DNA of 64,000 nt from Cryoendolithus antarcticus (taxonomy: Eukaryota; Ascomycota; Dothideomycetes; Cladosporiales; Cladosporiaceae): assembly GCA_002077065.1 (NCBI GenBank), contig NAJO01000024.1, positions 62,001 to 126,000 on the forward strand. The letters are read 5' to 3'. The position numbers were made by a program, and so were the translations under genes. The notes beneath the pieces were generated by a model. It was not told the DNA's origin. It searched no databases and saw nothing but the letters and a program-made list of their open reading frames with translations. Each line of letters starts with the position of its first letter. Position 1 is the stretch's first letter. Shown in pieces: positions 1 through 64,000 of the stretch.

Positions 1-776
1 TGCACTCAATGTCATCGAGGCGCGAGTCGGATGCGGCAACGCCGTTCTCTTCGACGTACGAACATTGCGCCCCAAGTCCAGCCTTGACGCAGCGTCCGCA
101 AGCAGGCGACTGCCGATCACACTGCACCTTCCTTCGTCGACAATCAAGACACGATAGTACCTTTCGTCTGCGCTTCCTGTGACTGCCTTGATCCGCGTCC
201 TCGGGCGATCGAGTGCGCGAGACTGAGGTATGCTCTGTCAGCCCGGCGCTCTCGGCGCCGCAAGCAGACATATTCGCTAGGCTAGTGACATTCACTCTTA
301 CGACCGAAGCAGCGGCAGCGAGAGAGGTGGGTGATACAGTAGACGAGAGAGCCTAGAGGTCTCCGTTCATCGGGAAGGAGATGGGGTGGCTGAAGCTTGG
401 ACCACGAAGCCAATCCTTCGAACATCGATTGCATTCACTCTCTTGCTACTACATGTACAGACTACACGACGAAGCCTATATGCAGGCGTTGTAAGCACTT
501 GCCATGGGTCTTGTAGCTGTGGGTTTACAGGCATATTATCCATTGTGCTTCAGGCGAAATTCTCCGCGTCAGCGTAATGTTGACCACCAGGAATTGGCGG
601 TCGGAGCTGAATGTACAGCATCTTGTCCGCTGCCGTTTGTGTGAAGACCTATATGAAGGTGAGTTATCTTGTGGCCAGTGAGGGCTCTTGACCAGGTAGT
701 ACAATCTCTTTGACTTCTGCTTCGTTTCTGCAACCTGTGTCTTGAATAGACGTCCAATCGATCGTAGCTCGACACG
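1..776. other. Left edge, no firm gene
   Basis: Nothing here can be assigned with confidence. A plus-strand frame is open from base 2 to a TAG at 155-157 (51 codons, protein-like composition) and could be the 3' end of a gene lying mostly outside the window, but I do not recognise it. The rest is presumably that gene's downstream region and the promoter and leader of the SDR gene starting at 777. Confidence 0.3.
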
Positions 777-1637
777 ATGTCCGCATCCACGAAGCGGATA
801 GTCCTCATCACCGGCTGCTCTGATGGAGGCATGGGTGCCGAACTTGCAAAGCACTTCCATCAGGCCGGTCTGCACGTCTACGCGACTGCTCGAGACCCAG
901 ATAAGATGACGGATATGACAGCCCTCGGCATCGAGACTCTCACCCTGAACATCACATCTGACACCTCGATCAAGGCCTGCGTGGCAAACGTCCCTCGTCT
1001 AGACATCCTCGTCAACAACGCTGGCGCTCTGCACATGATGCCCCTAACGGATCTTTCGATAACCGAAGCAAAGAGATTCTTCGATCTCAACGTCTGGGGT
1101 CACCTTGCAGTCATCCAGGCTTTCTTGCCGTTGCTACTCAAGTCTCGCAAAGCCATGATCGTCAACCACACCACCGTCGGCGCACACCTCGCAGTGCCGT
1201 TCCAATTCACTTACAACGGATCAAAGGCTGCGATGGCCATGATGACAGACACGTTGCGCCTAGAACTGGCAGCATTCGATATAGATGTCGTCAATCTGAA
1301 GACTGGCGGCGTAAACACCAACATTGTCCACAGCAATGCGGCTGCGAAGGCTGCCCTGCCGTCAGATTCGATTTACGCACCAGCAAGAGAGCTCGTGGAG
1401 CCCATGCTTCAAGGCAGCTGGGTGTCCAGCGGCATCTCGGCTGACGAGTGGGCGAAGGGCGTTGTGAGTGATCTTTTGAAGCCACATCTACCGTTGTCTA
1501 TCTGGCGTGGCAAGTCTGCGGGCATGGCCAGGCTGGGGAGTCTGCTGCCGAGTGCTTGGTTCGATGGGTACTTGAAGCGGATCATGGGTTTGGACAAGGT
1601 GGAGGCGATGTTGAAGAGTCAACGACAGAGCGTGTAG
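777..1637 (+). CDS. Short-chain dehydrogenase/reductase, Ayr1-like
   Basis: Single-exon protein of 286 aa. The N-terminal TGCSDGGMG motif (residues about 12-20) is the glycine-rich NAD(P) site of classical SDRs. NNAG follows near residue 81 and YNGSK, the catalytic Tyr-x3-Lys, near residue 146. The cofactor motif and overall shape resemble fungal NADPH-dependent 1-acyl-dihydroxyacetone-phosphate reductases (Ayr1 type), which reduce a lipid precursor at the ER or lipid droplets. The substrate cannot be fixed from sequence. The residue 13 positions before the active-site Tyr, normally Ser, is Thr here (IVNHTTVG). The ATG at 777 lies directly before the Rossmann fold. The gene stands alone, tail-to-tail with LTV1. 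Confidence 0.85.
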   Translation: MSASTKRIVLITGCSDGGMGAELAKHFHQAGLHVYATARDPDKMTDMTALGIETLTLNITSDTSIKACVANVPRLDILVNNAGALHMMPLTDLSITEAKRFFDLNVWGHLAVIQAFLPLLLKSRKAMIVNHTTVGAHLAVPFQFTYNGSKAAMAMMTDTLRLELAAFDIDVVNLKTGGVNTNIVHSNAAAKAALPSDSIYAPARELVEPMLQGSWVSSGISADEWAKGVVSDLLKPHLPLSIWRGKSAGMARLGSLLPSAWFDGYLKRIMGLDKVEAMLKSQRQSV

Positions 1638-2193
1638 TGATCTGCAGACATCCAGTCTATGACCTTGCCATCAGTGGAAGATACCAGTGTTGAGCAAGCT
1701 GGTGCGGAAATACCCACGCGAATACATATAATACGGCAATTAATGAACCTATCTCGAACGCCTAGGGCTTCTTCTGTCACCACGAAACTTCCATATGTGA
1801 TGGAATGTTTTGTGATCTTGCAGGTCTCGGCAAGTACCAACGACGCCTGCGTCAGGCCATAGGGCGAGAGCTTCGGAAGGGTTTGGGAGACAGGCCTGGG
1901 CCGCCTTTGAACGCTCGAGATCAGATCGAGACTTCGAGTGTGGGACTTACGCCATCAGTGAGCTTCTCGACGATCCCGGTGCCGACAGACTGAAGGAGGA
2001 AGAAGCCATGACTATCGGTGTCCTCGTGGCCATTGATGAGCGGCCACACCCGCTGTAAGGGATGTCGTCCAGATCGATGTCTTTGTCTCGGAATTCGAAG
2101 CGCTTCTCCTACACGAACGGTATTCGTAGCGTCGTTACTTCATTGCTGGGAGCAGAGTATGTCACATAGTAACAGCCATCAGCTTGAACATTT
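1638..2193. other. Convergent intergenic gap
   Basis: This 556 bp between the 3' ends of the SDR gene and LTV1 holds only short, uncharacteristic open frames. I see no repeat, RNA gene or conserved motif. It presumably contains the two 3' UTRs. Confidence 0.4.
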
Positions 2194-3732
2194 TCACCCA
2201 GCACTCCCTACATTCACCTTTGCCCCGAACCTCGCCGGTCCCAGCTGCCGCCTCACCTCGTCCAACTGCTCCATCCCAGTCTGGAACCCACTCTTCTTCA
2301 CCCTCTTGCCGGTCTTGCCCTGCTTCGAGTGTCCCCCAAGAAACTCGTCCATGATACTGGAGAAGTCGCTGCGCTCCAGCATCGGCGCTTCGCTGTCGGT
2401 CGCACGACTATAGCTCGAGATCCCGCTTACGCCGGACATGCCGCTCTTAGTGCTGTAGCGCGACATTCTCGAGGCGTTTGTGCCGCCCGTCATGCCTGAG
2501 GCGAGTGAGGTTGTGTCATTTAGCGGCATGTCATCGTCATCTTCGTCCCCGAGCTCGTCAAGGGCGTACATTCTCTCCACCTTATCGAAGCGAGAGTCCA
2601 GCAGCGTTTGCTGGTCTGTCCGCAAGAGCGCGGAAGAGCTCATAGAGTAGTTCGTCGTGCTAGTCTTCGCGCCCTTACGCTTCTTGGTCCGGCCTGTGGC
2701 TGTGGAGAAGAGGGCTGAGGAGGCGAGAGCTGACGGTGGAGCGTTCGGGGTCTTGCCTGCGTCTTCTTTGGCGGCGGATTTAAATTTCTTGAACTCGTCG
2801 AACCAGGCGCCGGAGGTGGGGTCGGCGGGGGGCTCGGCTTGGACGTCGGTGGGCGCTGTGGGTATCTCGTCGTTGTCCAGACCTGGTGTCGGCAGAGGTT
2901 CTCGTTTCGATGTGTCCTTTGCAGTCACTGTGATATCGCTCTCCCATCCGTCGTCCAGCTCTGCTTCTCCCTCTGTAAACATCTGCTGCTCCCCCAATCG
3001 CTCCCACTCATCGATCTCCACTTCCCTCCCCTCCTTCGTCAACTCCCCGAATAGATCATCATCCTCATCATCCACATACTCTTCGTCCTCCAGTGCCTCC
3101 AGCGCCTCTCGTAATCGTGGATCCATGTCCGGCTGAAATCCGGCAATCTCATCCGGTACATCCTGCTGATCCTGATAGCTCCTTCGCATCACAAATTCAC
3201 TCGGCAGGACTTCCTCAGGTAGCAGACTTCGCGCGACACTACTCGCCATACTGCTCTGTCCTACGCTTTGCAAGTCATCGCCCCCGCATATTTCCATATC
3301 CCTTAGCGCATCTTCGAGCTTTTGCTTCCCTTTGCCTTTCTCCTTGGGCTGGGCGGCAGGCACCCACGTCACTGGTCCTTGACCCGTACCCAAGTCACGC
3401 ATATGCTGCATGTAATCATACTGCGTGTCATCGAAGAAGACGCCGTGCTCAGCCGCCTGACCTTCGTAAGGGCGAAAAGCGACCCCGAATTCGTCTTCGA
3501 GGTCGCCGCGTTGCTTCACCTTACGGCTGCGTGTGCTGGTGCTAGAGAACGCTGACGCAGATGAGGACGAGGGTAGGGCGTTGAAGTCTTCGTCTGGAAC
3601 GTGCCGAGTCTGCTTCTCGGCGAAGACCATGGAGGGGGCTTCATCGTCGTTTATGAGCGGGTCGTTTTGCGCGCGGTGGACTAGGGCGAAGGTCGTCGCG
3701 GTCTTCTTGTCGAAGGCTTTCCGGCGAGGCAT
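2194..3732 (-). CDS. LTV1: Ribosome biogenesis protein Ltv1
   Basis: Single-exon protein of 512 aa. The start is placed at the ATG giving MPRRKAFDKKTATTF, the hallmark N-terminus of Ltv1; the 19 upstream in-frame codons do not begin with ATG. Ltv1 is a non-ribosomal factor of late pre-40S particles, involved in assembly of the small-subunit head and in nuclear export of the pre-40S. The N-terminal FALVHRAQNDPL block and the FDDTQYDYMQH block (about residues 100-110) are typical. A long acidic middle and a Lys-rich C-terminus (HSKQGKTGKRVKKSGFQTG) complete it. It is divergent from LSG1, a 60S factor, across 356 bp. Confidence 0.93.
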   Translation of the reverse strand: MPRRKAFDKKTATTFALVHRAQNDPLINDDEAPSMVFAEKQTRHVPDEDFNALPSSSSASAFSSTSTRSRKVKQRGDLEDEFGVAFRPYEGQAAEHGVFFDDTQYDYMQHMRDLGTGQGPVTWVPAAQPKEKGKGKQKLEDALRDMEICGGDDLQSVGQSSMASSVARSLLPEEVLPSEFVMRRSYQDQQDVPDEIAGFQPDMDPRLREALEALEDEEYVDDEDDDLFGELTKEGREVEIDEWERLGEQQMFTEGEAELDDGWESDITVTAKDTSKREPLPTPGLDNDEIPTAPTDVQAEPPADPTSGAWFDEFKKFKSAAKEDAGKTPNAPPSALASSALFSTATGRTKKRKGAKTSTTNYSMSSSALLRTDQQTLLDSRFDKVERMYALDELGDEDDDDMPLNDTTSLASGMTGGTNASRMSRYSTKSGMSGVSGISSYSRATDSEAPMLERSDFSSIMDEFLGGHSKQGKTGKRVKKSGFQTGMEQLDEVRRQLGPARFGAKVNVGSAG

Positions 3733-4088
3733 TTTGGCGGTGGCTGAACTGTATCCGGAAGAGCTTTGGGCTACAATAGACGGTATCACAAATCAACATC
3801 TCGAGTGCAGACCAGCTGCAGCTAAAATTATTTGGTAGGGCTGCAGAGCCTCATGACATCAGCGGGGAAGCGTTCCGGTCCCGATCTCTGTGAAGACTCA
3901 CTTCGACATGTGAATATTGACTAAGCACACGACATCTCTGTATAAGACTATATACAGGGTGGCAAATACTCTGGCCTAGACAAAGACAGACCAGATACCC
4001 AGGACGCACTGCCTAACCCCTAGGACGGTCCCAGAGACTCAGGCACAACCGGGCTCTACGCCATTGACACCCCACCACTACCACCACC
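3733..4088. promoter_or_regulatory. Shared divergent promoter LTV1 / LSG1
   Basis: This 356-bp interval separates the start codons of two ribosome-assembly genes pointing away from each other. It must hold both promoters and 5' leaders. An AT-rich patch (about 3827-3837) and a TATA-like TATATAC (about 3950) are visible, but I cannot assign a specific factor site. The sequence before the LSG1 ATG is a run of CCA/CAC units. Confidence 0.6.
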
Positions 4089-6215
4089 ATGGTCCTCGCA
4101 AAGAGCAAGAATGCCGTCGGCCTAGGCAACTCCCTAATGAACGACCGCTTCGGCCGCGGCAAATCAAACATGCACAAGCAAAAGACCACAAATAACTCCC
4201 AACAGGCCGGCGAAGGCGCCATCAAGCGTCGCGATCAATTCGGAAACGAGTACATCACAAACGCCGCCAAGGAAGCAGACTGGGTGAAGATGCGATCCGT
4301 GACTGAGCAAGGAGCGCTGGATGAGTTCCTCAGCACGGCCGAGTTGGCCGGGACAGACTTCACTGCAGAGAAGATGAACAATGTCAAGATTGTTCATACG
4401 GATCAGAGAAATCCTTATTTGTTGAGTAGTGCCGAGGAGAGCGGGGTGGTGAGGAAGATGAATGCACAGAGGAGTAAGTTGACAGTCCCGCGACGACCAG
4501 CCTGGGATACCAACACCACAGCGCGAGAGCTGGATGAGAGGGAGAAGCAAAGTTTTCTCGAGTGGCGGCGGAGCCTGGCTGAGCTGCAGGAGGTCGAGGA
4601 TCTGCTGATGACGCCTTTTGAGCGAAATTTGGAGGTTTGGAGGCAGCTGTGGAGAGTCATTGAGAGGGCGGATCTGGTGGTGCAGATTGTCGATGCCAGG
4701 AATCCGCTCGAGTTCCGAAGTGAGGATCTGGAGAGGTATGTTAAGGAGGTTGACAAGAGGAAGAACAACTTGTTGTTGGTTAATAAGGCGGATATGATGA
4801 CTTCGAAGCAAAGGAAGGCGTGGGCAGAATATTTCATGGCCAAGGGGATCAACTTCCGATTCTTCTCGGCTGAACTGGCCAAGGAGATCAACGAGGCGAG
4901 GGAGCATGATGAGGAGAATGACGAGTCTGGTGATGATGATGATGTTGATGTTGACGGCCAAGACGGTGGGCTGAAAGAAGAAGATGTGGACGAAGTGATA
5001 GACGCAGATGACGACAGCAAGCTCGCCGCACAAGCCGACAAAGTCGCCATCGATACAGGCGAAGATGAAGAAGTCGAGTGGGAGGACGACGAAGAGCATG
5101 ATTCTGCTGCTGAGGAAGAGCAAAGTCAACCCCCTCCAACGCAGGATGTGCCCCTCTCGCTCGAAGAACAGGTCAGGATTCTGACCACAGAAGACCTCGA
5201 AGCGCTCTTCCTCCGACACTCTCCCCAACAAGCCTCATCCTCAGATCCCTCAAGTCCATCGCGCAAAACGCAAATCGGGCTTGTAGGCTACCCCAACGTC
5301 GGCAAATCCAGCACCATCAACGCCCTCCTCGGCAGCAAGAAAGTCTCCGTCTCCGCCACGCCAGGCAAAACGAAGCATTTCCAGACCATCCATCTGTCAC
5401 AACGAGTGATCCTGTGCGATTGTCCTGGTCTTGTGTTTCCCAACTTCGCCATGACGAAAGCAGAGCTCGTTTGCAACGGCATCTTACCCATCGACCAGCT
5501 GCGCGAGTTCACAGGCCCCGCTGCGCTCGTCGCCCGCCGAATTCCCCAAACCTTCCTAGAAGCAGTCTATGGCATTGCCATCCGCACGCGGCCTCTAGAA
5601 GAAGGCGGTACCGGCGTGCCAACCGGCGAAGAAGTCCTGCGCGCTCACGCCAGGGCGCGAGGATTCTTCACTTCTGGCCAAGGCCAGCCGGACGAAAGTC
5701 GAGCGGCACGATACGTGCTCAAGGACTACGTGAAGGGCAAGCTACTTTTCTGCCATCCGCCTCCGCCTGTCAAGGCTGGGGACACGGCTCTAGATGAACG
5801 GGAATTCAACGAAGAGATCTACGCCCTCGCACCCGAACTCCTCCCCGTCAAACGCCGCGCGGCGCTCGAAGCGCAACGCCTCCCTACGATCCTGCACGCT
5901 GCTCCCTCTGTCGCGTCGACGGAAGACGAAATCCCCGTCCCCATGCCCTCAGGCGTGAAAGGGCAGAAATTAGACCGGCAGTTCTTCGCTCCTGGTCAGG
6001 GCGGTGGAGCATTAGTGCAGCCGTTCCATTACAAGTATAGTGAGCAGGGCAAGGAGTTGACGGGCCGGAAAGCGAAAGTCGTCACGGCGCTGGAGAAAGA
6101 TATCGATGTGAAGGATTTGAAGGCGGGGAAGAGGCATAATAAAGGGGGAAAGAGAGTGCGGCCGGGGGATAAGGTGGCGAGGGTCGCGGGGAGTAAGGAC
6201 GATGATGAGTACTGA
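4089..6215 (+). CDS. LSG1: Large-subunit GTPase Lsg1
   Basis: Single-exon protein of 708 aa. It is a circularly permuted GTPase: the G4 motif NKAD (about residues 230-233) precedes the G1 P-loop GYPNVGKSS (about 398-406) and the G3 motif DCPG (about 443). Lsg1 acts in the cytoplasm on late pre-60S subunits and is needed to release the export adaptor Nmd3. Between the G4 and G1 segments lies a strongly acidic, Asp/Glu-rich insert (about residues 275-350). The C-terminus is basic. The N-terminus (MVLAKSKNAVGLGNSLMND) is family-typical and supports the ATG. It is the divergent partner of LTV1. Confidence 0.95.
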   Translation: MVLAKSKNAVGLGNSLMNDRFGRGKSNMHKQKTTNNSQQAGEGAIKRRDQFGNEYITNAAKEADWVKMRSVTEQGALDEFLSTAELAGTDFTAEKMNNVKIVHTDQRNPYLLSSAEESGVVRKMNAQRSKLTVPRRPAWDTNTTARELDEREKQSFLEWRRSLAELQEVEDLLMTPFERNLEVWRQLWRVIERADLVVQIVDARNPLEFRSEDLERYVKEVDKRKNNLLLVNKADMMTSKQRKAWAEYFMAKGINFRFFSAELAKEINEAREHDEENDESGDDDDVDVDGQDGGLKEEDVDEVIDADDDSKLAAQADKVAIDTGEDEEVEWEDDEEHDSAAEEEQSQPPPTQDVPLSLEEQVRILTTEDLEALFLRHSPQQASSSDPSSPSRKTQIGLVGYPNVGKSSTINALLGSKKVSVSATPGKTKHFQTIHLSQRVILCDCPGLVFPNFAMTKAELVCNGILPIDQLREFTGPAALVARRIPQTFLEAVYGIAIRTRPLEEGGTGVPTGEEVLRAHARARGFFTSGQGQPDESRAARYVLKDYVKGKLLFCHPPPPVKAGDTALDEREFNEEIYALAPELLPVKRRAALEAQRLPTILHAAPSVASTEDEIPVPMPSGVKGQKLDRQFFAPGQGGGALVQPFHYKYSEQGKELTGRKAKVVTALEKDIDVKDLKAGKRHNKGGKRVRPGDKVARVAGSKDDDEY

Positions 6216-6662
6216 GCACGCCTGTCTCCGTTCACGAGTAAGCAATATTGGCCATAGTGTACACGGAAGACTACATGTCTCGCATGGGAAATTCGCGAGC
6301 GCACTCGCCGTCTGGTCTTGCAACGTCACTGCCAGGCTGTGTGTGATCGTGCTGCGTCCCGCCACCGCAGCTCCCTCTGTCGCTGCTTCCATACGACTAC
6401 ACTCCTTCACCTCCTTCCCAACCTCGTCTACCCTCGCCGCCGCGACCTGACTGGCTCGTCTACGCGCGAGTTAGCGGCTGTCGACTTCCTTATTTCAACC
6501 TATCCCAGAACGTCGCTGGTTGACTGCGTGAAGCCGCACCCGTGAAATCCACTACATGCTGGCACCGAGCAGCGCGAACGGTCTGGTAGGTGATGTCACT
6601 GAGAAGCAGTACCGTGGAGAAGCCAAATTGGGTATATACTCTACGTCAAGCCATGCGTTCCT
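6216..6662. other. Convergent intergenic gap
   Basis: This 447 bp lies between the 3' ends of LSG1 and the P450 gene. Only short unrelated open frames are present, and nothing else is recognised. Confidence 0.4.
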
Positions 6663-8524
6663 TCACGCCCGTGGTCTAGCTACCAAGTTCATGTTCGACT
6701 GTAAGTGGACATTATGTGTATGGGCGTCGATGCCTCGCATGGGATCTGCCATCGCCCAGTCGAAGTTTCGGATAAGCTACAATGGTCCACGAGTCAGTAT
6801 AGTGTTGATCGCAATGCCATAGAGTGCTGCAGAGAGTGATGCTGCAGCTGAGTGCCTCCAGAGCGCTGCAGACAGTGAGCGAGATCAGAGGGAGAACATA
6901 CCTCAGCGACGCCCTTGTTCAACTCGATGAATGCGATGTGCCGTCCCAGACACAGAAACCTCCCACTCCCGAATACGCACTCCACAGTACTCTTGAACTT
7001 CACTTTCTCCTCCGCGCTTGCATCGATCCACCGATCTGGCCGGAAGAGATGCGCGTCTGAGCCGAAGATCGTAGGGTTACGGCACATGGCGTCGTCGCAG
7101 AGCCCGACTTCGGTGTTGGGAGGGAAGAAGATGCCCTTGATCGTATCTCCCTCGGGCGGTGATAGCTTTGACTTCAGCCCAAAGAGCGGTGGATAGAGTC
7201 GTAGCGTTTCGTACAGACAAGCTTGCAGGTACGGCAGCTTTTGTGCTTCAGTGTGAGTGGCAACAGGGTATGCAAGATCCGCTGCATCGATCTCTGCGCG
7301 CAGCTTGGCGTAAGCCACCGGTGAGCCACACAGGAGATATAGACAACAACGTAGCGTCGTAGTCGTGCTATCCGAACCCGCGATGATCTGTAGAAAGGCT
7401 TCAACTTCGCATTGCAACTGCGTCAGACCTTTGCTGACAAAGTGGCCGAGCATGTCGCGCTTCACCTTCTCGTTGTTGGCCGAAAAGCGCTCAGCTACTT
7501 GCGCGCGAGCGAACCCCAGAGCAGGACCGAGGCCAGTCTTATCAGTCACTTTCGCGCCGGCAAGAGCTTGCATCAGGCGCGACTGGAAGACCCATCGGAT
7601 GGCGGCGTGGTTGACTACTAGTTCGAGGGCCAGCTGGAACGACGAGATGGTTGCGTCGTAGTCCCAGAGATCTTTGTTCGAGGCCATGAAGCCGAACTTC
7701 TTGCCGAACGCCACTGTGCTGAGGACGTCCAGGGTAAAGAGGCGGGCGATCGTGGCGAAGTCCATGGTGATGCCGTTGTAGGAGTCGCGGATCAGGGTGA
7801 TGAGATCGGTGACACGGCCATCGATGTCGGATTCGAGGTTGTCGATGTCGCGGCCGTTGTACTGTGTAGCATGTCAGTGATCGAGTCGGGGTTGATGGTG
7901 GACGAAACACGTACTCCGCCTATCTCGCGCGATCTCAGATCGGCATGATGTTTCTCGCTGCGTGTGCTGAAGACTGTGTCATATCTTGGGTCGAGTCGCA
8001 CACCGTCGTACCAAGGTGATCGTGTCCATCGTGAGCTGGAACATCGTCAGGAAGAGAAGGTAGCAGTGTGAGCCACTGCAATCACACGTACCCAGGCGCG
8101 CTCATATGCTTGATGATGTCTGCATCGTCGGTGATCACTTTACGACTCGTCAGGACGCTGCGTAACGTTTGCCTGTACTCGAACACTTACGTAGATTCGG
8201 TCCAATGCGTGCGACAGAGCCTACATGTTGTGCGACATTAGCCACGTGCGCAAGCGAAGAGTGACTTGGTTCAGACCAACCATGCTTCTTGATCGCTGCA
8301 AATTGCGCTCGAGCGAGTCTACCGTTCACACTCTGCCAGAACAGCCATATCCGGGAGTAGCCCGCCCATGCAGGGCCATTGAACTGCCTGAGCTTTCGCT
8401 TGTTGACTACAGCGCCGATGACAAGGTACAACACGAATGCGATCGTCAGCAGCTGTAGGGCGAGACTGCTAAGCGGGATGTCTTGCGGGAGCAGGTGTCG
8501 CAGCTGTTGCATGTGCTGGGTCAT
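6663..8524 (-). CDS. Cytochrome P450, pisatin-demethylase-like
   Basis: Six exons by hand: 8281-8524, 8191-8220, 8092-8137, 7915-8035, 6902-7861 and 6663-6776, giving 504 aa. Residues about 16-38 form an N-terminal membrane anchor, so the protein is probably ER-bound. The I-helix shows AGSDSTTTT, the K-helix ETLR, and the haem loop FGSGRFLCLG with its cysteine ligand. RIGPN and SPWYDG blocks resemble fungal P450s of the pisatin demethylase / benzoate-hydroxylase type, so it is probably a monooxygenase for a small aromatic or lipophilic compound; the substrate is unknown. The second intron needs an AAG acceptor (just after 8138) to keep the frame. Its neighbours are a methyltransferase and a nucleoside hydrolase. 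Confidence 0.88.
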
Positions 8525-9220
8525 TGTGTGCCCATGTCTGACCCCTCTCGGTCCGTGAGGCGAAACGTCGAGAGTGATGAACCACTCCGCTGGGTCGGAG
8601 AGAGGAGCGGTGAGAGCTCGCGGGCGGCAGCAACGACTTCACTGGTGCTCGAGCGCGCTTCTCATGCACTGCACGATGCTGCTGCTGTCATCCAGCCGGC
8701 ATACCCCCACTCGCTTTCCGCTGCTGCATGTGCGGTCCACGTGGTTGTTCGCTACGCCGACCGAATACGGCCGAGGCGCAGATGAGTTCCTAACGGTTCT
8801 TGGCAGTCAATGTCGTTGTCAGCAGTTGACGTTGATGAATGCGACAACGGTATTCATGAAAGCCAAAGCTAACCGCTTGCCAGTGCAGGGAATGCAAACG
8901 GCATTTCGTTCACAGCTATTTGTATTCCGCACTATTCGTCCTCGGCAAACCGAACACTTCCATCTACGGCCCGGATCCGACAGTGTGGTTTGGAAGAAGC
9001 TGCTAGTCAGAGCTGGACTGGATCTGTGTGGACGGCTTTTGCTCTTAACCAAGGCCTCCTGCGGCTTTTCCCATTTCCCACTCAACCATCTCTACCTTCA
9101 CCTTGCTCACCTTCCCACTGCAGACAGTGAAGAGATCAATCAGTCTCCTGCAGACTAGCCACAGAGGCAGTGGATGATTGCGCCGCAAACCGACATCGGC
9201 AATACGGCTTTTCAGTAGGC
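8525..9220. promoter_or_regulatory. Divergent region P450 / methyltransferase
   Basis: This 696 bp separates the start codons of the P450 (minus) and the LaeA-like methyltransferase (plus). It probably carries both promoters. Open frames here are short and unlike known proteins. I see no clear operator or repeat. Confidence 0.45.
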
Positions 9221-10450
9221 ATGGAAGAGGCACCCCACTCTGGAACGGCACAGCCACATATCGAAGCTGCTCTGCAGAACACCAGCGATGCAATCCAGGC
9301 ACTAATCTCAGTCGATCACGGCGTGGAAGTCGACGACGATGCGATCAGCGAAGCCGACTCTGGCTACAGTGAGGCTGCGCTGTCCACTGCGTCTATCACG
9401 TCGAGTGTCTTCGACTATGAGGAGGAGTATGGCCGATCGTATCATGCTTTTCGACGAGGCAAATATGTATGTTCGGCTCGTCTGCAACTTGACCGCAGAA
9501 TACTGACATGGCGTTAGGTCATGCCCAATGACTTGGGCGAGCAGGAACGGCAAGTCACACACAAGCCGGCCTTCGTCTACGGACATTCACTGACATAAAG
9601 GTCTAGCATGGACATTCACTACCACAGCATTCGGCTGGTACTCGACAATAAGCACTGGATTTGCCCGTTCAAAGACCCGAAACAAATCATCGACATTGGC
9701 ACCGGCACTGGGATCTGGGCTGTAGATGTCGCAGACGACAATCCGGAAACTCAAGTCCTTGGCATAGACCTGTCCCCGATACAGCCGACCGCCGTGCCAC
9801 CCAATGTCGAATTCCAGATCATGGACTGCGAAGAGCCATGGGACATGCCGGAACGGTTCGATTTTGTACACACGCGACTCATGAACGGCTTTTCGATCAA
9901 GTCCTGGCCATACTTCTACGAGCAAGCTTTCGCAAGTCTTCAACCTGGTGGCTGGGTCGAGAATCAAGAATTTGAAGTCGTCTTCGGCTGCGATGACAAC
10001 ACCATTCCACCGGACAGCGCGTGCGTCAAGTGGGCGAACCTCTGGAACGAAGGCATCGAGAAGTTTGGTGGCACCGGACGGTGCTACCCTGATCAGATGA
10101 AATTGCAGATGGAAGCTGCTGGCTTCATCAACGTCCGCATTGAGTCGTTCAGGATGCCGATGGGTACTTGGCCGCGCCGGAAACGCTTGCGGCAGGCTGG
10201 CGAGCTCAATCTGCACGGCTTCTACCACGGTGTGGATGGGCTGAGTCAGCGCGTGTTCACCAAGGCACTGGGGTGGAGCGTCGACGAGATGGAAGTGATG
10301 TGCGCACAGGTGCGGAACGAGTGCTTGGATCGCCGGATTCATACATACTTCCCGATGTGAGTGATTGCTGCGCTAAGAACAATGTCATACTCTACTGACA
10401 TCAATAGCTACGTCGTCTATGGCCAAAAGCCACTTGCGACTCATCCTTGA
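9221..10450 (+). CDS. SAM-dependent methyltransferase, LaeA/TAM-like
   Basis: Four exons: 9221-9466, 9518-9549, 9607-10356 and 10408-10450, giving 356 aa. Motif I DIGTGTGIWA (about residue 115) is the SAM-binding loop, followed by GIDLSPIQP and by LQPGGWVENQE (motif III region). The layout (acidic Ser/Thr-rich N-terminus, then YGRSYHAFRRGKY and MPND before the fold) is that of the fungal LaeA-like/UMTA family, which includes secondary-metabolism regulators and many enzymes of unknown target. The start is the ATG of MEEAPHSG; upstream codons look non-coding. The second intron (9550-9606) has a GC donor (GCAAGT), required by the frame. The last intron interrupts the codon before YVVYGQKP, the usual C-terminus of the family. 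Confidence 0.88.
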
Positions 10451-10792
10451 ATGATTGCGATTCTCACTTATTGCGACACCCCTTCGGCTCTTGTGGACAT
10501 GCGGTCGGGTTTGCGTCGTTCTCTCACAAGACACAAGAGAGACAAGACGTGGCATGAAAGCCTGTCGTCGACCGAAGCCGGACGGCCTGGATTTGGACTG
10601 GAATTCATGACCGCACGCTCGTTGCCTTGGATCAGACGCGAGCTTCCGGCAAGTTGCATGCTTTTGACGCCATCGCCCTTTAGTCTCAGGTGGCGCTCAT
10701 GTCACACGCAAAAGCTGTTTGCCGATCTTCTGAGCTCGTGCTGCGAAGATTCTAGCCCGTAAACAGCTCTCTTACCGACCAAGGTCGGGCCA
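10451..10792. other. Convergent intergenic gap
   Basis: This 342 bp lies between the methyltransferase and nucleoside-hydrolase 3' ends. No supported feature is seen. Confidence 0.4.
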
Positions 10793-12027
10793 TCAAATGC
10801 GAAGCTGGCTCCGAAGCAGATCTTCGATAATACCGCCCTGCCGACCCTCAACAACATGCGGACTCTGGACCAGCAGTCGATTCAATACTTCCTCTACGTC
10901 TGACACCGTTATATCTGGTCTCAGTCTCAGCCAGTGTTGGTTCCGCACACTGGCGTCTTCGACCCATGTATTGATTCCATCGACTGCATTCACGCTGTTG
11001 TAGCCGTCTGCATTCGCATACTCGAACATCGGCGGCAGACCAAGCTCTGCCCATCCGCCGAGGCCAAGGAAACCATACAGAACAGTTACTGGATCATAGG
11101 ACTTCAGCGTCGTGTTACATCGATCGCCATACCACTGATACGCGGCCAAGACAGGCGAGTCAGCGGACGCTTCTTGAGCCAAGTGCTGTCCAGTCCAGAT
11201 CTGCGATCCGAGCTCATAACCTGAGTATGTGATAGGCACATTCTTGGGCCAATTGGAGATGACCCTGTGCGCGACGTTGGGATCTACACCCGCGAAGTTG
11301 TACTCCCAGCCTGATGGATAGTTCCCGCCCATGACGACTAGCTCGGCGACTTTGTAGGAGATGAGATCTGCGCCTGTGGCAGGGCTGATCTCGTCCATTC
11401 CTGATTCTAGCAAGTCCGCAAGGTTAGTTAGGAAGCCGATGGAGATAATCGTGAGACTGTTCACGGCTGCATCTGCGAGGATCTCGCGATAAAGAGTGAC
11501 CGGATTAGGTGTCTCTGTGGCGTTTCGGAGAGCGCGAGGGAAGTGGTGGGCGACTTTGGAGGCGTATTCGCCTAGTCTGTTGGAGGTGTCAGAGCAGCGC
11601 TAGCCGAGAGTCGATCAAATGAGAGTCGAGCTTACGTCCATCCCCATCGATCCACAAACGTGTCTTGTGTCAATGGCCTGATAGCACCGATCTTCACATG
11701 CCCATTGCCGTAGTATGTATTGACTGCCTTTACCGCCACATCAGTCTCATCTCACCCAACTTGACAACTCAATCCCATAAACGATCTAGGCAGACGCACA
11801 TCCACGGCTAAAGCACCGTACTCGCTCCCCGTACTGACTACGACGCCCTTCAACTCCGCTAGACCGAAATTTGACAGGATGTTGGCTATAGCTAGTGCGC
11901 CCAGGTCATCGACGTCGCTGTAGATGTCCGTATCGATGATTATGGTCTTGGGCTGTGTCTGTGGCGGGCCTTGAGCAAGTGCCAGGGTTAGGGTTGTACA
12001 GAGAAGGGCGAGGGCGGGCAGGAGCAT
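10793..12027 (-). CDS. Secreted inosine-uridine-type nucleoside hydrolase
   Basis: Three exons: 11800-12027, 11636-11727 and 10793-11576, giving 367 aa. Residues 1-19 (MLLPALALLCTTLTLALAQ) are a clear signal peptide. The mature protein starts near the calcium-binding motif DTDIYSDVDD, the family's DxDxxxDD signature at about residue 33. Family members hydrolyse the N-glycosidic bond of ribonucleosides to base plus ribose; secretion suggests nucleoside scavenging outside the cell. Blocks STGSEYGALAVDAVNTYYG, MGGNYPSG and YSGYELG are typical of the fungal extracellular subgroup. Intron 1 runs from a GTGCGT donor to an AAG acceptor. The gene sits next to the P450 and methyltransferase, but no shared pathway is evident. 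Confidence 0.87.
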
Positions 12028-12410
12028 GGTGGACTAGAGTAATAATAATGCAAGATGGAGGGTGGATTCGCTAAATATCAGCCGTGGTGAGCTAGGTGAA
12101 GCAAGCTGTGAATGTACGTGTATCTCTTCTCTTAAGACAAAGCTGTATGTGATGGCGTCACTACCAAGTCGCTTTCTCGCTTTCTTCGAAGAGATGAATG
12201 TATATGCGGCTCTGCACTACCACGCGGCATTACGAGCAAGATATTATCTCACTGTACTGCCGCGGCGCCTCCATATGCTATCTGATCGAGTACACGATCT
12301 CCTTGGTGCCATCCCAAACACCAGTGATGCTCCGGCCTGTCAGCCAGTGCCTTAATTTCAGCCGTCTCAAACGCCGCCCAAGATGCAAATGCAAATGCTC
12401 GCTAACCCAT
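12028..12410. other. Intergenic gap
   Basis: This 383 bp comprises the promoter side of the nucleoside hydrolase and the 3' side of the USP-like gene. No motif or RNA gene is recognised. Confidence 0.4.
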
Positions 12411-15080
12411 TCACGCACCATGACCCTTCTCTTGCTCCACAAAGCTCATCCCATCCACATCACTGCTCTCCGCCTTCTCCACGTCCGCGTCCTCCATCAC
12501 AGCATCACTGTGAGGAAACATCGGCTTACTGCGCTTACTTTCCGCCATCTCGACACGCTGCTCGTCTTCATCGTCCTCGAGTCCCGGCGGCGTGAGTACG
12601 ATATCCACGGCCTCCGGGTCCTTGCTAGCAGGCGGAAGTCCATAGCTCCCATGCCGTGCAAGGTGCGCATCATCGTCCATATAGTTGGCATCAGCTTCGA
12701 TGAAGTCGATGCCGTCTTGCTGGGCAATTGTACTGTCCATGCTGTCGCGTCTCTCGCTCCGCTCGATGCTCTCTCTAGGAATGCCGCCGACGCCATCCAT
12801 ACCAAAGTCGTATGAAGGCGGCGGAGGGTGCGAAGGAGCATTGCGCAGCTCCTGCTTGAAGTGCTCGTTGTCCTCGTCGATGAAACGTTGAAGCGGCTCT
12901 GGGAGAACAGGGTTGAAATGCCTAATATCAGCAGCTTGATTACTGGCGTACACCAGTAGAGCGGAGTTGTGCTCTAGCTCCGCGGCACGCAGGACTTCGT
13001 AGTCTGACCACTTGGCCTTGTTGATGCTGGGCGAGCTGCCGCTTGTGGTATACTCGATGCGCCACCATTGCATGCCTTCGGGTGTGGAACCAGTCGTGGT
13101 GTCCTGGGTCATTGCTTCGTCGACGTGTTCATCGTCATCATCTTCCGCGGGACGCAGGACGTAGGTGACGTTCGGCTTGGTGGCGACACCCATCAGGGTG
13201 TATTGCTCGGTCAGACCCTGCTCCACAAGCTGGGCGGGTGTGGAGTTGGTGAGGGCGGAGATGTCTTTGAGGAGTGCTACTTTCTGCTCGTTCAGTCGGC
13301 TGATCTTTTCATCGATGCTGATGGTGAGCGTCTCGAGTTCGTTTGCAATGTTGGTGTAGTGTGGCACATGATCCTCGCTGACGCCGTTGACCATCGGAGT
13401 CCCTCCGTCGTCGGCTGCACTCGTTTCCTCCGCAGCCTTCTGCTTCATACGAGTAAGGGTATACTGCATCAGCTGCTTCGCTTCGATTTGGGTGCTCTTT
13501 GTCGGGTGTTGCCAAGTGCTCAGCTTCCTCACAATGCCATCGATCTTCGCGACCTTCTGCCTCTGATCGACAGCATGCATTCTGACCGCTTTCGAGACGT
13601 CGACGTTGTCCTCGAGATACTTGTCCAGCCAGAGCTCGGGAGGTACCTCAACCCTGAGCTTATCGGCGTTGGGGTATGTGTTTCGAACGCGCATGACAAG
13701 CACGTCCGCTGCTTGGGAAATGAAGTTATCATTCGTAGAGAACGGATCTCTGCCATTGCTCCACAACATGTCGTCGATCAGCTCCGTGAGGTTGCAGCTG
13801 GCGTCTGGTGCGATGCTGGAAGCCAAGTCGACCAGGTAGCGATACGGTTCGGCTATCCCACCATCTGAAGTGTTGCCGACGTTCGTCGCGAAGATCTGCA
13901 TCATTTGCGGCCGTAATCCAGCAGCAATCTGTGCAGCATCGACGTACTCCTCCATGAATGACTTCACCAGTGGTTGCGCCGGTGTCTTCTGCAGAAGCTC
14001 CGACACCGCGACTGAGTGCGAGCTTGCATATGAGCGGTCACTGCTGTCCAGGAACGCCATGAGTCGTTGCGTGTCAGCGATGAGAGCATCAGCCTGATCA
14101 TGAGCAGAGTCTGCAGGCAGTCCACTCTCAACGTGCACCACACTAGGCAGCTTGATGACGCTTCCACGCCACCAGTCCTCGTCGCTCCCGTAGTTGCTCT
14201 GCACGTGCACTCGCAGTAGTAACGCTTCTCGAGCGAGAGGTATCGAGTGACATATCGTCAAGAAGTTCGGAAGGTAGTCGCCGGCAGGAAGCTGCTTCAA
14301 AACCCGTGGCTCCTCCCCCTTATTCTGTCTCTCGGACGCCTCGACATCAGGTACAATCTCATCATACTGATGCTGGATAGGTACCATAGCCCACTGAGCC
14401 GTGTCATACGACGCCCTGTTCGCTGGTCCAAACGCAACGTTCGCCGCTTTCGAAATGCCATCTGCGCCCACAACCCCAGTCTCCTGCCCAGCCATGCTCC
14501 CCAAATCCTGCTGACTCATAGCAAGCGCTTTCGCCATATCGTCGTCCTCTTCTTGCTTACTCGCAGGCTGCCTGAAGCTCCCCGCCGGACTAGGACCTCG
14601 TGTAGGTGCCGCGCTGTTGCCCAGTGGCCGAAGATTGCGGTTCTCGGCTGCCATGCCATCGCGGTCTTTGCTGAAGGCGCTCTCATCCCACATCGCAGAT
14701 TGCTCCTCCTTGCTGATGTCTTCGCCATCTAGAATAGAGTTGACGGCACGTGAGGGATCGTTGTTCCGAACCTTGAGGTAGCGAATGGCTGTCTCTCTCG
14801 GTGCCATAGTGATCATCATAACCTCATCTATCGCCGTCTCCGGGACCGTGGCAGCCATGGCCATGGCTTCACGCTGGGTCCGAGGTTTCTTGGTAGGCGA
14901 CTGTGAGGGTTCGGCGTTGAAGTCGATCTGGTCGATGTTTGGGCAGAACATTATGCTTCGCAACACGTTCAAGCGCGACGCATGCGCACGCACTTGATTG
15001 CTTCCTCTTCTGCCATATGTCACGAGGTTTGTTGCGCGGCGGCGTTTGGGTGACGTGGGAGTGGATGTTTTTGGGGCCAT
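12411..15080 (-). CDS. UIM protein with degenerate USP-like fold (probable pseudo-deubiquitinase)
   Basis: Single-exon protein of 889 aa, started at the first real ATG (MAPKTSTPTS). It has a basic nuclear-type N-terminus, a UBA-like stretch (MITMAPRETAIRYL to AVNSILDG, about 95-120) and a ubiquitin-interacting motif DDDMAKALAMSQQDL (about residue 180). From about residue 270 the order of blocks resembles USP25/28-type ubiquitin proteases: YGSDEDWW, a RLMAFLDSSDRSY helix, LTELIDDMLW, and a C-terminal WWRIEY...LRAAELEHNSALLVYAS. A canonical catalytic Cys box (NxGNTCYLN) is not visible; that position reads YLPNFLTICHSIP. The Gly-His-Tyr box is replaced by an acidic low-complexity stretch. I infer a ubiquitin-binding, catalytically dead protein. 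Fungal homologues are usually named only as UIM proteins. Confidence 0.7.
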   Translation of the reverse strand: MAPKTSTPTSPKRRRATNLVTYGRRGSNQVRAHASRLNVLRSIMFCPNIDQIDFNAEPSQSPTKKPRTQREAMAMAATVPETAIDEVMMITMAPRETAIRYLKVRNNDPSRAVNSILDGEDISKEEQSAMWDESAFSKDRDGMAAENRNLRPLGNSAAPTRGPSPAGSFRQPASKQEEDDDMAKALAMSQQDLGSMAGQETGVVGADGISKAANVAFGPANRASYDTAQWAMVPIQHQYDEIVPDVEASERQNKGEEPRVLKQLPAGDYLPNFLTICHSIPLAREALLLRVHVQSNYGSDEDWWRGSVIKLPSVVHVESGLPADSAHDQADALIADTQRLMAFLDSSDRSYASSHSVAVSELLQKTPAQPLVKSFMEEYVDAAQIAAGLRPQMMQIFATNVGNTSDGGIAEPYRYLVDLASSIAPDASCNLTELIDDMLWSNGRDPFSTNDNFISQAADVLVMRVRNTYPNADKLRVEVPPELWLDKYLEDNVDVSKAVRMHAVDQRQKVAKIDGIVRKLSTWQHPTKSTQIEAKQLMQYTLTRMKQKAAEETSAADDGGTPMVNGVSEDHVPHYTNIANELETLTISIDEKISRLNEQKVALLKDISALTNSTPAQLVEQGLTEQYTLMGVATKPNVTYVLRPAEDDDDEHVDEAMTQDTTTGSTPEGMQWWRIEYTTSGSSPSINKAKWSDYEVLRAAELEHNSALLVYASNQAADIRHFNPVLPEPLQRFIDEDNEHFKQELRNAPSHPPPPSYDFGMDGVGGIPRESIERSERRDSMDSTIAQQDGIDFIEADANYMDDDAHLARHGSYGLPPASKDPEAVDIVLTPPGLEDDEDEQRVEMAESKRSKPMFPHSDAVMEDADVEKAESSDVDGMSFVEQEKGHGA

Positions 15081-15472
15081 CGTCACATGCGAGGTGCCTG
15101 GGTGATCGACCGAGCTTGACAGCTTGGCAGAAGTGACGACGGCGATGACATGGAGTGGTTAACCAACGCAGAATTCGAAGTTACCATTGTCGAAGAGTAG
15201 CTCACAGGCAGCTACGACCGGAGAATGAACGAAGCAAGAGCGACGGAGGGATGGTGCAGACGAAACAGCTGCATGCATGTGACGATGCTACAAACGCCCG
15301 CTCAAGAGATTCAGCAGCATACAGTCGCTTACATCCCAGAAAGATCCGCTATGCCTTCCCTTCCATAGTCCTACACATACTTTGTAGTTGCAGATATTCG
15401 TGATCGGCAAGCCCACGCGCAGCCGCACGCCGTCCACCGCTGTTGGCCCAGTCCGGTTATCTCATTTCATCA
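15081..15472. other. Intergenic gap, promoter of the UIM gene
   Basis: This 392 bp holds the promoter of the UIM/USP-like gene and the 3' end of the promethin-like gene. No specific site is recognised. Confidence 0.4.
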
Positions 15473-16316
15473 CTACCCCAGCCCAGTCACTCCGCTAACG
15501 CCGCCCTTCACTGCACCAGTCGTGTTAGCAACAGCATCCGTACCCGTCGCGCTCGTGAGCTTGCTGACACCACCATGTGCACTATTGACGGTAGAACCCA
15601 CCCCAGGCACATTGCCATTCGCTTTTGCAGGGGTAAATTGGTCGCCATACCCTTTGATGTCTCCTGTCGCCTGCTGCGCCTTCGCCGAGTCCATGAAACC
15701 CGTCAATCGTCCGCCAGTAAAGCCATTGAGTCGGTCGCCGATTGTGGGTCCCGCAGGCTTGTCATCGGACTTCTTGTCGTCGCTGCCGCCGCCGTTGGCC
15801 CATTTGAGGATGTAGTAGCCCCCTAGACCCCAGAGGAAGAGGAAGGTCGCTGCGAAGGTCGTGAAGAAGAGGGTTGGTAAGACTACGACTAGGGCTGTGC
15901 CGACCATGACGAGGGTGAAGGCTACTGCGCCTAGGAGTCCGACTACCAACCCAACCAAGAGCGCGAAGATGAAGACTGTGAGGGAGAAGAGCACGAAGAG
16001 GAAGAGCGGTACGCCAGTAATCGCAAAGTTCATTCCCAGGAAGGCCTACGCGTGTCAGTACGTAGAGTGTACGTTGTCTCCTCGTTCCGTCGTCTTTCGA
16101 GTAACCTACCGAAAGCTTCGGGTTCTTAAGCATGAACGCTTGCAACTTAGCCAGGAATGCCGCCCTCTGCTCCGGTGGGAAGAAGCGATCTAGTATGGCT
16201 TTGCCCTTTGCTGCGACCCAGTTTCCACCTCCTTCTATCTTGCCCAGCACTCCCTTGGTGACACCTTCGACCTGCCCCTGGACGCCCTTCGTCGCTCCTT
16301 GGAGCTGTTCCGCCAT
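15473..16316 (-). CDS. Promethin/LDAF1-like membrane protein
   Basis: Two exons: 16110-16316 and 15473-16045 (intron GTAGGT...GTAG), giving 259 aa. The start is the ATG of MAEQLQGATKG; an upstream in-frame extension lacks ATG. An amphipathic Gly/Lys/Val segment (residues 1-45, TKGVQGQVEGVTKGV) is followed by FFPPEQRAAFLAKLQ and then by two long hydrophobic hairpins (about residues 75-140: VPLFLFVLFSLTVF, GLVVGLLGAVAFTLV, FFTTFAATFLFLWGLGGYY). The C-terminal third is Gly/Ser/Thr-rich and soluble. This topology fits promethin (lipid-droplet assembly factor 1, seipin partner) family proteins at ER/lipid-droplet contacts. The family call is moderate; no enzymatic motif is present. Confidence 0.65.
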
Positions 16317-16922
16317 TCTGGTGGACTGTCGCGATCGTCTGGGAGATGCTGATCGATTAGGAGAACGCGACACTTCGCGTATGATATCGCTACGATTTGG
16401 GTGCTTCGATGGGCGGACCTCGAGCTTCCGCGGGGCGTGATGAGAGGAGGATATCTTGACGGTGATGCAGGGGATGAGAAGGAAAGCAACGCTATGTCAA
16501 CATCGAGATGGGAGAACTTAGGCTTTACATCGAAGGTTCAAAACGATCATCATGAGAGTACTGTTACAAGGTGTCGCAGTGAGGTCCCGCGTCTGTTGTC
16601 ACCAGTGGACCGCCTGCCGTGTCTTTGCATGGATGTGAGCACTCGGAGGTCGTGCCTTTCCTTGTTTCGCAACGCGCGCTGTCACTCTAGCTGTGCGCCA
16701 CAGCGGGAAGCATCATCCCGCAGTGCACTTGCCACAATTGTGCATGATGGGAGTTTCTTGAGAACTCATGGCGATTCGTGAAACCGCGAATGATGTTCTC
16801 AATCCTACACTCATGTCTCGGAGAGAAAGTGAGCCTACACTATTACCTGCATCATGTATGTGCAATTCACGATGGTATAGAAACCCCTTGACTTCCGTCT
16901 CCACTGCTTCAGGCACGTCACA
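16317..16922. other. Intergenic gap
   Basis: This 606 bp lies between the promethin-like start and the Gal80-like stop. Only short frames are present and no recognisable element. Confidence 0.4.
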
Positions 16923-18053
16923 TCAGGTCCACAAAATGCTATCGATCTCCTTATGCCTCACCACTGCCGCAGCAAAGTCCGCAGCACCAGCTTTCTGCAG
17001 CTTGCCCTCTGCAAACAGATTGTATAGCTTCGAGATGATCCTGGCTCTCTCAGGCAGCTCGGCGATATGAGCGTCAAACTCCCAGTCGATGCTCTTGACC
17101 TCATTGCTGGCGAAGTCAAGCTGCTCGATCAGTATGCCCGACCCCGCGACATTGAGGAACGCGGTCTTCGAAGCCGTGATCCTGAGTTCACCCTTCTCCC
17201 CGGTTACTGTCCAAGTTAGCGGCAATGTGCCAGGCCATGGCGGAGCGACTTGGTAGGTGGCTGTCAATGAAGCACCCTTCATGACGAAGCTCGATGGCTT
17301 GAGTGTGCCGTGTAGGGAGACGAGGTCCGGCACGTCTGATGTGACTTGTCTCTCCTCGCCGGAGTCCTTATCATAGACGACTTTGTTGGGATGTTGGATC
17401 TGGGTGTGTGCGTTGAAGTCCTCGTACTCTCCAAGAACATAGTGGATGAAGTCTAATGTATGGGCGAGACCGATGGTAACAGGGTTCCCGCCGACCTTCT
17501 TGTCGAGAAAGTAGGCTAGGCCTGCGGACACTCGGGTACGTTCCACGTAGGGAGAAGTGAGCTGCAGGTTGCTGCTGACGACTTTACCGATTGCGCCGGA
17601 TTCGAGGACCTCCTTCACCTTGGTCACGACTGGAGAGACGCGGGCTTGAATACCGACGATAGTCGTTGCGTTGGTCTGCTTGGCTAGATCCGCCAACTCC
17701 GAGGCACGCTTGACATTCTCAGCTAGTGGCCACTCGACGAAGACAGCCTTGCCAGCAGCGACGCTCGGCTTGATCGTATCGTAGTGGACATCTACGCGGG
17801 TAGCACAGGCGACGAAGTCGATGTCCTTATCAGCAGCGAGGTCCTCTGGCGATCCGTAAGCTTTGACATCGGATCCGAGATTGTAGTGAGCGATTGCAGC
17901 TTTTGCCGCATCAACGCTGGAATTAAGCAGGGCGGTGATCTTGAAGCGAGACTTCCCATGCTCCGAGAGAAGGTAGGGAAGGTGTGCTTGGGAAGCCCAG
18001 GCTGTTATGGCAGAGGATGAGAGGCCGATAAGAGCCGTGCGGATTGGAGCCAT
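16923..18053 (-). CDS. Gfo/Idh/MocA-family NAD(P)-binding protein, Gal80-like
   Basis: Single-exon protein of 376 aa from the ATG of MAPIRTALIGLS; eight upstream in-frame codons have no ATG. The N-terminus is a Rossmann fold (ALIGLSSSAITAWASQAHLPYL). The middle has DIDFVACATRVDVHY and the position of the family's EKP motif, which here reads VEWPLAE. The Lys that serves catalysis in Gfo/Idh/MocA oxidoreductases is therefore Trp. The C-terminal alpha/beta domain (ARVSPVVTKVKEVLESGAIGKV onward) matches the Gal80p-like subfamily. In yeasts Gal80 is a non-enzymatic repressor of galactose genes; most filamentous-fungal relatives are uncharacterised, so a galactose role is not claimed. It is divergent from TRS33. 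Confidence 0.8.
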   Translation of the reverse strand: MAPIRTALIGLSSSAITAWASQAHLPYLLSEHGKSRFKITALLNSSVDAAKAAIAHYNLGSDVKAYGSPEDLAADKDIDFVACATRVDVHYDTIKPSVAAGKAVFVEWPLAENVKRASELADLAKQTNATTIVGIQARVSPVVTKVKEVLESGAIGKVVSSNLQLTSPYVERTRVSAGLAYFLDKKVGGNPVTIGLAHTLDFIHYVLGEYEDFNAHTQIQHPNKVVYDKDSGEERQVTSDVPDLVSLHGTLKPSSFVMKGASLTATYQVAPPWPGTLPLTWTVTGEKGELRITASKTAFLNVAGSGILIEQLDFASNEVKSIDWEFDAHIAELPERARIISKLYNLFAEGKLQKAGAADFAAAVVRHKEIDSILWT

Positions 18054-18604
18054 GATGAGAGTCCGCGACGATAGCAAGTGTGGTGTTGAAAGTAGAAAAT
18101 GAAGAGAGCAACATACTATTACCGTTCAAGTACTCGTCGCCAATTTGTCAGCTTCCGCGTGTCGTCTCAATGGGAGTGGATCATGTTTGTCGACTTGTAC
18201 GACTGCACGCACGCGATCTTGGTCGAGGGGAGGTTGCTATCGTAAGCAGCTTCTACCACCGCATTGCGGCCGCCGTACGGTTGCCCGCGGCGACCTCCAG
18301 GTGCTAGCCCGCATAAGGCATTTGTCGCGAGATCAATCGACTGTATCAGGGAAGATCCGACGGCTCGAAGGGTGTCGACAAGGTCACGATGTCGGGCAGA
18401 GAGGGCCAGCAGAGGGACGTGACTTCAGGCGCTTGGACCAGGCTGCATTTGAGCGAAGTCCGCTCTCGATACTGCATGTAGGAACAGCAATGAAAGTGAC
18501 CTTAAATATCCATCACGTGCAGGGATGATCGCAGTGGATTGATCATCTGAAGCAAAGCAAAGAATACACCGTCGATGGCCAGCTGCACGCCCTAAGCCCT
18601 CACC
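18054..18604. promoter_or_regulatory. Divergent region Gal80-like / TRS33
   Basis: This 551 bp lies between two start codons facing away from each other and carries both promoters. No specific operator is identified. Confidence 0.45.
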
Positions 18605-19434
18605 ATGTCGCGCGCCCTCCAATCCGAGTCAATACCCCCATCCGACCCCCTCATAGCAACCTCATGCCTCGACTTCCTCCTCATAGAACTCGTCCCCCTC
18701 GCACAACGAATAACAGACAAAATCCATGCGCGGGACAAGATCCTCAAGGAAGAGCTAGACCGAAGTTTGAACATCCATCGCTCAGTCCCTCCACCAAGTA
18801 CGACCAATGAAGTAGCGACCAAGGGCGGGGTCTCGTCTACAGGCGCGCCTAGCACCGCTGCAGGACTAGATGACGGGACACGCGAAGCGCTCTACTTCCG
18901 TCTGAACAACATGGGCTACAGAGTCGGGCAAGGGCTAGCTGAGCGGTAGGTACGCTCTCCCGAACACATCCTCCTAACAGTCTATATGTGGTACTAATTG
19001 CACAACATCAGCTTCTCAACCAACCGGCCCCGCCCTGTCACGCCCCTCGAGACCATAAAGTTCATATGCAAAGACCTGTGGCCTTTGCTCTTCCGCAAAC
19101 AGATCGACAACCTCAAGACGAATCATCGAGGGATTTTCGTGTTGACGGACGTGAGGTTTCAGCCGTTGAGTAGAGTCAGTGTCGATCGCAGAGCCGGACC
19201 GAGAGCAGCTGAGGAACTAGTCAGACGGGCACAGGTGGTAAGTGCCATTGCATCTGGCGTGGGGAGATTGATGAGGGTTGCAGCTGACAAGGGCCTCCGT
19301 AGTATCTGGTGTTCCCCGCAGGAGTCATACGAGGAGCGCTGTCTGCGCTTGGTATAGAAGCCACGGTGCAAGGCGAGACAACAGAAATACCCACAGCCAC
19401 GTTCCAGATCAAGACGAAAGGCGCAAAGGCGTGA
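18605..19434 (+). CDS. TRS33: TRAPP complex subunit Trs33 (TRAPPC6)
   Basis: Three exons: 18605-18945, 19012-19237 and 19303-19434, giving 232 aa. The alpha/beta TRAPP fold is visible from SCLDFLLIELVPLAQR (about residue 20), through LNNMGYRVGQGLAERF and PLETIKFICKDLWPLLF, to the C-terminal YLVFPAGVIRGALSALG. TRAPP is the multisubunit exchange factor for Ypt1/Rab1 (and Rab11) at the Golgi; Trs33 is one of its small structural subunits. A low-complexity insert of about 40 residues (RSVPPPSTTNE onward) lengthens the N-terminal half relative to yeast. Introns have ordinary GTAGGT and GTAAGT donors. The junction VYLVFPAG keeps frame and family sequence. Confidence 0.88.
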
Positions 19435-19829
19435 AGAGTGGAGCTAGATGTGCACAGACGATACTGACAGGGACCGCTCGCGCTCTGACTGTCAATCACG
19501 TGCCGGGTACGAGGACGAGGCGCGGTCCTCATGAATGCTTCACGACCGCCGTGCGGTAGTCTCCTCTGCCTACGAGGCGAGTGCGAAGAAGAAGTAATGC
19601 TCTTGGTCGTGACAAGCCTGAACAGACAGCGAGACAGGCTGATAGGCAGACTAATACGATGAAGTCCGAAGAAAGATGAGAAGTCGAGCAGGTCATGGCT
19701 GATGTAGCAGCGCCGAGCTTGCATACCGATGTCGGATGGCTAGCTAGCTGTAGCTGATTCGTCCAACGCCTCCAGCCCGCTCCTGGGCCCTCGATTTTAT
19801 CTTGTTCCGTAACGTCTCAGCTGTACTGC
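19435..19829. other. Convergent intergenic gap
   Basis: This 395 bp lies between the TRS33 3' end and the distal MDH terminal segment. No gene is supported. Confidence 0.4.
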
Positions 19830-19893
19830 TCATAGTCTACCTGGCAGAATCTCAGCATGGTGTTCGCCGTCGCTTCAGGTGTTCAGCACTCAC
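19830..19893 (-). other. Possible alternative terminal intron and exon of malate dehydrogenase
   Basis: The MDH stop codon (19890-19892) lies inside a perfect splice donor, AA|GTGAGT, with the donor at 19893. Two acceptors four bases apart lie about 50 nt downstream: CCAG ending at 19841 and GTAG ending at 19837. Splicing to the first still reads ...PPK-stop. Splicing to the second reads ...PPKL-stop at 19830-19832. A weak branch-like CTGAG precedes the acceptors. Whether this intron is used is unknown; see the finding on C-terminal choice. Confidence 0.45.
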
Positions 19894-20998
19894 TTCGGCG
19901 GGTTGGCGACGAACTCGACACCCTTCGAGATGTTGCCACCGAGACCCTCGTAGCAAGCCTTGAGCAGCTTCTTCTCGTACTCGTTCGCCTGCCCAATGAT
20001 GTTGTGCGCCTTCTCGGCACCCTTCTTGCCGAGCTCGACTGGGACGGAGAAGTACTCGAGCCCTGTCTCCTTGGCGATCGCGTCACCACCTGGCACACCT
20101 GGGAGGTAGACGAATGTCGGCTCGACGATGCCACTCTCACCCTTGGCAGCCTTGAGGAGCTTCTCGGCGAAGCGGAAGCCAGCGTACGCCATCGACAAAG
20201 TGGCAGACCCAGCACCGTCCTTCGCGGCCACAACCTCGTCACCACCGAATTGTACGCGCTTGGTGAGTGCGTCGAGCTTGTCCTCGGGGATCTTCACTGA
20301 TGGCTTCGCCAAGCTGAACAGCGGCACGATAGTCTCGCCGGAGTGTCCACCAATGACCGGGATCACAGTCTTCGCTGGGTCTTTCTCGCCGCTGAGCTCG
20401 GCAACGAACGTTTCGGCGCGGACAACATCGAGGGTCGTCACACCGAACAGCTTCTGAGGGTTGAACTTGCCTGCCTTCTTGAGGACTTCGGCGGCGATGG
20501 GAACGGTCGAGTTGACGGGGTTGGAGATGACGAGGATGTAGGCGTCGGGGCAGGTCTCGGCGATGCCCTCGATGAGGCCCTTGACGATGCCAGCGTTGAT
20601 CTTGAAGAGATCGTCGCGGGTCATGCCGGGCTTGCCTATGAGTGAAGTATCTTAGCCGATGCTTACAATTGTTGTGCGTATGAGTGACCACCTACGGGGA
20701 ATACCAGCAGGGATGACAACGATGTCAGCGCCAGTGAGCGCCTTCTTGAGTCCATCATCCTTGGGGAGGAAGCCATCAATCTTGGCGACTGATGAGATGT
20801 GGGAGAGATCCGTCGCGACACCCGGGGTGTTCACGACATCGTAGAGAGAGAGGTGGTCGATATAGGGGGATGCCTTGAGGAGGAGGGACAATGGCTGTCC
20901 AATACCTCCAGCGGCTCCGGCGACGACTGTTGATGCAATGGTCAGCTTCAACTTTTCTCGAGAGCCTCATGGAACAACCCCGCACCTGCTTTGACCAT
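19890..20998 (-). CDS. Malate dehydrogenase, cytosolic type
   Basis: Three exons: 20986-20998, 20696-20926 and 19890-20635, giving 329 aa. Exon 1 is only 13 nt (MVKA plus one base) and joins to [18 protein letters not shown], the NAD-binding loop. There is no mitochondrial presequence, so the primary product should be cytosolic. [13 protein letters not shown] carries the mobile-loop arginines, ISNPVNST the Asn-containing block, and [13 protein letters not shown] the catalytic His. The enzyme interconverts malate and oxaloacetate with NAD(H), serving redox shuttling, gluconeogenesis and, if targeted to peroxisomes, the glyoxylate cycle. The second intron separates IP(R) from KPGMTR. The C-terminus ends NPPK, with the stop overlapping a splice donor. 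Confidence 0.94.
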
Positions 20999-21533
20999 CT
21001 TGATCGATTAGACTGTAGAGGGTTTGTTGTTGGTTCAAGAGATTGTATATAGTGGTCGCCTTGGATCAGAGTGCGTGAGGTCAAGTGCAGACAGTGTAGC
21101 TTTTGTTGAGTGAATGAGTGAATAGAGTGTCGGAGAATGTCGTCGTTGTTGCTTCGTGCTACTTGCCCCTCCATGTACGGTACACCGTGCATTTCCCTAG
21201 CGCCGGAGGCTCTGGTCCGACCCTTGTCCCAGATCATTCATGTGGGTCCACTGGTCCGTGTGTGTGAGTGAGCTAGAGAAGTGATGGAAGAGAGAGCAAC
21301 CAACGAGACAAGGCTGTAGAAGCCCTTCAGTCTGTCAATGCTCACTAAAAATGCTTCCCTGTTCCTTGATACACTTCCCTTGCTCAATTCCCTTCCAAGG
21401 TTGTATTCACCGTGCTATGCCCTTGAACGCCCTTTCGCCCGACTCAATCCCAGGAGTACCAAAGAGCAACGCCATCCAATGCATGATGTGGTCTGTTCAT
21501 ATGTACAGGGTATCTCAGGTCAAAGCAACAAGA
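20999..21533. other. Intergenic gap, MDH promoter and carrier 3' end
   Basis: This 535 bp holds the promoter and leader of MDH and the 3' UTR of the carrier. Repeated TGAGTGA-like runs occur near 21109-21122, but nothing specific is assigned. Confidence 0.4.
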
Positions 21534-22597
21534 TCAATCGTCAGCAATCATCCCGACGAGTCGCTCATCCGCATCGTTCCACATTCGTGGGAGATAGAAC
21601 TTCATGTTCTCGTAGACTAGGAAAGTGACGCAGGTCGATGGGACCACGCGGAGCATGTTTGGTCCAAGGCTGTGAGGAGAGTCAGTGGCTGATGCCACTT
21701 AGTGGTAATAGTCTCGTTCACTCACCCCTTGTAGAACCCAGCAAACCCCTCATGCCTCCAGACCTGCGTGATCACATCCCTCGCGCCCTTATACTTCGTC
21801 TGCGCATCGTACGTTTGCAGTCGTGCCCTCACTACTTGGTACGGATAGGTGATACTCCCCGCGAACATCTTGCTTATCGCACTCAAGTAGATGTAATCTA
21901 CGTTCGTCAGCCCCTCCTTCCCTCCAGTCCTCGAGAGCGCGCGGTAGTTCTTCAGCTGCTCATAAGCCATAAATTGTATAGCCCCATGGCTGACCCCAAA
22001 CAAACTCGGCAGCAGTCCCCTGTAGAACCCACGTATCCCCTCAGCTTTATACAACTCGTATGTCCCATGCGAAATCGACCTATACGCCCCGGGTGTGCTG
22101 CGCGCAGTAGACAACATCCTCGTCTTGATAACCCAGATTGGATTCGTAAACGCCGCCGTCAGAATTCCACTGATCCCCGACGCAAGGAAGTAATCACTAC
22201 TGCTCAGATGCCTCTTCTCTCCGGTATGCCTCGCAGCCGCAATCAGGTCTTTGATATTCCCATACCACATAAAGTACAGACCCCAAGACACGCTGTTCCC
22301 CAGCATATTCGGCATCAAGCCCCTGTAGAAACTCCGCATAACCTGTGCGCCATCAATCCCTCCCACATTGCCTCGCAATCGTGCCTCATTAGCAATCGTC
22401 TTCACGATCCTCCAGCTATTCCCAGGTCGAGTCCGCACAGACTGCTCAATCTGTAGTCGCGTTTTGACGACATCGAAAGGGTGGACGACGAGTGTTGAGA
22501 CAACGCCTGCGGTAAAACCGGCGAGGGATTCAATTATACTCGGGGAGAGGGAGACGCTGGGTTGCCGGCCTTCGAGCGGTGGGTAGACCCTTGGCAT
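21534..22597 (-). CDS. Mitochondrial carrier (SLC25), FAD/folate-type, Flx1-like
   Basis: Two exons: 21726-22597 and 21534-21669 (GTGAGT...ACAG), giving 335 aa. Three carrier repeats are visible by their signature loops: PFDVVKTR (about residue 40), NPIWVIKTR (about 152) and YPYQVVRAR (about 255), each with the following Gly-rich matrix helix (FYRGLMPNMLG, FYRGLLPSLFG, FYKGLGPNMLR). NPIWVIKTR plus YPYQVVRARLQ is the combination of the Flx1 / SLC25A32 branch, which moves FAD or folate across the inner mitochondrial membrane. The NAD+ carrier branch is the closest alternative. Length is normal for the family. Confidence 0.87.
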
Positions 22598-23213
22598 ATC
22601 GATGCCGGGGGGATTGGGGGTATGTGAGGTCGCGCGGTCATGGTGTGGTCATTTCAGGTCGGTAGGGAGGGTTGTGCGACGGGGCGGAGGTCGCGCGAGT
22701 GACTTTAGAGCGAATGCGATGCGAGCGATTGAGCTGAAAGTGAAGTGCTCTGAAGTGTGGAAAGGTTAATCAATATATTGATGGCCGTCACTCAATAGTG
22801 TTGAACGAAGTGCCCGATAAATGACGGCATGCGCATATAGATCAAGCCCTTCACTCACTACCGTATAGTTCGTGCACGATCACCGCGGTAGGGGTACACG
22901 AGGCAATATGTGCAAGATCGGGTTTGTCCCGATCGTGGAGGCGCTGAGCTATGTATGAGTTGAATGAATCTCAAGCTGTTACGGCTCCGTCTCAATAATA
23001 GGCTCCCCGGCCTCATCCTCGCCTGACCCATCAAAGCAACACCGCTTAGTCGATTTGTCCATGTGGCAATTTTGATGGCGTGTGCGGGCATTGCAGTGAC
23101 TAAGAGTTCGATCCAGCGAACGCTGATCAAATGCATCGCTGTTGTTCGGCGACCAGACGACAGCCAGAACTCCGATCTGCCACTTGGAGTAACTAGTTTC
23201 GACCAGTCGTTCT
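22598..23213. other. Intergenic gap
   Basis: This 616 bp holds the carrier promoter and the 3' region of the glycyl-tRNA synthetase. No supported feature. Confidence 0.4.
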
Positions 23214-25217
23214 TCAAGCGGCCTTCACCTCCTCCTCTTTCTCTTCCTTGCCCTCATACGCCGGCAGCCTCTTCTGCACATCACTGAACGTCTCCTTGCC
23301 CTTCACCATACTCTCAATAGCATCCAGGATATCATCTAACTTCGCGCGCACCTGCTTCGTGCTATCTCTATCTCTCAGCGTAAACGTGCCGTCTTCTAAG
23401 CTCTCGTAATCAACAGTGATGCCGCAAGGAATGCCAAGCTCGTCGTTTCTGGAGTACCGCTTGCCGATACTCACACCGGAAGTGTCAGTGTCGTAGCTCA
23501 GATGGCGCTCGTCGAGCTTCTCTTCGATCTCCTCAACCAAAGGCATGAGTCGGACATCCTTCTGCAAAGGGACAAGGAGCACTTTGATCGGTGCGACTGT
23601 GGGCTTAAACGACATGACTGATCGTGCAACATCGTCCTCACGGGTCCAGTAAGCGTGCTCCATCAAGCTGTAGAGGATACGACCGATACCGAAAGATGGC
23701 TCGATGACGTTAGGCACGTACTCGCGTGTGCTGACTGTGCGCGTCTCCTTCGAGATCTTGACGATCTCCTTATCGAGCTCCACCTTCGGTGTCTCCATGT
23801 CAGGTACATCGATCTCGACCTTGCCCTCCTTGTCAAGTGTGAGCGAGAGCTTTTCACGGAAGTCCTGGTCGAGCCTGTCAAGCGCGGCCTGCACCTTGCC
23901 AGCATCCTTCTTGAACTTCGGCCCTGCCTTCTTCTTATCGAGTTGGGCGTCCCACTCCTGGATCCGAAGTGGCTCCTTTAGCACCTCGCGCACATGTAAT
24001 GGCACACCCGTTGCCTCGCTGTGGACGGTCAAATCGAATGCACTGCGGTCTGCACACCCCACGCACTCAATCCAGCCATATGAAGTGAGCAGCTCACAGT
24101 CCCAACAGTCGGCAGCGTAATGTGCCATCTCGTTCTGCATGTGTTGTCGGAAACGAAGCTTGCTAGCATCCACACCAATCCTGTCCATGAACAGAGCAAT
24201 GCGGACTAGGAAGTAGCCGAGCGTCTCGTTGTCGACCAGCTTGCTGTCGACAGCCTCGCCAATCGACACGAACGCTGGCTTCGAGCCGCCCTCACTCTGT
24301 ATACTTCGTGACAGCAGCGGCAGCTTCACATCCCGTACCTGCTTGAACTTGGGATGCTTCTTGCCACTCTCCGGGTCTACGTAGTGCTCGATCTCTGCCA
24401 TCAAGAATTCGCGTACTCGCAACAGACCAGATCTCGGCGACAGCTCATTGCGGAACGAGTACCCTACTGATGCCGAAGCGAATGGCATCTTGTTGTCATT
24501 ATACTCAACAAGATGCTGGAACGACAAGAACTGGCCCTGCGCAGTCTCCGGCCTCAGAAACGCCGGCTCCTTCCCGGTAGCGCCAATCTGCGTCGCGAAC
24601 ATCAAGTTCACGGGCACAGGCGGCTCGACCTCATTCCCAGTAGCAGGATTCCGAATGTCGTGCTCCTTGATCAATGCACCCATATCAGGGCCCGTGTAAT
24701 CGTCAAGCGTCGCAAGCAAGAACTCATACTTCTCCCTCACAGCATCGTCGAGCTTCGTCGCCACCACAGCACCAGCCTTGACCTTCTTCTTCTTCTTCTT
24801 CGCGTCAGCTTCAGTCGAGTCTTCGAGCTTCTCGCCTCTAGCCTCCTTGTCAGACTTCAGCCTAGCTTCGAGAACATCCTTGATCAGATGATCCGTCCGT
24901 AGGATCTCACCAGACTTCGGGTCCTTGCACATGAAATCCGCGAACTTCTCCACATGCCCAGATGCTTTGAACACGTTATAAGGCGTGATCATGGCACATT
25001 TGAGCTCCTGCATGCGTTCCTTTCGGACGAAGTGGTCTCGCCAGATGGTCAGAAACTCAGCCTCCAGGGTAGCGAGGGGGTGGCCATAATCGAAGAGCCC
25101 TTTGACAGCGCCGTGGGGCTCGAATGATTGCCAGTAGAAGTTCTTGCGTTTCACTAGAGATTCGAAGGCGGCGCGATCAAAGTCCTGGCCCTTCTGTGTC
25201 TTGTATTCCGTGGCCAT
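23214..25217 (-). CDS. GRS1: Glycine--tRNA ligase (cytosolic frame start shown)
   Basis: Single exon; 667 aa from the ATG at 25217 (MATEYKTQKGQDFDR). This class II synthetase charges glycine onto tRNA-Gly. Motif 2 is in FRNELSPRSGLLRVREF, and the motif 3 region in PSFGIGRILYSLMEHAYW with the anticodon-binding domain after it (VLLVPLQKDVRLMPLVEEIEEKL). A Lys/Glu-rich insert with a poly-Lys run occurs near residue 150. The frame stays open 5' of this ATG for another 55 codons and encodes an Arg/Ser-rich mitochondrial-type presequence, but that stretch has no ATG. As in yeast GRS1, one gene may therefore supply both compartments through a non-AUG upstream start. Confidence 0.94.
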   Translation of the reverse strand: MATEYKTQKGQDFDRAAFESLVKRKNFYWQSFEPHGAVKGLFDYGHPLATLEAEFLTIWRDHFVRKERMQELKCAMITPYNVFKASGHVEKFADFMCKDPKSGEILRTDHLIKDVLEARLKSDKEARGEKLEDSTEADAKKKKKKVKAGAVVATKLDDAVREKYEFLLATLDDYTGPDMGALIKEHDIRNPATGNEVEPPVPVNLMFATQIGATGKEPAFLRPETAQGQFLSFQHLVEYNDNKMPFASASVGYSFRNELSPRSGLLRVREFLMAEIEHYVDPESGKKHPKFKQVRDVKLPLLSRSIQSEGGSKPAFVSIGEAVDSKLVDNETLGYFLVRIALFMDRIGVDASKLRFRQHMQNEMAHYAADCWDCELLTSYGWIECVGCADRSAFDLTVHSEATGVPLHVREVLKEPLRIQEWDAQLDKKKAGPKFKKDAGKVQAALDRLDQDFREKLSLTLDKEGKVEIDVPDMETPKVELDKEIVKISKETRTVSTREYVPNVIEPSFGIGRILYSLMEHAYWTREDDVARSVMSFKPTVAPIKVLLVPLQKDVRLMPLVEEIEEKLDERHLSYDTDTSGVSIGKRYSRNDELGIPCGITVDYESLEDGTFTLRDRDSTKQVRAKLDDILDAIESMVKGKETFSDVQKRLPAYEGKEEKEEEVKAA

Positions 25218-25382
25218 GCTGGATGGTGTCCGGACGTTTCGTGTCCGAATGGGTACTTGGAACTTTGATTTTGGTGCCGAAGTGGCAAATGCGCGGTGCT
25301 GAGAAGTGAAAGAGCGAATGATCCTCGAGGCCGCCACGATGAGGTCCTGAAAGCGGTGTCCTGGTCCAGCCGATGTGAGTCA
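25218..25382 (-). other. Non-AUG mitochondrial presequence of glycyl-tRNA synthetase
   Basis: In frame with GRS1, codons from 25337 to 25218 read as a presequence (xAASRIIRSFTSQHRAFAT, then basic residues to the cytosolic Met), with no acidic residue across 40 codons. The next in-frame stop upstream is a TGA at about 25380-25382. No ATG lies between. The codon at 25335-25337 is GTG in good context (A at -3, G at +4) and is the best non-AUG candidate. An upstream coding exon spliced in at TTTCAG just before it is the alternative. Confidence 0.65.
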
Positions 25383-25673
25383 ATGGCCAACTTTTGCTGC
25401 TGCTGGAGAGGTATCCGCCAAATTTTGAGGTGCAGTCACGATGCATGGCCCGTGCGAAGGACGCGCCTGCCGAAACGCGTTGTACATGCAGCATATATGA
25501 GGGTGATGATGAGACATGCATGGGTATCTATCTATGTTCCGCATGAATACGGTTGTGCGAGTACCCAAAGGTCACATCCTCCGCGTTGCGCCTCCCATCC
25601 AATACCGACCGGCCTACGAGCGCCCATTGAATTGTACAAGCCTATCCACTACTCCTACACCATATCCCTTCAC
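25383..25673. other. Intergenic gap, GRS1 promoter
   Basis: This roughly 290 bp is upstream of the GRS1 open frame and downstream of the alpha-actinin stop. It may also hide a GRS1 leader intron; nothing else is recognised. Confidence 0.35.
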
Positions 25674-27632
25674 TCATCGATGCCCGTTCGCCTTGTTATC
25701 CAAGAAAGTCTTCATAAAGCTCACATAATCATACTTCGGCATGTGCCGATCTTCTTGCAGATCAGGCCCCTTATGCGGTGGCATAGTCTCGATCAACTGC
25801 TGCACAACCTCGTCGGGGATCAAGCTGTGCGTCAGGTCCATCTCAGTCACATACGGCTTGCCATCAGCGACGTCGCGGAAGCTCTCGAACACTTGCTCAG
25901 CTGTGTTCTGGTCTTCGGTGACGTCCACCATGAAGCGGATGAACTGCTCGAAGCTCACTGCGCCGCCTCGGCCAGCGACGTCGACGAAGCGATCGTGCAT
26001 CTCGTGCTCGTCGTAGACTAGACCTAGTGAGGCGAGTGCGGCCGAGAACTCCAGCTCTGTCAAGGAGTTCGAGAGATCCCGGTCAAAGTGGCGAAACACA
26101 GATTCGAACTCCTCCAGCTGAATCGGCGTGAGGTTCGTCATGTTCCGTGCCACCATCTGATTCTCGAGGAAGGCCAGCTTCTTCTGTACGCTTGAGCGCA
26201 CGAGACTGAGCTCGTACACAAGCTCATCGTAGGTGTATGTGGTGTAGTCATTCTCCTCAATATTAGCTTCCTGACATTGCTTGTCAAGCTTGGCGATCAC
26301 CTCGAGGAATTGGTCCATCGGTGCGAGGTGTTGCGAGATCTGACTTGTGTGAGACAACTGATCTTCGACATCGCCTTCTAGGCCTGATATGGACATGCTA
26401 ATGGTGCTCAGCGCCATCGCAAAGTCATTAGCTTTGTCTGCGAACGACCGTCGCAGGTTGTTCTTGATGTCACGGATCGTGTTGTTGATGATCCGACTTC
26501 GGTCACGCTCGGCAATCATCAAGCCATTCCATGACTGGTCCAGCGCTTCCAGACGCAGCTCTTCGGGTGGCTCGTACGGATTGAGGTGGTATGTGTTGAG
26601 TTTTGTCTTGATGTTTCCCAGCATCCCAGCCACATCGCTCTTCTCGCCGACCCATGTTCGCTTGTCCTTCGATTTGTACTTCGCGAAAGTGTTATACTGT
26701 GCCTTCGCGTCTGCGTATGTGTTGTCGAACTTTGCGATCTCCCACAGCTTTCGCTGCTGCGCTATTTGTTCGAGAAGTGCTCTCATGCGCCTCTCGTAGT
26801 TGTTCTGCATCTCCCACGTTCCCTGCATATTCGAGACGAATTTCTCCACTCTCCGTCCTGCATTCTCCACCCTTTCCATATGGGAGAAAGCATGGAACCA
26901 GTAAGCGATGTAAGTCATGAGTGATCGCTCGTCTGGCTTTGCCACATCGCATACATCCTCCACGTCCAGCAGGTCAGGTATACCGATCTCCTTGGAAGCG
27001 ATATCGAATGCAAGCTGCATGTTCCCATGATGATCAGACTTGTCCAGCTTGTCGTAGTCGATCAAGTCAGGTCGATGGATGTCAAGCAGCGCGCAGAAAG
27101 CCAGTCCATCGTTCCAACTCCCTGAGAAGTCCACCACAGACACCTCGTCATAGCACGCCGTTTTCCTCTGACACCAGAGCAGCAGTCCCTCCCGCGCACT
27201 CAAGCCCTGATCATTGATGTCGCTGATCGTGAACCTCAAGATCAACGTCCAGATCAGTCCCAAGATGATCTTCCGATTGCCATCGACAATGTCCTCGGCG
27301 CCAATATTTGTCAACTGGATCTTCCTTCCCTTGATGAAGTCCAGAGCGATATTGGCGTTCTCGAAGCGCTGCACGCGCATCTTCGGCTTTGCAGCGTAGC
27401 GGCCGAGCGACTCTTGCGAGAGGATCTCGAGGAGGTGGATGAGGATTGTGCCATCGGAAAGGTCCTTGACGAGGTCGGTGATCTGGAGGGAGCGGGTTGA
27501 GATCTTGCTGTTCAGCCTACATGGTTCTTGCATTAGCACTCTTCGTCGATCAGTCATTCGGCATAGGCATGATTACCATTTACCAAAGGTCTTCTCCTGT
27601 ACTTTGATCCAACTTGACTCGAGCACCGACAT
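25674..27632 (-). CDS. ain1: Alpha-actinin-like actin cross-linker
   Basis: Two exons: 27577-27632 and 25674-27516, giving 632 aa. Exon 1 encodes MSVLESSWIKVQEKTFGK and splices (TG|GTAATC...GTAG) to WLNSKIS, the usual start of the first calponin-homology domain. CH1 spans about 10-115 and CH2 about 125-230 (LLLWCQRKTACY, WNDGLAFCALLDIHRPDLIDY). A short spectrin-type coiled rod spans about 240-490, and two EF-hand units the C-terminus (VFRHFDRDLSNSLTELEF is a calcium-loop-like segment). Length matches S. pombe Ain1 (about 620 aa). It bundles actin at the cytokinetic ring and in septum formation. Confidence 0.92.
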
Positions 27633-28298
27633 CGCGATATGCTCAGCCTAGGCATATGTTCTGTTCTTCGTGGTGCTCTGCTCCTGAACGCTACGACCAG
27701 TGTGTATCACTGCGATCTCGAAGACGTACTACAGATATATGCTCGGTGTAGGCGTTCATTACGTCCGATCTTGGCCAATGTTGACGTGGCTTCGGCAGAG
27801 CCATGATTTGCCTAGCAACGTCAATGCGGGGTGAAGCAAGTGGCGCCTGTCACCTTGATGGCGATCACATTCACGACAGATTCCCATGCGAAAATCCTCA
27901 TCTATAGATCCGGTGCGGGTATATACGAATGAAAGTGCGAGGCCCAGTCTGCGCACGTTAATGTCCGTAGGGCGCTCCTCCACCTATGCAGACACCCAGG
28001 GAGATGCTACAAGAACACAGAGCCGCCGAACGTCCATCCTCTGAAAATCACATTTTGTTAACTCATCAGGGGACCAGTTCCTCGGTCCCTGGCGCGGTAT
28101 CGCACTCCATCGACCTAATCCTGTCGACAGCAGCACCGGGAGGTCTGGACGTGTGGAGAGGGAGAGAGAGGTGAGGTTCGCACTACATACTCGAAAGTCG
28201 ACCACTGGAACGGTGTCGTCGTATTATGTACATGCGACTTGTTAAGATATCATCTACATACTATACACAGGCCTTGCGCTGAGCAATCCTACTCGTTA
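27633..28298. other. Intergenic gap
   Basis: This 666 bp comprises the alpha-actinin promoter and the 3' region of the CRIB protein gene. No supported feature. Confidence 0.4.
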
Positions 28299-30369
28299 TC
28301 AAATCCACGCACCCTCATCCAGAGCCACGTGGGACTGCCGAACAGGGCTGCTGTGCTTCAGGCCCGAACCCTGCGAGCCTCGCTGAACAGGCCGCTTTCG
28401 CTGCACCTCACGCCCTGCCTGCAGGAGCGCACGGTTGGACATCGCACTCGGCTTCCGCATGAGTTCAGATACAGAGTCGGTCTCCGAGGTATTTATATCC
28501 TGCTCCTGAGTAGGTGTATCGGGCTCGGGCACCTCGTCCAGCGAGGGAGTGGCTTTGCTGCTCTGTAGTAGTCCCGGCACGCTCGCGAGCGACGCGTTTG
28601 ACTGGCGGCTGCTCTGTAATGCAGCGACAGGCTTAGTTGCGATATCGTACGACTCATCCGAGCTACCATGAAGAGGACCAGCGCTGTCAACTCGCGAAGC
28701 TCGCTTGATACTCTGATAGTAAGAGTCCGTGCTGAAGCGATCGAGATTCGGAATTGACAGCATGTTAGGCGACACCAGCGGTTTACCAAGATCTGGTTTT
28801 GACAGTATGGGAAGCGATGCCGAATGCCGATGCTCTGATAAAGGCCTTGTGGTGTTTGTGGTGTCGAGCAACAGACTTTGTCGCGCCTGCAAGAAGCCAT
28901 GATGACCGACTCCGGTGCTGGACCGTCGCTCAGACGCTCCACTGTTGGCACTGGTCGCCAATGAGAGCTGCGAGCCCGTTGTATTTCTCATCGGTGGTGC
29001 AAGATCCTCGCCTTCATGAGACGAAGGTCGCGGAACGCCCTCACCGGCATCCCAGTCGAAGTGGCATGTTGACTCCGCCGCTTGCTCGTAGCAAAAGTCC
29101 ACATCGTCCTCCCAGTTCGAGTGCATAGATAGCGAGCTTTGAGTTCGCAGACCTGATGCTCCGTGCATCGGTGCCGCGTTCCAGACGGCGCCGGACGCTC
29201 GATGGTTCGCGCGGCGTGCTTTAGAGTCTCCCTTCACGGGACCTGATGCCTCACTTCGATCAGACGTTTTCCTCGACATGGACTGTCGTGATTGAGCTCG
29301 CGGCGTTTGACCAGGTGGTGGGAGAGCAGGCAACGGCTGCTTTGACCGATGCTCGATTCCGCTGGGGGCCGCTGGGACTCGTGATGATTCGCCTGGCGTC
29401 GGGGACATGGTTCCTCGTCTTGACGTGGCGGGTGAAATCCTGCTAGTTCGCAGCGCAGGATGAACGGCTACCTCACTCGGTAGTGATTTTACAGTTGCGC
29501 TTGCGGCAGCGTCGACACCCGAGAGTGCATTGATGGATGTCGTCCTACGTGGGTGCCTTAGAGGGTGCTGTGGCAAATGTGGCGATTGCTTCGGACTCAT
29601 TCGAGCTCCTTGAAGTGCTGCAGACTCCAGTGCTGAAGGCGTTACAGGACGGGAGCTTGGTGCGCCACGTGGCACTCCCATTACCTCGAGTTTCTTGAAC
29701 ACACTGTCTGCTTTGATGCCATTGAGCTGTCGACGAGGCGACTGATAAGCTGAGTTCGCCCAGAACTCTCGAGTCAGTTGCTTCTCATCAACGGTAGCGA
29801 GATCCGGAAGATGCTGCCTATGAGTATGCGTCACATGTTGGAAGTTGAATGGAGGCGATATTGATGTCTTCCTCAAGTAGTGGTAATCTATAATGCGTCA
29901 GCTAGGTGTACAGGGTCTGGTCAGGTCACTATCAGGATTTCTCACATTCATCATCACTATCGAACTCGTGTCGTGGTGCCAACGAGCCGAAGGTTGATTC
30001 ACTGTCCTCCTCAACAATGGCAGGGCTCGCCGAAGGCATCCCACGTCGCAACGACATTTTGCGACCACTGAACAGCGATTGGCGTTTGCTTCCAGATGGC
30101 CCAGTGTTCGAGCGTTCGCGGGCGTAAGAGAACGTATTGTTTCTCGACCTCTCCTGATGTGAGGTGGATGGCCGGACGTGGTCTGGAGGCGTATTCATGG
30201 TTTGGCTACCACCGCTAGTCTCCCGTGCGATACCCGATTCTGTACGCGTTTCTGGTCGCGAGAAAAGTGAGTTGCGTTTCCGTAGACCTGTGGCTTTGGC
30301 ATTCTGGTACAGTTGTGCTGGCGCGTTCGCCATTGCGACAATGGATTGCTGAAAGTTCGAGTGTGCCAT
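28299..30369 (-). CDS. CRIB (p21-Rho-binding) domain protein
   Basis: Two exons: 29946-30369 and 28299-29887, giving 670 aa. The start is the ATG of MAHSNFQQS. The junction GAA T|GTGAGA...TATAG|AT gives DDEYYHYLRKTS. Right after it lies ISPPFNFQHVTHTHRQHLP (about residues 149-167), a match to the CRIB consensus ISxPxxFxHxxHxxxx that binds GTP-loaded Cdc42/Rac. The rest is Ser/Pro/Arg-rich and apparently disordered, with no kinase domain, so this is a scaffold or effector rather than a PAK. It may be functionally comparable to yeast Gic1/Gic2, acting in polarity; that is inference. FWANSAYQSP about 30 residues later may be part of the conserved block. Confidence 0.78.
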
Positions 30370-32379
30370 TGCGGCGACTTTGCATGCAAGACCGGCTTGG
30401 CTAATCAATTAATTCTTACGATCGCGTGCCACAAGCTCAGCTCGCACCGGCAATCCCGTCGTGAATACTGGGGAGCATTGCAATGGGGTTCATGGAGTAT
30501 ATGAAACAGAAGAAGTTGGGGAGAGGGACGAAATGCTGCGATATCCTCGCACAGGAACGAGACTAGCGACTGCTGTGACATGGTCATGCCACACCAGCTT
30601 TTTCCTTATCCTCGTCAGGTTTCCTTTCACAGTGCCGTGAGACATCCACTGCGACGCGGCACAGGGAACTAGGGTGTACGGCTGCTGCAGGAACAGAGAG
30701 CACGGGAGGTTCTGTGAGACGTGCCGGGATCGTGAAACCTTGGGACGTTGGGTCGCATGTCGCTATTCGTCAGCCTTCTAGGCATTGGGCAATGTCGGTG
30801 ACTCGGCCGTGCTCTGGACTAGCATGACGAAAATCCGGAGGCGTTCTCTGTGATTGCGGCGTAGGGCGTCCAATCTCCAATTTTCTTGCTTTCTCAGGCC
30901 CTGGTCAATAAGAGTGATTAGCACGGGCCGCTCGGCCGTTTCCTGCAATGTTTCGAGAAGTGCCGATCACCAAGGGCTCGACCGCAACGGCTATCCTGGA
31001 GTCCATTGTTTCAAGAACACGTGTAGTCGTGCGCGCGCAGTGAACCACACCCAACACCATGGAGTTGGAGCAGTATAGATCGATGGACTCAGGCGATGCT
31101 GGGGTCCAGGGGACAGAGCTGCAGATACGAGACAAAAGCTCCCGGCGGCAGGCGGGATCGGCAGCAGCGCGTGGCCTTTGATTAACTCATGACATGCTTT
31201 CATTAACCCCTTCTCCACGTCAATATACAAACCTGGCCGCACGAGCAATATGGCACGCAGCCCTACGACGCCGTACACTTCGAATGACCGAAAGTAGGCG
31301 AAGATCAAGGCGCTGCGATCGCGCTCACGTCAAGATTGCCATGTTGTCGACGCGATTAGAGCAAATGTACAACGCGCCCAGCGCTGTCAGGAGCCCGCCG
31401 AATCGGGTGCAGGGCTAGGACTTCCCTCCGAGTTCGTACAAGGTACAGGGCATGGACGAGAACGACGATGAATACCAGCCGTCTTTGCGAACTTAGCCAG
31501 CCCGATGCACTCTAAAGAGACTGGACCTACTAGTTTTGGCCATTGCGCGTGCAGCGCATATGCACTGCATTCATTTGAAGCTTACAACTCAGGTCCGAGA
31601 ACCACTTCGTTAATCCGAGCTGCAGCAGATCGTTGCGCAGCATGCAATACTCCATTAGCCGGCATACGACCGATCGCCTAATGACACACACAGCCATCGG
31701 ATAGATGGATCAACATGCTGGTGTCGAAAAGAGACCCGTAACTAGTGTCAATGGATTGACTGATCAGTCGATCACTGTGCGACCACATCGAATGTCGAGT
31801 CCAGACTGTTGCACAACACGACCTGCCACTCCCACGACACCTCGTGTCTGTGTCACCATCCAGCGCCTGACATATCATGGCACTCGACGTAGGAGCACAT
31901 CGAAGAACGGCTCGCATCGGGAGAAAGCTTCGTCACTGTACAGCTAATTCTCGCGTTGCTTCTCAACCTACGAGGACTTCAGTCCGAGCTGCGTCTGCTT
32001 AGTACCCAATGCAGGTATCGAAAATGATGGTTGTCGGCGTGTCAAGTCAGTTTGGACAGGTGCGGGTGCACGACTGAAGCGCTCATGCAACATGTCCTTG
32101 TGTTCTTAGAAGACTCGAAGCGTCGTCGTGCGCGTGTCTCGAAGCCATGTGCAATAGCAGCGATGACCCGGCAGGTACCTCGCTGCTTGTGTCCCGCTTT
32201 CTGCATGTGTAGGTAAGAATAGACTTTGATCGCCGTGACATAGGTCAGGTACCAATGCAAAAGCTACCGCGGAACAGGCATTATAAACCTACTCGGGTCG
32301 TGACGGTAGTATGTTCAAGACTTAGGTACACGTGACTGCGTAGCCGCAGCACCCCAGCTTCAATGTAGCTCACCCGCAC
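30370..32379. other. 2-kb gene-free stretch
   Basis: This is the longest interval without a convincing gene (2,010 bp). Open frames are all short with no recognisable domain. I found no terminal inverted repeats, transposase or reverse-transcriptase remnants, tRNA boxes or tandem repeats. It should contain the CRIB-gene promoter (right of 30369) and the SEC12 3' end. Confidence 0.4.
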
Positions 32380-34353
32380 CTAGAGCTCCCTCAATACCTC
32401 ACCCGCCACTCCACCAACAAACCCTGCGTAGCTACTCCACATGACCCCCTTCAACACACTCTCGCCCTCGCTTTCAGCCCACCGCCCCGCATCGATCAGT
32501 CTACGCTTCCACTCGGCTCTCTGATGTTCGTGCAACTCATCCCAATGCTTAGCTTCCACATGCTCCTTGAGTAAAGCGTCCTTGTCGACGTGTGCGTCAA
32601 CACTGAGATCTGTGCCAGTGGGCGAGTCGCGGACGATGAGAGCCTTCGAGGTGTGCGAAGGGTGAGAGAGCAGATCTGCGAGGCGTTGGACGCCAGGGAT
32701 GTTTGTAGGAATCGAGCTGGAGACAACGGAGGCGGCGTCGTGAGCGGCATGAGCGGGTTTATCGAGAATGGGTCTCGCGCCTGGTGGTAGGAGGCCAGAT
32801 AATGAAGAGGAGCTTGCGGAAGGCGCGAGAGTGAGGTAAGCTTGAAACAACACGCCCACCATAAGGGCGAGGAAGGCGAACAAGCCGTAAGTGAGGTATT
32901 GCCGCCGGACCTTGGCTACGTGATCTTGGAGAATGTAGCGTGAATTCCGGTCTTTGGGGTTCAGAGGCGAGAGGGGAAAGGCGTCCACCACGACTGTATT
33001 GCCGTAGCTCACAGACGCAAGCTTGAGATACTGTGGGCCAGGATTTTGCACAGTCTCGGTTTCTGGTGCAGTAGTCTGACCAGCTACCGCGGGCGTCGGA
33101 GCGGGTGCGCGTACTGGCGAGTGGAACGGGGAGAAGCAGATCTTTGTCATCTGGTGTGCATGTACATCGCGGACAGACTGAAAGCTCTGGAAGCGCGAGA
33201 ACGTGTCCGTGCTCCTGGTGTAGTTCAGTGTCCAAGTCTCAATGCTGATGTCTTGGCCTGCGACGGCTACTGCAATCTGACGATCGCCTTTACTGTCAGC
33301 GTCTAGCGCGCAGACGTCCATGCTGACAGCCTGCTTGACATGGCTCGGAAGCTGCATTTGCAGGATCATCGATGCAGGTCCGGTAGGGTATAGATGGAAC
33401 ACTCGCAGCTCTGTGCCTTTCTTGTCTGCTTTGTTGACCAGTGCGATGACATTTTGCGAGTCGAGGAACCGCAGGCAGCGGAACTTGTGCTTCAGTCCTG
33501 CGCCCTCGCCATCCGGCATCGAGTGTATCCGCCGTGGCCCCTTAGGCGTCCTCTGCGCCTTCCTCGTCGCGAAGTCATACTGATAGCTCTGCTCGAAGAT
33601 GTCGTAATCAGTGCAGTATGTCAGGCTGAACTCGTTACTGCCGGTGTTTGCAATGTCCAAGTCCACCACTTCGGCACCATCTTCAGGCTCGATCCGGGCG
33701 ATCACATCGGCAGCCTCCGGAGTGGGAGTGGTCGCGTTGAAAACAACGACCTCCGCTTGCTTTGCTAGCCCGGATGCGATTGCGCCAATCCGCCGGTTCC
33801 CGTCCACACTCTGCCTTTGCACAGGTGACAATCGCAGCAGTCGCTGGTACCGCTCACTCTTCGCAGCTGGCTCCTGCTTGAACGCAGCTCGCTTTCCGAT
33901 AAAGCTTGCTTTGGGCTTCGGCTCTGTCACAGCATCTTCGGTCTTCTGCTTCTTACGCGGAGGGTACTTGATCTCGAAGGACCGCAAGTGCTCATTCTTC
34001 CCAGCGTTCTGCTCAGCTTGTGAGGAGTTAATACCAGCGAACGTGATCAAGCCATCCTTAGTAGCTAAGCTACCGAGAGACTGGACCGAGTCCTCATCGC
34101 GAGAAAGGTCGACTTCGATCGCAGTGGCAATGTTGGCTCGATTTGATACGTCTAGAACTGCCTGGTTTGATTATCAGATATACAAACTTTTGCACTTGAC
34201 CACAAGAAGACTTGCTATCTGGTTCGGCACACCACTCCTGCCCTCTCCTCCTCCACCTCCGACGACTAAGTAACCTCGATTGTAGGGATCGAACTCGGCA
34301 GCAAATATAGGGAATGGCAGGGTTGCTTTTGCGTAGGACGAACGAGGGGTCAT
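32380..34353 (-). CDS. SEC12: Sec12-type guanine nucleotide exchange factor for Sar1
   Basis: Two exons: 34216-34353 and 32380-34161, giving 639 aa. The N-terminal VVGGGGGEGRSGVPNQI is the Gly-rich K-loop of Sec12, whose beta-propeller loads GTP on Sar1 to start COPII budding at the ER. Further propeller strands follow (FRCLRFLDSQNVIALVN, VHAHQMTKICFSP). A single membrane span, YGLFAFLALMVGVLFQAYL (about residues 475-495), makes it a type II ER protein with a lumenal Ser/Pro-rich tail. The intron 34162-34215 has a GC donor (ATA|GCAAGT) and CAG acceptor; only this choice joins NQI to AVLDVSNRAN. It is divergent from FCF2. Confidence 0.9.
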
Positions 34354-34585
34354 GACTAAAGAATGGTACTTGGAATGAGGAGGCAGAAATCAGTGAATAT
34401 ATGCAACCGGAAACGTGTTCTAGCAAAAGGACAAATATTGCCTATGAGACGCCAAACAATGACGATGGAGGTGTTAATGCTAGCGTCGGCTGATGCCGCA
34501 CGATTTTCCTCACGATGCAGAGCACCTTTACTCGATCTTGCATGCGCCCGTATCTGCAATGGTAACATCTTGTGCGCCTGCCAAC
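34354..34585. promoter_or_regulatory. Shared divergent promoter SEC12 / FCF2
   Basis: This 232 bp lies between the two start codons and carries both promoters. An in-frame ATG at 34493 could extend FCF2 by 31 residues, but that extension is not Fcf2-like. Confidence 0.5.
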
Positions 34586-35460
34586 ATGGCGCGTAATGTG
34601 GAGGACATGACCGACGAGCAGATGGAGGCTCTGCTTACCGAGGCCACGGTCCGACTAAAGCAGAAGGAAAAGTCGAAGGCTGCACCCAACTACAACTACA
34701 GCTTTCCGAAACTCGACGCAGGCAAGGCAGAGGCGCCCTATATCGTCTCAAATGGCAACGCAGTGGAAGCCAACACTTCGAGACTACTGGAAGACAAGGC
34801 ACATAATGACAAGTACGGCATACGCAAAGTCGAGGATCCGGTGGCTGTGAAGAAGCTTGCGATCGAGGTATGTTGAGCGAACATTCCATACATCACTTCG
34901 CACAATGAGGAAGATTTATCCCAATGTATCCGAGCAGAGTCCGGGCACCGTCTTGGTTGCCTTTCTGCTGTATGAAGGACTTTCATATTCATAGTTACTC
35001 TGAGACTGTGTTCCATCATCAACTTTCTTGCATTTGGCTATGTGTGACACTTGACTGACAAACACTGCAGAAGAAGAAGGCTACTGCGGGCAAGGCCTGG
35101 TACGATCTCCCTCGGACGGATCTGACGCCAGAGCTGAAGCGAGATTTGCAACTTCTCAAGATGCGGAACGTGCTTGATCCCCACCGCCACTACAAGAAAG
35201 ACGGCGGCAAGATGAAGGCACCAGAGTACAGCCAAGTCGGCACGATTGTCGAGGGCGCTACAGAGTTCTTCTCCGGCAGGATCGAGAACAAACAGCGCAA
35301 GAAGACTCTGGTCGAGGAAGTGCTTGCAGGCGAGAGGCATACTGGGCGATTCAAGAAGAAGTATGGCGAAGTCCAGAACCACAAGTCCAGCGGCAAAAAG
35401 GCGTACTACAAGGATGTGCTGGCGAAGCGCAAGGGTGGTGTCAAGAAGGGTGGAGGTTGA
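34586..35460 (+). CDS. FCF2: rRNA-processing protein Fcf2
   Basis: Two exons: 34586-34867 and 35071-35460, giving 223 aa, close to yeast Fcf2 (217). The conserved C-terminal domain starts with KAWYDLPRTDLTPELKRDL and continues LLKMRNVLDPHRHYKKD, then VGTIVEGATEFFSGR and a Lys-rich tail. Fcf2 is a nucleolar SSU-processome-associated factor needed for early 18S rRNA cleavages. The start at MARNVEDMTDEQMEALL fits the family's N-terminal helix. The 203-nt intron (GTATGT...GCAG) is longer than most in this window. Confidence 0.92.
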
Positions 35461-35505
35461 AGAGCATCCTTGTTTGATTGCACTACTTCATGAGCCTCCG
35501 GGCCG

Positions 35506-36648
35506 CTACAGCTGGCCCACGATTCGAAGCACAAGCCCCTGCACATCTATCGCAGCCTGCTTTCCAGCCTCAAGCACCTCCTCATGGTTCGCCATACCGC
35601 GACTTAGCCGCTCGGCAAGCTGCTCGCGCGACAGTCCTTGCAGCGATGGATCATCGCCCTTCGGCACTGGATCGAGCACAGCCTTGTTCGTCACCAGACT
35701 GAAAGCCAGGACCCGCATGCCGCAATGTCTGGCCACGATGATCTCCGGCACGGTGCTCATGCCAACCACGTCCGCGCCTAGATTGCTGAGCATACGACAC
35801 TCGGCTCTCGTCTCGTACGTCGGTCCTGCGACAAATGCATACACGCCTTCGTGCATATTCCGACTGCTTGGCTGCTGTGTCCGCAATTGCTGCCACGATG
35901 TGTATGCCAGCTGCCGCAACGAAAGGTCATATGCATCCGACAGCGGCGGAAACCTCACGCCGAAGTCTTCCTCGTTCTGGCCGCGGAGAGGGTGGAAGCC
36001 GACCAGTCCTGCTAGATTGAGGTGATCGTTCAGACATACAATATCTCCGACCTCATACGCTGGATTCAGCCCACCAGCTGCGTTGGTTAGGAGCATTGTC
36101 TCCACGCCTAGTACCTTGCATACCCGTGTGGCGAAGGTTACGGTGTCCATAGAATGTCCTTCATAGAAACTGTAAAGAAACAAATGAATGAGCAAAGAGA
36201 TCTTCCTTCCACTTAGCTTGGTGGTGTACTGACTGCGCTCGCCCCACCAGTAGGACCACGGGCAATTTGCTGTCGCTCATGGTCCCAAACACCAGCTTCC
36301 CTGCATGCCCTGCCACTGCACTCCCTTGTTAGTCACTTCCCCTTCACGTGCCTGATCCCCTTCCCGTCACTCACCAGTACTCTTCGGAAACCCAGGCACA
36401 TCCTCATACTTCCACTCCTCCCTTCCCTCTGCATCCACCAGATCCACGAGCCCTCCCAAGCCACTACCACACACTATCGCTACGCGCGGCGCGGCTAGGT
36501 GTTGGGGTAGTTTACGGCGGAGGTGGGTGACGGTTTCTGTGGCGCGGTGGAAGGCTGTTGGGAGCATTTCGTCGTGGGCTTCGGAGAGGGAGTGGGAGAG
36601 GTGGGAGAAAGAGTGGTAGAGGTGGGCGGCGTGGTTGAGGAGTTCCAT
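35506..36648 (-). CDS. PNP1: Purine nucleoside phosphorylase
   Basis: Three exons: 36375-36648, 36234-36315 and 35506-36169, giving 339 aa. The enzyme splits inosine and guanosine with phosphate to base plus ribose-1-phosphate. GSGLGGL (phosphate loop, about residue 67), GRAHFYEGHS (phosphate site), TNAAGGLN, DHLNLAG and VAGPTYETRAECRML with GADVVGMSTVPE and VTNKA (base-recognition Asn) are all present, as in trimeric PNPs. The second intron uses a GTCAGT donor, the only choice giving AHFYEG. The start is the ATG of MELLNHAAHLYHS; the upstream open frame has no ATG. Tail-to-tail with FCF2 (45 bp apart) and divergent from the WDR70-like gene. Confidence 0.92.
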
Positions 36649-36932
36649 TGCTGAGTGGAGGGAGAAGATGCCTTGGTGGTGTGATGGGTGTCTGGGCAGG
36701 AGCAGGGGGCAGGGGTGTGGGCAAAAACATTTATGCCTGAATTTAGGCCTGAGATGTGCACTCACTTGTATGCACTTCTGCGAGGACTTATCCGTATCAC
36801 TCGAGCATACTGTGTTCAATAAGAGATGCTGTGGACTTTGCTAGACACTCTTTGTTAACTTGGAGCATCGGCTACAGTAGGTGGAAGTGTCTCTATTAGC
36901 CCGGCTTTCCTACTTCTTGCACAAGACACAAC
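36649..36932. promoter_or_regulatory. Shared divergent promoter PNP1 / WDR70-like
   Basis: This 284 bp lies between opposed start codons. It holds both promoters; no motif is assigned. Confidence 0.5.
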
Positions 36933-38717
36933 ATGAGCTCGCACGAGGAAGAGGAAGAGCCAAATGTCGAGGAGAACGAAGAGCTGGAAAACTTCCTTGG
37001 CACATCGTCGTTCGGCAAGCAAACGAGAGAGGCGAACGTGAAGAAGCAACTAGAGTTGAGTCGACGATCTGGCGGACCTGCAAGAGTAACGAAGGTCGGC
37101 AAATCCCCAGTGGAGGGTGACTCGGGCGGAGAGAAGCACGAGGACGATGGCGGCGGGAATGGGAGCGATGATGACAGCGACAGCGACGACGATGACGACG
37201 ACGATGATGAGTTTCCGGTATCCCACGAAATGCTCATCAAGACTCATGACAAGGCGGTCACAACGGTGACGGTAGACCCGTCTGGGGGACGACTGGTGAC
37301 TGGTTCCATGGACTGTATGCTCAAGTTCCATGACTTTGCATCGATGACTCCCAACACGATACGAGCCTTCAAGTCGGTGGACCCCTCAGTATCGAAGTCG
37401 ATTTCGAATGCTGAGAATCATCCGATCAATCAAGCCATATTTAATCCACTATCGGCTGGCCACGTCCTCGTCACGACTGCTCTGCCGCAAGCGAAGATAC
37501 TTTCGCGGGATGGAGAAGTGCTGACAGAGTTCGCGAAAGGCGACATGTACCTGAGGGATATGCACAACACCAAGGGCCATGTGTCCGAGGTGACCACAGG
37601 GACATGGCACCCGACGAATCGCAATCTATGCGTGACTGCTGGGACTGATAGCACGCTCAGGATCTGGGATCTCAATAATGCGAGGTCCCAGAAAGAGGTC
37701 ATCGTCCATAAGTCGAGAGCAGCTGGATCAGCAGGACGCTCGCGCATGACTGCAGTGACATGGGGTTCGCCATTAGGTGGTGGCAACAACGTCCTCGTCT
37801 CGACCGCACTCGATGGTAGTCTGGTCATGTGGAGTGGCGAGGGGCCCTACAGCAGACCTGCAGCTGAAGTGCGGGATGCACATAAGCCGGACACCTGGAC
37901 CAGCGGACTCGACATCAGCGCGGACGGCAGAATGGTAGTGACACGCGGCGGCGACGACACGATCAAGTTGTGGGACACTCGGAAGTTCAAGCAGCCCGTT
38001 GCTACTATCGCGCATACCTCAACATCGTTCCAGTACCCAACAACGAGCATCCGCTTCTCGCCGAATTCCTCAAACATCTACACCGGCTCTGAGACAGGCC
38101 ATCTCCACATTCTCAACTCCGCCACCCTACGCTCCGAGCTAGCGACCCCTGTGACTCCAAACACTCCCCTGATAACAGCTCTCTGGCACCCTAAGCTCAA
38201 TCAGATCATCACTGGCTCTGCGAATGGCGCAACAACGATCCTCTACAACCCTTCCACCTCGATCGCCGGTGCCAAATTAGTCATGTCCCGCGCTCCCAAG
38301 CGGCGCCATATCGACGACGACGCAAACTTCACCATGGACCTCGCGCACGGCATCTCAGACGCCGCAATCATGGTGCCCGGCTCAGGGCAGACCTCGGCCG
38401 CATCCTTCGCATCCAGACACCCGACCATCGGCCTCACCCAGTCTGGCAAGAGTCGCGATCCCAGACGTCCTCATGTGCCTGTAGTAACGCCATTCGCGAA
38501 GGGCAATCCGGACGAGGAATATGTAAGACGGGAGATCCCGTTGAGTAGTTTGAGGGACGAGGATCCGAGAGAGGCGTTGCTGAAGTATGCAGACAAGGCG
38601 AAGAATGACCCATTGTTCACTAATGCGTGGAAGGAAACACAGCCTGAGACTATCTATGCTGAGGTTAGTGAGGGAGAGGAGGCGGATGGGCCGGAGGCGA
38701 AGAAGAGGAAGGTGTGA
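36933..38717 (+). CDS. WD40 protein, WDR70/GAD-1 family
   Basis: Single-exon protein of 594 aa. An acidic N-terminus (SSHEEEEEPNVEENEELENF, GTSSFGKQ) and an Asp-rich run at about residues 75-92 precede WD40 repeats from HDKAVTTVTVDPSGGRLVTG (about residue 108) to about residue 440 (STLRIWDLNN, DTIKLWDTRK). The C-terminus has ILYNPSTSIAGA, KRRHIDDD and EEYVRREIPLSSLRDEDPREALLKYADKA, family-typical of WDR70 (gastrulation-defective 1 homologue), ending in a basic KKRKV signal. WDR70 is linked to chromatin and DNA-damage response in animals and S. pombe. The role here is by homology only. Confidence 0.87.
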   Translation: MSSHEEEEEPNVEENEELENFLGTSSFGKQTREANVKKQLELSRRSGGPARVTKVGKSPVEGDSGGEKHEDDGGGNGSDDDSDSDDDDDDDDEFPVSHEMLIKTHDKAVTTVTVDPSGGRLVTGSMDCMLKFHDFASMTPNTIRAFKSVDPSVSKSISNAENHPINQAIFNPLSAGHVLVTTALPQAKILSRDGEVLTEFAKGDMYLRDMHNTKGHVSEVTTGTWHPTNRNLCVTAGTDSTLRIWDLNNARSQKEVIVHKSRAAGSAGRSRMTAVTWGSPLGGGNNVLVSTALDGSLVMWSGEGPYSRPAAEVRDAHKPDTWTSGLDISADGRMVVTRGGDDTIKLWDTRKFKQPVATIAHTSTSFQYPTTSIRFSPNSSNIYTGSETGHLHILNSATLRSELATPVTPNTPLITALWHPKLNQIITGSANGATTILYNPSTSIAGAKLVMSRAPKRRHIDDDANFTMDLAHGISDAAIMVPGSGQTSAASFASRHPTIGLTQSGKSRDPRRPHVPVVTPFAKGNPDEEYVRREIPLSSLRDEDPREALLKYADKAKNDPLFTNAWKETQPETIYAEVSEGEEADGPEAKKRKV

Positions 38718-39372
38718 GCTGGAGTGCTGCAGTGTGTGCGCTGAAGAGGGCTTTGCAAGTGAGTCTTGAGCTGATCAAGCCTCTCGCGGACTCAAGGCCC
38801 GTGATCTTAGACATCTGAAAGAAGCTGAAGAGCACCATAACCGAAGGGCGGCCATGGCCTCGTCCATTTCGACCACACCGCATGAACAACATCTGCGGAC
38901 GTACTATCAGCTTGCTCACCCATTGGACTCATCCTCGCAAAGCAAGCTGGAGAGGACTGTACAAGAGGCACACTTCCGACCTTGGTGTATAACACTTTGC
39001 ACTACGGTTCATCTTCGGCCAATGTTGACCGTACTAATTTTGCGATGGCCACGGTGTTTTCGCTCACGCCTGTACACAGTATAAAGAGACTATCGCGCCG
39101 CACAAGAGGCCATTGATCAGCTCGACTTCACTGGCGATAAGAAAAACCTACAGTCGGTGCTGTCGATGGTGCGGCCACTGCTAGCAGTCTCAGTCGCTGT
39201 TTGCCCTTCATGACTATAAGATCTGGTTCAAGTATACCGTACCTCTACCACTACTACCACTCCTACGCTACAACATTCTCTACTAGCAGCTTACTACTCA
39301 CCTTCGTTCAATCACTCTCTCGAAGCTTTCCACATCTACTACACAAAAACCATACACGAATCTAGATTGGTC
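38718..39372. other. Gap with an unresolved small coding candidate
   Basis: This 655 bp contains a protein-like frame from the ATG at 38854 for about 44 codons and, in the same frame after a TAA at 39082-39084, a further helical-looking stretch (39085-39210). A TACTAAT branch-like sequence (about 39030) lies between, but no acceptor restores a clean junction, so no CDS is called. The right end is the pyrimidine- and CTAC-rich leader of the small gene at 39373. Confidence 0.3.
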
Positions 39373-39678
39373 ATGTGCAACATGATCGACCACCTGATGT
39401 CCGGTTGCCGTCACCCCAACGACTGGCCGTCCAACGGCAGGGATGGTCGCGATGATGGCGATGAAGAGACGTTCAATCGCTGCGCCATCAATCTCCCACG
39501 GGAGTGCCAGCGTGGGAATCCCCGCTTCCGCCCGGCCCAGGACCGTGGGCGAGAGCTAAAGTGGTACGGCTGGAACGATGGCCTCTGCCGCGACTGCTGG
39601 GAAGCAGAGCAGAAGCGCAAGAGGAAGGCCGAGCAGAAGGCCAGAGACATACAGGAACAGAGAGAATGGGGAGTCTGA
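39373..39678 (+). CDS. Small Cys-containing protein of unknown function
   Basis: A 101-aa frame from the ATG of MCNMIDH. I do not recognise it. Cysteines occur at MC, SGCRH, NRC, REC and GLCRDCW, with His at DH and RH, so metal binding is conceivable but no known zinc-finger spacing is met. The C-terminal third (EAEQKRKRKAEQKARDIQEQR) is a charged helix. A long leader rich in CTAC/TCAC (about 39240-39360) precedes it, as before many fungal genes. Coding status rests on composition and leader only; it could be lineage-specific. Confidence 0.5.
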   Translation: MCNMIDHLMSGCRHPNDWPSNGRDGRDDGDEETFNRCAINLPRECQRGNPRFRPAQDRGRELKWYGWNDGLCRDCWEAEQKRKRKAEQKARDIQEQREWGV

Positions 39679-40167
39679 GAGAGCGTGGCAGTATCTCGAG
39701 AACAGAAGCCGGCGCTGAAGGACAATGGGCTACTCAACGTGCAACCTCGGACGGTCAGCATATTCCGAAATGTGCCCAAATACAGTAATAGATGCAGTTG
39801 GGCTTTACTAGTCCCGGAGCATGGCTTCGTCAGGTGTTTATAGATTCTAAATCGGAAGAAAAACATGATGCTGCGACAGTAATTGTCGACGATTGAAGTG
39901 CCTTCCGTCAGAAATCATCGCTTCATCTCGAGGCTTGAATGTTCAAAAAGATATTTCGCGGTCGATGTAAACATCGTGCTTCACCTGCATTATTACATGA
40001 AGTCGTCGGCTGAGCCAGAAGTCCCGAGTTCTGCCGAGGTGGTTGGAAACTGTAACATGTCGATTTCACATTCGTCTTGTGCCTCTCATTCTACACAGAA
40101 CCATGATACTCACATGCTAAATCGGGTCCGGCCATCTCACAGCGTGACCAGTCACTGGATCAGGAAT
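39679..40167. other. Intergenic gap, thioesterase promoter
   Basis: This 489 bp is upstream of the hotdog gene. The hotdog frame stays open leftward to about 39880 with in-frame ATGs (for example 39997), but that part lacks family similarity, so it is treated as leader. Confidence 0.4.
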
Positions 40168-40812
40168 ATGGCCTCTCAATCTGGTTTGGTCACTTCAAAG
40201 GCTGCAACTGCAGACTCGATCGCACCATTCCAGCGAATCCCATGGACGGCAAAGTTGCTCGCGCAACCCGATCTGGTTGTACGTCTTCCGAGCTCTCTCG
40301 TGCCGAAACAGACCAACGAAGACTCGTTGTTTGCTACGACACTTCGGACACCCCTGACGTTGCGCGATCTGGTCTCAACGTACAAACAGCCTCCGAGCGC
40401 GGAAGCCATAATCAGCGATGTGACGACCTTTTGCACACTCGGTAACGGCATGGATGGCCATCCTGGTCTTCTCCACGGCGGCATCATAGGCACTTTGATC
40501 GATGAGGCTATGGGCATTTTGCAGACTGCCAACTTTGAGCGGGAGTATGCTAGACGACTGGCGCTTGGCGAAACGCCGTCAAAGAATATGGGGAGCTTCA
40601 CGGCCTATTTGAACGTGCAATACCTCAAGCCCGTACGAACAGGCATGGCTGTGGTCATTGTGGCGAAGCACGTCAAGAGAGAAGGCCGCAAGGACTGGAT
40701 CACTGCTGAAGTCAAGCAAGCACAGAGCGACCAAGCCAGTCCGGAAGAGTCGCTAGTTACCTGTGCTACTGGTGAGGGCATGTTCATTGGGCCAAAGCCG
40801 AGCAAGCTGTGA
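40168..40812 (+). CDS. Hotdog-fold thioesterase-superfamily protein
   Basis: Single exon, 214 aa from the ATG of MASQSGLVTS; an earlier in-frame ATG at 39997 would add 57 poorly conserved residues. HGGIIGTLIDEAMGIL (about residues 106-121) is the central helix and loop of the PaaI/4HBT hotdog fold, after FCTLGNGMDGHPGLL. LNVQYLKPVRTGMAVVIVAK and the VTCATGEGMFI strand complete the fold. Fungal members are annotated as thioesterase-superfamily proteins; substrate (acyl-CoA or other) and compartment are unknown. No targeting signal is obvious. Confidence 0.8.
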   Translation: MASQSGLVTSKAATADSIAPFQRIPWTAKLLAQPDLVVRLPSSLVPKQTNEDSLFATTLRTPLTLRDLVSTYKQPPSAEAIISDVTTFCTLGNGMDGHPGLLHGGIIGTLIDEAMGILQTANFEREYARRLALGETPSKNMGSFTAYLNVQYLKPVRTGMAVVIVAKHVKREGRKDWITAEVKQAQSDQASPEESLVTCATGEGMFIGPKPSKL

Positions 40813-42224
40813 TCATCCATCGATCACACAATCGAATGGAGGCTCGATCTCACTGTTTAGATGTGGCCCGCGTCTGGACTTCGGCTTTCGTTGTTGCTGC
40901 CGTGTAATCCGTCCTGACTTGGCTAAACGACATGGATTACTGTTTAGGTCTACAGAAGCACCGAGGACAAGGATGCAAGCTCCACTGGCTCTCGAGAACT
41001 TCTGACCTAAACTGTGGAGGCTTCTTCATGCTCACAGACACTGGAACGGTGTATAATGCTGGCTTACACATTTATGCTACATAACAAAAGCTCAACAAAC
41101 GCCATCCCGCGTGGCTGGATCGCCCCGGCATCTACTCTGTCCATGTGCAAGTTGAACGCCTTATCCGTAGTGGACTTGCGGGACCCCTTCGGCTCGATCC
41201 TCCATACCTAGCGCCGATCTGTTGACCCAAGTGGTTCGCATCAAGCGCTTGCTCAAGCTCCGCTTAGGCGAACTTCACCCTCCGACTATGCCTTCCGGAC
41301 GGTCTAGCCGTCGATTTAGATGGTCTGTACTCGGTCGTACGACGTTGCTCGAGTATGTAGTTCTGCTCTCCATGACTGTCGATCCACGTTGTTACTCTCG
41401 AGGTCACTGTGGCTATCCGGGCTGGCTGCTTTGGGACTACGATCTCTTTCAGGATGGGTCTTGGCCGTTGCTCGGGTCTCGATGTGACGTGCCCGCGGCG
41501 ATGGCGGGAGAGACCTGAGAATGCGAACATCTTGGCTCGTTGACTGGACTGGCTTCAGGATGGCGATATGAAATCGTGGTTGATGGGGAACGATGAGAAA
41601 CGTGATGCTTGATAGACGATCAGGACTCTTGGGGAGGTAGAAGAGGTTGTTTCACAGCTGGAGGTCAAATCGAAGAAATACGGCAATTGCGACTTCGACA
41701 CTGGGTTCACTGCGCGTTGCTGGCGTTCATCCTGGGCGGACTACATGACCTATGGCTGCATTGTCCGCTATGCGATGGTCTATTCAAGGCTGAACTACTT
41801 TGGTATTGCGAACAGTCGCGCACCGAAGAACCAGCTCCCTGCCCAATTGCACAGCTGATGGGTCCATGTTGTATATCTTCAAGCTTCGGCGCGGCTACGA
41901 GACCGAGTTCCTCATATGACGAAGCCCTGGATTTGAAACCGGCAACACGGGCGGGGACGTTCGTGCTGATCATCGATCCGTACTCTTCGGTCTTCACGTC
42001 TGGGCCTACGCTACTATGGACTATTGCCGGGTAATCTGTCAGTTTCATGCTTTTCCCGTTATCATTGCATGCGCTTGACGCATGTCTTGACTCAGCCGCA
42101 TGCATGCACTGGAGGCTGCGGGGTGGCTATGTCTTGGCAGTCGAGCTGGTACATGAGAAATCCTCCAGCTGATGACAAAGATCTTATGTGTGAATGAAGC
42201 TTTGCCAAGAATTTATATTACTAG
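40813..42224. other. 1.4-kb sparse region
   Basis: No convincing gene. A 141-codon plus-strand frame at 41609-42034 has no recognisable domain and atypical composition, and overlaps an equally long antisense frame. No repeats or mobile-element signs were found. The right end is the promoter of the transcription-factor-domain gene. Confidence 0.4.
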
Positions 42225-43808
42225 ATGTCGGAGTACGACTCCGTCTCCGTGGTCACTGCACTGGTGCAGCGTCAGCAGCCAGCCGACGTAGCGCACCCCA
42301 CACATAGCCTACTCCACCAGCCATTGCTGCCGCTCAGCAGCGATCATGCAGCCCAGGGACTTGGAGGCTGTCGACAGGCGAAGGCCAGGCGTCGATCATT
42401 GCAGACTCAGAAGTGGCCAGCCAGAGAAGACTCAGCAACATTGATCTCTACGACTGGTAGTTCAGTGACGAGAGGTCGCAGAGTCCACTTCGAAGATGAC
42501 GAATCAGTCGTTGAATTGCCGCGCCAGATCGATGTTACTAGAATACAAGACATGCAGATGCTCGGGCGTTTCCTGCAGATCTACCTTCCATCTGCCAGGG
42601 ATGGCTCCATTGACCACCTAACTTACACTCACTACCTCTCTGATCTGGTAGACAGTACGCCACTACTGAAGATATCCTGTCACGCGCTCTGCTTCGCATT
42701 TCTGGGGACTATATATAATGACGAAAGGCTGAAGTTGCGTGCCCTGAGATCTTATGCATGGGCTATATGGTTCATGCGGACATGTGTGTTCCCTGACACC
42801 ACATCAAAGAGCCTACAAAAGGACGCAATTCTGTCATCTTTGATCCTGCTGGCGCACTGTGAAGTACATGAGTGCATTGCAGTACCTGGACAGATCAGCT
42901 CTGGTGATGCTTTCCTCGCTCATCTCAACGGTGCTCAAGCCTTCTTCGAAATCAACCGAGACGAGATCTTACAATCGGCATTTGGCAGAGCTCTGTGCGC
43001 ATCCTTACGATCCAATGCGTACCTCGTCGGGCTAATCCAGCGGAAACCCGTACGGTACAACTTTGGTGCAGCGGCGTCAATCAGTACACGTCCGCAGGAT
43101 CAGGCGTGGCTGGAGCTCAACACCGTTAGTCTTGAGATCCCTGGATTTCTGCGATTTCGAGATCAACTGTTGGATAAGTCAGCACATATTCCTTCTTCGG
43201 CGCAGCTGAAGCGGCTTGTACGACGCCTTATTGATGCGCGAGATCGCCTCATAAACGTATTCGCCAAGCATTACGGTGCGGAACGAGGAATACGTACTGG
43301 CCACATCGCTGAAGCCACGACATTCGCACGCTTGTGGGACGATCGAAGTACTGCATTTGACCGCATCTACATATTCGAGTCCTACCAGCCCTGGACGCAC
43401 TACGTGGGATACTGGAGCACGCTGTGGGAGATGGATGTGATGCTACTGGAGATCAGCGACGTTACCGTAGAGTCTCTTTTTCCAGACCTCACCTTGACTG
43501 AGGTTTTGAGGCATGATGCACTCCTGAAGGAGGCACACTTGTGCGCCACCAACGTGTGTAGAGCCTTCCCCGCAAGCTGCGAGCCGGATCACATCGTATT
43601 CTCGCCGCTGCGCTCACTGGGAGGAAATAGAATGCGCGACTTCTTCAAGAAGTACAGCTACCTTGAAGAACTGCGCTGGGTTGACGACTTGAGCTCGATA
43701 GTCGCTTCGGCAAGTACCTCTTGGGATCTGCAGTGCAAGTTCGGACATCTTAGCGAACCGCCTGTGGCTCGGATATCTGGATCGCTTGAAGCGTGGGAGC
43801 GCGGTTGA
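42225..43808 (+). CDS. Fungal transcription-factor-domain protein without zinc cluster
   Basis: Single-exon protein of 527 aa. From about residue 110 it resembles the C-terminal regulatory domain of Zn2Cys6 factors of the fungal_trans_2 type: MLGRFLQIYLPSARD, ISCHALCFAFLGTIYNDERL, YAWAIWFMRTCVF, LLAHCEVHECI, DAFLAHLNGAQAFFEI, and a late YVGYWSTLWEMDVMLLEI. The first 100 residues contain no CX2CX6C cluster, only a basic GRRVHFEDDE stretch. I searched the 600 bp upstream by eye for a missed zinc-cluster exon and found none. It may be a co-regulator, a factor that lost its DNA-binding part, or have a distant 5' exon. No target is evident. Confidence 0.72.
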   Translation: MSEYDSVSVVTALVQRQQPADVAHPTHSLLHQPLLPLSSDHAAQGLGGCRQAKARRRSLQTQKWPAREDSATLISTTGSSVTRGRRVHFEDDESVVELPRQIDVTRIQDMQMLGRFLQIYLPSARDGSIDHLTYTHYLSDLVDSTPLLKISCHALCFAFLGTIYNDERLKLRALRSYAWAIWFMRTCVFPDTTSKSLQKDAILSSLILLAHCEVHECIAVPGQISSGDAFLAHLNGAQAFFEINRDEILQSAFGRALCASLRSNAYLVGLIQRKPVRYNFGAAASISTRPQDQAWLELNTVSLEIPGFLRFRDQLLDKSAHIPSSAQLKRLVRRLIDARDRLINVFAKHYGAERGIRTGHIAEATTFARLWDDRSTAFDRIYIFESYQPWTHYVGYWSTLWEMDVMLLEISDVTVESLFPDLTLTEVLRHDALLKEAHLCATNVCRAFPASCEPDHIVFSPLRSLGGNRMRDFFKKYSYLEELRWVDDLSSIVASASTSWDLQCKFGHLSEPPVARISGSLEAWERG

Positions 43809-44698
43809 CCGCCCAGAAAGCTCCAGCTGCAATGGAGGTTGGCGTAGAGTATTCAAGCAGTCTGATTGGCGGGTTCCAATGCTCACTGTACGCATCGCAT
43901 CGAAATTGGCACTGTATGCCGCGAAGCAGTCCTGATCTTTCGTGCAGTAGCAAAACACCATCCAGTCGCCATTGTGGCATCATGCACGCGTACTGAACCA
44001 GCCAACCTGGAAGAGCCTCGACCGCAGTCGAATCGTCTCTAGACAGCCCCTCTGTATCATACATGCACCAATGTGTGCAAAGTAGCGCTGTAGTCACGGT
44101 CGCAGTCACAGAGAGGAGCAATGGCACCATTCAACTGGCCTCTCCGGGGTCTCTCACCATGCATCTCCGTCTACGCAGTCACGAGTATAATACAATACCC
44201 AACTCGGGTGAGCCTTTGAGAGCGACACTTAGTGTCAATGCGTGAAGAGTAGATTCCGAGCGGGTCTCTCGTAGGAGGCATCGGAGTAATAAGTCGACCA
44301 CGCAGCTCCAGTGATACGCGCTTGAAGGAGGTGCACTGAAACGTCAAGAAGAGCAGTGGGTGTGGTTGCACGTCAGACACATACGACGCAGTGCTCTCGA
44401 AGGAAGCGCTGAACTACCACAAGAAACGCAGCTGAGATATTACTTGCACAGGAAAGTCATTGAGAAGCACCGAGAATAGTATGCAAGCAAGTATACTAAG
44501 CTACCTTTCGCCATCCGTCCGTCAAGTCGGTCAGCTACTGAAGCAGCCTTTCACGAGCTGTGGTGTCATCGTATCGTCGTGTCGTCGTCAATCACAAAGT
44601 CCGCCATTATCATCACGTGTCGTCACAATCCAAAGCCTCCCCTCTCACTCAGCCACCCTCTTTCACGCCCAGCACCTTCTCCCCTCACCTTCCGCACC
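43809..44698. other. Convergent gap
   Basis: This 890 bp lies between the transcription-factor-domain gene and the acidic nuclear protein gene. No supported feature. Confidence 0.4.
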
Positions 44699-45423
44699 TC
44701 ACTCGCATTCCAGCATCTCCCCATCCTCGCTGCCCTCCCCATGCTCACGCACAGGCTTCACATCCTCCTCGAGCTCCTCCTCAGGCTCCTCCTCAACAGC
44801 CTCCCCAGGCTCCTCAGCCTTGACCGCCTTGCCCTTAGACTTCGGCTTCACCACAATCAGCTCCCCCTCGCTCTCCTCCATCTTCGCGTGCTCGGCAGCC
44901 TCTTGCGCCTTGGCCGTGAGTTTCTTGCCGCGCTTGGGGCGGCTGCTCTCAGCAGCGGCAGGGGTGGTCTTGACTTTCTTGGTCGCGGGGGTAGCCTCGT
45001 CGTCGTCGGAGCCTTCGGCGTCGACATTGGTAGCGGAGACCTTCTTGCCACGCTTCTTGGTGGAGGTTGGGGTCTTCTTGGGGGTGGAGATCGCTGTCGA
45101 AAGAGTCAGGAAATCTAGGAGTTTATTCGAAGAGGGAAAGAGCGAGGACGTACAATCGCCGTCGGGAGAGAGAGTCGCGAGCTTCTTCTTGATCGTGGCC
45201 CAGGTGTTGCTCGCAGTCTTCTGAGTATTGAAACCGGCCGCCTAAGAGGAGGTTAGCAAACAAACTTGTTTTCTTGGCGCGGCGTTTCGTTTACCTTTTG
45301 CAACTTCTCGATGTCGACCTCCGGCGGGCCCGACTTAAGGCACGACCACGCCACCTTAAGAACCTTCTCCTCTTTGTCGGTGAAGAGCGGCTTGGCGGCG
45401 GCGGGAGTCTCGGCGTCGGACAT
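44699..45423 (-). CDS. Small acidic/basic nuclear protein, SANT-like N-terminus
   Basis: Three exons: 45295-45423, 45154-45241 and 44699-45093, giving 203 aa. The N-terminus LFTDKEEKVLKVAWSCLKSG, EVDIEKLQKAAGF and ASNTWATIKKKL is a compact three-helix segment reminiscent of Myb/SANT-like domains and recurrent in fungal hypothetical proteins. The middle is Lys/Ser/Thr-rich with nuclear-signal-like KKRGKK and RPKRGKK. The C-terminus is Glu-rich. Both introns are ordinary (GTAAAC...TTAG and GTACGT...ACAG) and preserve frame. Chromatin association is a guess from composition. No specific function is known to me. Confidence 0.75.
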
Positions 45424-46534
45424 GTTGCTAGATTGTGTTAGATAGTGCGCATAAGTGAAGCAAACGTCTGCCGGCGGCGCCGAGCCTTTGACGGCGGCGT
45501 AGGCTCGGCGGCGGCGAGGTGCGGCGACTTACTAGCTTGTTTGTAGTAGGTAGTAGTAGTGTTGAAGGTGTGTGAAGGTGGCCTAGGGGAGCAGAGGGCG
45601 TTGGCGGGAGTTGGTGGCTGGATGTAGGAGGATGAGTGGGGGAGGGAGAGGAGGGAAAGCAAAAACTATCAAATAGTCGAGCGAGGAGCAGGCACGGATT
45701 TGGGAGCCCGTGGGGTGACGTGGCAATTCACATGCCCGGTCGCTCTTGCCATGTGATGCTCGTGACGGCGGGGTGAAGAGCAGCGGCATGTGACATCGAG
45801 GACGATGAGGGCGGGGTGAGCGGTGACAATGCCTCTTCACTTGGCTCCTCTTCATTTCGGCCTGGACATCGACCGCAGAGGAAGTACCGCCGCTCGTCTA
45901 GGATCTCAAGGGGTGTGACCAGCAGCCTGCGCAGCTGTCGCGGGCACCACAACTGTGAAAGAAGCCGCGCAGGGCAGCCAGACTAAAGCGCTTCTCTCAA
46001 CAACGATGACCAGCCGACTCTGCATTTATCGTGCGCACCACAATTGTGCTGGCACCGCGAGGAGTCTCGCCGAGAGACATCGGCCTAAGTCGAGAGAGGG
46101 GTGCCACGGATCCGAAACTGCCTCTCAACACCGGCAGTCAGGAGCCTGCGCATATTTCGCGCACGTCGAGACAGTACAATTTCCAGCAGGCGGCTCATGG
46201 AAATATACAGGCTGATGGCCACAGCCTCTCCTACAACCAAAGCCAATTCTCGATATGAACGACCATTGCCTTCCGCATCTAACGGACGCAACACGCGCTT
46301 GAGATCTCCAATGGACGTAACATGTAGAGAAACGATGGCCCTTAAAACAGGCGCGCCGCAGCATCGAGACCATCTCAAAAACGCAGACAAGTAGCATTCG
46401 CATCCACCGTGTGCACCACAACGGTGTTTGCTGCGAATTGACCCATGGAGAGACGCAAGTTGGTCTGGGGAGTCTTCCTCGTAAGCGAAGAGTACTCAGA
46501 GTTGGAGACGGGTCATAAACATGGCATACATCAT
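45424..46534. other. Intergenic region holding tandem array 1
   Basis: This 1.1 kb holds the promoter of the SANT-like gene (left), then a degenerate tandem array at 45904-46426, then the KAE1 3' flank. No coding feature is supported. Confidence 0.5.
45904..46426 (+). repeat. Degenerate tandem array 1, about 125-bp period
   Basis: Five copies of a 54-60 bp core start at 45904, 45995, 46123, 46248 and 46373, that is, steps of 91, 128, 125 and 125 bp. Cores begin TCTC(A/G)A and most contain a TGCGCA or GCAT run, then TCG(C/T)G and, in three copies, GCACCACAA followed by a few bases and GTG. By hand count, copies 1 and 2, and copies 2 and 5, agree at 38 of 54 positions without gaps; copy 4 is weaker (31 of 54 against copy 2). 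Copy 2 carries the palindrome CACAATTGTG (46039-46048). The array lies wholly between genes. Confidence 0.75.
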
Positions 46535-47665
46535 TCAGTCTCTCCAGTCAATCAGCACCTCGTCAGTCCTGAATCGCTGCGTCGTCCCACTGTCCTCTAG
46601 CGAAGTCTTAAAGCCCTTGCCCCAAGCGAGCAACCCAGCATGAGCGATCATAATGCCGTTGTCGATGCAGAATCGCTCATCGGTAGCGTACACACTGCCA
46701 CCTCTCTCCCTTGCCATGAGACCCATCATATCTTGCAGTCTCTCGTTGCAGCCAACGCCACCTACGATAAGTACCTGTGAAGCTCCAACGTGTGCCATCG
46801 CCCGCTCGGTAATCTCGACAAGCATAGCGAAGACAGTCTCCTGTAGCGTGAAGCATATATCGGCTGACGTAATAGTAGCTCCAGTATCCGGATCCACCCA
46901 AGGCTCTGCCGGCTCAGGCGTACCAGGCTGCGGCAACTTCCTTCCCATTTCCTCTACCCTCGCCAAGATACCTGAGAAACTGACATCCATCCCCTTCACA
47001 GCATACGGCAGCTCCAGTAGACACTTCCCGTTCTTCGCAAGCTGCTCGATGTTGTACCCAGGTGCCGGATCATTGCTGATATTCAACACTCTCGCGAATC
47101 GGTCCAAGCAGTTTCCCACAGCGATATCCAGCGCCTCGCCAAATATCCTGTACCGTTGTGCCGAGTATGCGATGACCTGTGTATTGCCACCAGAGACATA
47201 CAGCACGACAGGATTGTCTGCGCCAGTAATAGCCCGGCCCATCTCAATGTGTCCAACGCAATGATTCACTCCGATCAGTGGTAGATCCCAAAGCTGCGCG
47301 ATCGTCCTCGCCGCGATCGCTACAGCATTGAGCGGTGCTCCCATTCCTGGGCCCTTAGTGAAGCAGACGCAATCTATGTCCTCTATCCGCACGTTCGCCT
47401 GTTTCATCGCCTGCTTGACGAGTCGGACGACCCATCTTCGGTGGTGGGCTGCGGTATCTTTCGGGAGGAAACCGGTGCCAGGAGGCGAGACGAAGGTATG
47501 GCGTATGTTGGAGAGAATGTGGACGGGAGGGGAGGTGGGCTTGGTATGGGCGGAAGAGGAAGAGTGGACGCTGTCGTGGGGGGAGGGTGGGGTGGAGGCG
47601 GGGTGGAGGATTATACCGACGCCGAGTTTGTTGGCGGAACCCTCGAGACCGATGGCTATGGGCAT
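46535..47665 (-). CDS. KAE1: KEOPS subunit Kae1, tRNA threonylcarbamoyladenosine synthase
   Basis: Single-exon protein of 376 aa with the ASKHA-type fold: [16 protein letters not shown] at the N-terminus, KGPGMGAPL, the metal-binding [11 protein letters not shown] (His-x3-His), [13 protein letters not shown], and [14 protein letters not shown] at the C-terminus. Kae1 with Bud32, Cgi121 and Pcc1 transfers the threonylcarbamoyl group to A37 of ANN-decoding tRNAs in the cytosol and nucleus. There is no mitochondrial presequence, which argues against Qri7. A Ser/Pro-rich insert (residues about 25-47) follows the first strands. It is divergent from NOP2. Confidence 0.94.
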
Positions 47666-47878
47666 CTTGGCGCGGAAAGTGAGGGTATATGAGCTATTCA
47701 GTGAGCGTGGCAGTAACGATCTCGCTGCCAGTCATCTGTACGTGAAGTGAAGTGTGAGCGTGCGGAAGCTTTCCGCCAGATTTTTTGGAAAGTTACAGAC
47801 CGAGGAATATTTGGAGGGTTTTCCATGCCTGTCTGATCGATATAGTCGGGTACCTCAAAGACTCAGATCATCCTCAGC
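47666..47878. promoter_or_regulatory. Shared divergent promoter KAE1 / NOP2
   Basis: This 213 bp separates the two start codons. It contains the short inverted repeat GCGGAA-GCT-TTCCGC (47762-47776) followed by an AT-rich TTTTTTGGAAAG patch. Both genes act in RNA maturation, so co-regulation is plausible but not shown. Confidence 0.55.
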
Positions 47879-50047
47879 ATGGCCAAGGCAACTCTTTCAC
47901 GTCGCATGACCAAGCAAGGCCCTCCACCTACACCCTCGGATGGCCTCGCAAAGAAGCGCAAGAACCCAGCTTCTACCAATGGAGCCGTGAAGAAACAGCG
48001 CACTGATACCGCTGCACCACGGCCAAACGGCAAGGCGAACGGAAGTGGACCCAAGAATGCTGCGAACTCAGCTGGGAAGCGTAGCACAAAAGGCGACTTT
48101 ACAGCATACACGAAGACCGTCCCAGCTGCCAAGCCGAAGAAGCTGTCTGTACCTCTGGAGCCCGAGGGAGATGATGAGGAAGATCTAGGCAGTGGTCTTG
48201 ATGACGCGCTGGACAGCGACGATGATGCTCTGGACGGCGCAGACGACAGCGATGCTGATGACTTTGCGAATGCATTGTCTGCATCTGAGGATGAGGATGT
48301 AGTGGCTTCGGACGATGATTTGCAGAAAGGCGTATGGTCGGACGATGATTCGGACGCGGAGGAGGTCCTCAATGCGGCGAACATTGCTGGCTTATCAGGC
48401 CAGCTTGATCGCGAGCGCGCAGAAGAGGAGGCCGAGAACGAGGCTGAAGTGGCAGAAGGCGCATTACAGACGAACATTGCTGCAGATCTGGACCTGTCAG
48501 ATGAGGATGAAGATGGCCGGCCGAAGATGAACTTGCTCGCACCGGACTTGCAACTGCTGCGGACTCGCATCACGGAGACAGTGCGAGTGCTCACAAGCTT
48601 CAAGGAGCTGCACGACCCTACGAGATCACGAGCAGAGTACACGCAGGCACTGCTCAAAGATATCTGCGCATACTACGGCTACTCTCCCTTCCTAGCAGAG
48701 AAGCTGTTCAGCTTGTTTCCTCCCCAAGAAGCTCTTGCCTTCTTCGACGCCAACGAAACACCCCGCCCCATTGTTCTTCGAACGAATACCCTTCGCACAT
48801 CTCGACGAGAGTTGGCACACTCCCTCATCAATCGTGGTGTCACACTCGAGCCCGTGGGCAAGTGGTCCAAGATTGGTCTTCAGGTCTTCGAGTCTCAGGT
48901 CCCTCTCGGCGCCACGCCGGAATACCTCGCAGGTCATTACATCCTGCAAGCCGCCAGCTCTTTTCTTCCAGTCATGGCACTCGCCCCGCAAGAACACGAG
49001 CGCGTGCTGGACATGACCGCCGCACCTGGAGGAAAGTCCACTCATCTTGCAGCACTTGTGCGCAACACTGGCGTGATCTTCGCGAACGATAGTAATAAAG
49101 ACCGTTCCAAAGGTCTCATCGGCAATATCCACCGTCTTGGCGTCAAGAACACAATCGTCTGCAATTATTCAGCTCTCGAATTTCCAAAGGTCATGGGCGG
49201 GTTTGATCGCGTGTTACTAGACGCGCCTTGCTCAGGCACAGGTGTCATTGCAAAGGACGCCAGCGTCAAGACCAACAAGACCGAGTCTGACTTCCTCCGT
49301 CTCCCACATCTGCAGAAGCAGCTATTGCTCGCGGCCATAGACTCTGTGGATCACGCGAGCAAGACGGGAGGCTACATCGTCTACTCCACCTGCTCCGTTA
49401 CCGTCGAAGAGAACGAGCAAGTCGTGCAATACGCTCTTAACCGACGACCAAACGTCAAGTTAGTCGAGACCGGCCTCATCTTCGGCAAAGAAGGCTTCAC
49501 GCGCTACAGCACGAAGCGCTTCCACCCGAACATGAAGTACACCCGTCGCTACTACCCGCACGCCTACAACGTCGACGGCTTTTTCGTCGCTAAGCTGCGC
49601 AAGACTGGACCCACACCTCCTACGGCCGTCCGGGCGCAAGGTAGCAATGTGGCTGTGGCTAGTGCGCAGGATATGGACGACGAGGCTGGACCGGGTGATT
49701 TCGGGGAGGTGGAGGACGATGAGGAGGACAAGGTCGAGGATGTGTTTGGGGGCTTTGATGATGAGGAGGATGCTGTGTTGATTGAGAGGGCGTTGAAGAA
49801 GCAGGTCAGAAGGAAGGGGCTGGATTTTAGGAGTACGGAGAGCAGGGCTGTAGCGAGCTTGACGGGGAAGGCGGTGCAGGTGAAGAGTGGGGAGAATGTG
49901 GAGCAGGAGAAAGCGGCGGAAGTTGAAGCGAAGGTGGAGGAGCCTACGGAGAAGAGCAAGCCGGTGAATGGCGAGGGGAAGAAGGCAACGACGAAGGTGC
50001 GGTCCAAGGCAAACGGCGCTGGTAAAAGCAAACCAAAGCCGAGGTAG
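47879..50047 (+). CDS. NOP2: 25S rRNA cytosine-C5 methyltransferase Nop2
   Basis: Single-exon protein of 722 aa. A basic N-terminus and a long acidic region (about 90-200) precede the RsmB/Nop2-type Rossmann methyltransferase: NTLRTSRRELAHSLINRGV, then the SAM loop MTAAPGGKSTHLA (about residue 379), DAPCSGTGV with one conserved Cys (about 446) and VYSTCSVTVEENE with the catalytic Cys (about 502). GFFVAKLRK closes the domain. The acidic then Lys/Ala-rich tail is family-typical. Nop2 methylates one cytosine of 25S rRNA in the nucleolus and is essential for 60S assembly. Confidence 0.95.
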   Translation: MAKATLSRRMTKQGPPPTPSDGLAKKRKNPASTNGAVKKQRTDTAAPRPNGKANGSGPKNAANSAGKRSTKGDFTAYTKTVPAAKPKKLSVPLEPEGDDEEDLGSGLDDALDSDDDALDGADDSDADDFANALSASEDEDVVASDDDLQKGVWSDDDSDAEEVLNAANIAGLSGQLDRERAEEEAENEAEVAEGALQTNIAADLDLSDEDEDGRPKMNLLAPDLQLLRTRITETVRVLTSFKELHDPTRSRAEYTQALLKDICAYYGYSPFLAEKLFSLFPPQEALAFFDANETPRPIVLRTNTLRTSRRELAHSLINRGVTLEPVGKWSKIGLQVFESQVPLGATPEYLAGHYILQAASSFLPVMALAPQEHERVLDMTAAPGGKSTHLAALVRNTGVIFANDSNKDRSKGLIGNIHRLGVKNTIVCNYSALEFPKVMGGFDRVLLDAPCSGTGVIAKDASVKTNKTESDFLRLPHLQKQLLLAAIDSVDHASKTGGYIVYSTCSVTVEENEQVVQYALNRRPNVKLVETGLIFGKEGFTRYSTKRFHPNMKYTRRYYPHAYNVDGFFVAKLRKTGPTPPTAVRAQGSNVAVASAQDMDDEAGPGDFGEVEDDEEDKVEDVFGGFDDEEDAVLIERALKKQVRRKGLDFRSTESRAVASLTGKAVQVKSGENVEQEKAAEVEAKVEEPTEKSKPVNGEGKKATTKVRSKANGAGKSKPKPR

Positions 50048-50242
50048 CACGATACGTTCATGTACTGTATGTGAGAAAGCAGAGTACAGTGTCCCGTGTC
50101 CAGTGAAATCTCATGGTGTCGAACGAGTGACGAACAAGTGTCGGTGACAATGATCGGCCGTATCGCCAAATGTGGCCCAAATACTGACCTCTTCGCCGTC
50201 CCTGGAGCTTGTGTATCCAGTTGCGTTGGCTGTTCCATCGTT

Positions 50243-50277
50243 ATTCCATTCACCGATTCCATTCACCGTTCCATTCG
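50243..50277 (+). repeat. 13-bp direct repeat
   Basis: ATTCCATTCACCG occurs twice head-to-tail (50243-50255 and 50256-50268), followed by a partial third copy TTCCATTCG to 50277. It abuts the first unit of tandem array 2. Confidence 0.85.
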
Positions 50278-50816
50278 TGTATGCCCACTAGCGCCCGCTT
50301 GCTGCTGGCCAATCTTTTCGCTTTTACCGTTGAAGTACACATCGGGCTGGATGTGGATGAGAGCTGCATTCACTGTGTCCTCGGGAAATGTACGCCCACT
50401 AGCGCTTCTTCAATTCAGACCACTCACCTGCAAGGCTCAGCTCGATGAACGTGCTCGGCCAGTCGCTACGATTCCATTGACTGTCGTCAGTATTGTACGC
50501 TCAGTAGCGTCTGCGGATCTGTAGCCACTCATGTCATCTGCCACAGGCGCGCTTGCAAGACTGCTGTCATCGCGGCTGTCTCGCCTACCAGCGCGTGTAG
50601 AGCAACCCTGTGGCGGCTAAGTGATGTACGCTCACTAGCCTACGTCGACCGATAGCCACTCACCTCTCATGTGGAGCGGCAGAGCTCCCTGCGCAAATCT
50701 GCAGCAAGGTTGCACAGCATTGCTGTACGCCCATTAGCTCCCGTGTGGTCGTGACCAGGCAGATACAGTGTTCTTTACGCCGCATCCACTTCTGCGATGT
50801 CGTCCACCCGCTAGCG
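50278..50816 (+). repeat. Degenerate tandem array 2, about 100-130 bp period
   Basis: A 16-bp core TGTACGCYCACTAGCG recurs at 50278 (TGTATG variant), 50389, 50494, 50625 and 50724, with a decayed sixth at 50801. Steps are 111, 105, 131, 99 and 77 bp. In units 2, 3 and 4 a second motif CCACTCA lies exactly 31 bp after the core start (50420, 50525, 50656); units 1 and 5 keep only CCAA or CCAGG there. The fixed inner spacing shows these are copies of one unit rather than chance motifs. The array sits in the NOP2-CWC2 intergenic region. Confidence 0.78.
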
Positions 50817-50934
50817 GCCGAGTACGTCAGCCAATCAACGTTTTGACACGTGAAGTCGGACTTTCTTGACATCAACTTGACTGTTTCAACATCCGCAGTC
50901 TATCTCATCGTCACTACAGCACATCAACGCAGTC

Positions 50935-52188
50935 ATGGCCGAAGTAGCTACCGCCCCGATCGCTGCTACCGAGGTTGCTCAGTCCTGGGAGGATACACGC
51001 GACCCCTCCAACACAGCTCTCACAACCACCTCCACCGAAGATGCCCTCGTTCCTAAGACCCGGAAGACGAAGATCATAAAACGCAAACGGCGCCCTGCCC
51101 GACCACAGCAGGATCCCTCTACCTTCACCACAGCACCTCCTCCGCAGACTGGAACGATCTTCAACATCTGGTATAACAAATGGTCAGGTGGAGATCGTGA
51201 AGATGCGCTGTCTTCAAAGCATGCTGCGAAAGGACGGTGTAATGTCGCACTTGACTCGGGCTATACGAGAGCAGACAGAGTGCCAGGAAGTTACTTCTGC
51301 CTCTTCTTCGCGCGAGGCCTGTGCCCAAGAGGAGCAGAGTGCGAGTACCTCCATCGCCTACCCAACAGTCGCTTAGGGAAGGAAGGCGAGGGGGGGCTGG
51401 GAGATGTTGGAGCCAGCAACGTTGACTGCTTCGGCCGCGAAAAGTTCAGCGATTATCGCGACGACATGGGCGGCGTGGGCAGCTTCATGAGAGTCAATCG
51501 CACGTTATACGTTGGACGAATACATGTGAGCGACGACATTGAAGAGATCGTCGCGCGGCATTTTCAGGAATGGGGTGATATAGACCGGATCCGCGTCCTG
51601 CCTGCTCGAGGCGTGGCATTCGTGACATACACTCACCTGGCCAACTCGGAGTTTGCGAAAGAGGCTATGGCGCATCAGAGCCTGGATAATGGGGAGACGC
51701 TGAACGTGAGGTGGGCGACTGTGGATCCCAACCCAGCTGCACAGAAGAGGGAGGCGAGGGCTGTAGAGGAGCAGGCTGCGGAGGCTATTCGAAAGGCCTT
51801 ACCTGCGAGCTATGTGGCTGAGTTGGAGGGGAGGAAGTGGGAGGGTGCTGATCCGGAGGTCGAGAGGAAGAGGAGGAAAATCGAGGGGAGCTATGGGTTG
51901 CAAGGATATGAGGCGCCGGATGATGTTTGGTATGCTAGTGAGACTGCAAGGATCGAGGGAGGCGGGGAGCAGAGAAGACTTGAGGAAGCACCTGATGGGG
52001 AAGATGGCCAGGGACAGGAAAATGGAAGGGGCGAGCGCGAGGAAGAGACGAGCAATGGCGGCATACTGGGTGCCTCCACGCTAGCTGCGCTCAAGGGTGT
52101 GCGGGTTGTTGGGGGCGGGGAGGCTACAACGAGTAGACCGCCAGCTGGGCCTCTGGTAGGCTATGGCAGCGATAGCGAGGACGACTGA
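50935..52188 (+). CDS. CWC2: Pre-mRNA-splicing factor Cwc2
   Basis: Single-exon protein of 417 aa. The order is that of Cwc2/RBM22-type spliceosome factors: a basic N-terminus (KTRKTKIIKRKRRPARPQQD), a Torus segment (FNIWYNKWSGGDRED), a CCCH zinc finger (CLFFARGLCPRGAECEYLH, about residues 122-140), then an RRM (NRTLYVGRIHV ... GVAFVTYTHLANSEFA, about 185-255). The C-terminal third is Glu/Gly-rich. Cwc2 links the Prp19 complex to U6 snRNA at the active spliceosome. The ATG follows immediately on the leader. Confidence 0.94.
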   Translation: MAEVATAPIAATEVAQSWEDTRDPSNTALTTTSTEDALVPKTRKTKIIKRKRRPARPQQDPSTFTTAPPPQTGTIFNIWYNKWSGGDREDALSSKHAAKGRCNVALDSGYTRADRVPGSYFCLFFARGLCPRGAECEYLHRLPNSRLGKEGEGGLGDVGASNVDCFGREKFSDYRDDMGGVGSFMRVNRTLYVGRIHVSDDIEEIVARHFQEWGDIDRIRVLPARGVAFVTYTHLANSEFAKEAMAHQSLDNGETLNVRWATVDPNPAAQKREARAVEEQAAEAIRKALPASYVAELEGRKWEGADPEVERKRRKIEGSYGLQGYEAPDDVWYASETARIEGGGEQRRLEEAPDGEDGQGQENGRGEREEETSNGGILGASTLAALKGVRVVGGGEATTSRPPAGPLVGYGSDSEDD

Positions 52189-52699
52189 AGCATGGCAAAT
52201 ACGACTAAGATCTGGCACTGTCCGACCTTTCCGACCGCGCATGCCCAGCATGGCATGTAGTCCTGGTAGCAACCTGCAACGCATAATTGCATGACTTGCC
52301 TCCAGGATTGTTGAAAACAGGATGCTGGAGGAAGGCAGCTTCCAAGTTGCATGTACAACATTCGTCTGCACGATCGACCAAACAGCTCGAGCGAGCGACC
52401 TCGGACGCGATCACGACGACCCCGCATGCTTGGAAGATTGCTTAGAGCTCGCTCAAGGTCCGGCACTTGGGTGAACAGTCCTCATCTGCACGCTAGGACG
52501 TCTGAATAGTACAAATGTACTGCAACGATATATGGCGTCGAAGCTAAGTCGGGAATGCGTGCCCATCGTCAGCTTGTCACCCTTTTCCCCGTTCGAATGT
52601 AACATACTTCTTTACACAACCAAGTGATTTGCATCCTGCTCGCAGCTTCCTACCATCAAGTCAACCTCTTCTCCCGAAGTGTAGTAATCAAGACCAATA
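52189..52699. other. Intergenic gap, alcohol dehydrogenase promoter
   Basis: This 511 bp lies between CWC2 and the dehydrogenase gene on the same strand. No specific element is recognised. Confidence 0.4.
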
Positions 52700-54061
52700 A
52701 TGTCATCCCAAGACGAAGCGATAGAGACTTACGAGCTCGCATTCACCACTCCACCCGGCCCAGACCTCGCTGGCATCCCCACAGCCTCTCTTAACATCAT
52801 CACCCCTCACGTCTCCTCCGGACTTACCTACGACACGGCCTGCGCCAAGCACATATCCACCACCTTCGCCGCCTCAAACGTCTACATAGTCGCTTCCAAA
52901 ACCCTCGCCGCCACCACAGACCGTCTCGACCGCTTGATCGCGGCGATTGGCAAGGAACATGTCGTCGGCGTCCGCAGAGGGATCACGCCTCACACGCCTT
53001 GGTCCGAGATCCTCTCCATTGCTGCCGAATGTCGCGACGCAGAAGCTGACTGCATTGTCACGCTCGGCGCCGGCAGCCTAACGGACGGTTGCAAGATCGT
53101 CGCCCTGTGCCTCGCGAACAACATCCGCACGCCCGAGGAGTTGGCCACCTACTCGCTTGAATCCAAGACTCCGCCGGCCAAAGTCCACGAGCCGACCGTG
53201 CCGCTGATCTGCATCCCCACGAGTTTGTCAGGCGGCGAGTACTTCTCCCTCGCCGGCGGCACTGACGACACAACAGGGCATAAGCAGCCATTCCTGCACT
53301 CTGGTATGGGTGCGAGGGTAGTGATTTTGGATCCTGAGCTTTGTCTCACGACGCCGGAGTACCATTGGCTTTCTACTGGGATTCGGGCTGTGGATCACTG
53401 CGTGGAGGCCCTGTGCTGTCTTACTGCGACACCAGAGAGTGATCAGAAGGCGGAGGAGGGGCTGAGGCTGCTGGTGCCGGGGTTATTGAGGTGTAAAGCT
53501 GATGCTGAGGGGAAGGACGTGGAAGCTCGCGCGAAATGTCAGGCAGGTGTGCGGTTGGGAATGGAGTGCGTGAGGATGGGAGTGCCGATGGGAGGAAGTC
53601 ATGCGATTGGGCATCAGCTTGGTATGTATTGTAACGCTGTCGATGACATCCTAGCTGTGATGCTGACAGATTGCGCAGGGCCACTAGGCGTACCTCACGG
53701 CGTAACAAGCTGTATCATGTGCCCAGCAGTCATGAAGTACAACATTCGACACAGCGATGGCAAGCCTGATATCAATTTGCGGCAGTTGAAGATCAAGGAG
53801 ATCCTCTGGTCTGAACAGCAGGTCGCTGACACGCTTCGCAACGCAGACTTGGCCAAAGAGACTGCCGATCTCGGTGACTGCCTTAGCGCAATCATCAAAG
53901 CCTTAGGTCTCCCGCAGACGCTCAAGGAGATGAAGATCTCCCCAGATGTCATTCCAGCGCTATCAGAGCGCGCGCTCGCCGACTTCTGGTCGCCTACGAA
54001 CCCCGTACCGCTCGTGAAGGCAGAGCAGGTAATGGAGATACTGGAAGCTGTCGCAGGCTGA
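52700..54061 (+). CDS. Iron-type alcohol dehydrogenase / maleylacetate-reductase-like
   Basis: Two exons: 52700-53621 and 53679-54061, giving 434 aa. The intron (53622-53678, GTATGT...GCAG) is 57 nt, a multiple of three and free of stops, so the unspliced frame is also open. Splicing joins GGSHAIGHQLG to PLGVPHGVTSC, the uninterrupted family motif with two metal-ligand histidines. The nucleotide-binding part shows VTLGAGSLTDGCKI and the loop IPTSLSGGEYF; further ligands lie in STGIRAVDHCVEA. Family members reduce ketones or aldehydes, or maleylacetate in aromatic degradation. No aromatic-degradation neighbour is present, so the substrate is open. Confidence 0.88.
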   Translation: MSSQDEAIETYELAFTTPPGPDLAGIPTASLNIITPHVSSGLTYDTACAKHISTTFAASNVYIVASKTLAATTDRLDRLIAAIGKEHVVGVRRGITPHTPWSEILSIAAECRDAEADCIVTLGAGSLTDGCKIVALCLANNIRTPEELATYSLESKTPPAKVHEPTVPLICIPTSLSGGEYFSLAGGTDDTTGHKQPFLHSGMGARVVILDPELCLTTPEYHWLSTGIRAVDHCVEALCCLTATPESDQKAEEGLRLLVPGLLRCKADAEGKDVEARAKCQAGVRLGMECVRMGVPMGGSHAIGHQLGMYCNAVDDILAVMLTDCAGPLGVPHGVTSCIMCPAVMKYNIRHSDGKPDINLRQLKIKEILWSEQQVADTLRNADLAKETADLGDCLSAIIKALGLPQTLKEMKISPDVIPALSERALADFWSPTNPVPLVKAEQVMEILEAVAG

Positions 54062-54924
54062 TCACATGGTCCGCATCGAAACCTCATCTTCAAAGGCAAC
54101 CAAGAGGAGGCTTAAGGTGGTCGCTCCGGAACAGGGTATGCCTGTGGTCCGTATGGCTATGCCAAGACTTACGACTTGACGGAGATCAGAGTTTGGATTG
54201 CTCCTTCCACTCCGCACACCACCCAACTCCTCATCGCACCTTCTGCAACTTGTCTCGAGCCCGCTGTCGCGAGCTGATTGGCCGACAACCAGCTGCGCTA
54301 GTCGTTGTCGCCAATTCACCGGCTCGGCTTTCCCTTTGCACGCGGGCGACATGTGACTTTGGCGACACGGGAGGCACGGAGTACAAGACGGTATCACGTG
54401 AAAGATGGATTGCCATATGGACACGCCGCCGCAAGCGTGTGCTGATGTTTTGACATGGCCGTTGAATGCGCCTTGGTGGTGGGTGAGGAGAGAAATCGGC
54501 CTTGCTGATCAACGACTTTCAAAGCTTTGCTCATTGGGCGAGCGCGTCTGCTGACGGTAGCGAAGCGACTGGCTTAATTTCACCGTTGATTGTCCAAGGG
54601 GCCAGAGGTGAATGCTGCCTGAGCCGTTCTACACTTGAAACTGTCAAGAATGGGCGAACGAACAGGCTCATGTACACAAATTGCGTTATGATCATTTCTC
54701 ATTGGAGCCATATCTACATGCCTGTCAATCGAAGACTGCCTCCGGTCGCTCAAGTAGTCCTGCCCACGCTATGCATGTAATGTACCGCTGCTGAGGGATC
54801 CTCGCCCTGCCTCAAATCCCCTCTGACCTGCGCGTGGGCCCGTCTTCGGTGCGAGCTACCACGCGTCCCCGCTGCAGTGCCGTCTCCGCTGAGAGCTCGG
54901 CGTTACCAAGTGTAGGCCATGATT
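54062..54924. other. Convergent gap
   Basis: This 863 bp lies between the dehydrogenase and UBC1 3' ends. No gene, repeat or RNA element is recognised. Confidence 0.4.
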
Positions 54925-55719
54925 TCACATCTCATCGAACAGCCTCGCCGTCACATCCCCCATGTACTCCTCCTCCAGCTCATACTCCTCTCCTCCGGCA
55001 CGATCAATCCCCACGTCCTCGAACGCAGCCACGACTCTCTCGACCGTGAACCCCATCTCTACGAATCGATCAATCATAGCCTTGTTGAACCCCCTGTACG
55101 CCCTCTCTCGCGCCTCCCGCTCACTCTTCTTCCTTTCCCTCGCCTCGACCTTCTCTCTGTCCCGCAGACCGACCTCATCTAGTCCACCAGAGCTACCAGC
55201 GCCCGATTTTGCCGAGCCAGGTGGAGGTAACGGCGCTCCCGCAAACCTCACAGCCCAATCCCGTGCTATGTGATTGAACTGCTCCGGCCTCGACAGAAGC
55301 ATAGCCGCCACCTCCGCGTCCTGCGGATCCTTGGGTTCCGGACTGCTCAGCAGACTCTGCAGACTTATCAACGCGCTCTTCAGCGTCAGCACCGGACTCC
55401 ACGCCGTTCCTAGGGTGTCCAGACAAATTGCTCCAGTCTGGGAGGAAACATTCGGATGCCAGATCTTGGTGATGAATTTCATGCGAGGGGGTTTGAAGGG
55501 GTATTCAGGAGCGAGAGTTATGTCGACGCTGTAGTTGCCGCGTTCGTAGGGGGTGTCCGGGGGGCCGAGGAAGTGGCCGTGGAAGTGGGTTAGGTCGTCG
55601 AATTGCGGGTTTGTATTGGGGGTGGATTGATTGGGAGGCGTTATGGAGATGCCAGAGGTTGTGTCTTTGAGGATATCTTGGAGCTCCTTCTGGACGCGGC
55701 GGTTGCGGTTGGCCGCCAT
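54925..55719 (-). CDS. UBC1: Ubiquitin-conjugating enzyme E2 with C-terminal UBA (Ubc1)
   Basis: Single-exon protein of 264 aa. The UBC fold covers residues 1-165: HFHGHFLGPPDTPYERG, PFKPPRMKFITKIWHPNV and the active-site Cys in TGAICLDTLGTAWSP. A charged linker (REKVEARERKKSEREARERA) leads to a UBA domain at about 220-262 (MIDRFVEMGFTVERVVAAFEDVGID). This E2-plus-UBA layout identifies Ubc1/UBE2K, which extends K48-linked ubiquitin chains for proteasomal degradation. It is divergent from the proteasome subunit RPT2. Confidence 0.94.
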   Translation of the reverse strand: MAANRNRRVQKELQDILKDTTSGISITPPNQSTPNTNPQFDDLTHFHGHFLGPPDTPYERGNYSVDITLAPEYPFKPPRMKFITKIWHPNVSSQTGAICLDTLGTAWSPVLTLKSALISLQSLLSSPEPKDPQDAEVAAMLLSRPEQFNHIARDWAVRFAGAPLPPPGSAKSGAGSSGGLDEVGLRDREKVEARERKKSEREARERAYRGFNKAMIDRFVEMGFTVERVVAAFEDVGIDRAGGEEYELEEEYMGDVTARLFDEM

Positions 55720-56311
55720 GGCGGCAGATTTACGGTAGAGGTGTTGAGATGGAGGGGTACACGGACGGCCAGCAAAGGCCGCAGGTGTTGGTGTCTGTCA
55801 GCCCAGGAGGCTAGAGTGGTGTGGAAGGAGATGGTATGTCTCAGTAGGAGTGCGTAGGTAGCAGTGCTAAGACAGCTTCCACGAGGCTGTGCGGGACTCG
55901 AGGCGATGCTTGCTCGAAGGCAACGATCACGTGCTGGTATCTGAAGCCGCAGGCGATGTTCTCAAGTACGGAGGTGAAGACTCATACACTTGTTGGTGCG
56001 GACAGCATTATTGGGGCGCGTGACTTTGGGTTATGGTGGACTTTGTCAGTCACTCGTCTCGATAATGGAGGTCCGTACGCAATGACATGTGAGGTAAGTA
56101 GGGCGGCCTTATCTGATTGATGCCTCAGGCAAGCAGACAACGAAGCTAAACACGTACTCGCGTAGGCCTGAACGCTCGCATCATCACTCAGGCACTGGAA
56201 CACCACACCCACTCTGCACCACATCACACCCACTCTGCACGCTCAAGGATAAGCGTCAGCGGTCAGCAAACGACAGATACCACCAGCGACTGCGACTGGC
56301 TTTGGTAGACG
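55720..56311. promoter_or_regulatory. Divergent region UBC1 / RPT2
   Basis: This 592 bp lies between the start codons of an E2 and a proteasome ATPase. I looked for the yeast proteasome box GGTGGCAAA and did not see it. A 21-bp tandem duplication lies near the RPT2 side (56204-56240). Confidence 0.5.
56204..56240 (+). repeat. Direct repeat in the RPT2 leader
   Basis: CACACCCACTCTGCAC occurs at 56204-56219 and again at 56225-56240, a 21-bp period. It lies 72 bp before the RPT2 start codon. Confidence 0.85.
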
Positions 56312-57771
56312 ATGGTGAGCACTTCACAGCACCCTCCCCCGGATTCCCTCACTAACACAATCAACAGGGTCAACAGCAGTCCGGCCTCGGCGGCCCCGGC
56401 GGACCACCAGGCGCACCCGGCGGCGACGACAAGAAGAAGAGCGAGAAGAAGGAGAAGCCCAAGTACGAGCCGCCACCACAACCCACAACCCGCATCGGCC
56501 GACGGAAGAAGAAGCAACAAGGTCCAAACGCCGCCGCAAAGCTACCCACCGTCTACCCGACAGCGCGATGCAAGCTCCGCTACCTCCGTATGCAGCGTGT
56601 GCACGACCACTTACTGCTAGAAGAAGAGTTCGTGGAGAATCAGGAGCGGCTGCGGAAGGCGAAGGCTGTCACTACGCAGACGCCGGCGACTGCTGGAGGC
56701 GATAGTGATGCGCTTGATCGGAGTGCGGATGAGAGGAGTAGAGTTGATGATATGAGAGGGTCGCCGATGGGCGTTGGCAATCTGGAGGAGCTGATTGATG
56801 ATGATCACGCGATTGTCTCCTCCGCCACTGGACCGGAGTATTACGTCTCGATCATGTCCTTCGTCGACAAGGATCTACTGGAGCCTGGCGCATCCATCCT
56901 CCTTCACCACAAGTCCGTTTCAGTGGTGGGCGTCCTCACAGATGACGCAGACCCAGCGGTCTCGGTGATGAAGCTGGACAAGGCACCGACAGAGACATAC
57001 GGTGACATCGGTGGGCTTGAGTCACAGATCCAGGAAGTGCGCGAGGCCGTCGAGCTCCCACTACTACACCCCGAGCTATATGAAGAGATGGGCATCAAGC
57101 CTCCCAAGGGTGTTATCCTCTACGGCGCTCCCGGCACAGGCAAGACCCTCCTTGCCAAAGCCGTCGCCAACCAAACGTCCGCCACCTTCCTCCGCATAGT
57201 CGGCTCCGAGCTGATTCAGAAGTATCTCGGCGACGGTCCGCGCCTCGTGCGCCAGCTCTTCCAAACGGCAGCAGAGCATGCACCTTCAATCGTCTTCATC
57301 GACGAGATCGACGCCATCGGTACGAAGCGTTACGATTCCACGTCCGGCGGCGAGCGTGAAATCCAGCGCACTATGCTTGAGCTCCTCAATCAGCTCGATG
57401 GATTCGACGACCGCGGAGACGTTAAGGTCATCATGGCTACGAACAAGATCGAAACACTAGACCCTGCGCTCATCCGCCCTGGTCGTATTGACAGGAAGAT
57501 TCTGTTCGAAAACCCGGACACCAATACCAAACGCAAGATCTTCACGCTGCACACGAGCAAGATGAGTCTGGCGCCGGATGTGGAGTTGGAGGAGTTCATT
57601 GGGCAGAAGGATGATTTGAGCGGCGCTGATATTCGCGCGATCTGCTCCGAGGCTGGGCTGTTGGCGCTCAGGGAGAGGAGGATGAGGGTCAACATGACGG
57701 ATTTCAGGGCTGCGAGGGAGAGTGTCATGAAGACGAAGACTGAGGGAGAGCCGGAGGGGTTGTACTTGTAA
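56312..57771 (+). CDS. RPT2: 26S proteasome regulatory ATPase Rpt2
   Basis: Two exons: 56312-56314 and 56368-57771, giving 468 aa. The first coding exon is just ATG; splicing (ATG|GTGAGC...AACAG) gives [10 protein letters not shown], so Gly2, the N-myristoylation site known in Rpt2, is created by the junction. The AAA ATPase core has Walker A GAPGTGKT, Walker [12 protein letters not shown] and the arginine-finger region IRPGRIDRK. The C-terminal LYL is the HbYX motif that opens the 20S gate. It is one of six ATPases of the 19S base that unfold substrates. Upstream lies UBC1. Confidence 0.95.
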
Positions 57772-58097
57772 AGTGGGAGGGGAGCAGAGAAGGGCGATGG
57801 TCAGGTGGGGTGTATGATATGTCATTGCGCTGGAAGCGCACCGAGCGACGAGGCATAGACTATAGCTGCATATGAGAAGGCGTTCCATACCCTTATCATT
57901 AGCCTTCGCATTTATCTGCACTAACCATATTGAGAGCTCTCCACCAATCACGACGTCACTCCAAACATCGTGAACTCCGAGCGTGCATTGAAGCCGAGGA
58001 ACTTCTAGATATCGTTCTAACAGAGTACACCTCCACATCTCTTATCTTGTCCCTCCAACCTTCCCCGTTTCCAACTCTCAACCCGAACTTTCACAAA
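57772..58097. other. Intergenic gap
   Basis: This 326 bp is RPT2 3' flank and FUN14 promoter; the CT-rich stretch around 58025-58085 is the likely leader. Nothing else is seen. Confidence 0.4.
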
Positions 58098-58736
58098 ATG
58101 GCATCCCCCCTCTTCCGCCCCTCGATCCTCCACCTGCGCACCCCCCTCCTCTTCGCCGGCCTCGGCGTCTCGGCCGCGCTCTTCCCTCCCAGCATACTAC
58201 AGCAGTTTCGCCGCTCGCACATCTACAGCGCCGACAGCTTGAGCGCGCCAGTCTCGGTGAAAGACTGGAGTCTCAACCAGTACAGCAGTGATGCGAAGAC
58301 GCCGATCGTGAAGAAGGAGGGAGGGTTGAATGGGAAGGCTGTGAGGCAGTTGAGCTTGGGGAGTATACTTGGTATGTTCAATCACTACACTGGGGCAGGG
58401 AAGGAAAGGGGAGCATCTGGGAGGCGACATTTGGGTGGTGAAAGCGGGATGAAATGGGATGAGAGGAAGCGGGACACGGATTCGGGCTGACTGAACTGTG
58501 CAGGGCTCGTAGCAGGTCTCGGCGTCTCAGTCTTCTCGAAACCGCTGGTCATACTGATTGGCCTCGCGATCGTGGGCGTACAAACAGCACAATCCTACGG
58601 CATAAAACTCGTACCGTACAACACGCTGCAGAAATACGTCAAGGGCGTGGATTTGCGGAGCGCGGTGCAGGATAATGTCGCGTTGAAGATAAGCTTCGGG
58701 ATGATGTTTGCGTTGAGCGCGTTTGCGGAGTTCTGA
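58098..58736 (+). CDS. FUN14-family mitochondrial membrane protein
   Basis: Two exons: 58098-58371 and 58504-58736, giving 168 aa. The junction G|GTATGT...GCAG|GG reads LGSILGLVAGLGVSVFSKPLV, a Gly-rich transmembrane segment with the FUN14 LG(S/G)xxGL pattern. A second span lies near IGLAIVGVQTAQSYG, and a last one near ISFGMMFALSAFAEF. The N-terminal 45 residues are Arg/Ser/Leu-rich (MASPLFRPSILHLRTP), like a mitochondrial presequence. FUN14 proteins are outer-membrane mitophagy receptors in animals; fungal roles are less defined. I saw no LC3-interacting motif. Confidence 0.82.
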
Positions 58737-58823
58737 GCAGGAAAGGATGGGGGAAGGGGAAAGGAAATATGTACATATGGTGTATCTAATGCTGGTCCTA
58801 CACAAATGACTGAATGCTGGGGT

Positions 58824-60825
58824 CTAGTATGGCGCGCACTCCCGCTCCAGCCATTTCCGACTTAGCTCGTCGTCCTTGAAGTATGTGCTGGTCTTCTCGA
58901 GCACCTCTTTGTGGTATGAGTTCAGCCAACTCCGCTCGATCTCCGACAGCAGCTTAACATCGATCAGCTTCCGGCACATAGGCACCATCGTCACGTGCTC
59001 GAAGCCCAGATACGGCTTGTCGCCAAACTTGTGCTTCGTCTCAACCTCCTTCACCATGACGATGTTCTCTATCCGGATGCCGAAGTTTCCGTCCTCATAG
59101 TACCCTGGCTCGTCGGAGATGACATTGCCCACAGCAAGAGGTACTTCGGAGTACTGTACCCGAGTGCCGATACCGATGGGCCCTTCGTGGACGTTCAGGA
59201 AGCTGCCTACGCCGTGACCAGTACCATGCCGATAGTCCAGACCGTATTGCCAAAGGTATTGTCGTGCGAGTGTGTCTAGTGCGAAGCCGGAGGTGCCTTT
59301 TGGGAACTTGACAAGCTCGAGGGCGATGTTGCCTTTCAGCACGAGCGTGTAGGCTTCCCGCTCTGCTGCTGTGGGCTCGCCGAAATGTAGTGTTCTTGTC
59401 GTATCTGTTGTACCGTTGAGATACTGCGCGCCAGAGTCGCAGAGGTAGACTTTCGTGGGGTCGATGGTCGAGCAGTTACCTTCTTCGGGCTGGTAGTGTA
59501 TTACTGCTGCGTTTGCGCCTGTGGATGAGATGGTAGGGAAACTGAGGCCAACGAACTTGTCGTGTGTCTTTCGGATGGCTTCGAGTTTGTCTGCTGCCTG
59601 GACTTCGTCTAGTGTGGTCTTCTTGTCAATCAGCTCGTTTTCGAGCCACGCGAAGTATTTCGTCAGAGCTGCGCCGTCGCGGATATGGCATTGTCGCATG
59701 CCTTCGAGCTCGGTCTTGTTCTTCACTGCTTTTGCGTCGCCCACTGGTGATCTCAGTTCCTCTACCTTCTCCTCCCCACCCAGTGCTTGAGAAAGTGCCC
59801 ACGAGGCTTTCGTCGAGATTAGGTATTTCGCCGCTTTCCCGCCTGAGGTCCCATTCACACCCTGATCTTCCTTCGACAGAGCAGCAATATCCCCGAATAC
59901 TGCCTCGTACGGTCGTATCGTCACACCCTCCAATGCTTTCTCCGCCCCCTCTGGGAGCTTCTTCTCATCCACATACAGCGTAGCGGATTTCGGCGTGACG
60001 ACTGCATACGAGAAGAACACCGGATTGTACGGTATATCCTGCCCTCTCAAATTGAACAGCCAAGCCACCTCATCCAGCATACTGACCACAAATCCCCTCG
60101 ACTTCTTCTTCTCCAACTCCTTCCTCAATTCCTCAATCTTCTCTGTGGACTTCTTCCCTGTATACTCATCCCCAAGCACCATGATCTTCTCACTCGGCCG
60201 TTCCGGTTTCTCCTTCCCCCAAACAGCGTCCACCAGGTTCTCTCTCACAGCCACCAGCTTCCCTCCTCCACCCTTCTTCTTCAACTTCTCCGCTATCTTG
60301 CGTGCCTCCGGTGCCGTGACGGTCGTTGGATCCACACCGATTGACTTGCCATCACCTGAGCTAGCCTGCTCGATAGCCCACTCCTGCCACGTCAACACAT
60401 CCTGCAGGCCCTGCTTGAGCAGCGTCCAGTTCCCGTCTAGTTGCTTTCCAGCCTGGTTGAAGTATCGCCCATCAGTTGCCAGGGCGGCTTTGTCGTGCGT
60501 TATCACGGCTGTGCCAGCAGATCCTGAGAAGCCGGAGATGTAGCCACGGCGCATGTCCGTGAGAGCAACATATTCGGATTGGTGAGAGTCCTCGGAGGGT
60601 ACGACTGAAGAGGAGTCAGTCAGCGAGCTTGCGACGCATGAGTGAAGAAGGTGTACTGTATATGTCTACCTTGTTCTGAGACATGAGCTCGCGCAGACGG
60701 GCGAGCCGGTCCGTGGTGTTGACTTTGTCCATGTCGGCGGCGGAGCGGAGGATTGGGGAGGTGGTGAAGGGGCGGTAGCTTTGTCGTGAGGTGGTGACGA
60801 GCGAGCGAGTGAGAGTTCGCAGCAT
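58824..60825 (-). CDS. AMPP: Xaa-Pro aminopeptidase P
   Basis: Two exons: 60657-60825 and 58824-60604, giving 649 aa. The N-terminus [17 protein letters not shown] is a mitochondrial-type presequence; an in-frame Met32 ([13 protein letters not shown]) just before the conserved body would give a cytosolic form. The body has two creatinase N-domains and a C-terminal pita-bread M24 domain: metal ligands in [18 protein letters not shown] (Asp, Asp), [16 protein letters not shown] (His), [19 protein letters not shown] (Glu, Glu). It is a dimanganese-type enzyme removing an N-terminal residue before proline. Family annotations in aspergilli give similar lengths. Confidence 0.93.
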
Positions 60826-61146
60826 GGGTGAGACTCTGGAACGTAATGCAGAGGCGTGAACTGATAGCTTCAGCAAGTGGTAGATGTGCTGGACCTTCCC
60901 TTTTCGGCTAGGCTACGATTTTGTGTCCTTCGCAGGGAACAAAGTCTGAGGAATGTTTGCCGTCTTCTAAATTCCGACAACGAACATTGACAGCCAATCC
61001 AAGATCGCATGATCAGGAACCTGTTTAGCATGATCGACCAAAGCGAGCAGATGAGACGCGAGCTTCCAGACCGCCCGCCCTGAACCTTGGATCCGGGATC
61101 GAGACAGAAGGATTCAAACGACAGTACGGCCTAGTATACAGCAGGT
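60826..61146. promoter_or_regulatory. Divergent region AMPP / RMP1
   Basis: This 321 bp lies between opposed start codons and carries both promoters. No specific site is assigned. Confidence 0.45.
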
Positions 61147-61956
61147 ATGCCTAACGGATTCACGCCTCTCAGCCAGACACAAGTGGACGAGCTTGCGCAC
61201 TTCTCATCGTTGCTCCACCTCTTCCATCACCGCAATAAGAATCAACATCGCCGCAGCATCTGGTACCGTCACTTCTCAATATTCCACCGGCAACTAAACA
61301 AGCTCCTGAGTCTACTCACTACGATCGCAGCGACGCCGACGACTTACACAGAGCGCGCGAAACATAAGGCTCGCTTGCCGGAGCTGCAAACCAGGATCAC
61401 CCAGACATTGAACTTTTGGCAGGATGCTCTTGTACCAAAATGGGCTCACGCCTTCGGTCAGCTGATCGCTGACGGGCAGTTCGCAGTATTAGGTATGGTA
61501 CTGACGGGCGTGATGGCTGGTGTGTGCGGAACACTGGGCATCAACGCGAGGCTCGAGAAAACTGGCGTTGCGATCGAGGAGGCTGAGCAGGCTGAGATGG
61601 TGAAGGTGCTTCGAACCTTCGAGTGGGAAACCTGGGAAGATGAGGAGCCGAGGCATGATGCGATCGTTGGTAAAGTCCCTGGACCAGCGGCGAAGAAGCC
61701 TACAGGCAACGATGACGATGACTTGGGCGTGCCACTCGAACGAGTACCGTTGGACGCAGTGTCTGCACTTGTACCAGTCACGGTGCGCCAGCCTGATGGC
61801 AGCAATGTTGAGCATCGAGCGCCTGTTGCGAGCCTACAGTCTTCACAGGGCCACGTCAAGTCGATGAAGTCCGATAGTCCTCGGCCTGCCATCAAATCGA
61901 TCAAGAAGAAGCGTAAGCGAGGCGATGCGATAGATGATCTATTCGGAGGCCTGTAG
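61147..61956 (+). CDS. RMP1: RNase MRP subunit Rmp1-like
   Basis: Single-exon protein of 269 aa. The conserved N-terminal helical domain is clear: LAHFSSLLHLFHHRNKNQHR, SIWYRHFSIFHRQLNKLL, and WAHAFGQLIADGQFAVLGMVL with a Gly-rich continuation (about residues 1-135). The C-terminus is poorly conserved and ends in a basic KSIKKKRKRGDAIDDLFGGL, a nuclear-signal-like tail. Rmp1 is the subunit of RNase MRP (pre-rRNA processing) that distinguishes it from RNase P. Longer than the yeast protein (about 200 aa) because of the tail. Confidence 0.88.
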   Translation: MPNGFTPLSQTQVDELAHFSSLLHLFHHRNKNQHRRSIWYRHFSIFHRQLNKLLSLLTTIAATPTTYTERAKHKARLPELQTRITQTLNFWQDALVPKWAHAFGQLIADGQFAVLGMVLTGVMAGVCGTLGINARLEKTGVAIEEAEQAEMVKVLRTFEWETWEDEEPRHDAIVGKVPGPAAKKPTGNDDDDLGVPLERVPLDAVSALVPVTVRQPDGSNVEHRAPVASLQSSQGHVKSMKSDSPRPAIKSIKKKRKRGDAIDDLFGGL

Positions 61957-62790
61957 CGCACGCAGTGATAGCTCACAAATATCAAAGCCTTTGGTCACCG
62001 TCCATGTTGCGTACAAATCCAACAACGCCAGGAAGCCTTTGACCGGCGCTCAGGTAGACATGCAGATCCAATGCACGACTGCTGACTGAGATGTCTCGAA
62101 CAAGACAAATCGAATCGTCTCAGATAACAAGCGACATGCACTTGAAACATGGGTGCGCGCCACGGCGCCCCTGCGTCACGTACTTCAGCCCCACGCCTGA
62201 ACAAGCCAGGGTGCCTGAACTGTCTCTACAGCAAGAAGAGGGTAGGCGACTGATTACTGCCCTCGAATACCACTGTCCACGGCTGATCCGTCGCTCGGTG
62301 CGACAAGATACACCCAACTTGCTGGCCCTGCAGACGGCGTGAACTGGCGTGCACCTTGGCCGTAAATCAGCAGCAGAGGAATGAGCAGTCGAGAGCTTTG
62401 AAGGCAGACAGGGACGCAGACATGAAGGCCGAGAAAGCGGAGAAGGACGCCCACGCCGCTGCTCGACAAATGCGTGATGTGGTACGGGGTACTAGAGAGC
62501 CGACTTCAGTGGCTCGTGATGTCTGGACGAGGATGATGTAAGATATGGTTGTTGCCGGCGGGTGAAAATACACGTGATGTCGCGTCAGTGACGCGTTATC
62601 GCCAGCCACGCGTTTCACAGCCACACCTCGAGTCCAACCTCCCATGTCGTGACAGCACCGCATCTCATCGATCGTGCATGCACTGCCTGTCAACAGGTCA
62701 CCCACTGATCTAGATCCCTTGTTGGTGCTCAAAGCATGTTGTAAGTATTTCAGCCTCGTATCGTACCTCATCAACACTTTCCATCAAGCC
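61957..62790. other. Gap with uncertain small frames
   Basis: This 834 bp holds a frame at about 62371-62541 that reads as a charged helix (RALKADRDADMKAEKAEK) ending RDVWTRMM, but no start or joining exon could be settled, so it is not called a gene. The right part is promoter of the Mug113-like gene. Confidence 0.35.
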
Positions 62791-64000
62791 ATGCATTCTT
62801 TTCATCAACTCACCCCAGAAGCACTCCTTGGTCGCAATGACTCCAAGAACGCCGCGACCACTTGTCGCGGCATCACAAGCTCGGGGCGACCTTGTAGACG
62901 TGCCTTAGCGAGTCCGAGCAAAGGCAGCGGCGCTTCACTTGCGACCAGTGGCAAGGCAGACGGAAACGGACTTTGCTGGCAGCATAGAGATCAAGGCCCG
63001 AGCAGCGGCGGGCAAAGTGAGAATTCGGGACTCGATGGAGAAGAGGGCCTGCGTAGGGGCCCAGGAAAGATGGAGACGCTGAAGGAGAGAGGAAGTGTCG
63101 ATACATTCCTGGTGCGGCTGGGCGTTGAAGGGAGACCACCGGAGCAGAGCGCTCCCCGAAGGCCTCGAGCACCGCTAGATCGTGATCAAACAAGGTCGAG
63201 TCTGTCTGCGCAAAGACCAGAGCAGTACAATCTCCCGGAACGCCGCAAAGCAGAGCGCGCCGAGAGACCGCGGAAGAAAAGCTCCTTTTGGTCTACACTG
63301 TGTTGTATGGGCGGCAGTGGCGACAACGATAATTACGTGGAGGTCGTCCGTCACAAGAGAAGGAAAGACGGCGCAAGGTGGCCAGACACACCTCCTCAAG
63401 GGCGCCTCGATCGACCGTCAGGCATATCAAGGCCGTCCTTCCAGCCGAATGAACCGTCCCGCACATCAAATGCAACACGAAGACCACGCAGCAATCCACC
63501 TACAAGACCATCACCGCAGCATGTTTCCTCTACAGCGTCGCAGACCACGTCGCTGCTAGCATTGATACCCAAGGATCTTTCCCCTCAGACCACGTCCACC
63601 CTCCTGAGCGAGCTCAGTAAACCTCCGAATCCGCTCGACGAGGAAGGCTACATCTACATCTTCTGGCTTACACCCTCTACGACCACTACGCCTCCGGAAT
63701 CGACAGCGCGCGACCTTCTGTCAACACCTGCACGCCCATCCCAAGGCCGAAGGATCTCAGATGTGCTCTCAGCTTACTCGGATGCCGGTGACACGCCTAC
63801 ATCAGAAAACATGGTGCTACTAAAGATTGGCAGAGCAAACAATGTCTACCGTCGGATGACAGAATGGCAACGCCAGTGCGGCTACGCTCTTACATTACTG
63901 CGATGGTACCCTCACGTTCCCTCTTCGTCTCATCCGTCTTCGCCCGCCGCTTCGCCACCGCCATCCGCGTCTCGCATGCCACCCAATCGGCAGTCTCCGC
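62791..64000 (+). CDS. GIY-YIG/T5orf172-domain protein, Mug113/DUF1766-like (3' truncated by window)
   Basis: The frame is open from the ATG at 62791 (MHSFHQLTPEALLGRN) to the window end, 403 codons, so only the N-terminal part is present. Early residues show a Cys/His cluster, TCRGITSSGRPCRRAL then LCWQHRD, typical of fungal DUF1766 proteins and probably zinc-binding. A long basic Pro/Ser-rich linker follows. The catalytic-type domain begins at EEGYIYIFWLTP and continues VLLKIGRANNVYRRMTEWQRQCGY, the T5orf172 branch of the GIY-YIG nuclease fold. S. pombe Mug113 is meiotically upregulated; function is otherwise unknown. Activity cannot be judged without the C-terminus. Confidence 0.82.
   Translation, partial: MHSFHQLTPEALLGRNDSKNAATTCRGITSSGRPCRRALASPSKGSGASLATSGKADGNGLCWQHRDQGPSSGGQSENSGLDGEEGLRRGPGKMETLKERGSVDTFLVRLGVEGRPPEQSAPRRPRAPLDRDQTRSSLSAQRPEQYNLPERRKAERAERPRKKSSFWSTLCCMGGSGDNDNYVEVVRHKRRKDGARWPDTPPQGRLDRPSGISRPSFQPNEPSRTSNATRRPRSNPPTRPSPQHVSSTASQTTSLLALIPKDLSPQTTSTLLSELSKPPNPLDEEGYIYIFWLTPSTTTTPPESTARDLLSTPARPSQGRRISDVLSAYSDAGDTPTSENMVLLKIGRANNVYRRMTEWQRQCGYALTLLRWYPHVPSSSHPSSPAASPPPSASRMPPNRQSP

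Follow-up and report, generated by a model that had tools for sequence, protein, structure and literature searches.

The window analysed here, a stretch of 64,000 nucleotides, belongs to the genome of Cryoendolithus antarcticus (Cladosporiales; formerly Rachicladosporium antarcticum), described in PMC10739867 as an Antarctic endolith without growth at 24-25 °C. On its reverse strand, a glycyl-tRNA synthetase (GlyRS) gene occupies positions 23214 to 25217 as a single open frame of 667 amino acids, counted from the cytosolic ATG, and matches the family profile TIGR00389 with 692 bits, over the cut-off. The cytosolic ATG (25217-25215) follows the letters TCCAGC and is followed by G, which places A at -3 and G at +4. 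Upstream of it the same frame continues through 54 sense codons, none of them ATG, until an in-frame TGA (25382-25380). The preliminary description of this DNA had counted 55 codons to a stop; the open frame is there as described, and the count is 54 sense codons plus the stop codon. Its further statements on a basic, ATG-free upstream frame, on about 40 Arg- and Ser-rich residues with no acidic one, and on a GTG in strong context were all borne out. The GTG (25337-25335) has A at -3 and G at +4, and the 40 codons from GTG to AGC (25218..25337), a putative mitochondrial presequence, encode VAASRIIRSFTSQHRAFATSAPKSKFQVPIRTRNVRTPSS, with six Arg, two Lys, seven Ser, four Thr and neither Asp nor Glu; between this GTG and the cytosolic ATG no ATG occurs in any frame. 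Over all 54 codons, the frame has a single acidic residue, an Asp three codons 5' of the GTG. Two ATC codons can also be considered as starts, a weaker candidate immediately 5' of the GTG (25338..25340) and a rival candidate five codons past it (25320..25322, with A at -3). The last 27 residues, HRAFATSAPKSKFQVPIRTRNVRTPSS (25218..25298), contain an R-x-F-[AS]-T motif, which we take to resemble an MPP/Icp55 cleavage site. Both in-frame and out-of-frame ATGs exist upstream of the GTG, the closest in any frame being out of frame at 25444..25446 (offset -229). If they were within the mRNA, such ATGs would interfere with initiation at the GTG, and the long mRNA presumably starts downstream of the ATG at 25444..25446.

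The genome is duplicated, and in the assembly searched (47 Mb, 149 contigs) a second GlyRS copy, the homeolog L002, has 98% protein identity with that of the window. AlaRS from the same assembly shows 99% identity to C. antarcticus AlaRS. The homeolog has the same 54-codon frame, free of ATG and closed by the same TGA, with CTCATCGTGGCGGCCTCGAGGATCA around the GTG unchanged, and both ATC codons are conserved. An assembly error as the cause of the absent ATG is made unlikely by this second copy, which has no ATG either. Within the 40 presequence codons, the copies differ at one first, five second and nine third codon positions, and pN/pS of this frame is 0.29 (Fisher p 0.02, run on rounded counts, as were all our tests of homeolog pN/pS), versus 9.6 and 0.59 for the other two frames. 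The signal of selection lies in the second half, the last 20 codons having 7.5 synonymous and 3.5 non-synonymous changes and the first 20 codons from the GTG one synonymous and three non-synonymous changes. When the assembly was searched with the TIGR00389 profile, four matches were obtained, and only the homeolog pair was over the cut-off, the remaining two being partial (24.2 and 22.9 bits); PF02091, the alpha subunit of bacterial-type GlyRS, had no match in the assembly. Because only the homeolog pair is recognised as GlyRS, mitochondria must depend on this pair, provided that the assembly lacks no gene. A separate GlyRS gene together with loss of the upstream frame in relatives had been named as evidence against a dual-use gene, and the only other gene found is the homeolog, which keeps the frame. 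Farther upstream, the 3' part of the neighbouring gene (about 25810-26115), which we take to be actinin-like, is 97-99% identical between homeologs in three 100-column stretches, against the 50% difference at GlyRS synonymous sites, and this patchiness of divergence is perhaps due to gene conversion.

We compared the putative presequence with the GlyRS proteins of relatives, taking the best 120 of 5986 matches as the sample, in which the relatives reach 82% identity at most and, among those with a species name, 79% (Peltaster fructicola). Within this sample, 21 proteins bear an extension of at least 30 residues before the cytosolic Met, their lengths being 44-80; they were picked by the pattern of the cytosolic N-terminus and by this length, which left out shorter extensions (e.g., P0031 and P0081) and the long plant proteins P0073 and P0075. 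A profile of the 21 presequences gave 37.5 bits for the window and 34.2 bits for the homeolog, scores reached by none of 2000 shuffles in either case, and the other two frames gave 1.2 bits or less. The last 27 residues alone account for 35.0 bits in the window (again 0 of 2000 shuffles) and 33.2 bits in the homeolog, while the first 13 residues after the GTG have no detectable homology, 216 and 1206 of 2000 shuffles scoring at least as well. The cross-relative comparison proposed earlier thus yielded amino-acid conservation for the last 27 residues and none for the first 13. The homologous presequences, starting with Met, are those of Dothideomycetes and Sarea (Pseudocercospora, Salinomyces, Fulvia, Didymella and others), and the nearer relatives share with the window the motif ...F[SA]T....[KR][FY]QVP.RTRN. 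These predicted proteins differ from the window in having a Met 44-80 residues before the cytosolic Met; they are known as proteins alone, and their initial Met may represent a GTG or TTG in gene-caller predictions. When residues 1-75 of the extended protein were used as the query, two of 32 candidates were obtained at E<=1, namely P0089, matched across the presequence (7.9e-8), and the window protein itself as it starts from the cytosolic Met, P0001 (0.47); the 20 other presequence-bearing relatives among those listed were missed by this search. DNA scans of viral and genome collections, once each, found no relative.

Chance was evaluated on several levels. Among 20,000 dinucleotide shuffles, 1.55% were open, free of Asp and Glu and contained at least eight Arg or Lys, and 544 of 127,760 overlapping 40-codon stretches on both strands of the window were open, free of Asp, Glu and Met and similarly basic (at least eight Arg or Lys), so that the composition by itself is only mildly unusual. 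ATG was absent altogether in 58% of the dinucleotide shuffles, and thus the missing ATG alone carries little information. The hydrophobic moment is not exceptional either, being reached by 9.5% and 34% of shuffles. What places the presequence above chance is its homology to the presequences of relatives and the same homeolog frame with its low pN/pS. On this basis the presequence is real protein, the homology leaving its N-terminal start unfixed; the start of coding is not pinned by conservation because the first 13 residues are unmatched and the first 20 codons have the few, mainly non-synonymous changes mentioned above. An RNA hairpin 3' of the GTG, which could aid initiation, was also considered and dropped, the folding being no better than that of shuffles (z -0.44 and 0.41). 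Read-through of the stop from an in-frame ATG at -327 was dropped as well, because the homeolog hits a stop 18 codons after that ATG.

With these data, production of mitochondrial GlyRS from a near-cognate start in the same gene as the cytosolic form appears very likely. The dual-use gene with a non-AUG start that was proposed in the preliminary description is supported by the AUG-free frame in both copies, the presequence homology and the lack of another GlyRS. For the codon itself, GUG at 25337 is probably the mitochondrial start, as judged from the sequence, and it is the only one that combines A at -3 with G at +4. A start at some other near-cognate codon, namely ATC 25322, ATC 25340 or several codons jointly, is rather unlikely. 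It would agree with the conservation of both ATC codons in the homeologs and with the reported ability of ATC to support mitochondrial function of yeast GRS1 (PMC2909995), and tandem near-cognate starts have precedents in ACG ACG of ALA1 (PMC2909995) and in ACG AUU of Cryptococcus LeuRS (PMC7049704); however, ATC 25340 has C at -3, and a start at ATC 25322 leaves only 11 residues, the RA of the presumed cleavage motif included. A further possibility is that no long form is made, that import depends on an internal signal, and that the leader is conserved for a regulatory role as DNA or RNA. The intergenic stretch 25218-25673 is 85-88% identical to L002 per 100 columns and synonymous sites of the GlyRS coding sequence differ by 50%; this conservation above synonymous sites makes non-coding constraint likely, hinting that the stretch may be under promoter or leader constraint. 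The frame-specific protein homology to relatives and the third-position bias between homeologs nevertheless speak for a translated presequence, and we regard the absence of a long form as highly improbable.

A spliced 5' exon that brings an in-frame AUG is the remaining alternative. It had been suggested that such an exon might be joined at the TTTCAG just before the GTG (25347..25352), and this version is contradicted by the homeolog, in which the site reads TGTCAA, with AG changed to AA, and by the lack, in every shared model, of a GTNNGT donor present in both copies. Another site, TTCTCAG at -81 before HRAFATS, resembles an acceptor as well; it is conserved within TTCACTTCTCAG and lies right where the homology to relatives starts. 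For the GlyRS leaders we listed all models with GT-AG introns of at least 40 nt, an ATG no farther than 500 nt away and a junction that is open in frame. The listing gave 96 models in the window and 45 in the homeolog, of which 15 are possible in both copies and two of these 15 use the TTCTCAG acceptor. GTNNGT donors occur in three of the 96 and five of the 45 models but the two copies do not share the position of any such donor (0 of the 15 shared models); one of the three window models ends at TTTCAG and one at TTCTCAG. The donor compatible with the latter, GTCGGT at -392, is present in the window only and reads GTCGGC in the homeolog. Three introns of this genome in HisRS and eIF1, found by eye in both copies, have the donors GTTGGT, GTGAGT and GTACGT and the branch sites CTGAC or CTAAC. 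The relative P0089 also argues against a spliced exon, since it looks like an unspliced single-frame prediction with its presequence continuous with the enzyme, to judge from a C-terminus that runs off the family, and P0076, P0078, P0080, P0083, P0085 and P0092 have similarly truncated lengths. Because a conserved TTCTCAG stands where the homology begins, we still allow the spliced exon a small probability, lower than that of a start at another near-cognate codon.

Returning to the near-cognate start, the following mechanism can be proposed. One nuclear gene, present as two homeologous copies, would yield both GlyRS forms. Of the ribosomes scanning a short leader, a part would be captured by a near-cognate codon with a strong context, for which GUG 25337 is the likeliest candidate, and the resulting long form with its basic presequence of 40 residues would be imported into mitochondria and then cleaved. 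The majority of ribosomes would scan farther and start at the AUG at 25217, which also has a strong context, yielding the cytosolic enzyme, so that dual targeting would be achieved by leaky scanning past the near-cognate start.

Such a system has close parallels in yeasts. The Saccharomyces cerevisiae precedent cited in the preliminary description is in print: mitochondrial GlyRS of GRS1 begins at UUG, and ALA1 uses ACG (PMC2909995). The gene described here resembles GRS1 in enzyme family, in serving two compartments from one gene, in its AUG-free in-frame extension and in its upstream near-cognate codon, and differs in that GRS1 has TTG and the candidate here is GTG, whose use as a start we infer from sequence. 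When GTG replaced the UUG of GRS1, mitochondrial function was kept and GTG ranked with the most efficient of the non-ATG starts, ATC and others being likewise able to replace UUG (PMC2909995). The gene also resembles the synthetases called DualNCC, which have a near-cognate codon before the presequence and then a downstream cytosolic start; those named in PMC7049704 include GlyRS of S. pombe, AlaRS of S. pombe, S. cerevisiae and C. albicans, and ArgRS and LeuRS of Cryptococcus, and the same source reports that weak AUGs and near-cognate starts were exchanged several times in fungi. The DualNCC examples in the accessible part of PMC7049704 include neither a Dothideomycete nor a GUG start, and there GlyRS of fungi besides S. 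pombe is classed as DualAUG, in conflict with the UUG of GRS1 (PMC2909995). The accessible part of PMC7600831 has no mention of GUG, and no Dothideomycete case appears in the titles and abstract openings, with few subscription journals among them, of the literature on non-AUG, near-cognate or GUG starts of synthetases and on CUG starts of ValRS. The trick is therefore already known from yeasts (GRS1 and ALA1), and what is new is an additional example, in both duplicate copies. With it, near-cognate dual targeting of GlyRS reaches a Dothideomycete, in which the two homeologs provide an evolutionary control from within one genome; this control and a sister case in ValRS are the value added. Because 21 of the best 120 matches (of 5986) carry an extension of at least 30 residues, the present result suggests that fungal annotations starting at the first AUG may miss mitochondrial forms of synthetases, and some of the other matches may be incomplete or may have AUGs passed over by the gene caller.

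Five other synthetases of this genome, AlaRS, ValRS, HisRS, CysRS and ArgRS, which presumably are dual-targeted too, were surveyed together with GlyRS. In the family searches, AlaRS, ValRS, CysRS and ArgRS were each represented by one homeolog pair above the cut-off; the HisRS pair, being split by an intron, was below its own (258 and 257 versus 286.75 bits), and weaker extra matches were obtained for HisRS, CysRS and ValRS. An in-frame upstream AUG is present in both homeologs of HisRS (-43), CysRS (-57) and ArgRS (-62), each with C or T at -3, and extra in-frame AUGs are found farther upstream in one copy of HisRS and both copies of ArgRS. GlyRS, ValRS and AlaRS have no in-frame upstream AUG in either homeolog, and since the other three have one, the absence in GlyRS is gene-specific. 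At the cytosolic AUG, all six genes carry a purine at -3 and a G at +4, and this holds for both copies.

ValRS (L022, G000:C102; L023, G000:C85) has, in both copies, a CTG at -34 whose context is A-3/G+4, and conservation of the protein sets in at this codon. Its homeologs differ in eight of the 17 residues upstream of the CTG and in two of the 34 from the CTG on, where pN/pS is 0.15 (p 0.011). The copy L023 (G000:C85:160348-163149) has an internal TAA that is not found in the other copy, and either this copy is decaying or the assembly is in error. AlaRS (L008, G000:C126; L009, G000:C134) has 67 and 73 open, ATG-free upstream codons, and its upstream frame carries a GTGGCGGC stretch like that of GlyRS. 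This frame had no match to the presequences of relatives (17 of the best 120 matches were used), 292 and 799 of 2000 shuffles scoring at least as well, and with its pN/pS of 0.51 (p 0.31) also unsupportive, we have kept AlaRS as a lead only and not as a second proven case. The pN/pS calculation was made on the genes other than ArgRS, and its 'CDS first 100' rows are meaningless for HisRS, where they cross an intron, and for CysRS, where indels occur.

The codon and context pairs found are thus a near-cognate codon with A-3/G+4 (GlyRS and ValRS) versus AUG with a pyrimidine at -3 (HisRS, CysRS and ArgRS), and this pattern fits leaky scanning, in which either a weak codon stands in a strong context or an AUG stands in a weak one. 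There is an about even chance that in this apparently cold-adapted lineage three of the six surveyed synthetases (GlyRS with GUG, ValRS with CUG and AlaRS with some near-cognate codon) have abandoned AUG as the mitochondrial start, the leakiness rather than the codon being selected, with a trade-off between codon and context. As ValRS, GlyRS and AlaRS stand beside HisRS, CysRS and ArgRS within a single genome, one can test directly if selection keeps leakiness constant as codon and context vary. A role of cold in the loss of AUG is speculation.

Two minor observations may be added. The eIF1 of this genome (L032 and L033) reads DPFAEA when aligned by eye, and the yeast protein presumably reads DPFADT, so that Ala stands here at the T15 position. 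This position is linked to start-codon fidelity in PMC7049704. The sole COX1-family match in the assembly is a cox1-like fragment with a stop (L007, G000:C58:973225-973377), which is probably a mitochondrial insertion, as its contig is of nuclear size.
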